Shown: positions 1-64,000 of the stretch, piece by piece | How the letters are laid out: each line of letters opens with the position of its first letter | Position numbering within the stretch: position 1 is the stretch's first letter | Assembly: GCA_004123355.1 (NCBI GenBank) | Contig: SCHM01000004.1 | Coordinates: 1 to 64,000, forward strand | From: Amphirosellinia nigrospora | Lineage: Eukaryota > Ascomycota > Sordariomycetes > Xylariales > Xylariaceae | Direction: 5' to 3' | DNA: 64,000 nucleotides | The notes under the pieces: model-generated | Databases searched by the model: none | The model's input: only the letters and a program-made list of their open reading frames with translations | What the model was told of the DNA's origin: nothing | Program-made: the position numbers and the translations under genes

Positions 1-3000
1 TTTTTTTTTTTATTTTACTTTTAACCGCCGATTTTTTAATTTTTTATTTATTTTTATTTTTTTTTCTATTTATAACTTTTTTTTATTTTCTTTCTTTTTT
101 TTATTTGTTTTTTTATTCGTATTCTTATTTTTAATTACTTTTTAAATTTTTCCTTTGTTTGTTAATTTAACTTTTTACCCTTTTTTTTTATTTTTATATT
201 AATAATACTTCTTTTTATTTTTTTTGTACGCTTATTAATTTATTCGCTTATTTATTTTTTAGTTTAATATTGCTTAAATATAATTTTTTATATTTATAAA
301 CTTTTATATTGCTTTTTTAATTTTTTGTTTTTTTACTTTTTTTGCTATACTTTTTTTTTCTATTTATTTTTTTGACTTTTTTTTTATTATTTGTTTTGTT
401 TTTTTTTTTTATACTTTATAAATAATTTTTGTTTTGTTTTATAACTTATTCCGCTTAGCTTGTCCGTTTTTTTATATATAATTTTATAACTACTATATTA
501 TTTTTATATATATTATTACTTTAATTTTTAATACGTTTACTTTTAACTTTAATACGTTTGTTATTATAAATATTTGCCTACTTTTTTTTATTAATAATTA
601 TACGATCGCCCGTTTTGTTTTTATATTTTTAATTTGTATATAAAATATAATACTTTCTAATAATTTGCTATAATATTTTATTTTCGTTTAACTATTATAA
701 TATATTACTATTTGCCTTTTTTTACTTATTTATTGTTTTTTTTTTACTACTATTTATTATAAAACTTTTTTTTTTATTTTATTTTTAATTATATACTATT
801 ACACTTTATATTTTATATTACCCCGCGTTATTTTGCTTTTAAACTATTATCTTTCGCCCGTTTATATATTTATTAACCGCTTAAACTTTTTTTTGTTTGC
901 TAGCTATAATATTGCCGTTAAATATACTATTTATATTTTTACTTATATTAATTCTTATAACTATAATATTTTTGTCCGCTATTTTTTAAATACTTTACTA
1001 CTATTTAATATTACATAGTATTTATTTATTATTATTTGGTTTAACTAATTTATTATTCGTTTTTAGTTAATAAAATTCGCAAAACTACTTTTAACTGCTA
1101 TTTTTAACGTTATTAATACTAATCTCGCCCTTTTATACGGCCGTTTTACGCTTTATTTTATACAATTAATCCCTACTTTGTTATAACGTTGTTTAATATT
1201 TGCTTATAATAATAATAATAATACAATTATTACTATTATACTTGTTAGCCTTAAATATTACGCTAATAATATAAACAATATATTTTTCCCTTTTTTTATT
1301 TTTATTACTATTATTACCAGGCTTTTTTACCTTATAATTGTTTATAATACTAGCTTTTATACCCTTTTAAACGCTATACTTTTTCTTAATATCTTTTTTA
1401 ATTATATTTAAATATTGATTTATTATATTATACACCACTGCATTTTTTGCTCTTTTTTTGCTAACTTTATTATAACCCTTAACCTTTTGTTTTTTAACCT
1501 TTTTTATACCCGTTTTATCGCTAATAATATTATTAAAAACTTATACTACGCTTAATTAACTTTTTAGAACAACCTTTAATCCTTAAGCTTACTAAATAAC
1601 AACTTTTATATACTTCGCCCATAAATTATATCTTTTATTTATACTTTATATCTTATTTATTTATATAATACTATATTTATTTTATCTTTTTCCTGCTATA
1701 TTTTACCTTTTTCTTCGTTTATATTTTTATTTGCTTTTTTTATTATTTATATTTTAATACGCTAGCTTTTTATATATTTTTAAAATATTGTTTTTAACGT
1801 ATAATACTACGCTAATATTCTTATTTTTACCCTTATATACCTTAACGTTACTTTTTACATAGCTTTTATCACCGCTTATATACTTTAACTTTCTAGCTTT
1901 TATTAACTTATCCTATATTCTTGTTTTTTTTTACTATCCAACCTTTTATTAAATATTATTAATATTGCTAATATTCTTTTACGTTTCTCTTTTTTTTTTA
2001 TACTACCCGTTTAATTTTTACTTATTTCTTATTTTTGTTTAGCTACTATAAACCTTAACCTTAACCTTAACCTTAACCTTAATCTTAATCCTTTTTTTAT
2101 TTTTAAAAACAACTATGTTATTAGTCGCGCCGGCTACTATAAATATTTTATTTTAATATTTTTTTTTTTTTTGCGTATATAATTTAACTAATCGATACTA
2201 AAATAGTAATACTAACTATATATAATATATTACTAATTTTTTTACTTTTTATAATAAATACTAATAAATTACTTTTTACTTCTTTATTATATTTAACTTT
2301 TTATAATAATATATTATAATAGCTATTAATCCCTCTTTAACAAATAACCCTTATATTTTACCTTTGCCGCTTTTATTTTTATACCGCACTATAATTATTT
2401 TTATCTTTTTAACCGGCTACTTTTTTATTATATATACTAATACTAATAATACCTTTTAAAACCCCTGTAACCTTTTTCTGTACTTTGCTATTTATTTAGC
2501 GTTCTATTAAACCGTTTAATATCTAAATATAAACATAATAAATCGCTTAACTAATATTATATTTTAAATAATCCGGTTTATTATCCACGTTAACCTATTT
2601 ATACCTTTACTTAACGTTTTTTTATTATACTAGTTTATAATAAAACTTTATTTTGTTTTTATTTCTATTATATTATCTACTAATAAACTCTAATTAATTA
2701 CTAGTAATTTATTTTTTTCGTTTATAAATAATATATTCTACTATAACTATATTTATACTTTTTCTACTATACTATAAATTATAAATTATAACTTATTTAT
2801 ACTAAATTATTATTACTTATATAATAACATATCTTTATATTAATTAATTACCTTTAGCGCGTTTATTATATTATAAATTTTTTGCTTATATATATATAAT
2901 CGTAAAATCGCGTCTATTAGCGTTAATCCTCCGCTACTTATATTAATTAACGTTATAAATCGTATTATTATAGCTTTTACCCTCTTATAATGCTCCGCCA

Positions 3001-3340
3001 CTTTTTCGTCCGCTTTTTTTTTTATAAACCTTAATTTTTACGTTTTTATTATATCTTAATCCTTATTAATCTTTACTTTATATATTACTATTATTTTCGC
3101 TATAATAATAATAGCTAATAATTTAAGCATAAATTCTAATAAACTTAACTAACTTTTATTTGCCTAATAACTTATAACTATTAACCCGCTATATAATATA
3201 TTATAAAATTCGTTATTTCTTATTTTATAGTTTAATAATAATATATAAAATAATAATATTGCCCGCTTTAATTACCGAACTTATATATTAATCCCGCTTA
3301 TATTATCTCAGCAATAGTTAAGCTTATTTTTACTGTTAGT
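1..3340 (-). mobile_element. R1 repeat, copy 1 (degraded, cut by window edge)
   Basis: The reverse complement of this stretch aligns with 20660-23720 over about 3 kb, with mostly C/T and G/A differences and a few short indels. Landmarks include 2760-2990 matching 21000-21230, and 830-1160 matching 22740-23110. The plus strand is extremely T-rich (43 T in bases 1-60), so the minus strand is purine-rich and more likely to be the original sense strand. I could not name a protein: after mentally combining the two copies, more than one frame stays partly open. The element probably continues past base 1. It could be a DNA transposon, a LINE body or a retroelement interior; the family is unknown. 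Confidence 0.8.
2051..2091 (-). repeat. Degenerate CCTTAA hexamer array inside R1
   Basis: About six tandem hexamers of the form CCTTAA run on the plus strand, with C-to-T variants at the right end. It resembles a mutated fungal telomere repeat. However, the homologous position in R1 copy 2 (about 21890-21915) carries a shorter, more mutated version of the same hexamer. It is therefore an internal microsatellite of the element rather than a fossil chromosome end. Confidence 0.75.
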
Positions 3341-3343
3341 TAT

Positions 3344-3423
3344 GCTAAATATGCTTAATATAATCTATATTGTTTTAAATTAAACAACTTATAATATTAA
3401 TAATTATATTTTTGTTAATATAT
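3344..3423. repeat. 80-bp shared segment at the edge of R1 copy 1
   Basis: This stretch is repeated in the same orientation at 53006-53085. Over the 65-bp core (3359-3423 against 53021-53085) I count four differences, all transitions and no indels, far fewer than between the two R1 copies. It adjoins R1 copy 1 here and an R3 LTR at 53083. It may be an R1 terminus or a separate small repeat. Confidence 0.75.
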
Positions 3424-3513
3424 ATATTAAACGTTAGTTTTTTATGCCGGTTTCGATATTTTTAGCTTTATTTAGGTTTTATAGTTTTAACACGTATATA
3501 CGCTATACATACA
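3424..3513. other. Spacer between R1 edge and Ty3 element
   Basis: These 90 bp hold no recognisable feature. They retain more G than R1 and lead directly to the Ty3 target site. Confidence 0.5.
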
Positions 3514-3519
3514 TAATAA
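3514..3519. repeat. Left target-site duplication, TAATAA
   Basis: The six bases immediately outside the left LTR are TAATAA, and the same six follow the right LTR at 9266-9271. Ty3-type integrases usually give 4-6 bp duplications, mostly 5. The motif is low-complexity, so a chance match in this AT-rich background is possible. The exact fit to independently derived LTR borders supports it. Confidence 0.65.
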
Positions 3520-3728
3520 TGTGCGTGCTTATTAACCTATATTAAATAACCTATAAGGCCTTTACTATTGCGGTTTAGGCTATATAAATCAAGTCTTAAT
3601 ATACTAGGTTAGTTAATTAAGTAAAAGGCTAAGTTTAGGTTTCTATGGTAGGCTAAATATTTATAGCTATGGGGTGGGGCTGGCTTGTAATGCTTGCTAG
3701 GGCTTTGCTAGTCGCTACCCTAAAGCTA
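3520..3728 (-). repeat. 3' LTR of the Ty3 element (209 bp)
   Basis: It aligns base for base with 9057-9265, with no gaps. It begins TGTGCG on the plus strand; the partner has TATATA there, all by transitions. I count 31 differences, all transitions: at 17 this copy has the G or C, and at 14 the other does. The least mutated part is the G-rich run near 3671-3690. Confidence 0.95.
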
Positions 3729-3734
3729 TAACTA

Positions 3735-3745
3735 TTCTTTTCTTT
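3735..3745 (-). other. Polypurine tract next to the 3' LTR
   Basis: On the minus strand this reads AAAGAAAAGAA, an 11-base purine run ending six bases before the 3' LTR starts at 3728. A polypurine tract primes plus-strand DNA synthesis in LTR retrotransposons and is expected here. The six-base gap is a little longer than usual and may reflect C-to-T and G-to-A changes. Confidence 0.7.
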
Positions 3746-4390
3746 AAATAACTGCTTTTAGTTATCTATTTTAATTAGTATTTTTATAATAAAACTATTT
3801 ATAATTTAGTTATTTTATTATTGCTTTTAAGCGCTTTTAATCGTTTTTTAATATTATTTAGCTAGCGTACTATAAGCTCCGTATAAAGTGGCTATTATTG
3901 CTATACGTAGGAAATAGGTTAATTCTATTATATTTGCTTAGTAATTAAATTCTATTAGGGCTTTATAACCTATAAGTATTGCTATAATAGTAACTCGCTA
4001 TAGCTTATAGTTTATTATAAAAGGGTTTTATTTTATTACTACGCTAGCATATTTGCAGTATTTAGTTTCCGGGTACATAAGTTCAAATCAATCCTTTTTT
4101 CTTTTGTAAATAAGCTTTAATCTAGTTTTTAAAAGCTTTTAAACTATTAAAATAATTTTTTGCTATAAGTGTTTTATAGTTTTTTACTAAGCTTTGCTAG
4201 AATTCAACCTTTTCTTCTTTAGTTAGGTCTTTTATGTATTTAAAGATTTCAATAAGTAACTGTTATTAAGGAAATTAAGTGCTAAATAAAAGGAAATAGC
4301 TGCTATAGCTATTTAGCTTTGGTATCCGATTATAAATATTTATAGCTACTTGTAACAAAGTAGCTACGTTAGGGTATTTATATGCTAAAC
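3746..4390 (-). pseudogene. Tail of Ty3 pol after the integrase core
   Basis: This should encode the integrase C-terminal region and the end of pol. All minus-strand frames carry many stops, and I saw neither a GPY/F-type motif nor a chromodomain. Several TGCTA and AGCTT-rich runs remain. Confidence 0.5.
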
Positions 4391-4397
4391 CTTTTTA

Positions 4398-4580
4398 TAG
4401 CATAATTCGCTTAAGGTTTCCGTTTACTTTTTCTATTTTGCTATTACTTCTAGGTTTTTTAAGTATAATAAGTTTAACTATAGATCCCTTGCTTTAGTGC
4501 TATTAAATTGCTTTGTCACCTATAAATATGCTTCCATTATTGCTAATCTATTCCTTTGGGTACCTAAAAATTTTCCGATT
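4398..4580 (-). pseudogene. Integrase catalytic core remnant
   Basis: The minus-strand frame shows PKE*ISNNGSIF (about 4560-4527), the usual place of the second catalytic aspartate (SDNG/SDRG). The aspartate codon reads AAT, so Asp has become Asn by a G-to-A change. Further on, with a short disrupted stretch between, comes KPRSNSKIEKVNGNLKRIM (about 4460-4398), which fits the family's HP.(T/S)NG..ER.N block and keeps the catalytic Glu. Integrase joins element cDNA to host DNA. The core carries stops and a lost catalytic residue and is not functional. Confidence 0.85.
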
Positions 4581-4629
4581 TAGTAATTAGCAGTATTGTG
4601 TTTAAAAATAATATATCAGGTATTATAGC

Positions 4630-4740
4630 TACCTTTACCTATGCTATAGCATATTTTACATATATTAATATCTTTAATTATACTATAGATGTATAGTCTA
4701 TTGCCTAACGTGTTAGCGGTAGTAGTAATACTATAAGTTA
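4630..4740 (-). pseudogene. Integrase N-terminal zinc-binding remnant
   Basis: The minus-strand translation gives IIKDINICKICYSIGKG, which corresponds to the second half of the HHCC zinc module of Ty3 integrases (WPGM..DI..YV..C..CQ..K). The CxxC pair is intact at about 4662-4649. The histidine half upstream is not clear. It lies between RNase H and the integrase core, as expected. Confidence 0.7.
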
Positions 4741-5399
4741 TAGGTCTAACAACATTATTAATAGTGGCTTTATTAACTAATATTACTTGTATTTATTATA
4801 GCTTACTGTGCTATTAGCGTGATTTCCGGGTGCTAATACTACTTATTAATTTCGCGTATTAGGGTGCTAACTATAGCATGCCTTAGGTTAATATATATAT
4901 TTTTAACCTTTTGTAGTAATTCTAGTATTTCGGGGATTTTTAAAAGCGCTACTGCTTGATATACCGTTCTTATAAAGTATGGGGGTTTCCGGGGTCCGTT
5001 AGTACTAGGCTATTTTGTATAGTTTTCCTTCGTATATAATAAAATGCCTAGTTACCTACTAGGCCTCCAGATTTAGCGGCAACTTGCTATCAAACTTTAA
5101 GAATTTAAATATAGCTTGTAAGTCTATACGGTTTAGCTATTACAGTAGTTTAACTAACTATTTTTCTATATTCGGTAATATTTGCGTTTTAAGGTTGCGT
5201 TTTATTATTAAAAAGTCGTTTCGGGAGGTTTTAATAGCTAATTAGCTAATACGTTTAACTTACTTATATAAATATAATTCATATATTATAGTGCTCGATA
5301 GCATTTAAAAATCGAACTATTTATACTAGTTATTTTAATTTGCTTTTTATTATAAATAATAACTCATAGTCGGTACGAACAGTTATTTCTCTTCTTTTT

Positions 5400-5610
5400 A
5401 CTTAGTACTTTTAGTGCTATAATGCTAATATAATAGCTAAAAGCTTTCGTTCTTATGCTAAGTAATACGTTTAATAGTTACCTAGTTTTTTAAAAAAGTA
5501 TACTACTAAATAAAATATTGTTTTTTTTCCGTAAAAATACGGCTATATTAAGCATGCCCTAACGTATAGTTGGCTAGAATCCGTATCTATTACGGAGGGC
5601 AACCTCTAAT
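5400..5610 (-). pseudogene. RNase H remnant
   Basis: The minus-strand frame reads VIDTDSSQ (about 5595-5570), which carries the TDAS catalytic aspartate of Ty3 RNase H. It is followed after 20-odd residues by FFKKL and by ERKLLAIILAL (about 5455-5420), which matches the conserved ERELLAI block. RNase H removes the RNA template during reverse transcription. Several TAA and TAG codons interrupt it. Confidence 0.82.
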
Positions 5611-5639
5611 TAAATATTTTAATTATATATATAATTATT

Positions 5640-5840
5640 ATTTTTAATCGTTTGCTAAACTTTTTAGGCTTTTGCGTTTAATATAACTAGTTAGTTTTTC
5701 AGTCCTTTTATTAATGTTATAAATAATGCCGCAATTAGTAAATATTTATTAATTAAGTGCTTAAAATAGCCTACTATATTCACGAATCCACATACTTCGG
5801 TAGTTATTCTTGGCATCGGTCTATCTTTTATTACAGCTAC
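5640..5840 (-). pseudogene. RT thumb / connection segment
   Basis: The minus strand reads KVAVIKDRPMPRITTEVCGF, then a stretch with YFKHLINKYL, and ALFITLIKG. This is the well-known linker of Ty3-type pol (I..WP.P.....V..FLG...YYR.FI..Y...A.PL..L.KK). It is the longest nearly uninterrupted readable stretch in the window and sets the reading frame for the neighbouring domains. Confidence 0.88.
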
Positions 5841-5989
5841 TTTTACTAGATTTGCTTTAATTCTTTCTTAAAATATATAAAATTTTAAAAATATACCTTA
5901 GTTAACAAACATTAAAATTTCGTAGGGTTAATTATTATGCCGTACTACGCTAATTATTCGAATAGCATATAGTACTATTAATATAGTTT

Positions 5990-6330
5990 TTCTTATTTTT
6001 CCCTAAATATAAATATCGTTAAGTAAGCCTACTAGCTATTCTTTAAAAAGCTTTACAATCTCTTTTATTAAGGCTTAAAAAATAGCTAGTACGTTATAAA
6101 GTCCAAAAGGTATAACTAGCTATTTATATACTAAAAAGTATTATAAATGCTATTTTTCGCGGTAAAGGCCATATATTCCTATATACCAGTATTCATTTTT
6201 AAGATCTACAAAAATATACTACTTATAACCTATAGCCTTTTATATTTAGTCCGCTATGTTTAATAACAAATAGGCTCGCTTTTTTATAACTTTATTTAGT
6301 TCCTTATAATCGTAGCAAAATTACTATATA
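5990..6330 (-). pseudogene. Reverse transcriptase palm/fingers remnant
   Basis: Three conserved blocks appear in order on the minus strand: YDYKELNKVIKK (about 6315-6280; family DYR.LN..T), FVDLKNEYWYI (about 6215-6185; family LDL..AY), and LLNDIYI (about 6030-6005; family Y.DDI). The first catalytic Asp survives. In the YxDD box the first Asp reads AAC, so Asp has become Asn, again by a G-to-A change. RT copies the element RNA into cDNA. Frame changes between blocks suggest small indels or my frame uncertainty in low-complexity runs. Confidence 0.87.
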
Positions 6331-6994
6331 ATATTTTCTTGGTTATTAAAGTCAGGCTTAGTAGTTTCGCCAGGTCGCTTCTTTGGGGTTAATAATGCTG
6401 GCGCGCCCCATAATCCTATACCCTTTCTAATATAAATACCTAAGTATGCTTTAATAAATTCCTTTATAGTTTTTTTTATATAAAGCTATACCTACGGAGT
6501 AATAGCTTTATTAGTAAGCTATCCTTAATATCAATATAGTATTTATACGTACTATAATATCAATACATTGTTTAGCTAAGTTAAATAGGCCAGAGAATCG
6601 TTTTACTAGTTTTGCTTGTTTGTTTGCTATTTAAAAGTTCTTTGGCGTATTTTTATACTAAATTACTTTTATTTTTTCTGTTTTTTTTGCGTTATAAGTT
6701 ATTTTTATAGCTATATTAACTAATAACTGTTTTAAAGGTTTAAATAAAGGTGCTCTATTAAATTTCGTCAGTTTAATTGTTTTAATATCTTTTATATAGC
6801 CAAAAACGCTGCCCTATTTATAAAAAATACGCTTCTTTAAAGTTATATTACTAAAAAACGTACGGTCTAACATAACGCTTCTAATTACGGTCCAAAGTTC
6901 TATAGTACTTTTATTATATAAACTATGCTATAATTTCGCAGTTTTTTTAACTATTAGTCTAACTCCTCTAATGCTATATATAGTGCTTTATTTT

Positions 6995-7095
6995 TATAAT
7001 TTATAAAGCTAGAGCTTTAAAGCTAATAATTGCGAAATATAACAGCTTGTACAACCGTAGTCCCAAAATACTATAAATATTGCCGTTATTTAGTT
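6995..7095 (-). pseudogene. Retropepsin-type protease remnant
   Basis: The minus-strand frame gives FIVFWDYGCTSCYISQLLAL at about 7080-7020. This fits the retropepsin block (.FIDSGA.G.FIS..LA). The active-site Asp codon (7062-7060) is intact. It lies upstream of RT, the usual Ty3 position. The enzyme would cleave the Gag-Pol polyprotein. Confidence 0.72.
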
Positions 7096-7099
7096 AGGC

Positions 7100-9056
7100 C
7101 TAAACAAGTTATAGCGATCGTTATAACTATACTTTAATTTATTTTTTTCTAAAGTTATTTTACTACTTTTATTTAATTTAACTACATAAATAAGGCTATC
7201 TTAAGCCTTACTAAATAAATCTTCTAGTTCTTAATTGATCCGGTCGTTTTTTAAGCGCTTTATAGCACTTCGTTTAAGTTTTTCGGGGTTTTTATTATTA
7301 TTTTCCGTAAAGTATACTTGCTTTTACAGCTTATTTCTAAAAAATTTATATTTAGTTCTAAATTTCTCGAACTTATTAGCTAAGTTATATAATATAGTAT
7401 GCCTTTAATCATAACGGATTAGCCGGATTAGCTTTATAGTTTCGTTATTTTAAGCTATTATACTTTCTTGCAGCAGTCTTTAGCCTAATAGCTAGGCTTA
7501 CTATAATTAAAATATATATTATTTGCTACTTTCATTACATACTTATTATCGCAGGTTTGCTATTCTATATTATTATTATTAACTTCGGTAATATAGCTAA
7601 CCTCCCGGCTATCAGTATAAGGGTTTAAAATAGTGAGCATTAGTGCTTTTAGGGTTATTTCCATATTATCAACTAGCTAGATCTAGCCTACGGCAAGTTT
7701 GCTTACTATACTTCCAATAATATTATAATTATAGTAAAGTATTATTATACTTTAGAATTATATAATAATTTCGGAAATACTATAAATTTTCGGTTTACAG
7801 AAGTTATAATAATTATTCCTAATATTTATACTACTTCTTCTATAATTTGGCCTATATTCTATTCTTTGCTAAAACGCTCTATATTAAGCCAAATACTTAA
7901 GGCATACATAATAAGCTTATTAACTATAACGTTACATATTTGCTAGGTATTTCAAATACTTCCCGGCAATCGATAGAAACCTCCCGTAGTTTCTAAAATA
8001 GCTTATATATGCTTTATTTTAAGCTGGCAACAATCTTACAAATATTATTAAAAGGCTATATAGTACGTTATAAATATTTAGTACTTAGATTACTACTTTT
8101 AGAAAATCGATCTAAATAGCCGCTATATTGCTATTTTTAATAAATAGCGCTACTTATTAGAAATTACCTGCTAATTCAAGTATAATTTTTTTAGTTTATA
8201 ATTCGTAGGGCACTAAGGCCTATACTAATTATACTTAGATTTAACGTACTTTATTTAGTATAGTATAATCAGCTTAAATTAAACGTAGATTAAGTAGTAT
8301 AATTACTTTATTTTTATCTTTATATTTGCTTAGTTTAATAGCGTCGCTTACTAAAAATACGTTAGGAAAAATAGCTTAAACTCGCTATTTTTATCAGGTT
8401 TAAATAAAATTTAAGCCTCTATATTTCTATAGGTTTAACAAAAATCCTTTAATTATTTCTGATTAGTTACGCTAGTTAGTTATCGTATATATACCTTATT
8501 TATTCTTTTAGTACCTACGAGTACATATAAAAGGTCTACTATTATACTTATTAGTATACCCGCTAGCGCTAGTAGCGCTAAAGTTATTGCTAATTTTATT
8601 GTTACACTTATTAGTATAGTTATAATACTGCTATTTTAGTTTTGTAGACCTAGGTCTCAGAAACTTTTTTTATTTCTATTAACATAGCTTCAAATCGTAA
8701 GTCTATTTCGTTTTTAATTAGTCGATTCGCTTAGCTATATTAGTTGCTAACACATTAATATAGGTATTATAGCTTGCTATATTTATAGCTAATAGAACGC
8801 CTATTAGGTCATCCAACGCTAAGCTGCTTATATCTATTATAAAGCCGCTACTTTCTATTTTAAAATAAGCTCCCGTAAAATCTGCTATTACGTATAAAAA
8901 AATATTGCAAAGTATACTTTTTAGGATAGGTTTTAATAAAGTGTTTAATTAGCGTAATTGCAAGGTTAGATCTTTATAGGTTAGTCGGCTATAAGGTTAT
9001 CTATAATCGCATAACTAGTTTTAAATAAAAGCTATAAAGCTATATAAATAGCTATT
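7100..9056 (-). pseudogene. Gag region and 5' leader of the Ty3 element
   Basis: About 1.9 kb between the protease and the 5' LTR must hold gag, but no capsid or CCHC zinc-knuckle motif could be read with confidence. A short readable run, FEAMLIEIKKVSET, lies near 8650-8700 and could be part of a coiled-coil N-terminal Gag segment. No tRNA-like primer-binding site is visible just below 9057. Confidence 0.5.
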
Positions 9057-9265
9057 TATATATATTTATTAACCTATATTAAATAACCTATAAAGCCTTT
9101 ACTATTGCGGTTTAGGCTATATAGATCAGGTTTTAATATACTAAGTTAGTTAATTAAATAAAAGGCTAAGTCTAGGTTTTTATAGTAGGCTAAATACTTA
9201 TAGCTATAGGGTGGGGCTAGCTTGCAGTGCCCGCTAAAGCTCTGCCAGTCGCCACCTTGGAGCCA
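9057..9265 (-). repeat. 5' LTR of the Ty3 element (209 bp)
   Basis: This is the partner of 3520-3728 and has identical length. On the minus strand it begins TGGCTCC and ends TATATA (TG...CA in the unmutated form, since the partner keeps the corresponding G and C residues). The CCCGCTAAAGC and CTGCCAGTCGCCACC runs keep bases mutated in the other LTR. Confidence 0.95.
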
Positions 9266-9271
9266 TAATAA
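9266..9271. repeat. Right target-site duplication, TAATAA
   Basis: Identical to 3514-3519 on the other side of the element. Confidence 0.65.
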
Positions 9272-11950
9272 TAGCCTTAACACGTTCTATATACTTTTTA
9301 ATTATTTTACCTTGTTACTCTACATAAAATAGCTTTTTGTTTAAATTATTACTTATTTTCTGCCGCTCGACAATATTTAACATAGCTAATCTAACTATTT
9401 TAAGCTAGCATATATATATACGCGCTAAATTACTTGTTTTATTATTAATAACACGTATACTAACTATATCTCTTTATTTATAAGTTTATTAGCTTTTTTT
9501 TCTAGCGATTATAAAGTTATTACTAACTATTTTTAGTTAAACTTTTATAAATAGCTTAGCTACTACGTACGCCTTATTTATATTTAATAAAATTTTATTT
9601 AGCTTTTAATAGCTTTTTTATCCTATCGGGCTTAATCTTATAACTTTATTATATTAGTAATTTTATAATATAACCGTTTATAAAATAGCTTTTTATTACT
9701 TTTTTAAGTATTACTATTGCTTTAAACCGCTTAATTAGTTATTTTAAATAATTTTTATAACCCGTTTATTTGTCCTATATACTAGTATTAAATCTTATTA
9801 ACTTATACTTTACCTTTTCCTTTTACGCTACTTATAACGGGCCTTTTACTATAAAACCGCAAGTTATACTACTTATAAAACTTATGTAAATATTTTTATA
9901 CGTCTTAAATACTTTAATATACATAACTATATAGCTGTTCAGGTTTTGTTTTTATTTCGAATATATATTTTTTATTATTATTAAACGTTTTTAATAACAA
10001 GTATAATATTATTATAAATACTAAGTATTAAATTTTTCTAGCAGTTGCGCATAATATTTAATTAAACGTTAATTTTTTTATTATTTAAATAACGATTTTA
10101 TATATAGCTATATTTAAATGCCCATATTATTTGTATAAATAAATAATAATAGCGCTAAATAATATAACTACGTAATATTGCTTATAAATAGCTACCTAAT
10201 ATAACGCCACAACTTAAATATATTAATAAATGCTTGCATATTAATAATATATAATAAATAATATAAAATAAATTAATTAAAAGTTTTAAATAAACTAGTT
10301 AATTATATAAACTAAATTATATATATAACCTTACTTTATAGTTTACCTTAACCTATATTAAACCTTAACTTATATTTAACTTTAACCTAACGTTTTTATT
10401 GCTATATATAGTTAATAACCACGTTATATTAAAAACTAATATATAAATTAAAATTGCCGGATATAGTTTTATATATAAACTTTTATTTTTAGATTAATTT
10501 ATTATTGTTTTAGGTCGACTTAATTAATATATTTATTTATAATTAAATTAATTTAATATGTAGGTCCGCGCTAGTAATTTAAACTAATAACGGGCAACGG
10601 CCATAATTAAATCGACTTAACTTAAGCTAGGAATACTAGTTAAAATAGCTAACCGATTTAAACGTAATTAATTATATAATTACTATAATATTAAAGTAGT
10701 TATTATTATTATTATATATTTTTAGCATTTTTTTTTTTAAAAATATATATAAGTTAATGCGCAACTATTAATTTATTAAAGGTAATATAAGTTAATATAA
10801 ATAAACTATTATTATATTAAATATAATAACTTTAATATAATAAATATTAATAATTTTAGTTTTTTATTCGAATAAAATAAATAAAGCTTTAAAAACTAGT
10901 ATAATAATTATTATAAGCTTATTTTAGGTTTTTTTTACTTAATATAAATATAAATAAACGTTAATAAATAAATTAAAGCAATAAAAACTAATAAATATTT
11001 ATTAAATATTAAATTTTAAAACTAATATAATATAATTATTATTATTATATTAAAGCAAAAAGCGTTTTTGTGCGGTTAGTTAGGTTTATTTTATAATACG
11101 TTTTATAGCTTGTTATTAAATATTTTAAAGTTATTTTTTAATACGTTAGCTAGTTACTTAAAATAAAAATATTAAGTATAAATGCTTACTAGCTTTTATA
11201 TCGATTATAATAAGGCGGCAGTAAAATTAGTAATTTTTTGTTTAATAAAAAATAAGCTTTAAAAAACAAATTAAAACTTTTAATTAATATAATATAAGTT
11301 AATTTATTATTGTTATATTAAACGTAATAAACCCGAATTAAATTAATAGTTTTCCGTTAAATATAAAAATATTATAAAAATTAATAAATAAATATATTAG
11401 TTTAAAAATAATTTTAATATATAGTAGGGCGAAATATTTAGCTACTAGTTTTATTAGCTTTTTAATTTAAAATAAACTTTAAAGAATAAATTAATACGTT
11501 CGGCTAATAAAGTTTTTTATTAAAAGCTAATTTTAAATCTTTTCCGCTTAAAATAACTTTTATTATTATATATAAAATATTATTAAAGACTTTATAATAT
11601 ATAAAATAAATTATTTATATTTATTACGCGAAAATTAATCTTTTATTTTTATATTATAGCTATTATTTATAGCTTAAATATTATAGCTTTAAATAAGCTT
11701 TATAATAAACGTAATAAACCTTAATATAATAGTAGGATTATATTCTTAGTTTTGCTTATAAATATAAAAGAAAGCTATTTTAAAGGTTTTTTTTAGTTGA
11801 TTTAAGTTATATAAACGTTATATAACGAATTAAAGCCTTTAAAACTAGCGTAATATTTATTACTATATACTTAGCTTAAGTAGTTATCCCGAAAAGTTAT
11901 AAATATTTTACGCAATAATAAAAATCTTTAATACGTACTATAAGCTTTTT
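9272..11950. other. Heavily mutated intergenic/repeat debris
   Basis: No gene or domain is recognisable. TA-rich throughout, with very few CpA or TpG. It contains the 17-bp tandem array at 10328-10395. I could not link the rest to another part of the window. Confidence 0.6.
10328..10395. repeat. Four tandem 17-bp units
   Basis: The units start at 10328, 10345, 10362 and 10379. The best are ACCTTAACCTATATTAA and ACCTTAACTTATATTTA, which differ by a transition and a transversion. The first and last are more diverged. It is a small minisatellite of unknown origin. Confidence 0.65.
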
Positions 11951-11999
11951 TATTCTAAGTTTTTTTTGCCTTATATAACTAAAATAACTATTTTTAAGT

Positions 12000-12200
12000 T
12001 AAACGCTTTTAATATTTTGTTATTTATATTATATAAAGTATTATAATCTTTATAAAAATAGAATATAAATATTATTTATTATATAAAAACTAGTAAAATT
12101 ATTTTTGTAGGCTTTATATAACTATATAATTATATACGAAGAGTTTTTTTATTTAGTCCGGTTTTTAATTTTTATTCTTAATATAAATAATATTAAGCAG
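12000..12200 (-). repeat. R2 repeat, inverted fragment
   Basis: The reverse complement matches 48040-48180. A clear run around 12070-12150 aligns with 48070-48150 with mostly transitions, and both flanks keep aligning for a few dozen bases. It covers a part of R2 that is missing from the copy at 13960-14470. The family's identity is not known. Confidence 0.7.
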
Positions 12201-13959
12201 TTATATTAATTAACTTTAACGCTAATAAAAATGCTTAGCAGATTATATAAATATATTTAATATTTAATATTTAATCGTCTTTAGTAAATAATATAAATAT
12301 AAAAGCTTATATATAAATTACGCTATTTTAATTAAAGATAAAATACGTTTTATTATTTATATAAACAATCTTTTACTTATGCTATTAAGACTTTATTATT
12401 AAAGTATAAAATATATTTAATATTTTAGTTGCGCAAAAAATCCAAAGGTTTTTAAAAGCTAGTTTATAGTTACTATAGAGTTTATAAAGCTTAAAAAAGT
12501 AAGTATTTTAATATATTAAACAAAATATCGTAAAATTAAAAAATACCTTATAACGAACGCAATTTTATTTTATATTTATATATTTATTTTACGCAAATAT
12601 TTTTATATTATTTTATAATATATAAAACTATTTTAAAAATAGTTTATAGTTTTTATAATATAACATATTATATAAATATCCTATTTATTATTTTATACCT
12701 TTATATAAACAATTAAAATAATTTAACTATAATATAAAAAATTAATTAAATCTAATTAAATTACTTTTGCTAAATGTTTTTATTTTATTTTAATATATAC
12801 GCGCATTATATTTAAGCTTGCCGTAAATCCTATAGTATTATTTATTTATAATATTTTTTTCGTATAACAATTACTTAATTATACTTTATTATTTATTTAG
12901 CTTTTAATAGCTTTTTTAGTTTTTTAATTTTATTTTTTATATAATAAATATTTTTTAATTTAAATCTATTTATTTTTCATATAATAACGTTAGTTTAATT
13001 CGTAATTTATTTTTCGAAGTTTAGCTATTTTAAATTAAAATAATATAATTAATATTTTAGTATATTTATTTTTTATTTAAATTAATTATACTTAAAATAA
13101 CTATAAAAAACTGTTTTAATATTATATAACTTTTAATTTAATATATTAAGCTTATAATTTAATATTTTTTTGCGTTATAAAGTATTTATAACTTTTAAAT
13201 TTAAAGTTTATTAAATAACTTTAAAAGCGTTTTAATTAAATTTTTAAGCAAAAGTTATAAAATAATATATATTAAATCGTATAAAATAAGGCTAACTTTT
13301 CGAAAGCTTTTTTTAATATTTTTTAATATTATTATAGCTTATATATAGTAAAAAATAACGTAAAAAATTTTCTTTTTAATATAAATAATATAAACCCGGG
13401 CTAACTTATCGATTTTTTTACTATACAACCGTTTTAAAACTAAAATAATTAATATTTAAAGGCTAAAGTTTATATAATAAATAAATAAGCATATAAAAAT
13501 AATAATATTATATTTTTTAGCGTACGATTTAAATTTAATAAAATAATAACTTTTATAGCTATTTAAAATTAAAAAACAGTAAATACCCTTTATATAACGC
13601 GCTATATAGTTATCGAAATATTTAATTTAATTTAAACTTTTTTTATTTAGTATAGCTATTTTTATTATTTTAATTTTTTAAAAAGTTAATAAACGGCTAT
13701 TTTTATACTAAAATAGTAAATAAGTTAACTTGGCTAAAATAATATATAGCGGGACAAAATAGCTATATAATAAAACGGCGTAAATAATAATTATTTATTT
13801 TTAATTATTTATTAAATAGCTTTAGTTATCCGTAACGTTTGTATAATATTATAACTATTTTAAATAATATTTAGCTTATTATAAACTTTGTTTTATTAAA
13901 ATTATAATATTTTTTTTTAAATATTTTAGCTATAATTATATTTTATATAGCTTAAACTA

Positions 13960-14470
13960 TTTTTAATACTTAATTTAATAAAAAAAAAATAATAAATCGA
14001 TTTAATAATTAAAACGCGTTCGAAAGTTAAATAATTATTATATAAAATTTAAAGCTTAGTTAACTTTAATAAATAATACGTTATATTTATATAGTAATTA
14101 ATTAGCTATATTTTTAATATTATTTAATTTAGGCGGAAATTTTATAAATTTAAATTAATATATATTATATAACTAATTTTTTTTCGAATTTTAATAATTT
14201 ATATATTATTAGCCGTTTATTTTATTTTAATAGAATTTTATTGTAACGCGTACAAAAAGTTAAATAAAGAATATTATAGATTTTTGTAGCGTATTATAGC
14301 AATAATTTTTTATTGCGTTTAATAGCTTATAATATAAGCTATAGATCGTTTTTTTATATAATAGTACTAATTAGTTATTAAAAAATATTTAAAAATAATA
14401 ATAAAAAGTATAAAAATAAAAAAAATAAACAAAATATTTATATAAGCAAAATATTTATATAATATATTAG
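13960..14470 (+). repeat. R2 repeat, direct copy 1
   Basis: Aligns in the same orientation with 47890-48520. The best part is 14180-14400 against 48251-48460, including the shared run AATTTATATATTATTAGCCG. Relative to the other copy it lacks about 130 bp at position 14115. All frames are full of stops, and I cannot name a product. Confidence 0.75.
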
Positions 14471-14499
14471 TTAAAAAAACTATATATTTAGGTTTTATA

Positions 14500-16550
14500 A
14501 TGTTTATAAATAAATTATATTAGTTTTATTTTTTATAGAAAAAAACAACGCTATTATTTTTAAAATAAATATTTATGTATAAATTCGATAAAAAAAATAT
14601 TTAAATATATATAAAATATATTTAATAACCTAAAAAGATTTTTAGCACGAAAATACGCTTTAATTAATATATATTATTATATTTACGGCTAAACGTTTAA
14701 AATTATAATAGCTATACTACATAATTCGATTTAAAAATAAAATAGTTCGATATTATTAGCGCGTTTTTAAACGCTTTTAAAGAAAAAAAGATATTTATAG
14801 CGTATAAATTATTTAATAGCTTTAAATAAAAAAACATAGTAGCGCTACTTATAAAAGCGCTATATAATTTAAAGAACTTATTATTACTATAATATAATAA
14901 GTTCTTAAGTACTTTAAAAGGCTTTAGCTTAATCTTATTATTAAAAAAGCTTTATTTATTTTATTTAAAAAATCGCAAAAATATATAATATTTACGTTAA
15001 ACGATTTTTTAATATTATATTATAAAAAGTATAAAAAAAAAAGCTAAAAGGTAATCGATAAAATTAAAAAAGCATATAAACTTAAAAAAAAAAAATATAT
15101 ATTAGTTTTTAAAATAAAAGTAATTAAAAACCATAAAACTAAAACGCTTATGCTATTTTATAATTAATATATTAAGAAAATCGTATAACGCTACGGGCTA
15201 AATAATAATAGCTAGATTTTAATAATCCTTTTATTATTAAAAAAGCTAAAAAATATTTAAAGCAAGCTATTAAAGCTTAAATTAAAATATTTTAAAAGCG
15301 TATAAAGTTTATTTTATATACTGCTATTATAATTTAGCTAAATATAACTTTTATAGCTGCTTAACTATTAAATATTTTATTAATTTAAGCTTAAATATTA
15401 GCTATAGCTAATTAAATAATTAAATATTTATATATATAAAATATTTAAGTATTATTTATAAGCAATATAAGCAAAATATTTAAGTACTTTTTATAATAAA
15501 AAACGCTTCGTTCGGCGATAATAAAAAAATATAGAAATTATTTTATAAGTATAATTTTTTTGTTTAATAGAATAATTATTTAAAAAGTTACTTAATAAGT
15601 ATAATATTTATTTTAATTATTAAAGCTAAAATTAATATTATAAACTTAATAAAAATAAAAACTATAATACTAAAAAAGCTTTTTAAAAATATTAGCTAAA
15701 GTTTTACTAAAAATAAACAATTTATTTAAATAATACCTAAACGATTACTTAATAAAAAAAATAAGCGAATTAATATTTAGCTACGTTATATAAATATATA
15801 AATATATAAATTAAATAAAATACTATAAAAGCTTTTTTAAAATTATATATTTAGCTATAGATTAAATATTAGCTAATAAGCTTATTAAAAACTTATTATA
15901 AATATAGTTTAAATATTTTTATATATTTATTAATTTATAAATATATATTATATAGTTATAATAATTAAATAAACTAATTAACGTATAAAGTTATTTTATT
16001 AATTAATTAAAGTTTTAAAAAAATAATTATATAATTTAAAGATTATAAAGCTATATTTTAGCTAAGCTTACGTTTATTTAAACTAAATTATAATAAATTT
16101 ATTAAATTCCGGATAATAGTTTAGATCTATTTTTAGTTAATACTAAAAGCTAAAAGAGCTTACGGGCTAGGGGTAAAAAAAGCTTATAAAGCGGGGGTAA
16201 AAATAATAATAATAGCAAAAGTAAAAACAAACGCGCCAGCAAACTCGGCAGTAAAAATTGTTTAAATAACCTAAATAATAGCGTATAAACTACGGACGTT
16301 TTTTCGCTAATAATTTATATTAAATAAAAATATTAAACTAATATTTAATAAAGTTAAACTTATAATAACGTTATTATTATTTATTTTAAAAGTAATAATT
16401 AAACGTATTATTAATAATATAACATATAGTTTATATATTATAATTATATTAGTAATTTTAATAAGCTTTAGCAGTTTATATAAAAATTTATAAAATATAA
16501 TAAATATACCCGGAAATATATTTATAGTATTTATAACGCACATTATATTA
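14500..16550. other. Mutated repeat debris
   Basis: No recognisable gene. 14980-15150 is purine-rich on the plus strand, with a lysine-rich reading, which is expected from A-rich DNA and is not evidence of a protein. A minus-strand open stretch at 16307-16543 has a hydrophobic, low-complexity composition typical of chance frames here. Confidence 0.55.
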
Positions 16551-16670
16551 TAATAAGCGCCCGAAAACTATCCGCGAAAGCCGAAGTAAAATATACTATA
16601 TATAAAACGGCGCGATAGCTAGCGCGATTAAAACAGCAGTAAATAACGCGCGCGCGGCGTAACGTTTTTA
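16551..16670. other. CpG-dense patch with TATA-like motif
   Basis: Base composition jumps to about 42% G+C (51 of 120), mostly as CpG, including an uninterrupted CGCGCGCG run near 16648-16656. A TATATAAAA motif lies just before CGGCGCG near 16600. TpG and CpA are still scarce, so this looks like a mutated remnant of formerly CpG-rich DNA, for example an LTR or promoter, not an untouched insert. No coding reading is seen. Confidence 0.6.
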
Positions 16671-16679
16671 GTTTATTAG

Positions 16680-19600
16680 GATCGTTATCAGCAAAAAAAA
16701 AAAAATAATAATAAATTATTACTATTATTATTAATAACGCGTTAAATAATAGTAATAATAGTTTTTATAATAGTAATAATATTAAACGTAAATTAATAAC
16801 TTTTTTAATAATTAAACAAATAATAAAATTATATAAATTGTTTAAAAATAAACTTAAGCCGGCGTTAATAATAGCGGATATAATAATAATAATAATATTA
16901 GTTTTATTTAAAATTAGCTTATAAAAATAACGATTAATAGCTTTAATTAACCTAAGCGTTAAAAATAACGCTATATTTTTAAAAAAAAGATTATTTATAA
17001 AAAAAAAAATTTTATAATTATTTTTATACTAATATATAAGTATACGTTAGTATATATTATTAAAGCGGTAGGTTTGTTTTATTTTATTTATAAAAATAAA
17101 ATAATCGGGCTAAAAAAAAAAAAAAAAAAAAAGCAGAAAAAGCTTAAAACAATAAATAATAATAAAACTTGCGCGCTTTTTATATAAATATTAGCTTACG
17201 GCCCTACTATTTGCTAAATAAGTAAATAAACGTAGTATTGTGATTTTTGCTAGCGTATTAATAGCTAATAAAACGAGTTAAAAAAGCAAAGTATTATAAA
17301 ATACACGCTTTTAAAGTATTAAAACATTTATATTAGTATTATAATTAAAGTTTACGCTATAATAAATTAGTAAAATATTACTAATATTCTTTATTATATA
17401 ATTAATTTATAGCTTTAAAGTTTTAAATAGCTTTAAACTAAAAGTATATTATAAATAAATAAGTTTATAATAAGCCTTAAAAACTAGGCTTGCTTTAACT
17501 ATAGTTTAAATAATCGTTTATTATATATAAAATTTAATATACTTATTTTAAATATATAGAACTTCGATTTTAAATTATTAAATATATTTATTTAAGCTTT
17601 TTTAAAAATATACTAGTTTATTTTTTATACTAAATTATATTATAATATATAATATTATTTTTTATTTTTATTTAAAAATTATATTTAGCTATTTATATTT
17701 TATTTAAACTACTAACGTATTATAAACTTATATATTTAGATTAACCAATATTAAACTTAATAATTTTAACGATATAGCGATTATATTATATTAAATAAGC
17801 TTAAGTATATAGTAATTTTATTTAAACAGCTATAAAATTATATAAATAAAAAACTATAAATATATATATAAGCAAGGTTAAATAGCTTAAATATATTTAA
17901 GTTTATTATAACGTAGTTAATATATAAAGCTTAATATACTTTTATTATAAAAAAAAGATTACTAAAATATTAATTAATTATACTATAATAAATAAAAATA
18001 AATTAAAAATAATATCAGCTATTAAAAAGCTTTTTAATTAATTAAATTTAATGTTAATTATTTAATTAGGTTTTACTACTTAATTAGTTTTTTAATCTAA
18101 GCAATTAATAACTATTTTAAGTTAAAGTATTCCGGTTTTTTTTTAGCTTAAGCAAAAATATTAAAAAGTATTTAAATTAAACTTATTAATATAATATTAG
18201 CCGCTATTTTTATTATTATACTATTAAATTAGTTATATATAATATAAAAACTATTACTTTACATAGTACGATTTTATAGTTTTAGCAATTTAATATTTAA
18301 AATTTATTTTTTAGTTAAAACGAATATTATATAATAAAACGTAATTTTTTGCTAAAATAACATTTTTTAACAAAGCCCAAAGCAATACGTTTATATATTT
18401 TTTTTAAATAAAATATATATAAAAAAGCTAATATAAAAGCTAAACTATACTATTAATTTATTCGCCGGTTAATAAAGTTTTATAAATAGTTATTTTTCGG
18501 CAAGCTTAAACTAATCCCGGTAAAAGTTTATCAACAAAGTTTCTAATATTATATTTTATAATTTAGCTAATAATAATATATTAATCCGGCTATAATAGCA
18601 CTAGTTAACTTTCGTTTTACTAAACATAAAATCTAATAATTTAAAAAAATTCTAACATAAAGCTATAATATACTACCTAGCGTACATTTTTACAAACAAA
18701 AAGTACTAAGTTTTTATAAATTATCCGAAAATATAGTTTCCCATTAGTTTTAAAAAAACTTTTTTAAACAATATAATTTTTTATCCCGCAACAATTAATA
18801 GCTATATATATTAAAATATAACTAGTTATATTATCGAAATTTTCTTAATATACGCTTATTAATAATAAAATAACCTTTTAATTTATATTCATAATTTATA
18901 TCTAGCGTAATATTATTTATTACGATTTATAAATAATATACTTTTTTAATATTAAGGTTTTTTTTATAAACACTTTAAAACTATAAAGCAGCGATATTAT
19001 TAGCTTAAATAGTATAGTTAGCAAAATACATATAAAAAAGTCCTTAATAATCTTTTTTTTATTATATTTTAACGTTTAAATAATCCGTAAAATAAAAAAC
19101 ATTAAATCCTTATTTTAAGCAGGACCAAATAGTTTATTACCCGCTTTTAAGCCTTTAACAGTTTTAGTACACATATAGCAAATTTACACTAAACGCTATA
19201 AATATTTATACTTAAGCCTAAATATAATTAAGCTTATACTTTATAAACTAACGCTTTACTTAAATTATTTAAAAAATATAAAATTAATTACATTATATAT
19301 AACCTAATTATTAAATATAATTATATTTATATTAATATACAAAAATAACAATTATAGGTTTATTTAAATCGATTAATATTTTATAATAGCTTAAAGTTCT
19401 TTTATTATTTTTTTTACTTAAAATTAATAAAATTATAAGCTAATTTTTATTTTTATTTATATTTATATATTTTATCTTAGTATAAATAGGTTTTAAAAGC
19501 TACTTTAGCTAAATATTAGCTGCTGCTTTTTTTTAAAGCATTTTTTATAATATACTTTAAATTCGCAATAATTATAAAGTTAACCCGATAAAAAAAAGCG

Positions 19601-20650
19601 TATTTTTAATAAATTACTTACTTTATTTTATATAAACTTACTAAAAGATTTAAATATTTTTTCTAAAAACTAAAAACGATCTAAAAAACATAACAGCAAT
19701 ATAAACGTTATTTTTTTTTTTTTTAAATAAATAGCTTTTTATAACTATTCGAAAACTAAACATAACTTTTTCGGCTACTATAGTTAAATTTTAACATTAA
19801 TATTAAAATAAAATTATTAGTTAAAATCGTTTTCCTTTGCTTTTATTTATCGCAAAACTACTTAATATGCTTAATAATAAGCAAATATTTATATTATTCG
19901 TATATATATATAAAACGAAACTCGGCCAGGCAATAAACTTTATATTTAATATTATTTTTATAATATAAACTATTTACTTAAAAACAAAGCTAGCTTTAGC
20001 TTATTTTATAAATAATTAACGAATAAAATAGTTAAATCGCTAATAAATAGCTTATATAAATATAAAGTAAATATAAGTTTTTTTTTATAAATATTAAAAA
20101 ACAGCTTTTTAACTACATGCTTATATTAAAACTAGCCCTAAAGCATAAATCAGCTTAATTACTTTATTATATTAAAAAAAAATAACTTTATTTATAGCAT
20201 TCGACCGGATATTTTTATTACTTTTAAAATATATACTAAAACCGATTATTATACTTTTATAACAAATAATAATTATTTTTTTTAAGTTATTCTAGCTTTT
20301 TATTTAATAGGCTTAAATATTTAGCTTTTTTTTTCGCCAGCTAGCTAAAGATTTTCTATACAAAAAAAACCTCGGCTAAACGTTAATATACTTACACTAT
20401 TAATAAACGCTACAATAATCGCAATAAACTAATATTAAAATTATCGACTTAACGTTTATAATATATTTATTAGCTTATTACTAAAATTACTATAATAATT
20501 TAAAACTTTAAAACGTAATATTAAATATAAAATAATTAACCTAAAAAAAATTCTAAACTAATATAAAATTATAATAATTATTAATATAAACCTTAAGCTA
20601 TATATTTTTATTTATAATTTAAAATAATAATAGTAGTTTAATATATTATT
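16680..20650. other. Mutated repeat debris, partly G-poor on plus strand
   Basis: Nothing nameable. 18350-19300 keeps C but has lost most G on the plus strand, implying strand-biased mutation. A 21-base A run lies at 17112-17132. A tempting retroelement integrase reading on the minus strand at 18480-18760 was examined and rejected. Confidence 0.55.
17112..17132. repeat. Poly-A run (21 A)
   Basis: Uninterrupted A run followed by GCAG. It could be an old poly-A tail or simple slippage; no upstream element could be identified. Confidence 0.8.
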
Positions 20651-20659
20651 AAAATAATA

Positions 20660-23600
20660 TTTATTATAATAAACTTAATATATAACTAAATAATATAAAT
20701 AAAATAAATATATAAATTCGGCAATTAAAACAAACAGTATAATTATTTTTATATTGTTATTAACTATAAATAAAAAAATAACAAATTTTATAACGTATTA
20801 TATAATAAATTAGCCGTTAATAAATTGTTAGCCCGGCAGAAATTAATTAAGCTTATCGAAATTTATACTTAAATTATCGGCTATTATTATAATAACGAAA
20901 TAATAGCAATATATAAAACAAAGATTAATAAAAACCAAAATATAATAAAGTATAAAAATTAAAGTTTATAAAAAAAAAAGCCAACAAAAAATAGCAAAGC
21001 ACTATAAAAAAGTAAAAGCTATAATAACGCGATTTATAACGTTAATTAGCATAAATAGCAAAAGCTTAACGCTAATAAACACAATTTTACAATTATATAT
21101 ATATAGGCAAAAAATCTACGATATAATAAACGCGCTAAAAATAATCGATTAATATAAAAATATATTATTATATAAATAGCAATAGTTTAATATAAATAAA
21201 TTATAATCTATAATTTATAGCATAATAAAAAAAGCATAAATATAATTGCAATAAAACGTATTATTTATAAAAAAAAAAACAAATTACTAGCGATTAATTA
21301 AAATTTATTAATAAATAATATAATAAAAATAAAAACAAAATAAAATTTTATTATAAACTAGCATAATAAAAAAATATTAAATAAAAATATAAACAGGTTA
21401 ATATAAATAACAGACCGGATTATTTAAAACATAATATTAGCTAAACGATTTATTACGTTTATATTTAAATATTAAACAGTTTAATAAAACACCGGATAAA
21501 CAACAAAATACGGAAAAAAATTATAAAAGTTTAGAAAATATTATTAATATTAATATATATAATAAAAAAACAGCCGGCTAAAAAGATAAAAATAGTTATA
21601 ATATAGTATAAAAACAAAAGCGGCAAAAATAAAACGTAAAAATTATTTATTAAAAAAAAGTTAATAGCTATTATAATATATTATTAAAAAGTTAAACATA
21701 ATAAAAAATAAAAAATAATCTACTAATATTTGCTACAAAAAGTAAAAAAGTTAATAATATATTATATATAGTTAGTATTATTATTTTAGTATCGATTAGT
21801 TAGGTTATATATAAAGAAAAAAAAATACTAAAATAAAATATTTATAACGGCCGGCGTAACTAATAATATAATCGTTTCTAAAAATAAAAAAAAAAATTAA
21901 AATTAAAGTTAAAATTTATAACAGTTAAACAAAAATAAAAAATAAATAAAAATCGGACAAGTAAAATAAAAAAAAAAAAAAAGCGTAAAAAAGTATTAGC
22001 GATATTAATAATATCTAATAAAAAATCGGATAACAAAAATAAACAAAAAATTAAAACAAGTTAATAAAAGCTAAAAGGTTAAAATATATAATAATAATAA
22101 AAGCTATATAAAAAAATAACGTTAAAATATATAAAAATAAAATAAAAATATTAATATAGCGTTACGTATTAAAAATAATATTCCGAAAATATATAAAAAG
22201 CTAGCGTGCTAAAATATAAATAGTAAAAAAAGCGGACAAAAATATAAACAAAAAAAAAAACAAAATATAGCAAGAAAAAATAAAATAAATATAATATTAT
22301 ATAAATAAACAAAATATAAATATAAATAAAAAATATAATTTATAAACAAAGCATATAAAAATTGCTATTTAGCAGGCCTAAAAACTAAAATTATTCTAAA
22401 AGGTTAACTAAACATAATATAAGTTTTTAATAATACTATTAGCAATAAAACAAATATAAAAAAGGTTAAAAATAAAAAGTTAAAAATTATAATAAAATTA
22501 GCAAAAAAAAAGCAAAAGTATAGTAGCGTATAATATAATAAGTTAATATCTAAATATAGTTAGAAAAATATTAAAAAAAAGCGCAGCGTTTAAAAAGGTA
22601 TAAAAGCTAGCATTATAAGTAATTATAAAATAAAAAAGCCTAGTAATAATAATAATAAAAACAAAAAAAAAAAAAAATATATTGTTTATATTACCGGCGT
22701 AATATTTAAGGCTAATAAACAAATAATAATAATTATACTATTATTATATTATAAGCAGATATTAAACAACATTATAATAAAATAAAGATTAATTATATAA
22801 AATAAAATATAAAATAGCTGTATAAAAAGTAAAATTAGTATTAATAACATTAAAAACAATAGTTAAAAATAGTTTTACGAATTTTATTAATTAAAAACAA
22901 ACAATAAGTTAATTAAACTAAATAATAATAAATAAATACTACGTAATATTAAATAGTAATAAAATATCTAAAAAATAGCGACGAAAATATTATAATTATA
23001 AGAATTAATATAAGCGAAAATACAAATAGTATATTTAATAGCGATATTATAACTAGCAAATAAAAAAAAGTTCGGGCAATTAATAAGTATATAAATAAGC
23101 AAAAATAATAATTTAAAGGTAAACAATATAAATAATATAAAAATAGTATATAATAATATACGATTAAAAACAAAACAAAAAAAAAAGTTTTATAATAATA
23201 ATAATAAAAAAAAACAATAAATAAGCAAAAAAAAGCAAATAATAATATATTATAATAGTTAAACGAAAATAAAGCATTATAGCAAGTTATTAAAAATATT
23301 ACGTTTTATATATAAATTAAAGATAAAAAACAAAGCAAGCGATCGTATAATCGTTAGTAAAAAAAAATAAACAAATATTTATAATAATAAATATATTAAA
23401 GTTAAAAATAAATATACTAAAGATTAAAATAATAATATATATAAAAATAGTATAGCAGTTATAAAATTATGCGTAAAAAAAAGAAAAATAAGCCAAGCAA
23501 AACAGGTTATAAAATAAAGCAAAATTATTTATAATAGTATTAAAAAAAAAAAAAAAAAATAAAAGAATAAAGAGATTAAAAGAAAATAAAAAAAAAAAAA

Positions 23601-23720
23601 ATTAGTAAAAAAAGCGGAAAAACAAAAAATTAAAAAAGCAATATAAAAGTTTATAAATATAAAAAGTTATATTTAAACAATATTAAACAAAATAAATAAA
23701 TAAATAAATCGATAAGCGTA
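20660..23720 (+). mobile_element. R1 repeat, copy 2 (degraded)
   Basis: Inverted second copy of the element at 1-3340. The plus strand here is strongly A-rich and purine-rich. Homology is clear from about 20690, where TATATAAATTCGGCAATT matches the 3270 region, through 23110, and becomes hard to follow in poly-A tracts near 23540-23720. Comparing the copies shows mostly transitions in both directions, consistent with independent RIP of each. The open frame on the opposite strand at 22949-23173 corresponds in position to the 833-1018 frame in copy 1 but lies in a different register, so neither is a conserved gene. Confidence 0.8.
23542..23559. repeat. Poly-A run (18 A)
   Basis: Homopolymer within the purine-rich end of R1 copy 2. 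Confidence 0.8.
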
Positions 23721-24097
23721 TAAAAGTAATAAAAAAAAGTATTATCGATATAAAAAAAAAAAAAAAAAACAAAAAGTTATATTAGCAAGCAAGAAAAAAA
23801 GCTAAAAACTACTATATTTTATTAAAATATATAGATCTAAATAAATATTTAATTTTTCGATTAATATTTTTATAACTTATAAAAATAATTTTAACGCGTT
23901 ATATTAACTTTATAATTTTAAAAACTACTTAGTATAGTTTTAAAAATTATATTGTTTTAATACTACTATATAGTTTTTATATTATAGCTAAACTAATTAG
24001 CGATTTTAGCATTTAATTCGCTACGTTCGATAATTATAGCTAATATAATCGCTTATTAAAGTAGTATTAAATAAAGCTTTATTGCTATTCTAAATAG

Positions 24098-24170
24098 TTT
24101 AAAGGCTTTAAAGGCTTTAAAAGCACAAAAACGCGTATTTAAAGGCTATAAAAGCTATAAAAGCTTAAAA
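24098..24170. repeat. Short AAAGGCTTT-like minisatellite
   Basis: Variants of AAAGGCTTT and AAAGCTATA follow one another with a period of about 9-10 bases. They keep more G and C than the surroundings. No function is apparent. Confidence 0.55.
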
Positions 24171-24325
24171 AACGCTATTTTAAAGCTAATTATTATAAAA
24201 GCTTAAATAAAAAGCTTAAAATAAGTTTAATTAAATAATAAACAACTATAGTACTAAAAAGGCTATATAAATCTAAGTTTTTTATTCCGTTTAAAAGGAA
24301 GATTTGCAGCTTTTTATAGTTAGAA

Positions 24326-24346
24326 TTTTTTTTTTTTTTTTTTTTT
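24326..24346. repeat. Poly-T run (21 T)
   Basis: Uninterrupted T run about 40 bases before the truncated R3 LTR. No element terminus could be tied to it. Confidence 0.8.
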
Positions 24347-24386
24347 AGTTTTATTAACTTTTATAAGACGAAAAAAAAAACCTATA

Positions 24387-24521
24387 TAATAAATTAGCCT
24401 AAAGTAACTAAGACTTCCGAAAGATATTTAGTTTTTATAAGTTTTATCTTTTAGTTATTCTGCTTATTTATTTATTTTTTAAGCTTAATTTATTTAAATA
24501 TATTATTTTTTTATTTTAATA
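24387..24521 (-). repeat. R3 LTR-like repeat, internally deleted copy
   Basis: Both ends match the full-length R3 copies on the minus strand: the start block TATTAAAATA with the AAATTAAGC run, the TATAAAAA box, and the end block ACTTTAGGCTAATTTATTA. It is only 135 bp against about 290, because the middle, with the ATATATT.CG and GATTC blocks, is missing. Confidence 0.72.
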
Positions 24522-27500
24522 GCCGGTAAAGCAAATATTTAGTATTAAAGTTTAGCTTAATATTTGCTTTTATAACTTACGATAACTTTATATAACTATT
24601 TTAACCTTATAAAATATATCTAGCGAACTTTATATAAATCTTTATATAAAACTATATTTATATTTGCTAAAATCCGCGCTATTAATAACATTAAAAACGT
24701 TATTTTTAAAAGCTATAAAAGCTTTAAATACATAGGAATCGTTATTTCGAGCTATAAAACATATTTTAAATAATTAAATACTAATTATATTAATTTATAG
24801 CTAAAAAGATTATTATTAGCGTATTTTTTAAAATAATATATATATATACTATAAAAAATATAAATAAAGCGTAATATTTTAATTTAAAACTAATATAGTT
24901 ATATTAATTATAATTAAGTTATTTATTTTATTAGTTAAATATTTTAAAGCTTATTGTTTGCTTTTATTAACGTTATTATTAAGTATAAAATATAATTTTT
25001 TAATATTTATTATAATTTTTTATTTTATATTAAGCAGTAAAAAAAATAGTAGCTTTTATAACTATTAGATTAAATAATAATAAGGTTATTATTATTATAT
25101 ATATTAAGTTTTTATATTATATAACTTTAGCGATAGCTTTTTAATAATTAATTTTTAGATTTATATAATTTGTTTTTATTTAATAAATTATAATATCTTT
25201 AAAATATTCCTTTTTTTTTAGGTTTTTTTTGCTTTTTTTATAATATTATATTATAAAATAAGTTAAAAGTAATAAAACCTTAACTTAAAAAATCGAAATA
25301 CTTATTAAAACTAATACTAAAAAATTAATAGGTTTTAAAAAATCGTATTTATATAATTATTTAAATCTTTAAACAAAAAATAAAAAAAATAAAAAAAAAG
25401 CTTCGATTATTAAAAACACTATAAAAATAATATATATAATATTAAAAGCTAGAAATAACGCTACTACTTCTTATTTTATTTAATTATGCTAACTTAATTA
25501 TAAAACTTTTTTTTTTTAATTTTTATATTATTAAAGCTTATTATTTAATTTTTGCTTACTAGCTTTTTTTTTTAATTTTAAAAAATAAACAAAAGCTTTA
25601 TTATATAATACGTAAAAACTTTTAAATTGTTCGAAAAAATAAATAGCTTTTTTAATATATTTTTATCGGTTAAATCTTTAGCCGCAAATTATTTATTTGC
25701 TTTTTTATAAAAATAATAATATTTAATATTAGTTTTATAATATTTATAAGCTTTTTAACCGATAAATATATATAGTTATTATATATATTTTATAAAGTTT
25801 GCTAAAATAATATTTAAAAAATAACTATATACTAGCGTAAGATTTATTTTTTGCTTTATAAATTCGCTAGAAATATAAATAATAAATAATAAGATTAAAT
25901 ATATTGTTTATTTAAATAATAAAAACGTTTAATCGAACAAAATAGTTTAATAAAATAGTATATTTTTTAAATAAACTTTTATAATAAAGCTTAATAAATA
26001 ATCCTATTTTTTTATTTTAGCCGAATTATTTGTTTAAAAAATCGATAGCTATAAATTAAGCATTTAAAATAATAAAAAAATTAAAAAATAATCTACTAAA
26101 TATATTTATTAGCGGTATAATTATTAAAAACCTCGATTTAAAAATACTATAAAACTTATAAAAAGTTAACGTAAATTAATATAATAATTAATAACCAGAA
26201 TATTTAAAAAAATATATTTATTTATACTTATTTAAAAATAAAAACAAAAAAATTATTTATAATAAAATACTTTTGCTTAAATTTTATAAAAATTTATAAT
26301 ATTATTAAACTATATAATCTCGGCTATTTTAAATATAACAAAAAATAATAAATAATAAAAAGTTAAATTAAAGTAATTATTATTAAAATAATAAAAGCTA
26401 TATTTAACCGATAAAAAAAAATAAAATAAAAAAACATAACTAATAATTTAATTTATATAATTAAATATACAATAAGAAATAACACGTATTAATTTTATAA
26501 GCATATAACTCTTAAAAGTTTTTTTAACTTTAAGCTTTTTTTTAATAAACTATAATAATATATATAGCAATTAATTAGCTATTACCTTTTAATATAATAA
26601 TTAGAAAAAACTAATAGCTAAGATATAAATAATATTATAGTAATATAGCTTAACTAAATTTTATATATAAAATTAATTAAATAGCGTTTTATATTTAATA
26701 ATAAAAAAACTTTAAACTTAAACCTTTAAATAATATTAGCTTATACCCGATTTACTAGCAATAACTTATTAATTTATAAAATAATAACGTTTTAAATAAA
26801 AAAACGTCTAAATATTATAGTTTTAAATATATTTCCCGAAAAAAAATATTATTAAAAACTACTATACATAAAATAACCGTAAAAAAAACGTTATTAAAAG
26901 CTTAAAACTAAAAAATCCGCACGGGATAATATAGGCGATCGTAAAAAATAGCCCTTTTCGGGCAAATATTATTACTTTAATATAATTATTAAAAAAAATA
27001 AAAACTAATAATAAGAAAAAAAATTAAAAACGTTATTATAAAAGGGGAATTATTAATTAAAATATATACTAAAAAAATAAATCGTAAAATTGCTAATATA
27101 TATATATAAAAAAAAAAATAAAATAAACCGAAGAAAAAAAACTTATAATATATAAATACTATTAATAAGCAATAATATAACTATACTTTTTTCCTTTTAA
27201 CTATTATACTTTTTTTTTTTATAATAAATCAAAAAACAAACAGCTTAATAACCTAAGCTTTTTAATAATATTAAAGCAATAAAAGAAATAATATATATAT
27301 AAACTATAATATTACTAAAAATTATATATAGCCCTTAGATTACTTTTAATTTTTTAAACTAAATTATATTTACGTACGTAAACCTTTAAACTTTTTATAC
27401 AATATATATATAATTCCCTTTTTTTTATTATTAAACTTTAAAACTATATATCGCTTATATTTAATCGCTTAAAATTAGTTTATTTTTTATTTAGTTTTTC

Positions 27501-30500
27501 TAATATATATTATCCTAAAGAATTATACTATAGCTAATTTAGCTAAATTTATATCCGTTTAAAATACTATTATAAATATAATTACTTTTATTAGCAAGAT
27601 TTATAAAGAAAATATTTTAAGGTTTGCTTTTTTTTTTTTTATAAAGCCCTTATTAATATAAATTTTTAATCGATATATTAAATAGTAAACTTATAAAATA
27701 CTCCGATAAAAACCCTATAAAATATTTAAAAACTATTTATTATTTCTAGGTTTTATTTCCTAAAAATTCTATAAAACTATTAAGCCTAGCTTAATTAATA
27801 TATTCTTGCTTATATAGAATAAATATAATTAAGCATTTTTAAAATTATTGCTTTTATAACTGCTATAATAGCTAACCTTTAACTATAAATCTTATATAAA
27901 AAACGTTCGCATAAACATTTATTTAAAATAATTAATTTTAATTTATAAGCAAAAATATTACTTTATAACTAATAAAATATATAAAAAATAAAACTAAGTT
28001 TATAATTTTTAGCGCGTTATAAGCTATAAGCTTAAAAAACATATTTAATTATTAGTATATTATAATTTATATAATATTTATATTTTTTTTTTTTTAACTT
28101 TTAGTTTAATAATTATACTATTAAGATCTATAGCTAAATATTCGCAACATTTATTAAAAAATAAAATAAATAATTTAATAATTATTTTTTACTTCTTTAA
28201 AAAGTAGTTATATTATTTATTTTTATTTAATAAAATAGCTAAAGTTATAAATACTTATATAGCATTAATATATTTGCTATTTTCTAACGCTTAACTTTTT
28301 ATTTTAAAGCCTTTAAATTTAGCTAAAGCAGTTTAATCCCGATTAATAAAAAAGATTTTAACGTAGCTTTTAAAAAATTCGAAAAATATATTAGTTTATA
28401 TCTTATAATATTATTATAAAATTAAAATAGCTAAAGGCCTAATATTCGTTTAAAAAAAAAACTACTTTTAAACTTTATTTTAAGCACTTTTAATTTTTAA
28501 TAATTTAATTAATTGTATTTACTAAAAGTTTAACTTATAACTATATAATTTAATATTTATTTTATTTGCTTAAATAAAAATAAAATATTTATTTTTTAAA
28601 TATATAATTTTTTAACTTTAAAAAACGGCCTAGTAGTTATTATATTAAAAACGCCTAGTTTTATTCTAATTAAATTATAATTTTTAAGTTAATAAAAAAC
28701 TTAGCGCCTAGGTTATAAATATAATAATTAAAATCTTACAGAAATAATAAGCTAATAGTACAAATATTAGCGCTTTTTTCGATATTTTTTTTCGATAATT
28801 TAATACTATTATATTATATGAAAACTTTTTATATATATTTTCTACAATAATTTTAACGCTAGTTTTAACAAAAATATCGCCGAATATATTAAATTATTTA
28901 ATATTAAATAAATAATATTTAAAAGGTTTCGGCCTATAAAAATAAAAAGTTAGACTAATAATTATTTTTATTTTATAATAATAAATAAAATTAAAAAATT
29001 CGCGTACTTTTTTGACCTAATACTTAGAAAAAAAAAAACATATAAAAACTTTATATTATAATATTATACCGACGTATTTATATAAATTAAAAAAGCTTAA
29101 AAAATTAAATTTTTAAACGTTATATTATTTTTTAATTATACTATCGAAATAAAGCTACTTATTTAAAATAACGATTAAAACTGCGGCTTTATTTATATAA
29201 TCTATATAATTTTTTTGTTTCGTTACTTTTTAATAATAAAAACAGTATTTTAAAAGAAATAAATTAAACAGATTAACGATTTCCCTATAAATATTATTAT
29301 AATATTAAAACGTTATATTAAAATTAAAATTAATATTAAGATTAAAAATAGATTTAATAGTAAAATAAAGAACAAATTGCTTTTTTAGGTTAAAAAGCTA
29401 ACTAAAAGCATATTTTCGGTGTTTATTATATTTAAATCTTTTAATAATATATTAAATTCGTTAAATTATAATATATTTAAATAAATATTATCGGACGTTT
29501 TTATACTTAATATTAGTTACTATTTATTTATAGGGTTTAATTTTACGCTAAAGCTATAATTTTAATTAAAAAGCTATAAAAAAAAGACTTTATTAATTAT
29601 AGTTTAATATATTATACGGCTAAGAGTAAGTATAAATATTTTTAATTTTTCGTAAAGATAAAAAGCGTTTTTAAAGCCTAACCGAACGAAATTTTTACTT
29701 TAATTATATATAGCCGGTAAATAAATTCTTACTATATTATAACTTAGAAATATTTTTAAAAATATTAGAAGTAAGCTATTATTTAATTTCCTTAGTAAAT
29801 AATAAAGCTAGGAATATTATAATGCTTATATAGCTAGTATTAATTAAGCTAATATTATTAAAAACTAGATTAAAAACTATATAACAATTATTAAGCGAAC
29901 AACGTAAAAAAAGCATTAAAATAATAAAGTTAAATATAAAAATAAGCAAAGCTTATAACTAGAGATAAAAAAAAATAATAAATAATTTATAAAAAAATAA
30001 AATATTTATTTTAGCCTAAAAATATAAATAACTAAGGAAAATTATATTAAAATTATAAAGCTTTTTATATTATTTTAATATATTATAGCCTTTATTTTAT
30101 ATATAAATATACGTACTATATAGCGTTGCTTTGATTTTTTCGACTTTTTATTATTTATTTATATTATTATTTTATTATTTATTAGATTTACTATTTATAT
30201 AATAATTAATATATTTTTTTTTTTATTTTTTTTATTTTATAGTTTTTATAGTATTATTTTATTTTTAAGTAGTTTTTACTACTAAAGTTTCCAGCTCCGT
30301 TTTAATAGTAGTTAAATTTAATAATATATATATATATATTAATCTATTTATTTATAACTATTACGCTTGTTTAAGGTATTTTTAGTATAAAAATAATAAA
30401 TAAGTATATAAACTACTAGCTAAGCTATTATATACTGCTATATATATTAAGTAAACAGTACAACGATTTAGTTAATATATTTAAGTATTAAAATTAAACG

Positions 30501-31008
30501 ATTTTAATTAATCGGTAATAAATTAAATTATTTATATTAAATTATATTTTTATATTTATATGCGCTATTTAAAATAAAGTATAAATAATAATTTATCTTT
30601 TAAAAAGATTTATTATAAATAAGGCTTTTTATAAAATTAACTATATAAAAAAAAATCGCTTTACTTAAGATTTAAACCTGGCTTTTTTATTAAAAAACTA
30701 AAATACGTTTAACATAGCTAGGATTTAAACTTATATAGCTTTAGTTTATTAAGTACTTTAAGTACTGCTTTTTTTTTTTAATAAGGCGCTATTATTATTA
30801 TATTATTAAAGCTTTATTTATTATAAAAAAGGTCTAGTTTTTTTTAACTATAAAGTTTTCCCTTAAATTACTTATTTTTACGCTCGCTTTTATTTTTACT
30901 AAACCTTTTAGCCGCTAATACTTTTTATTTAGCCTATTATTTATTCTGCCGAGCTTTTATTAGCGCTATAGCTTTAATAGCTTTATTAGTTAAGTTAGCA
31001 TTAACGAT

Positions 31009-31031
31009 AAAAAAAAAAAAAAAAAAAAAAA
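31009..31031. repeat. Poly-A run (23 A)
   Basis: The longest homopolymer noted. It is followed by A/G-rich sequence. Whether it marks the 3' end of a plus-strand LINE cannot be told, since nothing readable precedes it. Confidence 0.8.
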
Positions 31032-34000
31032 GAAAATAAAAAGAAAAAAATAATAACGATAATAATAACAATATAATAGCTCGCTACTACTATTGCTTTA
31101 GCGCTACTTTGTTTATAGTTGTAGTTATTTAGTCCTTTATAACTAATATATTCGTTTAGCTATTATTCGCTATTTAGATAATATTTACTTATAAATAACC
31201 AAGCAAACAGGTTATTAATATTATTAAACTAATAATAAAAATTATTTATATAAATATTCCCGAAACGCTTATTATATATGCTATACTAATTATTATAGCA
31301 GTACTTATATTATATTATTCGCTATTACTTTAATAGCTAGTTTTTTTTTAGCGCCTTTTTTATTATAATTATAAAAATTCGAGGCTTAAAAACTTACCTT
31401 ATAACTAAAGTTAGTTAATAAGCTAAATTAATTAAAGCTTAATATTAATTAATAATTAAGTTTAAATAATATCGTTACGAAAAATAGCAGGTTTATTTTA
31501 TTAAAAATATTTATAGTTTTTAATAATTAATATTTTATTTTTTAAAAAAATATATATTATTTTATATTAAAATACGCGCAAATAAACGTTAGTAATTATT
31601 ATAGTAAAGTATATATTAACGATATATTATAAATAAAACTAGGAAAAAAATAGGCAAGTTTTATAATAAATATAAAGTTATAAAAGCCGAAGCGTTATAA
31701 AAATTCTATAATTTAGTTAAGATTACTACGGCGTTTTTTGCGTTAAAAGTTTATTTAGATAGTAATAATAAAAAGGTTGTTTTTTATTAAAAATATTAAA
31801 AGGCAAAGATAGCGTTTTTTCGCGCTTTAAAATTATATATATTTTTAAAGAGTTCTAGCTTTTAGTAATAATACGTAATAAAGTTATTATTTAAATAAAT
31901 AATAATAAAGTTTATTTTAAATAAGATATAGTTTAAATAATAAAAAAAGCGGTAATATAAAATGTTTTAAAACGTAGTAAATATTTAACTAAATATAGCT
32001 TAATGTTAAGTAAAAATTAGCTTTAATGTTTATTACGATAATATTTTCCCGGTTTTAAATATAAATATATAGGCAGTAAGCTATATAGCTTTTAGTTTTA
32101 CGTATAAAATAAGGTATTTATATTATTTTATATTATAATAGCTAAAGAATTTATAGTTTATATTATAAATTGCTTAAATATTTATTATATTTATATTATA
32201 CTATAAATATATATATAAAAAGTTTAATTTTGATTTTTTTATAAGCGTTTTAATATAATAGCTATTATAAAAATATGAAAAATAAACTTTAGCCTACGTT
32301 AAGCATAGGATATTTATAGCTATAGTATTTAATAGCAAGTTATTAAAATACGTAGCTATTAAAATTTAATATTAATTAAAATAAAGTATTTTATTTATTT
32401 TTTAAAGTTAAGTTTATATTTAATATTTCTATCGGTTATTAATATTACGATTATTATACTAAATTATAATAAATAATAAAAGCAGTTAATAATTATAATA
32501 ATAGCGCCGCAAACGTAGCTAAATTATTATAAAAAAAGCAAATATATAATTTGTAATACTTTTTAATTTATTAATAATTATATTAAGCTAGCTATTTTTA
32601 AGTTTTTTAGCTTTTTTTTAATTCCGAAAAGTTAAAAACTATAATAATTAATCGCGATGTTTTTAAAATACTTTTAATAATGTTTTATTTAGTAAGTTAT
32701 CAAGGTCTATATTTTATATAGCTTTTATTTTATTTCGTTTAAAAAATAAATACGCTGTGCTATAAAAACCTTAATCGCTTTAAATAATTTTAATAGCGCT
32801 ATTTTATAAACCGCGAACTAGCTATACTAGTATTAAAAAAGCTATAAATTTAATATTATTAATAGCTAAAAATTATTAAAGCAAACGTTTTTTGTAAATA
32901 AAATAATAATATTTTAAATTTATTTTAAAGCTTTAATATTATTTAATTTAAAATAATATTAAACAGTAAAGCTATATAATTAATTTTAAATCTAAAAAGC
33001 ATAAGTATAAAACTACTAAATAATATATATAGCGTTTAAATAAATAAATATTATTTTTAAATAATATTAGTTATAATAAAAATAGTACGAATAAAAATTA
33101 TTATATAAAGTAATAGCTAAAAAAGTTTTTTTAAAAATAGCGTATATTTAATATTACGAACTTTTTTTTTTAATTAGTTATAATAAAAACTAAAATAATA
33201 AAACTAAAATAAAAAAAAACGGAAAGAAAAAAAATAATAAAGTAAGGCTTATTTATAATAAGGGATATAGGCTTTAAGCAAAAAAAAGTTGCTGCAATAA
33301 TATTCGCGCGTTATTTTTTTTATTATTGCTATATTAGTTGCTTTTATACCGGCTACTTATATATTTCCTGCCTATTTTTGCTTCTCTTTAATAGTACTGC
33401 CGATACTAACGCTACTAATATATATTTGCTTAGGTTTTATTTTTAAAAAAGCTAAAAAGCAATAAAAAATAAAAAAAAAAAAAGTATTCGAGAACATTAA
33501 AAAAGTGTTTATAAGCGAAAATAATAATAAATTTTTTAGCGTATTATAATCCGTTTTTTTAGAAAGAGAAAATTTTGATTTTTTTTTTTTTTAATTAAGT
33601 TAAAAAAATAGGTTTTTAGTACTAAAAAAAATTTTCTTCTTTTTTACAAAATTTAATTTTTATATTTATAATTTTTATTTTTAAAGTTAAAAAGCTATTA
33701 TTATAAAAATTATAATATATTTATTTATTTATTTATATATAATTTCTATTTTAAATTATTGAATATATTTTATATAAGCTATTTTAAAAATATACTAAGT
33801 TATTTTTATACTAGATTATATTTATAAATATATAATAAAAGCGGTTTAAAATGCTTAAACTAAATATAAGTTAAATTTTTAGGTAATTTATTAGCTAAAT
33901 TAGTTAAAATATAGCTATAAGATAATTTTAAGTTTTTATATTAAAATATTAAAATATTATTAATTAAGTTATATTATTTTGCTATTTTTTTAATATATTA

Positions 34001-37000
34001 GTCGTAAAAAAAACTATTTTTTTTTTATTATATAAATTATTTAAACTTTAAAAATAAATAATATTTATATAAAATAAGTATAATTTTCTAGTAATACGTA
34101 TATCCTATTAGTAGTAAATATAGTTACGAACTTTTTATATTTAATAAAGGCGAGTTTTATAAGCTATAAAAGCGCGCTTTAATAGCTTTACTATATTATT
34201 TATTTAATAAATAATAAATTTTATTGCTTTACTTTTTTAAAAGCATTTAAAAATATTTTTATTATATTAAATTTATTTTTATATTAAAATAAACAATTAT
34301 AGCTATTATTAATTAAAATGTTTTATTACTATATATATAGATTAAAAGGCGTTTTGTTTTTATAAATCTTTTTAAACTATAATTTTTGTTTTATATGTTT
34401 TAAAGTATTTATAAAAAAATTAAAAAAAAATTAAAAATATTTTAAAAAAAAACTTTTAATAACTAAAATATAAAAATTAAAGTTATTGTTTTTATTTTAG
34501 CTATTTTTATTAAATTTTATAGCAATTAATTTATATTAATAACTTCGTAATTATATATAAAATATTTAAAAAATATAAAAGTTTTATTTATATAAATAAT
34601 TCGATTTAAAAAAATTTTCGAATTATTATTAGTTAAAAATAAATAAACTAAATATTAAACTATTAATAAAAAAGTTTTAGTTAGCTTATTAAATAATTAA
34701 AAACTTTTAAATTCGTAGTTTTAAAACTTTATTATATAATATAAATTTTTTTAACTGCTTCGAATATATTATTAAAGGCTTAGTTATATGTTTAATTATT
34801 TAATATCGACTTAAATAATAACAATTTAAAAAAATTTTTAAACTAACTATTTAAAAAAAAAATAAAAATATAATTTAGCTAAATAAATTATTAAAAAAGT
34901 TGCTAAAAATAAATTCGAAACTACAGTCGAGTATTAGTTAGTTTTTTAGCTTTTGCTTTAATAAATAACTTATAAAGTTTTTCTTTTATTTTAACTAAGC
35001 TAGTTAAATAGTTTTATTTCTAATCTATTTTAAACTATAAAGTTACTTTTTTTTATATTTATTATCTATACGCAAAGTAATATTAACGCTAATAAACGAT
35101 TATATTTATATTTTATAATAAACTAATTTATAGCTTATTTATTTAATATTAAAAAATTATTTATAATAATAATATAAATTTATTTGCTAAGTTTATAATA
35201 AACGTTTTTAATATATTAGAATAAAAGCTTATAGCTTTTAAAAAGTTTAATATATTACTTGCTTATTTAATATTTTTTTTTAATTTATAAAGTTATAAGC
35301 GTTATAAAACGTTGTTACGTTTTTTTTAGCTATCCGATTAATAAAAAAAAATTTTAAAAAATCTTGCTTAAATTTAAATATTAGCGCTTGTAATAACGCT
35401 TTTATAGCGATAAAGCTTATTTAAAAGCTGTAGAAAAAATAAGCGCGTTTTTTATAACGTATTATAAGACCTCGTAAGCCGCTTAAATAAATTCGCTACT
35501 AGTTATAAGCTATTAAATAAATAAAACTATAAAATAAACTATAACTTTTATTAACTTTATATTATATTTTTTTATAACGATTATATTACTTATATAAGCT
35601 AATATAATAGTTATAAAAGCTTTATTTTTTTTACCTAAACGTAAAAAGTAACCTTTATATTTTAAAACTTTATTAGGGGCACTTTTTTATTTTTTTTTTA
35701 ATAATAAAGCTTTAATTTTACGGGCTTTATTTTAGCCCCGAATTAATATTAGTAAGCAGCCTTTAATAAGTTTACGATAAAACTACTACTAAAAGTTTTG
35801 CTAAAAAAACAAATAATAATAATAGTAAAGCTATATATATATAATAAAAGCTTATAGTAATATTTTAGCCAAAGCTTAAAATTTAAAAATATTCTAGACT
35901 ATATATTATTAAAAACTAGCTAAGCTTTAAAATATACAATATTTAAAGTTCGAATTAAATTTTAACGCGAAAAATAAATATTTAAAGCTTTAAAGCTCGA
36001 AAATATTAAAACACTTTAATTTAATATAACTATTTATACTAATTTATTAGCTGTTTTTTAAAATATAAAAAAAAAAATAATATAATAAAAACTTTATTTA
36101 TAAATAAAATAATAGCTTAAACCAGCTATACGTTAGTTAACTTTTAATTATAATATTATACCTTAAGCGCCTTAAAAAGTATTTAAATAGTATTTTTTTC
36201 CGAGCTAATACTTAGTTTTAAGCTTTTAACGCTAAAAGCCGGTCCTGCTTTATTTAAAAAAAACAAAATATTAAATATTATAATCCAAGGTATAAGATAA
36301 TATAATTTTTTACTGCACTAAAGTTACTATTATTAACGCTATACAATAAATAAATAAATATAACTTTATATAATTATTATAAAAGCTAAAACGCTATGTA
36401 ACTATAATACTTTATATTTAATAAGCTATAAAAACTGCTTTATTAAGCTTAAAAAAAATTAAATAAATAATTTAGCTTATTAATCTTATAATAAAAATAT
36501 AGCGCTAAAATATATAGTATAGTATAAAAAATTAACCGAACTTTTAACGAGTAAAAAAATACTATAAATATTATTAAAGCAACTTTATTACGTATTAAAT
36601 ATTTTAGCGCTATAGTTAGTGCCTTTTTAAGCTTATAGCTACAAAAAAAAAATCCGCAAAAAACTAACTAATAAAAAAGCAATATTTTTATAACTATAGC
36701 TTTAAAGCTATAATTTCCGGCCTTTAAATAGCTAACAAACGTATTACGTTTAACTTATAAAAGCTTATAATATAAATACCCCGCTTAACTATAAAATGGA
36801 CTATATACTATTGTTAAGAAATAGCTGCTAATATACACCTTTAATATTTTAAAGCTTGTCCGAATTAAAAATATAATAAAACAGTTTATTTTACTAACTT
36901 TAAATAATAATTCGCTTTAAAGCGCTTATTATAAACTTACTAGCGTATAAAGCAGCAAAAAATAACTAAGCTATATAAAATATAATATATATTATTATTC

Positions 37001-40000
37001 TTAGGCCTATATATAGCTATCTTATTAAAGTATATAAAGCGCAAATAAACGTATTTATATATAAAAGCTATAAACGCTTAAAAAAACTATTATATAAAAT
37101 AATACGTTTTAACCTTTACTTCTTAGTTAACTTTAAGGCGAAAAGCTTAATATATAGCTAAAGTCCTTTATTATATAAAAAAAGCTAGGGTTATAGTATA
37201 CTAGTAGCGCTTTTTCCTACTAAAGATTTATTATAAATTATAATTAATAATATTTTATATATTAATTTTTATCGCGCGTTAAATTACACTGTTTTTAACT
37301 ATATAACTTTTTTTGTTTTAAAAACAAGCTAATAATTAAAGGCAATATTAATACTATAGTTTTAACTTACGAGCTAAAACCCGTAACCGAGCTAAAAAAT
37401 AAATTTTTGCTAATTAAAGCGGCAAAAGTAATATAGCTTTTATAAAAATACTTAATAAGCTATATACCGTAAAAGTATATATAAATATAATCTTTTAATA
37501 TAATATATATAATATAGTAGTTAATTATATATTTATTTTTAGCTTAGATTATTTCTTTTATTTTATAAATACTATTAAAAGTCCGTAAGCGTAGCAAAGC
37601 AATTCCGAATTAAAATACTGCTAAGAAATAAAAAACGTTTCTAAAATATCCTAGCTACTAATATAGCAATATAGCTCTATTTATAAATAATAGCATAACT
37701 AAAAAAAAGCTTTTATAAATCGTAACTACTATATTTATAATAGTAATTAATATTGCTAGAATATAAATTAAAAATAGCGCTATTTTTTTTAAGTAATAAA
37801 ACAAAAATATAACAAGCTATTAAAGATTATTAAAAGGCAGAGGCAAAAAGCTTTTAGCTTAAGCAGATTAAACTAAACTATTTATAAAATATTAATATTT
37901 TTTAACAGTAATATAAAAGCTAAAAAAGATTATTAGCGTAAAATATATAATAATATTAATATAACGCCGCACTATATAAAATAGTAATATAGCATAAAAA
38001 AAGTTAAGCCTATAGCTTTATTGTTTATTTATAAAAACAAAGTAATAAAAAACGAGCTAAAAAAAGCAAGCTTTTATAGTAAACAGTCTTAAATTATTTT
38101 AATAGCAAGGATAATTTAGCTAATAATTTTTTAAAAAAGTAGCGTAGCTATAAAGTAATTTATTTAAATATAAGTATTATTTTCGAAAAAGTAAAAATAT
38201 ATAATTAGCGTTTTAGTATTTCTCTTAAGCTTAATAAAATTATAGTAAACTTGCTTTATTTAAGCTAAAATAATAAGTTATATACTTATGTTTTTTTAGC
38301 GCTGTTTTTAGCTCGGGTATTTTTTATAGTAATAATAGCACGCAAAAATTGCGATAATTCTTAAAATAAAAAAAAAAAATATATTATTTATGCGTTTTTA
38401 GCGCTTTATTACGCTTTTTTCTGCTTAAGCAAAAAGTTCGAAAACTTATAGCTAAACAAATCGTCTAAATAATATTTTAGCGCAGTATTTTAAGCCCGCA
38501 ACATAAAAAGCTTTACTAAAACAGTTTATTATAAACCTTGTTATATATTTTTTATAATATAAAAATAGCTTTTAATAAAAATATATAGTTACTTTATTTA
38601 TAATAAATATTTAAAATGCTTTTAATATATTATTAAAGAAAACTCTTTATAAAATATATTAATAAGGTTAGCCGCTTTTTTTTTTACGCTTAATTAATTT
38701 TTTCTTATATAATAAAGCTATAAAAATACGCTTTAAAAGATTTATTATAACGGACTACGTAGTATTATATAATATACCCCAAAGTTTTCTTTTTTCTTTA
38801 ATGCTATATATATTATACTTTGTAGAACTTTTTAAACTAAATATAAAAAGCGCTTTAAATATACAATAATATTAATTTTATTAAATCTTAAATTAGCTAA
38901 AAAAAATATCGAACTTTTAACGGCGATATTAATAAATATTAGCCTAAAAAAACAAAAATAAAATATATTTTACTTTAGAAAAATATAAATAATTTATATT
39001 ATGCGCGGCTTTTTAATAGCTAACTTGCCGCTAAAATCTTTACTTAGCTTAAAGTAAAACTAATACCTTTACTAACAAAAAACGTAAAAGCTCTTATTTT
39101 ACGCTAGCTAAAAGTCTAGTTTAACCGTAAGCTATTTTTAAACAATATATTAACAAACGTATAAATAAAGCCTTAAATTAGCATAATACCTTAAATACCT
39201 TATTAATACTAAATATAGCCCGCTAGCAAATATAATATAAAAACAGTTATTATATATAGTTTTTATAGCTTTATATAAAATAAGCATAATATACCGGGCG
39301 CATAAAACTATAACACACGTAATAACAAACGATTACTTAAAATAAAAGCTAAAGTTAGCTATTATATCGAAAAATAAACTATATATTTATAATAAGCAAC
39401 AAAACACATTACTAGTTTAACGTATAACCTTTAATAAAATAATAATAAAATATAAGTTTATTAATAATAAAAATTACGCTTAAATAAACCTTTTATAAGC
39501 AAATATAGCGCTTTCGCATAATAAATAACAAGTACTCCTTTATTATATAGCAAAAACTAACATATACAAAAAAAAGCCTTAACATAAAAAACAAAAAACG
39601 CTTTATATTTAAAGTATAATAGTAGCAGCGCTACTTTTTAAAATATTTAAGCCTTAGCTAAGCCTTCTCCTGCTATTAAGCAAAATCCCGTAAAATCCTA
39701 CTAATAAACTTACTAAAAAAATAATAGCGAAACGCTTTTAAAAATAGCTTAAAAAACTATTTAATATAAATATAATAATCTACTTTAATAGCTTAAAAAA
39801 AACAACATATAAGCTATAGCTATACGATTTACTAAAAAATAAAAAATCGCTAATAACGTTAAAAGCTCTTATATCCTTTAATTAACTTTAATAGCAAAGC
39901 TGTTAAAGCGCTTAAAAGCTTATAGCGCGCTTTTTAAATATAGCATAAAGTTTCTAAAAGCAGGATTTAAATATACTTTAATAATATAAAATTATTTAAT

Positions 40001-40920
40001 ACTTTTATAAAAAATACCTTTATTTTAGTATAAAATATATATTTTAAATTTTAAAAAATTATAAAAATATATAAAAATATATATTATAATATTTAAGCAT
40101 TATAGCGTTAAAAAAACAAAAAAATAAATAAGCTTATTAAAGCTAAAACTAATATAGTTTTTAATTAGAACTTATAGCTTATATATATAAACTATATAAA
40201 AGCGCGTAAACTTTAAATAAAGCACGAAATATTTTTTAAAAATAATAAACTAAAGATTTTTTGGTATATTATTATTGCTAAAAACTTAAGTATAAAATAT
40301 TATATTTACTAAAGCTCTAAGTATTTATTTAGTAAAAACTATATTAATAGCTATATAAACTAAATATAACGATTTTACATAAATTATTACCGCTTTTATA
40401 TTAAACACAAAGCTTAAATGTTTCTACGGCTTTACTATAGCATTAAAGCACTTTATACACTACTGCCGTATTTAGCAATATTTTAAAAGTAGCTAAAGCA
40501 GCCTTAAAACGGCCTACTTTGCTTAAAAGCTAGAAAAATTACTTAAAAAATTAATAATAAATCTAAAGTTGTTTTAAATATTTATCCGCTTAACAAGGGT
40601 ATATAAAGATCTATACAACTTTTATATAACTAAAAGTTAAATAATAAAATAAAAAATTAAATATATATAACGCGCGCTTAAAAGGTTTAAAATTAGCGTT
40701 AAGTTTAGCTTTTTTGCTTTGTTTTCTTTCTTTCTATTTTTTACCTATTTATAGCCCCGCTAAACATAGTATAATAAAACTACTTTATACCTTTAAAGTA
40801 ATAAAATAAGCTTATAGCTAGCTTTTTTTGCTCGATTTTTATATTAGTTTATAAGCACGCCCGATAAATAAAAAAAAACCTTTATATAAACGTTATAGCG
40901 CTTATTAGCTAGATTTATTT

Positions 40921-40985
40921 AATATAGGAATTATTCCTATAGCTAAGTATGCCCCATGCTTTTCGGGAAGCTTTAAAAAAGAATA
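40921..40985. other. Less-mutated patch with perfect 17-bp palindrome
   Basis: ATAGGAAT, a single T, then ATTCCTAT form a perfect inverted repeat at 40924-40940. The next 30 bases (40941-40970) are half G+C, including GCCCC and CGGGAAG, and still hold CpA and TpG. The patch is too short to assign. Confidence 0.6.
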
Positions 40986-41032
40986 TCGACTTATTACTAT
41001 TTATTTTATAGGCTTTTTTCCAGCATAAAACA

Positions 41033-41057
41033 AATAATAATAATAATAATAATAATT
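41033..41057. repeat. AAT trinucleotide microsatellite
   Basis: About eight tandem AAT units. Confidence 0.85.
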
Positions 41058-41365
41058 AAACTATAAAGTGTTTTTTTGCCCTTAAAACTTAAAAATTAAA
41101 ATTAAAATATTAAAAAAGCACTAGTTTTAAATATAGTTAGCCTTCGAAAATTAATTTTAAAGTCTTTAAAATTATAAAAAAATGCAAATTATTATAAAAA
41201 ATAAGAATTTTAAATTAAAGAATTTAATAATTAACTATTTAAACTAGCATTTTAGTTTATTTAGCCTTTAAATAGCATAGTTTAAAAAAAGTATAAAGTA
41301 TTAACCGAGTTATATTTCGATTTTTTAGTGATTTTGAAAACAACCTCGGGTTTTTACAACTAGTT

Positions 41366-41658
41366 TAATAATAAAGTAAGGCAAATAGTATATTTACATA
41401 AATTAAGTCTTAAAGGTAAACAAATAAATAAAATAACTAAAGATAAGACCTATAAAAATATAAAATATCTTTCGAAAGTTTTACTTCGTATTTAATATAC
41501 TTAGCACAAAGTTTTAAATTTTTAAATTTTTATTAATATATTACATTTTTTTCGATTAAACAATTCCTTTTGATTTTATATAACTAATACTTAAATTAAA
41601 TAAGTAATTTATAAATTATTTTATTTAATAGTTTTAATCACTTTAGGCTAATTTAGTA
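41366..41658 (+). repeat. R3 LTR-like repeat, copy A
   Basis: About 293 bp. It shares with the other copies an A-rich start block, a TATAAAAATA box near 41454, the palindrome-like CTTTCGAAAG near 41470, the block around ATATATTACATTTTTTTCGA, and the end block CTTTAGGCTAATTTAGTA. The likely original ends were TG...CA, here mutated to TA...TA. Copy C lies 5.5 kb downstream in the same orientation, so 41366-47144 could be one LTR element, but no matching target duplication was found. Confidence 0.75.
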
Positions 41659-41659
41659 A

Positions 41660-44600
41660 TTAATTTAATAAGCTTAAAGGGCAATTAAGAATTATTTTAA
41701 ACTAATAAACATAATTAAAAATAGTTAAATAAGTATATAAGCTAAAAGTAATAATATTTACTATATTAAAATAATATTTGTTATATTTATCGCTAGTTAA
41801 AACATTACATAACTAGTTATTAAGCCATATTATATATTTAAAATCTAATTAATTAGTAGCTAAAAAAAGGTTTAATATAAAAAAAGTAGTTTACTAAAAG
41901 ATAATATTATCGAAATTATACAGTATTTATGCTTAAAATTCTTTGTTTATTTTTTTATCTTTTAGTTTTTTTGCCTTTTATTAAGCATTTATTAGGCTAC
42001 TATAATTATTAGTTTTTTTTATATATATTTATAAACTTTATAGCTTTTTATAACTTATATTTATTAATAGCTATATACCTTAAATATTTATAAGCCACGG
42101 ATAACTATATAATATTAATATTTTAAGTTAGTTAAATCGTAAAGAATATTATTTATAAATTTTAATTATTATATATTTATAAATATAATTTAGCATAAAA
42201 AATAAACTAATACATTTTTTAAAAGGGCTTAAATAAAACATATTTAAATAATCTTAACTAAAAGTTTATATACATAAAATAAATATATTATAATCCGTTC
42301 GGACTATAATTAAACTAAGCCCTAGTTTTTAAAGCTTACTATAAACTTATTTATCCGTAATATTAATAATACCTTAAAAAGTTTTAGTTAATTCTTTAAA
42401 CTTTAAAATAATAAGCTATATAAAATTTTTACTAAAAATTTAACCTAATAGCTAAAAAATAACTATATTAAAAAAGTTATTTATTAAACAATTTATATTT
42501 ATTTAAAAAAACTTTATAGCTATCAATTAATTATAAGTTTAAAAAAAATATTAAAGTTAAAAATACGCGTTTAAAGCTATAAAACTTTACTTATTATTAA
42601 AAAATTTCTTCGTATTTATATAACATACTTTCGAATATATTTTTTTAAAATATAAAAAAAACTATTAAAAATTTATATTTTTACGTTATAATAAAACTTT
42701 TTATAGCTTATATTTATCTTTTAATAAAGCTTTATTTAATATATTATAAAAAATAAAGTTCGATATATTTAAACAAAATAAAAATAAATATATTTATAAT
42801 AAACTTAACAAAAACAAACTTAATTATTTTATAATAATATAAAAAAAAAAGAAAAATTTAAAATACGCTATTAGTTAACTAGCTTTTTTATTCGAACCTT
42901 ATTTTTTATTGTTATATTAGCTTTATTATTTATATTTTATTAATATCGAACTATTAGCTTTAATTATATATAATCGGTTATTTTAACTAAACTAGTTATA
43001 AAGCATTTTTAAACAGCTTAAAGATTTTTACTTTGATTAATTTAACTTACTTTTTTTTAATATATTTATAATAATAACTTTTTAAAGATATTTATATATT
43101 ATATTAACTATAGCTAAAAATTTATATTTTACCTACGTTTATTATTATTTCTAATAAAACCTAATATAAAAATATTAGTTTTATTACTCCGGATATAAAA
43201 TCTAATAAATGTTTTTTTTTACTTTTATATTTAATATTATTAATAAGTTTTAGCAAAAATATAAATATATTATTGCTTTATAGCTTATAAAATTATAGCT
43301 AATAATATTATTAATAGCTTTTATATCGGACTATAAAGTATAATAAAATCTTTTTAGAAAATAACGTGTTTATTAAACCGTAATACTAGTTTTTTAATAA
43401 TAATAAAATAACCTAGAACTTTACCTTATAGTTTTTAGTTTCGCGGACTAAAAATTTTTATACAATAGTTTATTAGCTAATTAGCTTAAACTAACCCCGC
43501 TACTTTACTAGAACTAAATATTAATAATACTAAATTACACAAATATATTTAACATATATAGCTATAAACGTATATTCGGCGTATATTATTTTTTTAGCAA
43601 ATAAAAATAGTTTAATAGTAATAAATATATATATATAGCGAACTTACGTTAAATATCGATATAAAAAAAAATATAGCATTAATATAATATAATTTATATT
43701 ATTTATTTAATGTTTATTAGTTTACGTTTATACTAAAAAAATAATATATATTATATTATATATTAGCTTTAATTAATAATAAATATAAGTTTATCGAAGT
43801 TTATTATAAATATTTACTATAATTTAAAACGTTTAACTAAAGTTTTTATTTGTTTATTTTGTTTGCGCTATTTTTTAACTTATTAAAAAGTTCGTAACTA
43901 ATAAAACAAACAGTGTATTTTTTAAGTTATAGCTAAAGATAAGTCTAATAGGAAAATTAAATAATATAAAAGCATGCAGTTAAATAAAGAATATTTAAAA
44001 AGCAATACTAAGAACATAACCTAGAAACAGAGCTAAATAAGCATTATAATAACTAATCGAACATTAATAAACGAAACAAAAATAGTTATAATTACAAAAT
44101 AGATAATCTAGCTAAAAATTAGTATAAAGAAAATATTATAATATAAAAAAAAAAAAAATAAAAGTTAACTTTAAAAGCGGCAATATAATAAAAATAATAC
44201 CGAACTTATTAAATATAACTTTATAAAAAAACAAGTTTACTATTTTTTTAGCTTTTTTTTATTAATTAATTTTATTCCGGTTGTTAAGTATTTTTTATAA
44301 GCAATATATAACAAAACTAAATATAAAAAAGTATTAAAGCCTATTTATTTTTTATTTCTTCCTAGTATAAAAATAGCTATATTACTAAAATAATACTTTA
44401 TAAAAACCTAAAATAGTAGCTAAAGCTTTATAAACAATATAGCTACTAAATAAATTAAAAAGCTTTTAATATATTACGATTATTTAATTAGCAAGCATTA
44501 TTATTTATATATTTATTTATACTTTTTATAATATATATATTTATATATATATTTATTAACTAATAAAAACTGCCCGATAAAAAGCTTAATAAGTATTAAA

Positions 44601-46857
44601 ATATAGCGGACAAAACTAGCAAAAAAACTTATACAAAATATAACAATTATTAGCAGCTAGGCTTTAACAGCTAAAAAATAATTATAATATATAAATACTA
44701 ACTTTTATACAGCCTTAATATAATATAATAATACTTTATTTTATTATAATAATTAAATATACTATATATTATAAACGTATTATATAATTTTATAAGCAAA
44801 TAATTAATTTATTAACGCCTGTTTAGCTATATTAATATTTAGCAATATATTAATTAACTATTAATTAAATATTTTTATATATATATAAATCCAAACCTTT
44901 ATACTATAATTTTTAGCTTTAATACTTTTAAAAAAATATAGTTAATAAATAATAACTTTAGCTAAATTAGGTAGCCTTTTTAGCTTTTAAAGTATATATG
45001 TTTTTAATGCTTTAACTATAGTTTATTAATATATTAATCTTATATTTCCTATTAAAGCAGTAATTTTATTATAATTATAAAAGATTTAAAGAATTTTTTA
45101 AGGTTTTAATAAAATATATGCCTCGCTTATTATAGCTAAAGTAATAATAAATTAAAAAATTGCTATAGTATTATATAAAGTATAAAACATTTATTATTAT
45201 ATAAACAGTTATTTTATTTATTATTTAATAGCAAATAATATTAATATATTAACTTACGATCTTATATTATAAATAGATCGCTTTATAATTATTTATATAT
45301 TAATACGCTAGGGCTTAACTATTAATGCTTTTATTTAAGTACCTAGTACTAAAATACTTTAAACAACATTATAATAATATATAATATTAATATATATTAT
45401 ATTACTAATTTAACAATAGTACGCTGTATACTTTTTATTTTAGCAGTTATAATTATAAAGTAAAAAATATTTAAAACTTAATCCCGAGAAAAACTTTAAA
45501 AAAAATAAATATACTATTAAAATAGCTAGTTATATAACTAATAAAGTATATCTATCGAATATATTTCGAATAGTTTTTTAAATAAATATAAGCTATTTTA
45601 TTTGCTTTAATAAAACTTATATATTAAACCTACAAACTAAGCCTATATAATATTATTTTAAGCAAAAAATAGCTTTATAATACTACTAGAATGCTTTTAT
45701 ATATTTTATATTCGTTTGTTTAAAATAAGCTTTATTCGGTAATTTATATATATATTTTTAAATCGAACGAAGTAAATCTAGTCTATAAAGAAAAACACTG
45801 CGTTATAATTTTTAAACTAAGGCCGAACTAATAAATATTTTATTAGCTACTAAAATATATATAATAAAAATATTATACTATTAAAATAAGCGAGCTAATT
45901 AATTATAAATCTAAAAGTATATATATTGTTATTAAATAAAATCTGCTTAGCCTTTAAAGGGCTTACTAATAAATTAAGTAGTAGATACTTAGCATTAAAG
46001 CTAATTTAGCCTACTTTTATTATCGCAATATTTATTAATATAATTTTTTATTTTAATATATATAAGCAAATAATATTATTAATAAAGTATAAAATTCGGT
46101 ATAAATAAGGGCTATCGGCTAAAATAATATTAATAACTAATTTATAAACTAATATATTATGACCCCGTATTAATATAATATAAAATAAATAAATGCTATA
46201 ATAGCCCTAATAAAGGCTAAATATTTATAAATATAATTAAAAATACTAAAAACGAAGCTAAAGGTAGTTACGTATATAGATTTATAAATAATATTAAACA
46301 AGAGAAATTTAAAAAATAAACGCTATAATTTATCTTAATTTTACGAGCTTTTAGGTTAAGGTATTTTTTTATATAAATTTATATAATAATATATTAACAA
46401 GGGTAATAGCAAAAGATCTTAGTTAAATACCCCTGCTTATTTTATTTTATTTATAAGTAAATTTTATTTATTATATATTATTAAGCTTATTTTTATAATA
46501 AAATTATATTATATTTTTAATTTATTAAAATAACTTTTATTTTATTAAGTTATGCTTAATTAGAACTTTTTAGCAATAAAAGTATTTATATAGGTTTAAT
46601 TTTTTTAAATAGCAGTAGTAAATAAAAGCACGCCGGAAATATGTTTATATAGTTAAAAGAAAAGTATTAAGATATTTCTTTTTAATATTGCTAGTTTATT
46701 GTTAATATATTGCGAAAATACTAAATATTTTAAAAATAAGTTTGCCGCTTTTTTTTATAGCTTTTAATTAGCTATTAAATATTAGCTTACTAATAACTTT
46801 AAGATTTTATATATATTATTATAAATTATATATACGTATATATTGTTATAAAATAAA
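41660..46857. other. Interval between R3 copies A and C
   Basis: 5.2 kb that could be the interior of an R3 element. No RT, integrase or protease block could be read in either orientation. Stops saturate all frames. Confidence 0.45.
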
Positions 46858-47144
46858 TATTAAAATAAGGCGAATAAAATATTTAGCTAAATTAAGCTTA
46901 GGGAAATAAAAATAAATTAAAAAAAGGAAAAAATTATATAAATATTAAATTTTTTTCTACATTTTATTTTATATTTAGCAACAAAAATACTGCTAAATTT
47001 TAATATTTTTATTTTTATTAATATATTGCGCTTTTTTCGATTAATAGATTCCTTTAGGTTTACGTAGCTAAGATTCGAATTAAATAAACAATTCTTAAAT
47101 TATTTCCTTTCTTATAAACTTAATTACCTTAGGCTAATTTAATA
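46858..47144 (+). repeat. R3 LTR-like repeat, copy C
   Basis: Begins TATTAAAATAAGGCGAAT, the least mutated start of the family, and ends ACCTTAGGCTAATTTAATA. Length 287 bp. Its middle block ATATATTGCGCTTTTTTCGA and GATTCCTTTAGG are well preserved. Flanking 5-mers do not match. Confidence 0.77.
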
Positions 47145-47889
47145 TATATTTTAATATATTATTTTTAACTATAATTTGCTATTATAGATTTTAGCTTATA
47201 TTTCTAATAAACAGTAAGAGCTTCATTTTTTTGGTTATATTATTATATTTTATTTTATAAAGCTTTTAGAAAAATCTAATTCGACGTAGATAAAAGCATA
47301 TTTTTTAAAAAACCTAAAAAAGTTTATAGCGCTTAGCAACTAAATTTAACTTATATTACTACTTATTAGTACAAATAAAGCTTATAGTTTAACGTAAAAT
47401 ATATATATAATTATTTATTTTTTTATCGGTCGAAATATTAGATTTATAAACACCGATTTTTATAAAATTATAAAAATACTAAATAAACTTTTACTAAATG
47501 CTTAAAAACTAAAAGTAAAGGTTTTTATATTAAAATTAGTTTATAAAAGTAGCTTTTATATTAAGTATAAATTAAAAGTCCAAAAAAATAACTAATTTAG
47601 TTTAAAAAATATAATTATTAAACTATTACTTTTAATTATAACGTAATTAGCTAGCTTTATATTATAAAAGATTTATTTTGTTTATTTCTGTTTATAACAA
47701 AATATATGCTTTTATGTTTGTTTTAAAAAATAAAGAACTTATAGCAAGGATATATTATATTAAATAACTACTAGATTATTTTTTTATAAATATATGCTAT
47801 TTCGTTAAGGTTATATATATCCGCTTTATAAATACTTTTAGCTTTAATTATATTTAATATAAAAATAAACTACGTTCGATATTTATTAA

Positions 47890-48520
47890 GATTTTCGTAA
47901 AAGATTCGCTAGTAATTAATTCGGCGATTAAAACGCGTACAAAACTTAAGTTTTTATTATATAAATTTTAAAGCCTAATTAATACTAATAAATAATATAT
48001 TATAGTTATATAGCAATTAATTAGCTATATTTTTAACTACTAAGAATAAAAATTAAAGATTAATTAAACAAAAAAACTCTTTATATATAGCTATATAGTT
48101 ATATAAAGCTTATAGAAATAATTTTATTAGTCCTTTATATAATAATAAATATTTATACCCTACTTTTACATAGATTATAATATTAATATTATATAATTTA
48201 AGCGGAAATACTTATATATTTAAGTTAAATATATATTGTATTACCGATTGTTTTTCGATTTACGATAATTTATATATTATTAGCCGTTATTTTGCTTTAA
48301 TAGAATTTTATTGTAGCGTATATAAAAAATCGACTAAAGAACGTTATAAATTTTATAATATATTATAACGATAATTTTTTATTACGTTTTATAGCTTTAA
48401 TGTAAGCTATATTTATTTCGTACAATAGCGCTATTATTAATTGTTAAAATATTTAAAAATAAAAATAAAAAGTACAAAAATAAAAAAGTATACAAAATAC
48501 TTATATAATACGTTAACCTA
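47890..48520 (+). repeat. R2 repeat, direct copy 2
   Basis: Longer partner of 13960-14470. It contains an extra 130 bp (about 48045-48190) that is present in inverted orientation at 12040-12190, so the segment belongs to the family and was probably lost from the 14-kb copy. A Copia-integrase interpretation of the 48080 region was considered but is not supported by enough residues. Confidence 0.75.
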
Positions 48521-48529
48521 TATATATTA

Positions 48530-51500
48530 AAAAATTTTTATATTAGCGTTTTTTAAAACATTTATATATAATAATATCCGAAATTATTATTTTTATATTT
48601 AAAGCTATTAGCTTTGTCCTATTTAAACTAAAAACTATTATTTTAAAGCTTAAGGCTTTTTTAATTGCTTTTATACTATTGCCGCCTTTTAAGTTACTAG
48701 CTATTTTTTAAGTTTTAAAAACGTTTATTATTAATAAAACTATTTTATAAACTGTTTATTTAAAAACCCGAACTATTAAGCATTAAAATAACTTATTAAT
48801 TAAAACTATTAATATTATATAATCGTTATTAAAAACTACGTATTATTTATAATATAAGCAAACGTTAATACTAAATAAAATTAATAAGCTTCGAAAATTA
48901 ACTATATATTTAATAAACGCTAAAAATAAAAAATAAACGATTATAATTTAAAAAATATTTATTTTTAAAAAGAATAAACTTTTAGCTTTTTAAAAAAATA
49001 ATAGTTCGATAGGTTAAAAAAATAGTAAAAAAAAATATTATTAAGTAAAACACGTAGTAATACTAGTTATATAATATATTTATATAATAATATAAAAACG
49101 TTTAATAAAAAAATTCTAATTAATTTTAATATATATAATAATATTATTATTGTTTTTTTAACATATAACCGAAATAATGTTTAAAACTTTTATTATAGCT
49201 AATTTTAATAAAAAGATTAAACCAATACGTATATAAAAAAGCGTACTAAAGTAGTTTTAAAAGATTTAATAAATTAAATTAAACTAAAATTAGTTTATAG
49301 TTTTATATTTATATATATACGCGTATATAAAATATAATTAACCCGCGTAAAATAAACCAAGCATATTAAGCTTATTAATAAGCTTAGCTATACCTAAATT
49401 TATTTATTAATACGTTTTATATGCTTTATTTCTATTTAAACAAACGCGCTTTAATTAAAATAAAGCTATTCCGTTATATATTAGTTTTAAAATCTATTAT
49501 TTATAAAATAAATAAACTTTCGATATAATTTATATACGGTATTTTTAGCTTATATTAATAAGCCACGCTATTATAAACGCTTTAATTAAAAGGTTAAAAA
49601 TAAGTTTATTTTTTTAAATATTTATTCTTTTAAATATAATAATTAATTATAACGTTAAAAGATTTTTTACGCTTTAAATTTTTAACAAAAAACTTAGGAC
49701 TTAATTAGCTTATATATACGAAATATTTAATAACTTTAATAAACCTCCGTTAGCTTATTTAGTTAATATAGCTAATATACGTATTATATATTTTAAAAAA
49801 AATTTAAACTTTCGGGGATAAATAATATATATTTAACGCTAATTATTTATTATACTAATATAATAAAATAATAAAAACTATAAAACTATAAAATAATAAA
49901 CTTAAGGTTAATTTACGTAACAATAAAAAATATAAAGCTAAATTATAAAAGCGAATATAACCGGAGTATTATTATATTTTATATTATATAAAATTAAAGC
50001 TAGGTAGCTTATATTATACGGGCTACTAATAAGATTTAGCTATAAAAGCTATACTAATTTATAAAAATTTTTAAAAGGTTTTAAAAAACCGGCATTACTT
50101 TAAGGCATTTTTATGCGCTAAAATATATTTAATATATTAATATAATTAAATTAGCAAAAATAATTTTAATTTTTTTTAAGTTAAGCTTTTAAAGCTTTAT
50201 AAAAAAACAAAAGTCCTAAAAATTTGTTTATAAATTAAAAGCTTTAAACAAATTATATTAAAGTTAAAATTAAGAAATTAAAACTTTTAAAAACTTTAAA
50301 AAAATTATTAGCTAAATCGAACTTTAAATTTTAAATATTTAAATAAAAACCTTTATTATAACCTATTAATACTTATTTAAGTCCTTATAAGGTTTTTTTA
50401 TAAGGCTTTTTTAATATAATTTTATTTATATAAAAATATAAATAAAATTATATACTTTTTAAAAAGTAAGCTTATTATCTAGCTATTATCTAATAAAACC
50501 AAGCTTTTAATATTAACTATTTTTTATTTATAAGTTATTTTTTTAAAAGCCTAACTAAAAAAGAATATAAAATACTAAAAAATAAATATATATAAGCGAA
50601 CTTTATTTCTAAAAATTACTATAAAAACTTAAATTAATATAAATAGCGCTAAAACGTAAAACGTTTTTAAAGTAACGTAGCACTTTTTATATATTAGTTT
50701 TACTGCTATAACTTTAATATTTAAAGCTTTAAAAAAACAAATAAATTATACTAGATATAAATCCGAATTTTTAAAATAAACAAAAATAAAAGCCGATATA
50801 ATGTTATTAAAACCTTAAACTGCGCTATTATTAATATTAATAAACTTTTAATTATATATTTTTATTATTTTATTTACTTTTTAAAATACTAATAATTAAT
50901 ATAAAAATAAACTTAATAGCTTTTTTTATTTTTATATAATAGCTAGTTATACTAACGGTAAAGTTTATATTTAAAAAATAAAAAAACAACTTATTAATAT
51001 ATATCTTAAAGTATAATAAGTTCAAACGTTTTATAAATAAAATAATATAAAACTAATAAGCTTTTAGATTTTATAAAAAACTTTTTAAAAAATAAAAAAA
51101 AAAAATATCGGTATTAAGTTTATAGCATAAATAACTATAACCGATCGTTTGTATATTAAATTATCCAATAATATAATTAAAGTATAAAATATTTACTATA
51201 GCAAAAATGTTTTTATTAAAAATTTATTAAAATTATAGCACTTTTATAACTTATAGCGCATTTTTTTTAAACTTTATTAGGTTAATTATTAAAAATAAAA
51301 AAACAAATAACTTATTAAAGTTAAAAGACCTTAAAAACGAAAACTTATTATTAAACCTAGCTATTACTTTAGTAGGTTTTTAAATATATAAACAAGCAAT
51401 AGTAGCTAACGCGCTATTTACTAATTACGCTTATTTTTACTTTATCCCGAACTATTTTTTTTAGTAGTAATAAGCTTATAAAAAGCTAAAAAAACGCTAA

Positions 51501-52536
51501 AAAATATCTTAATATTACCTAGCTCGTACTTTATTTAAATCTTATATAAACGCAGTTTAAAATATTAACTACACAAAACTTTACTATTTTAAACAAAAAT
51601 ATATTAATAAAAACTTATACAAGCTTTTTAGCTATTTTTAAAATAAGCAATAAAACTATTAATAGTTAAACTATTAAATAAATTCTTTTAAACTTTATTG
51701 CTTTAAAAAATATAATTAATAAATAATATAACTTATATTAATAGTTAATATAAAAATAGCTATACTTTTAGCTAATAAATAAATCTATTAATAATAATAA
51801 TAACAATAACGAACAAAAAATAATTATAAAAATATATTTAACTATATTACTTAATTAAAGCTTAAAAAAAAAAGCTAAGCTTAATAATCGCTTTATTAAG
51901 TTAAACTATAAAACTAGCATTTTAAATAATAATAATAATAAAAAAAACGTTATCAATATTACGTAGATTTATAAGCAATATTGTTTAGTATAATAATATA
52001 TAGCAAGTTTTAAATCCTAAGCTTTTTATGTTTTAATAAACATTTTAAAAAAAAACTTTAAGTTTTATATAAGTTTAATAACTTAATATTTTTTATTTTA
52101 AAATACTTGTTTATTTATTTATTATATTTGCTTTAATAGCTAATTAGCTAGGTTTAAAGCGTAACATATTAAATAAAAAATTTATAATTAAAATCTTCAG
52201 TTACTTTTTATTACGATTAGCTTAATTATACTTTTTACTAAAAAAAATAAATATATTAAGTATATTATAAAAAAATATATAAAGCCTTTAAATATAACTA
52301 TATAATTATTTATTATTATAAAAAAAAGTTGTTTTTATATTAAGCATATAAAACTAAATAAAAGGAAAAAAAGCAGCTTAAACAACTTAACGCTAACCTT
52401 TTTTTAAGTAAGTTTTTATTATTATAGTAAATTTATATATTTAATATAATAATTCTATTATTTTAAATTAATAATAACTAAGCAACTAATATAATTTATA
52501 AAAAAAAATATTGTTTATTAAACATAATTATTTTAA
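48530..52536. other. Mutated repeat debris
   Basis: 4 kb with no readable domain. AAT- and TTA-rich, with few CpA/TpG. It lies between R2 copy 2 and R3 copy D and may be retroelement interior. Confidence 0.5.
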
Positions 52537-52826
52537 TATTAAATTAGCTTAAAATAATTAAAACTAATAAAATAAAAATAATTTATAAATTATTTATTAA
52601 TTTTAATATTTATTATATAAAATTAAAAAGAATCGTTTAATCGAAAAAAACGCAATATATTAATAAAATTCTAAAAATTTAAAACTTTTATTAAATATAT
52701 TAAATATAAAATAAGCTTTTCGAAAGATATTCTATATTTTTATAGTTTTTATTTTTTAATTATTTTATTTATTTGCTTATTTTTAAAGCTTAATTTGTTT
52801 AAATATACTATTCGTTTTATTTTAAT
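52537..52826 (-). repeat. R3 LTR-like repeat, copy D (inverted)
   Basis: Full-length copy on the minus strand, 290 bp. Its reverse complement shows the start block TATTAAAATAAAACGAATAG, a TATAAAAATA box, CTTTCGAAAAG, ATATATTGCGTTTTTTTCGA and the end block AAGCTAATTTAATA. It faces copy B head to head across 256 bp. Confidence 0.77.
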
Positions 52827-53005
52827 ATTAGTTTAATAATTACTATAATCGCGCGGGCTAAACTTAACTTTTTAGCGAGTTTATAAACTTATTAGCTTAC
52901 GGACTTTAATTAATAGCTTTATATTAAGCGTATTTTAAAGCTGTTATTTTTATAGCCTTTTTAGTATAAATAACATCTTTTTAAATAACTATTTTTATTT
53001 CCGCC
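52827..53005. other. Spacer between inverted R3 copies
   Basis: Unique within what I could compare. It has a few GC-bearing words (CGCGCGGGC near 52850) and no coding signal. Confidence 0.5.
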
Positions 53006-53085
53006 GTTAAATACGTTAGATATAATTTATATTGCTTTAAATTAAACAACTTATAATATTAATAATTATACTTTTATTAATATAT
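53006..53085. repeat. 80-bp segment shared with the R1 edge
   Basis: Near-identical to 3344-3423 in the same orientation, with only transitions in the core. It ends exactly where R3 copy B begins, so either B inserted there or the segment is part of a unit ending at that point. Confidence 0.75.
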
Positions 53086-53369
53086 TAAAATAAAATAAAT
53101 AATATACTTAGGCAAATTAGGTTTAAAAAATATATATAAATAAAATAACTAAAAAAAAAGACCGATTAAAATATAAAATATCCTTTAAAAGTTTTATTTA
53201 AAACTTAATATTTACTACGGAGTTTTTAATTTTTAGAATTTTTATTAATATATTACGTTCTTTTTAATTAAAAGATTCCTTTTATTACTACGTAACTAAG
53301 ACTTTAATTAAATAAGTAATTTATAAATTACTTTTCTAATAATCTTAATTACCCTAGGCTAATTTATTA
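53083..53369 (+). repeat. R3 LTR-like repeat, copy B
   Basis: Begins TATTAAAATAAAATAAATAA, keeps TCCTTTAAAAG, ATATATTACGTTC and GATTCCTTTTATTAC, and ends ACCCTAGGCTAATTTATTA. The sequence directly upstream is the 80-bp shared segment, not a retroelement interior, so this is a solo or 5' LTR. Confidence 0.77.
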
Positions 53370-56300
53370 TATAGCTTATAAAGCCTTTTAATCTTTTAAT
53401 TTTATTTACTATATATATAAAACCTTAGTAATTAGCTGATTTTTTATTTTAAGTATATATAAGTAGCCCGCTATATTATTTTATATTATAAATATACTTA
53501 TAAATATATTAGCTAGAAAGTACTACTTTTAATTAGCTAGATATTTTACCCTAAGTTAATATATAAGCAAATTTATATAGGTTTTACTATATAAATATAG
53601 TTATGCTAATATAACTAAAAGCAACTATAGCTTATTATATATTATTTATTCCGACTAATTAATTCTCTAATTATAGTATATATTTAAATAATCTTTTATA
53701 CTATTTTATATATAAATACGCTCGAGTTTATATAATTTATAAGTATATTAGCCGATTAATACGTTATTTTTTACGCATATTATTATATTAGCATATTTAT
53801 ATATATTATAATATAAATAAACTTATATTACTTTATACAAAAAGAAATTATTGCTTTATATAACAATTTTACTATAGATTAGCTAATAGCCCCCGTTAAA
53901 ATATATATTTAAGTAGTTCGTAATATAATTTATATATAAACGCGTTTATAATTATATAATCCATTAAAGCTTTTATTTATCGCTTTACCGATTAGCCGAT
54001 TTTTTATATATGCTTACGCAAATAGTTCTTTATACTAATAATATAAGCATACGTTTATAGCATTTAATAAACAAGTTTTTACCAATCTTTAACCTTTTTA
54101 TTAACTTACCGATCTATAAATTTTTATCCGTTTTTTTATTTATTATATTTATTATTATTTAAAGTACTATAATAAAATTTAATATTATAGTTATTACTAG
54201 ATTTATATATATAGTAGTAGCGAAAGCTAAAACGTAATTTTACAATAAAAAGTATTAAACAAGTATAAACTTCTAAAAAAAAAACCCGGGCTTAGCTATA
54301 CAAATTATTAATAAAAACCGCTATAGTTAAAGCAATAAATAAATAGATATATTGCGTAAAAACAATATTATTAATATCTTAATATTCGGACCTTTTTAAT
54401 ATTTATTTTAATATATTAAATAAATTAATATTTTTTAAGAAACTTTATAACTAACTTATAATAAATAAAAAACTACTATAATAAATCGAAGTTAAATTTT
54501 TGCTATAATTATAGTTTAAAAAAATTCAGTTATTTTAATTATTTATTATTTACTAGAAAATTATACTTTATCGATAAAATAATTATTTAATATAGCTTTT
54601 ATTCTTATTATATTTACTTTATATATATTTATTTATAATATTAGCTTTAAATAAAAGTTATTTATTTAAATAATTAAATATTTAAAAAAATAATATAAGT
54701 TTACGAAAGGTTTATAAAACATATAAAAATTATATAAAATATTATAAATTCTTATTAAAAAATACTAGCTAATTATTTTATATTAAGCTTAACCTTTACT
54801 TTTTAACCCCGATTTTTTTAGCTATTTTAAGCGCAAAAAAAGCATATTAGCTTTAGCTTTTTTTTTTAAAAAAAATAACGATTAGCTAAAAAATACTAGT
54901 ATTAATTAATATTTGCCTAAAAATACGTTAAATTAATCGTAAGCTACTATACTAAGTTTTTTTTTTTTTTTATTTTTAACCTTAACTTTTTATTTTATTT
55001 ACTTATTTATTTTCCTACTTTTTTATTTCTTTACTTTTTTTTACTTTTTTTTTATTATAATATAATATTTTTTTATATATAAATTTTATTTAACTTAATT
55101 TTATAATATATAATTTAAACTTAGTTTATAAATTAAAATAATATAACATTTTATTAAAAAAAACGTTAAAACTTATCCTTATTTTTATTGTATTAGCGCT
55201 TATATTTACTTTTATTACGTTAAATCTTATAAGGCTACTATTTCGCAAACGTTTTTACAAAAATTTAATTAACGTTTAATTAGCTATAACGTTTTTTTAA
55301 GTCCTATATTTATAAATAAATTCTACTATATTAAGTTTTTTTTAATGCGCTATTATTAATATTATTAAACTAGCACAAAAACTTGTTTTCGGAAAACTAA
55401 AAACAATTAAAACTTTATTTTTTTAAAATAAAAGCTTATTTGCTTATAAGCTTTTATTTGTTACAAAACATAAAAAGTAGCTTTATATATTAAAGTTTTA
55501 TATATTTTATTTTTATTAATATCGGCGTAAAATTACGCGAATTTAATAAATAGTTAGAAGTTTTTAATAACTAAATATATTATATATTGCTAAATTGCTT
55601 AAATTTATACTAGTTAAAAATTAATTAGTTAATAAATTAAATCTTATATTTAGCTTAATATAAATAGATTTATTTAAAAATACAAACGTTAATACCTAGT
55701 GTTTTTTATATATTTGCTTTATAAATAGTAATAATATACGCTAGAATTATATTATTATTTTATAATTAAATTACGATTTTAAGCTAAAAAGCAAAATTAA
55801 AAAGTTAAATATTATAACGAATAATTAATTTTTACTTTAAGTAAAAAAAATTTACCGCAATATTAAGATTTTTAAAACGATTTTTAACCCGGGTAAAATT
55901 AAAAAAGTTTTCCAGTAAACATAAGTTGCTATTTTTAATTTAAAATATAATTATAAACTTTATATTTTAAATAATAGCGCTATTATAAAATATACTAATC
56001 TTACTAGTAAATATAATACTTAATAATAGCTTTTTTATATTAATTACTAATAAATAATTAGAATTAGTTTTAATTTTTATAAAAACTACTAATATTATAA
56101 CTACGTAATTTTTTTAAATATTATTTCTTTCGAAATAAAAAACTAATGCTTAGTTTAAGCTTTTATAATTTTTTTAAGCGTATTTTTATCGCTAAACTAA
56201 AAAAAAATAATATATAATTAAAATTATTTATAATTTAACCTATTATTATATATAACAAAAAAATACTATTATTATATAAGCATTTTTAATAAATATTAAC

Positions 56301-58580
56301 CCTAAGAATTTTATATTTTTTAATATTATTTATAAAGCTAAAGTAATAAATCATATTATTAGTATAATAACTAAAGCTAATAAACTAGCTTTAAAAAACG
56401 AAAATTAATAATTAATAATATTTTAAAACAAAAAATAGTTTATCGGTTATAGTTTTTTTATAACGTTAAAACTATTTAATAAACTTTTAAAATAGCTAGA
56501 AAATAAAAAAGCTTTTTTTTTTTTATAAAATTAATAGCTAGCCTAACGTTTTCGATAAGTTTAAAAAACGCTTTAAAATAAATTTACTTAAAAAATATAT
56601 TTTAGTTTAGCTTAACAATATATTTGCTAAAAGTTTTTTTTTAATTAAAGTAAAAGTTTATATTCGCTTAAAAAAAATTAAATAATAATTAGTAAATCTA
56701 TTTAAAATCTTGTTTAATATAAAATATAAATAATTTTTTTGTTTTAAATATAAATATAAATTTTATACTTAAAACCTTTTAATAGCTATTTATTATAATA
56801 TTTATTAATTTTTTATTTAAATAAAATAAAAAGTTTTTTTATTAATTTTTAAAATATATAAAATAGCTATAAAAAACTTAAAATTTTTAAACGAATAAAA
56901 TTTACTTAATAATTAATTTTAAAATATTATTTTTAAAATTAAATTTATATATTATATTAAAAAACTTATATTATAAATAATTAATCTTTTTAATATTAAT
57001 ATAAAAGTTTTAGCTATTATATTTTTTTAACTTTTACAGCTTAATAATTTTATAATATATGCTTTTATAAACAAACGTTTTTAATAAAATAATAAAATAT
57101 TTATTACGCTTATTAAATAAAAAAGCTTTTTAATAAATAGTTTATTTTAAGCATTATTTATTATAAATATTATAGTTATAAAATATATAATCTTTTTATA
57201 GCTTTTTATAATTTTAAGCGTTTAATAATAAATATCCGGGATATCTAAAATTAAATTAATAAAAAACGTACGTATATTTTATTTTTAAAAAAAACTTATA
57301 GCTTAAAATAATAAAAAAATTTCTATAAATAATAATAATTAATTAAAATATTTAAAGCGCTTAAAAATACTTCGTAACTTTATACTAAATAAAATATAAA
57401 AACTTATAAATAGTTTTATTTATTATTTTTTTTTTATTTAGCATTTTTAAGGCCTAAAATCTTTTGTTCTAAAAAAATTAAATCTAAAAACTTTAAAAGC
57501 TTTTATAAAATTATATAAAAAAACCAGAAAATATAATAGCTAATTTTAACTATTTAATATATTTAAACATAATAAAAAAATAATAAAGTCCTTTTAAAAT
57601 ATATATTAATAAAATAGCAAAGTTTATTTAAAAAATAATTAACTAAACATTTAAAAAATTATTAAACGTTTTATAATAATACTTTATTTTTAAAAAATAT
57701 TAAACTTATTTTAAAAAGTTTATTAATAAAATTATCGCTAGCTAAAAAACGCGCTTTTTTAATATATATAACTTAAAAACATACTAAATATATTTTTAAT
57801 AAAAACGCTTTATTCGTTATAAAGCCTAAAAGCTAAAATAGCTCTACTAAGCCTATATAATTTACTGTTTAAAAACTATCGCTTTAATTAGTTAAAATTA
57901 CAAAATTAAAAAACTTAAAAAAATATTAAATAATAAAAAAAACAAAAAGCATAAAATCCTAGCAATTTAACTTTTTAAAATTAAAAAAAATCCTTATAAT
58001 ATAAAAATTAAAGTTGCTTTTTTTATTAAAAGTTATTATATTACCACCGCTATTCGATTTATTAAAAATATTACTATAAATATTAATTTATAAGTACTTT
58101 TTTAAATATTTTACCTTATAAGCTTTTAAATACGTAAAAATTACTTTTTTAGCTTACCTTTTAGCTTATTTTAAGTTTTTAAAATATTATATACTTTTAA
58201 TACACTTAAACATAATAATTAAAATATTTATAGCTAACTTAAAAATACAAAAAAATTAGTTTTAAATTATAAATAATAAAGACTTAAATATATTTATAAA
58301 TAAATATTTTAGTTCTTTTAACAAAACTAGTAAATAAATTTTTTTTTTATATTAAAAGCTTATAAACTTTTATTAATAATTATAATTTAATAGCAATAAA
58401 TATTTATAAATATTTAAAAAAAAAAATAAAAATACTATAAAATTATAAAAATAATTTTAAAATAAAATAAATAAACTATTTTAAGCGATAAAAGTATTAA
58501 TAGTTTAAAATGCTTTTTAGCTAGTAATAATAGCTTAAAAACAATTATGTTTATACAAGTTATTAATTTTAACGATAATA
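53370..58580. other. Mutated repeat debris
   Basis: 5.2 kb with no recognised gene, RNA or domain. Pyrimidine-rich at 54955-55060, otherwise TA-rich. Nothing links it convincingly to another part of the window. Confidence 0.55.
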
Positions 58581-58692
58581 ATATGCGCGGGCAAAAAGTA
58601 TACGCGTACGCGCACATACTCGCCCTAGCGGGCGCGCACCAGCCACCGCGTGGCTGGCGCTTGGTCTGTGCGTGTGGCTTCGCCACACATAT
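58581..58692. other. GC-rich triple-hairpin island
   Basis: 70 of 110 bases (58581-58690) are G or C, against roughly 12-20% nearby. It holds three successive perfect stems. CGCCC/GGGCG spans 58621-58634 with loop TAGC. CCAGCCAC/GTGGCTGG spans 58639-58657 with loop CGC, and two more pairs form beyond one mismatch. GTGTGGC/GCCACAC spans 58672-58688 with loop TTC. An 8-bp palindrome TACGCGTA lies at 58601. The outer ends ATATGCGCGG and CCACACATAT form a 10-bp inverted repeat with two transitions. CpA and TpG are abundant, so the island has not been RIPed. It resembles GC clusters or double-hairpin elements known from fungal mitochondrial DNA, but its context is nuclear repeat DNA. Function unknown. 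Confidence 0.88.
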
Positions 58693-58699
58693 ATACACA

Positions 58700-59056
58700 A
58701 ATATTATTTAAACCTATAAAATTTATATAGATCTAAAAACTTTGTTTTTATTTTTTTTTAATATATAAATTCTACTTATATTTTACTATATTAAATAGTG
58801 CTTTTACTATTCTATTATATAAACTATATTAAACTATTATTATTATTATTTATTATTATTAATTAGCTTTTTTTAATAATTATTATTATTTTAATAATAT
58901 AAATCCGTTAATAAAATTATTAATAGATTATTTAATTCGCTATTTAACTATTGCTAAAAACGTTATTATTTTAAAAAATAACATTTTTAAGCAAGTATTA
59001 GCAAGCATTTTTAATATACTTTTACTTTTTTTACCTTTTTTATTAAAGCTAAATAC
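58700..59056. other. AT-rich spacer
   Basis: No feature except TTATTATTA-type microsatellite stretches around 58838-58862. Confidence 0.6.
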
Positions 59057-59434
59057 TTTTATAGTTATACGTAAATAGCGTATTCGAAGCCCGAAATTAA
59101 GGTTATTATTAAAGTGCAAACTTTAATTAACTTGCGGTAATACGCTTAATTAAAATAATAAAGCGTATATTTTAGTATAAACTTTTATAATTATACATAA
59201 GTAATATGTTCGAAGTTTAAAATTAAGGTTATTATCAGGGTATAAATTTCGGTTAGTTTGCAATAATGCGCTTAACTAAAGTAATAAAGCGTATACTTTA
59301 GTATAAACTCTTATAATTATACGCAGATAATATGTTCGAAGTCCGAAATTAAAGTTATTATTAAGGTATAAACTTTAGTTAGCTTGCGGTAATACGCTTA
59401 ACTAAAATAATAAAGCGTATATTTTAATATAAAC
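59057..59434. repeat. Three tandem 126-bp units
   Basis: Units 59057-59182, 59183-59308 and 59309-59434 are exactly 126 bp each, with no gaps. Pairwise I count 28 differences (1 vs 2), 17 (1 vs 3) and 21 (2 vs 3), every one a transition. Conserved words include TTCGAAG and AATAAAGCGTATA, and a TATACTTTAGTATA inverted motif is best kept in unit 2. No open frame crosses the units. It is a RIP-mutated minisatellite or tandem internal repeat of a mobile element. Confidence 0.93.
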
Positions 59435-59699
59435 TTATAAAGCGTTAATAAGCTTAATAATATACTTTTATATTTTATTTTATAATATAAAGCAAACGTA
59501 CTAAATATTATAAAACAAATATAACAAATAACCTTGCTAGCTTATCTAAATATAGCGTATATTTAATTTTTAATCTTTTTTAATTCTTATTATTTATAGT
59601 TTATATTTACCTCGTTTATTATATTAAAAAGCTTATATTTAATATTATACTAGAAAATAAAAAAGTTTATAGTTTAAAAAAATAAAATTTATACTAAAA

Positions 59700-62300
59700 C
59701 AAAAATCTATACTATAAATAAAAGCAGAACAATTTATATTATATTAATAATAGTCTAGTTAAAACTTTTAATATTACCTACAAAATTAAAAAAAAAAATC
59801 AAATAATAAATTAATTAATTAAAAAAACCTAAACATATAATAAAGCTTTATAATAAATATATATTAATATAATTAAACAAAACAAAAATATTAACAACTT
59901 TATTAAACTTATATAAAGCTAAAATATAACAACAAATATAACGCTATAATACTTAATAACTTATATAAAAATATATAACGCTTTATATAAAATAAAAAAT
60001 ACTTCGATAAAATTAAACAATCTAACCAATAAGTAATTAAACAATTTAGCTAATAAATAGCCGGACAATTTAGCTAATAAGCATCCCGAAAAAACAAAAG
60101 CAAAAGTCCTTAAATATACGTCGAAAAAAAATATATAAAAAAAACGCTATTATAAATAACAACAAAAAAAACAATACCGATAGTTATACTTACTTATTAT
60201 AATATATTTACTTATATAAAAAATCAAACAACTAAAAAATAAACCTTTTAAATCTTAGTTTAAACTTAAACTTTAACTTAAATAATTTATTAAACAAAAA
60301 AACATTTTATTTTAAATAAAAAACGCAAAAAATAATATTAACTTTATAGCTTTAATAATACTAGCAAATATAAATAAGCTTAAACGTAAATAATTAATAC
60401 TTTCAACCTTTTATATAACAACTTAAATAACTTAAAAATAATTATAAAAAAAAAAATATTATATTTATTAATATTTAGCTTTCAAAAATCGCATAAAGTT
60501 ATTTTTTAAAAATTTTAAAATAAAATTTACTAATAAATAATAAATCTTTTTATTATTCTAAACCTTACTAACAAATCCTATAGTTCTTTAATAAAACAAC
60601 GAAATTATAGCAATCGAAAAAACGAAATAACAAAAAAAAAAATAAATAAAGTCCTATAAAAACTAAAAAAAAAATTCTTTTTAAACTTTAACATTATAAC
60701 CAAACAATTTAAAAAAAACGAACTTATTATATATAACATTTATCGAAACAAATATATTTTTCCTTAATATATAAAAAAACTATAATATACCTAGATTATA
60801 AAACTTATAAGCAATAATAACTTAAATTAGCGAAAAATAATATTATAAATATATAATAATATATAACTAAAGTTAAAACAATTCTTTAAACTTTTTTAAA
60901 ACAACTAAAAATTTAATAAATATATATAATAAATCAACAAAAATTAAAGCAATATATAAAACCTAGCTTAAAAAATTATCGGTTATAAAAATAAAAGCTT
61001 ATATTTATTTAATAACTTCGTTAAATTTTTATCCTTATAAAATCGTTCGTTCTACGGATATAAATAAAATATTAACAACAAACATAACTATATATATAAT
61101 AAATTATACAACTAATTACGCGATTAATTTTTTAACAAATATTAACCACGCTGTAGTAGTTTTAATAAAGATTTATAATATAATAATTATAAATAAAATA
61201 AAAATAATTTATATTAAAACGAACAATATTATTAAAATTACCGCTTAAACTATTATTAAAAAATAGTAGTAATAAATATAATTTAAACCGATTAAAAAAA
61301 ATGTATAACCGCGACCGAAATAATAATAAACGCAAAAATAGCCGCAACTAAAAACAACAACTATAAAACAATAACCGCAACAAGCGCAACAAACAGGACA
61401 ATAGCCATAAACGTAACAATTAAGATAAACAATATAACAATCGTAATAACTATAATAAAAAAAGTAATAAATCACGCGTATACTAAATAATAATAATAAA
61501 TAATTAATTAATTATTATATATTTAAAAATAAAAATAAAAACGCAACTAATATTATATATTAGCTAAACTAAGACTTTATTTACTATAAATATTATATTA
61601 AATTCTAAACATAAAAAAAAAAATCGAGCACTTTTATAAATACTATCTAAAACTAACATTAAAAAAAATTAGCACTCCGTCCCTATTAAACCCTAAAAAA
61701 CAAACTTATAGTTATTATAACGAACTTTTCCTTTCTTGTAATTAATTATTTAGTTATTTTAAACATTGCTAAAAAGCATAAAAAAGGATAATACGCCAAC
61801 TTAATACCACATTTAATCGAAAAAATAAAAAAATACCTAAAAAGCTTAGCTAATAAAAAACTTAAGCTAAACAAACAAGCGTAAACTAAAACTAAACAAA
61901 TATTAAACAATAAAATCGAAATAAAAAAATACTAATATATAATATAAAAAAAAACTTTATATATTTTAAATATACTTATTTTTGGTTTAAAACTAAAAGC
62001 TTATATAAAACAAAAGTATAAAAATATATAGCGACCTAAAAATAAGCATAACTTATATCGGTTATAAATTCTTTAATATATTAAAATATATAACCGAACA
62101 AAAAAAAGCACTACTAAAAACTTAAAACTAAGAAAAATTAAACTAAAAAATAAACATATTTTATATTTTATTTTAAAAGTATAAATATTAAAATAAAGCC
62201 GCAATATAAAAATTCTATTATTAAAGTTAAGTTATAAAAAACTTATAGCGAATATATTAATTAATAATAATTTTTTTTTCTTATAAAAAGCAAATATATA
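59700..62300 (+). other. G-poor, A/C-rich block with degraded coding-like stretches
   Basis: In 59881-60000 the plus strand has 13 C but only 3 G, so G was lost while C survived. Two plus-strand stretches read for 40-70 codons with few stops. 61271-61485 is rich in Asn, Lys, Arg and Gln, with three TAA codons that could derive from CAA. 61755-61940 gives a Lys/Leu-rich stretch. Because A/C-rich DNA always yields such residues, this supports an old gene or Gag-like region only weakly. No domain is recognised, and the minus-strand open frames at 61162-61475 look antisense to it. Confidence 0.35.
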
Positions 62301-63590
62301 CTATATATTAAATATTATATTATTTTCCGAATTAAAAACTTTATAATAAACTTTAACGTAGTTATAAAAATATTCGAATATATAAAAAAAATAAACAAAA
62401 ATAAAATATATTTAAATAGTAGAAAATTAGCTTATATAACCGTAAACTATAAGCATTATTTATTAATTAAAACTTTTGCTTTTTTGTAAATAAAATAAGC
62501 TTAGCTACTATAAATATTTTAATTAACGTAAAAACCTTATAAGTAGTATTTATAAAAAATATTTCTAAAAACTAATTAAAATTAATAAAAAATAAAAATC
62601 GAACAAATATAAAAAAACAAGTATATTAATTATATATAATTTTATTAAAAAAGCGCTAAAAGCTTTTATATTTGCTATAGCTATTATTATAAATATAACT
62701 AATAATTTAATATAAAAATTCTACTAAATAATATTATTTTATAAAGAAATAGCTTAACTATTTTAACCTCCGATAAAAAAAAATACTAACGTTTTAATAA
62801 TCTAAATGCTAAAATTAAAATAACGCTTATAATTATAATAATAGTAGCAAAATATATCTTATTTAAAAGTATATTAATTATTAACGAACTAGTTAATATT
62901 GTATTTATATAACTGGATTTATTTAGATTATTTATATTTTTTTTAATATAGTAAAAAAATATAATTAACGAAGCTAATAATATTTATAATATTAACCTAG
63001 GCTTAGTATTAATATTTAAATTTTACGCTTAAAATTATTTAAAGTAATATTTTATATTTTAGCATTAAATAATTAACGAACTTATTTAAAATAATAATAA
63101 AAAAAAATATATATATTTTACGTAAAATAAATATTTTTGCTAAAAGTTTTTAAAAAATCGTAAAATTTTTTAATATTTAGAAAATAAAAGCATAACGATA
63201 TCCTGCTAAACAAATAGCTAAAAATATTTCTAGTAAAAAGTTAATAAATTAAAAGCGCTAAAATAAACAGCTAATCTTATTTATTTAGCTGTAAATATAA
63301 CGTTTTAAATAAATATTTCGATAATTTATATAAAAAAAAAAAAATAAAATAAATAAACAAACTTATTTATTTATATATTTTTTATTATTATATAAAATCC
63401 GTTTTTAATAAAGATAACTTATATAAATAAAAAAAACGTATCGTTATTAATTTATATAGCTTAAACCGAATAATATATTAATAATTATTTATTATTTTTG
63501 CAAGCAAAAATAATCTCGTTATTATAAACAAAAGTTTTATTATAGTTGTCGATATAATATTTTTTTTTATTAATTTTTATATATTTAAAC
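62300..63590. other. Mutated repeat debris
   Basis: No recognisable feature. TA-rich, frequent TAAAA words, isolated CpG. Confidence 0.55.
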
Positions 63591-64000
63591 TATAGGGATA
63601 AGTTGTATAGTAATAAGTCCTAAGGTATTAAAAGTATATAATATAGAAATAATAGGATTTTAGAAATATATATATTATACTATATAAAAGTTTATGGATG
63701 AAATATTTAAAGTATTTAAACATTTTTATAGATATTTTATTATAATATTATTATAATTTATTCGGATATAGCTAAAAATTATATAAAAATATTACGTATA
63801 ATATTTAGTTTTTCGAAAAAAAAAAACTCGTAATATTTTTTGCGAAAATTATTTATCGGATATTTTTTTAATTAAACTTTTGTCGGATTTAAAGTTAACG
63901 GCGCTTAAACTTACTAATATTAATAGCTGACGTTGCTACATTTTATAACTTTGCTTTTTTTAAATAATTAAAGTTTTTTAAACAATATATATATATAAAT
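63590..64000. other. Compositionally distinct right edge
   Basis: From about 63590 GG doublets and G-bearing words return (TAGGGATAAG, CCTAAGG, TTATGGATGAAA), and CGGAT recurs three times (63760, 63857, 63883). This may be the start of a less-mutated element or unique DNA continuing beyond the window. No coding frame or RNA is seen. Confidence 0.45.

Follow-up and report, generated by a model that had tools for sequence, protein, structure and literature searches.

The GC-rich island near the right end of the window (the whole 64,000-nucleotide stretch of Amphirosellinia nigrospora DNA analysed here) is the first ~105 bases, probably the U3 region, of a 215-bp long terminal repeat (LTR) at 58579–58793. 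We take it, with near certainty, to be the U3 end of a 5′ LTR belonging to an LTR retrotransposon of ~8.2 kb that inserted with a 5-bp target-site duplication and was later mutated by repeat-induced point mutation (RIP). The finding is explained by the remnant of an ordinary LTR retrotransposon, and the apparent island in a desert is ordinary retrotransposon anatomy viewed through RIP. What stays of interest is the local resistance to RIP, which can be measured, and a U3 built of hairpins.

The sequence-only reading described a GC-rich island in an AT desert with three successive perfect stems and an extra palindrome, and these features are real. G+C amounts to 62.5% across 58581–58692, against 11–17% in the 1-kb blocks over 42–58 kb, and the top 60-base GC peak of the whole window falls in the island (0.73). 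All three stems are exact, and the palindrome TACGCGTA is present. Perfect stems of at least 5 bp cover 50 bases of 58579–58699 against a mean of 12.9, with none of 1000 Markov sequences as high. For stems of at least 6 bp, 10 of 1000 Markov sequences are as high and the window copy exceeds 990; the corresponding islands of copies L017 and L010 exceed 1000 and 982 of 1000, respectively. The DNA folding z-score of the window island is -2.4 (equally good in 5 of 200 shuffles), and the scores of three islands range from -2.4 to -3.4. Elsewhere in the window, 60-base GC peaks of 0.45–0.60 occur at 3661, 4941, 5541, 6361 and 9181, with another at 16601, and positions 1–10000 carry about 15–28% G+C per kb, mostly above most of the desert.

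The borders first drawn for the island, and the 10-bp imperfect terminal inverted repeats taken as its ends, do not delimit a unit; the unit is the LTR (Table 1). Its termini read TGATA...TATCA in the cleaner solo copies and mostly TAATA...TATTA where mutated. The 3′ LTR lies beyond the window, and the whole element occupies C6:58579–66796 on the window's contig. The two LTRs share 88.3% identity and differ by 25 transitions and 0 transversions. Eight LTR pairs were read in the genome, each in the same orientation and 7.5–8.0 kb apart. Target-site duplications of 5 bp flank all eight, seven of them exact and that of the window pair matching in 4 of 5 positions. The elements thus display the paired direct repeats with TG...CA ends (eight pairs) and the constant short target duplication that characterize LTR retrotransposons.

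Table 1. Positions of the LTR, its palindromic features and the adjoining parts of the element in the window
Feature	Position	Strand	Remarks
Target-site duplication (5 bp), 5′ copy GATAA	58574..58578	+	3′ copy C6:66797-66801 = AATAA
5′ LTR, 215 bp	58579..58793	+	Partner 3′ LTR C6:66583-66796
GC-rich palindromic island of LTR	58579..58683	+	Probable U3, a label suggested by position
Palindrome core CGCGT/ACGCG	58603..58612	+	20 bp, perfect in many cleaner copies (GTGTGCGCGTACGCGCACAC)
Hairpin CGCCC[TAGC]GGGCG	58621..58634	+	GCGCCC[TGGC]GGGCGC in L017 and others
Hairpin CCAGCCAC[CGC]GTGGCTGG	58639..58657	+	Stem 11 bp in L017, L024, L031; loop triplet variable
Hairpin GTGTGGC[TTC]GCCACAC	58672..58688	+	
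Possible TATA-like element AAATATTATTT	58699..58709	+	Putative function
Mutated fifth LTR hairpin TAAAAAC[TTT]GTTTTTA	58734..58750	+	Cleaner copies: TGGAGAC[TTC]GTCTCCA
5′ leader and RIP-degraded interior	58794..64000	+	Extends past the window to C6:66582
Candidate primer binding site, mutated: TAGTGCTTTTACTA	58796..58809	+	Unmutated C4 cousin: TGGTGCCTCCACCG

Copies were searched for in the 48.1-Mb genome to which the window belongs, assembled in 11 contigs. The 112-bp island query gave 35 matches, and two whole-LTR queries gave 41 and 40. Merging yielded 48 LTR matches measured at the loci examined, on nine of the 11 contigs; some of them (L026, L043, L045, L046, L047, L051) are truncated, diverged or in advanced decay. 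The multiple copies that the sequence-only reading suggested looking for are therefore present, with recurring stems. Nearly all island matches share a sharp left border in the orientation of the query, TGATACGCGC or its mutated form TAATACGCGC. The flanks to the left are unrelated for most copies, and paired 3′ LTRs share the interior end of the element there. To the right of the island about 90 more bases are shared, and cleaner copies end in ...CACCATATCA. By a loose criterion (85% agreement, with C>T/G>A allowed) the island is present in 44 of the 48 LTR matches; the four without it (L026, L043, L047, L051) are truncated, decayed or diverged. No island match was seen outside an LTR match among the 35 and the 48. 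Sixteen solo LTRs carry exact 5-bp duplications, and most of them are far less mutated than the paired LTRs. Two loci have unusual surroundings: at L015 (C6:6545379-6545969) a 3′ LTR and a solo LTR stand in opposite orientation about 155 bp apart, and at L046 (C7:584818-585023) the LTR end runs into telomere-like repeats, TTAGGGTTAGGGTTAAGGTTA, inside the contig.

The LTR pairs, target duplications and dispersed copies identify the island as DNA of a mobile element, but the element is the retrotransposon. A separate short palindromic element, such as a GC cluster, double-hairpin element or MITE inserted in an old LTR, would fit the compact hairpins and the GC contrast. It is very improbable, since on its left the island ends exactly where the LTR does, next to the target duplication, and the island occurs, together with the downstream LTR part, in both LTRs of the eight pairs and in the 16 solo LTRs. 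The LTR context also argues against a mitochondrial origin, whether as a NUMT or as a GC cluster. A vector or assembly artefact is at odds with dispersed copies whose flanks and target duplications differ, and a plasmid collection gave no match; NUMT and artefact together can be virtually dismissed.

The desert to the right of the island is the interior of the retrotransposon, and the island does sit, as had been proposed, beside RIP-type repeat debris, here the degraded interior of its own element. The interior sequence 60600–62000 has matches of 79–85% identity inside the other seven pairs, one in each (40 of 167 candidates were scored), and a further one at C5:7471376, between LTR matches C5:7459330 and 7481900. 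Many weaker interior matches of 65–76% are probably AT-rich chance. By eye, the 5′ leader contains tandem repeats of ~130 bp at about 59075–59450; similar repeats occur in L019 and L032. In L035 (C6:4946096-4956003) a block of higher G+C (0.28 per 500 bp) lies ~4.5–5.0 kb into an element whose rest has ~10% G+C. The block has a coding-like open frame and is possibly a later insertion.

An unmutated relative of the LTR, with a TGG-type primer site and leader, was found on contig C4 (L045/L055, C4:9318049-9319062, minus strand) in DNA of about 50% G+C. This cousin also holds a unit matching the tandem repeats of the leader. A search with its leader matched only the cousin itself and the window element, and no more element sequence was found past the leader at this locus. 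The adjoining open reading frames look by eye like a HET-domain gene. Two bases past the LTR of the cousin lies TGGTGCCTCC, a TGG-type candidate primer site, which is present in mutated form in the elements. In a search for the tRNA primer, two acceptor patterns matched 9 and 5 times in the forward direction, compared with 14 and 2 times for the reversed control, and none of the matches was tRNA-like by eye.

The interior reading frames have been destroyed by mutation, and neither reverse transcriptase nor integrase nor gag was identified in the following searches. Genome profile searches with PF00078 and PF07727 placed none of the matches listed (32 and 16) inside the eight elements, and stop-to-stop pieces of the interior (five and seven pieces) gave nothing relevant against Pfam. 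When four proteins of the same genome that bear a reverse transcriptase were compared by tblastn with seven of the eight elements, the best match, a YxDD-like stretch in three elements, had an E value of 0.16. This match is not significant, because 7 of 200 shuffled queries score as high and 58 of 200 give co-located hits in at least three elements. An Rfam search of the window gave no match at the gathering thresholds.

RIP is a premeiotic process that depends on methyltransferases of the RID/DIM-2 type, and the genome has three DNA-methylase loci. From these loci and the mutation pattern we infer that the element was mutated by RIP. The differences within the eight LTR pairs comprise 217 transitions and 2 transversions. 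The eight leaders, compared with the unmutated cousin over 1348 columns (two blocks, 169 of the 640 cousin bases, picked for alignment without large gaps), show 437 C>T/G>A changes, 5 reverse transitions and 9 transversions. CpA is the most mutated context in the LTR outside the island, and CA and TG are at 0.31 of expectation in the desert. The changes are thus the repeat-specific C>T/G>A, with a preference for CpA, of a RIP target.

The island had been described as RIP-free with intact CpA, and this is incorrect: in the window copy, set against the real copy L010, mutation has reached 5 of 18 island CpA sites. The weaker statement, that the island is less mutated than its neighbours, stands, given that 11 of 11 CpA sites are mutated in the rest of the same LTR. 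For such counts nine real solo copies with hardly any mutation, rather than a consensus, served as references, of which the best was used for each copy, and the CA-repeat tail between the island and the rest was left out of both. Among the 16 paired LTRs, 138 of 309 CpA sites are mutated in the island, as compared with 149 of 169 in the rest; subfamily variation of U3 could both simulate mutations and reduce homology. CpA mutation in the island is therefore about half that in the rest of the same LTR, a difference shown statistically. Eight further mutated copies have 99 of 149 in the island and 79 of 83 in the rest. The resistance is partial, as the heaviest-hit copies lose the island (18 of 19 CpA sites mutated in L050 and 16 of 18 in L052).

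Seventeen solo copies (the 16 and L030) show only 21 of 333 CpA sites mutated in the island and 33 of 187 in the rest; these figures are low by construction, because nine of the 17 are the references, and part of the mutation in the rest is subfamily difference. Two solo copies are well mutated downstream (L013, 7 of 11; L015 at C6:6545753, 9 of 11). That solo LTRs are for the most part cleaner probably reflects a length (~215 bp) insufficient for repeat recognition, or formation before RIP acted. The sequence-only reading had offered an arrival after RIP, a length too short for recognition, or protection. The solo LTRs agree with short size or early formation, and the window copy with protection in the form of a partial, local resistance; the freedom from RIP that all three were meant to explain did not hold.

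Context accounts for part of the sparing. Desert mutation strongly spares C next to G: in the desert (10001–64000 without the LTR) GpC stands at 4.58 times and CpG at 3.1 times expectation, and the index of retained C, C/(C+T), has values of 0.885 for GCG and 0.004 for TCA. At four control loci outside the desert the single-neighbour spread is far narrower (0.43–0.65). The island is dense in G-C-G and in other C contexts spared by desert mutation, and, being rich in C after or before G, it owes part of its sparing to plain context. An explanation by composition only, in which the island consists of sites that RIP spares and local protection is absent, is quite possible though somewhat short of probable. 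It agrees with the mutation of island G-C-A sites in only 14 of 79 cells and with CpA in the CGCAC context being among the most spared sites. The same trinucleotides, however, fare differently outside the island: CCA is mutated in 64 of 111 cases in the island against 54 of 61 in the rest, ACA in 44 of 80 against 43 of 46, and in the leader 40 of 56 GCA cells are mutated.

The deficit also persists after correction for trinucleotide context. Expected rates were taken from the leaders of the same elements, rates that may be inflated since the cousin used for comparison is a diverged relative (74% identical to the query over LTR positions 24–214). The ratio of observed to expected mutation is 0.35 for the island and 0.91 for the rest in 5′ LTRs, and 0.48 and 0.81 in 3′ LTRs. 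In all eight 5′ LTRs (Wilcoxon p 0.008) and in seven of the eight 3′ LTRs (p 0.016; both tests on rounded ratios) the island has a lower ratio than the rest; the exception is the 3′ LTR L048, in which island and rest are equal (0.77 and 0.75). With CpA only, the island has ratios of 0.47 (5′) and 0.71 (3′), compared with 1.12 and 0.99 in the rest. Mutation drops with local G+C over 37 CpA sites (Spearman -0.67); the same trend inside the island is not significant (18 sites, -0.28, p 0.27). The extra local deficit beyond trinucleotide context may stem from the GC-dense duplex, variable U3 homology or wider context.

Shielding by hairpin or cruciform structure would suit the observation that the island is both the most hairpin-dense and the least mutated part of the LTR. 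Within the island, however, CpA sites are mutated about equally in stems (83 of 175) and outside them (54 of 111; leaving out the terminal TG, 39 of 95), and the fifth hairpin, in the downstream part of the LTR, is heavily mutated in the window copy. We consider such shielding quite unlikely, and prefer to invoke composition together with a regional effect of unexplained nature, rather than protection by the hairpins themselves.

Another candidate is a fading of RIP toward the outer border of the repeat, where the island of the 5′ LTR lies. The two LTRs do differ in the expected direction. CpA mutation of the island is 55 of 144 (0.38) in 5′ LTRs and 82 of 142 (0.58) in 3′ LTRs, while that of the rest is 81 of 86 (0.94) and 69 of 83 (0.83); the CA-repeat tail has 32 of 64 and 48 of 63. 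Yet 15 of 16 LTRs carry a mutation at the outermost CpA (position 2), and sparing of the island extends to the 3′ LTRs, where it faces the interior. The edge effect alone is therefore insufficient, and as the explanation of the island it is improbable to a similar degree as hairpin shielding; it probably adds to the main effect. The paired LTRs of the eight elements form a natural experiment in which edge, context and local effects of RIP can be told apart.

The palindromes of U3 are best seen in the cleaner copies, which have up to four perfect ones and another hairpin downstream. The series consists of a perfect palindrome of 20–22 bp, GCGCCC[TGGC]GGGCGC, a stem of up to 11 bp, and GTGTGGC[TTC]GCCACAC; the loop triplet of the third is CGC, GCA, TAC, CAC, TGC or AGC. 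All five hairpins and palindromes are present in L017, and other copies have fewer, down to one in L029. The diverged cousin L045 is without perfect U3 stems and L046 keeps one. The stems recur in many copies, and L024 retains its 11-bp stem through changes on both arms. The changes in L024 are no proof of selection, because the two arms of a palindrome present RIP with identical context. In an active element the palindromes would most likely have acted as promoter or upstream sites in U3 and, in the RNA, as stem-loops close to its 3′ end.

A more speculative idea, which we hold with considerable doubt, is that the palindromic U3, dense in GpC and CpG, is a RIP-refractory promoter module (RIP at 0.35–0.48 of expected beyond di- and trinucleotide context), so that a possibly regulatory GC island persists in erased heterochromatin, with the clean solo LTRs as a scattered reserve of such islands. 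Should the added resistance of U3 be borne out, composition alone could let transposon promoters survive RIP, and it would bear on the retention of regulatory sequences in AT-rich fungal compartments.

The mitochondrial GC clusters and double-hairpin elements of fungi are likewise short, GC-rich and hairpin-forming in AT-rich DNA. Unlike them, the present sequence occurs on nine contigs, is bounded by an LTR with 5-bp duplications and belongs to an 8-kb element. In the portion of the literature surveyed no description of a hairpin-rich, RIP-resistant U3 was found, and the nearest systems are crapaud and GalEa. For the crapaud element of the Podospora anserina complex, RIP is reported to have mutated the LTRs of full copies but to have left most solo LTRs untouched, a sparing attributed to small size or early recombination; variation there, including subfamilies, is concentrated in U3, which makes up the 5′ half of the LTR (PMC10787394). 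The present element is similar in its mutated full-copy LTRs, mostly clean solo LTRs and variable U3. It differs, by the published description, in that its U3 is palindromic, GC-rich and under-mutated within RIPed full copies; the words hairpin and GC-rich are absent from the main text of the crapaud paper (PMC10787394). The fungal GalEa Copia elements carry a Conserved Hairpin Site after the 5′ LTR that replaces the primer site (PMC5445492). Both are fungal LTR retrotransposons with a conserved hairpin near the LTR, but in the present element the hairpins lie inside the LTR and are followed by a TGG-type candidate primer site.
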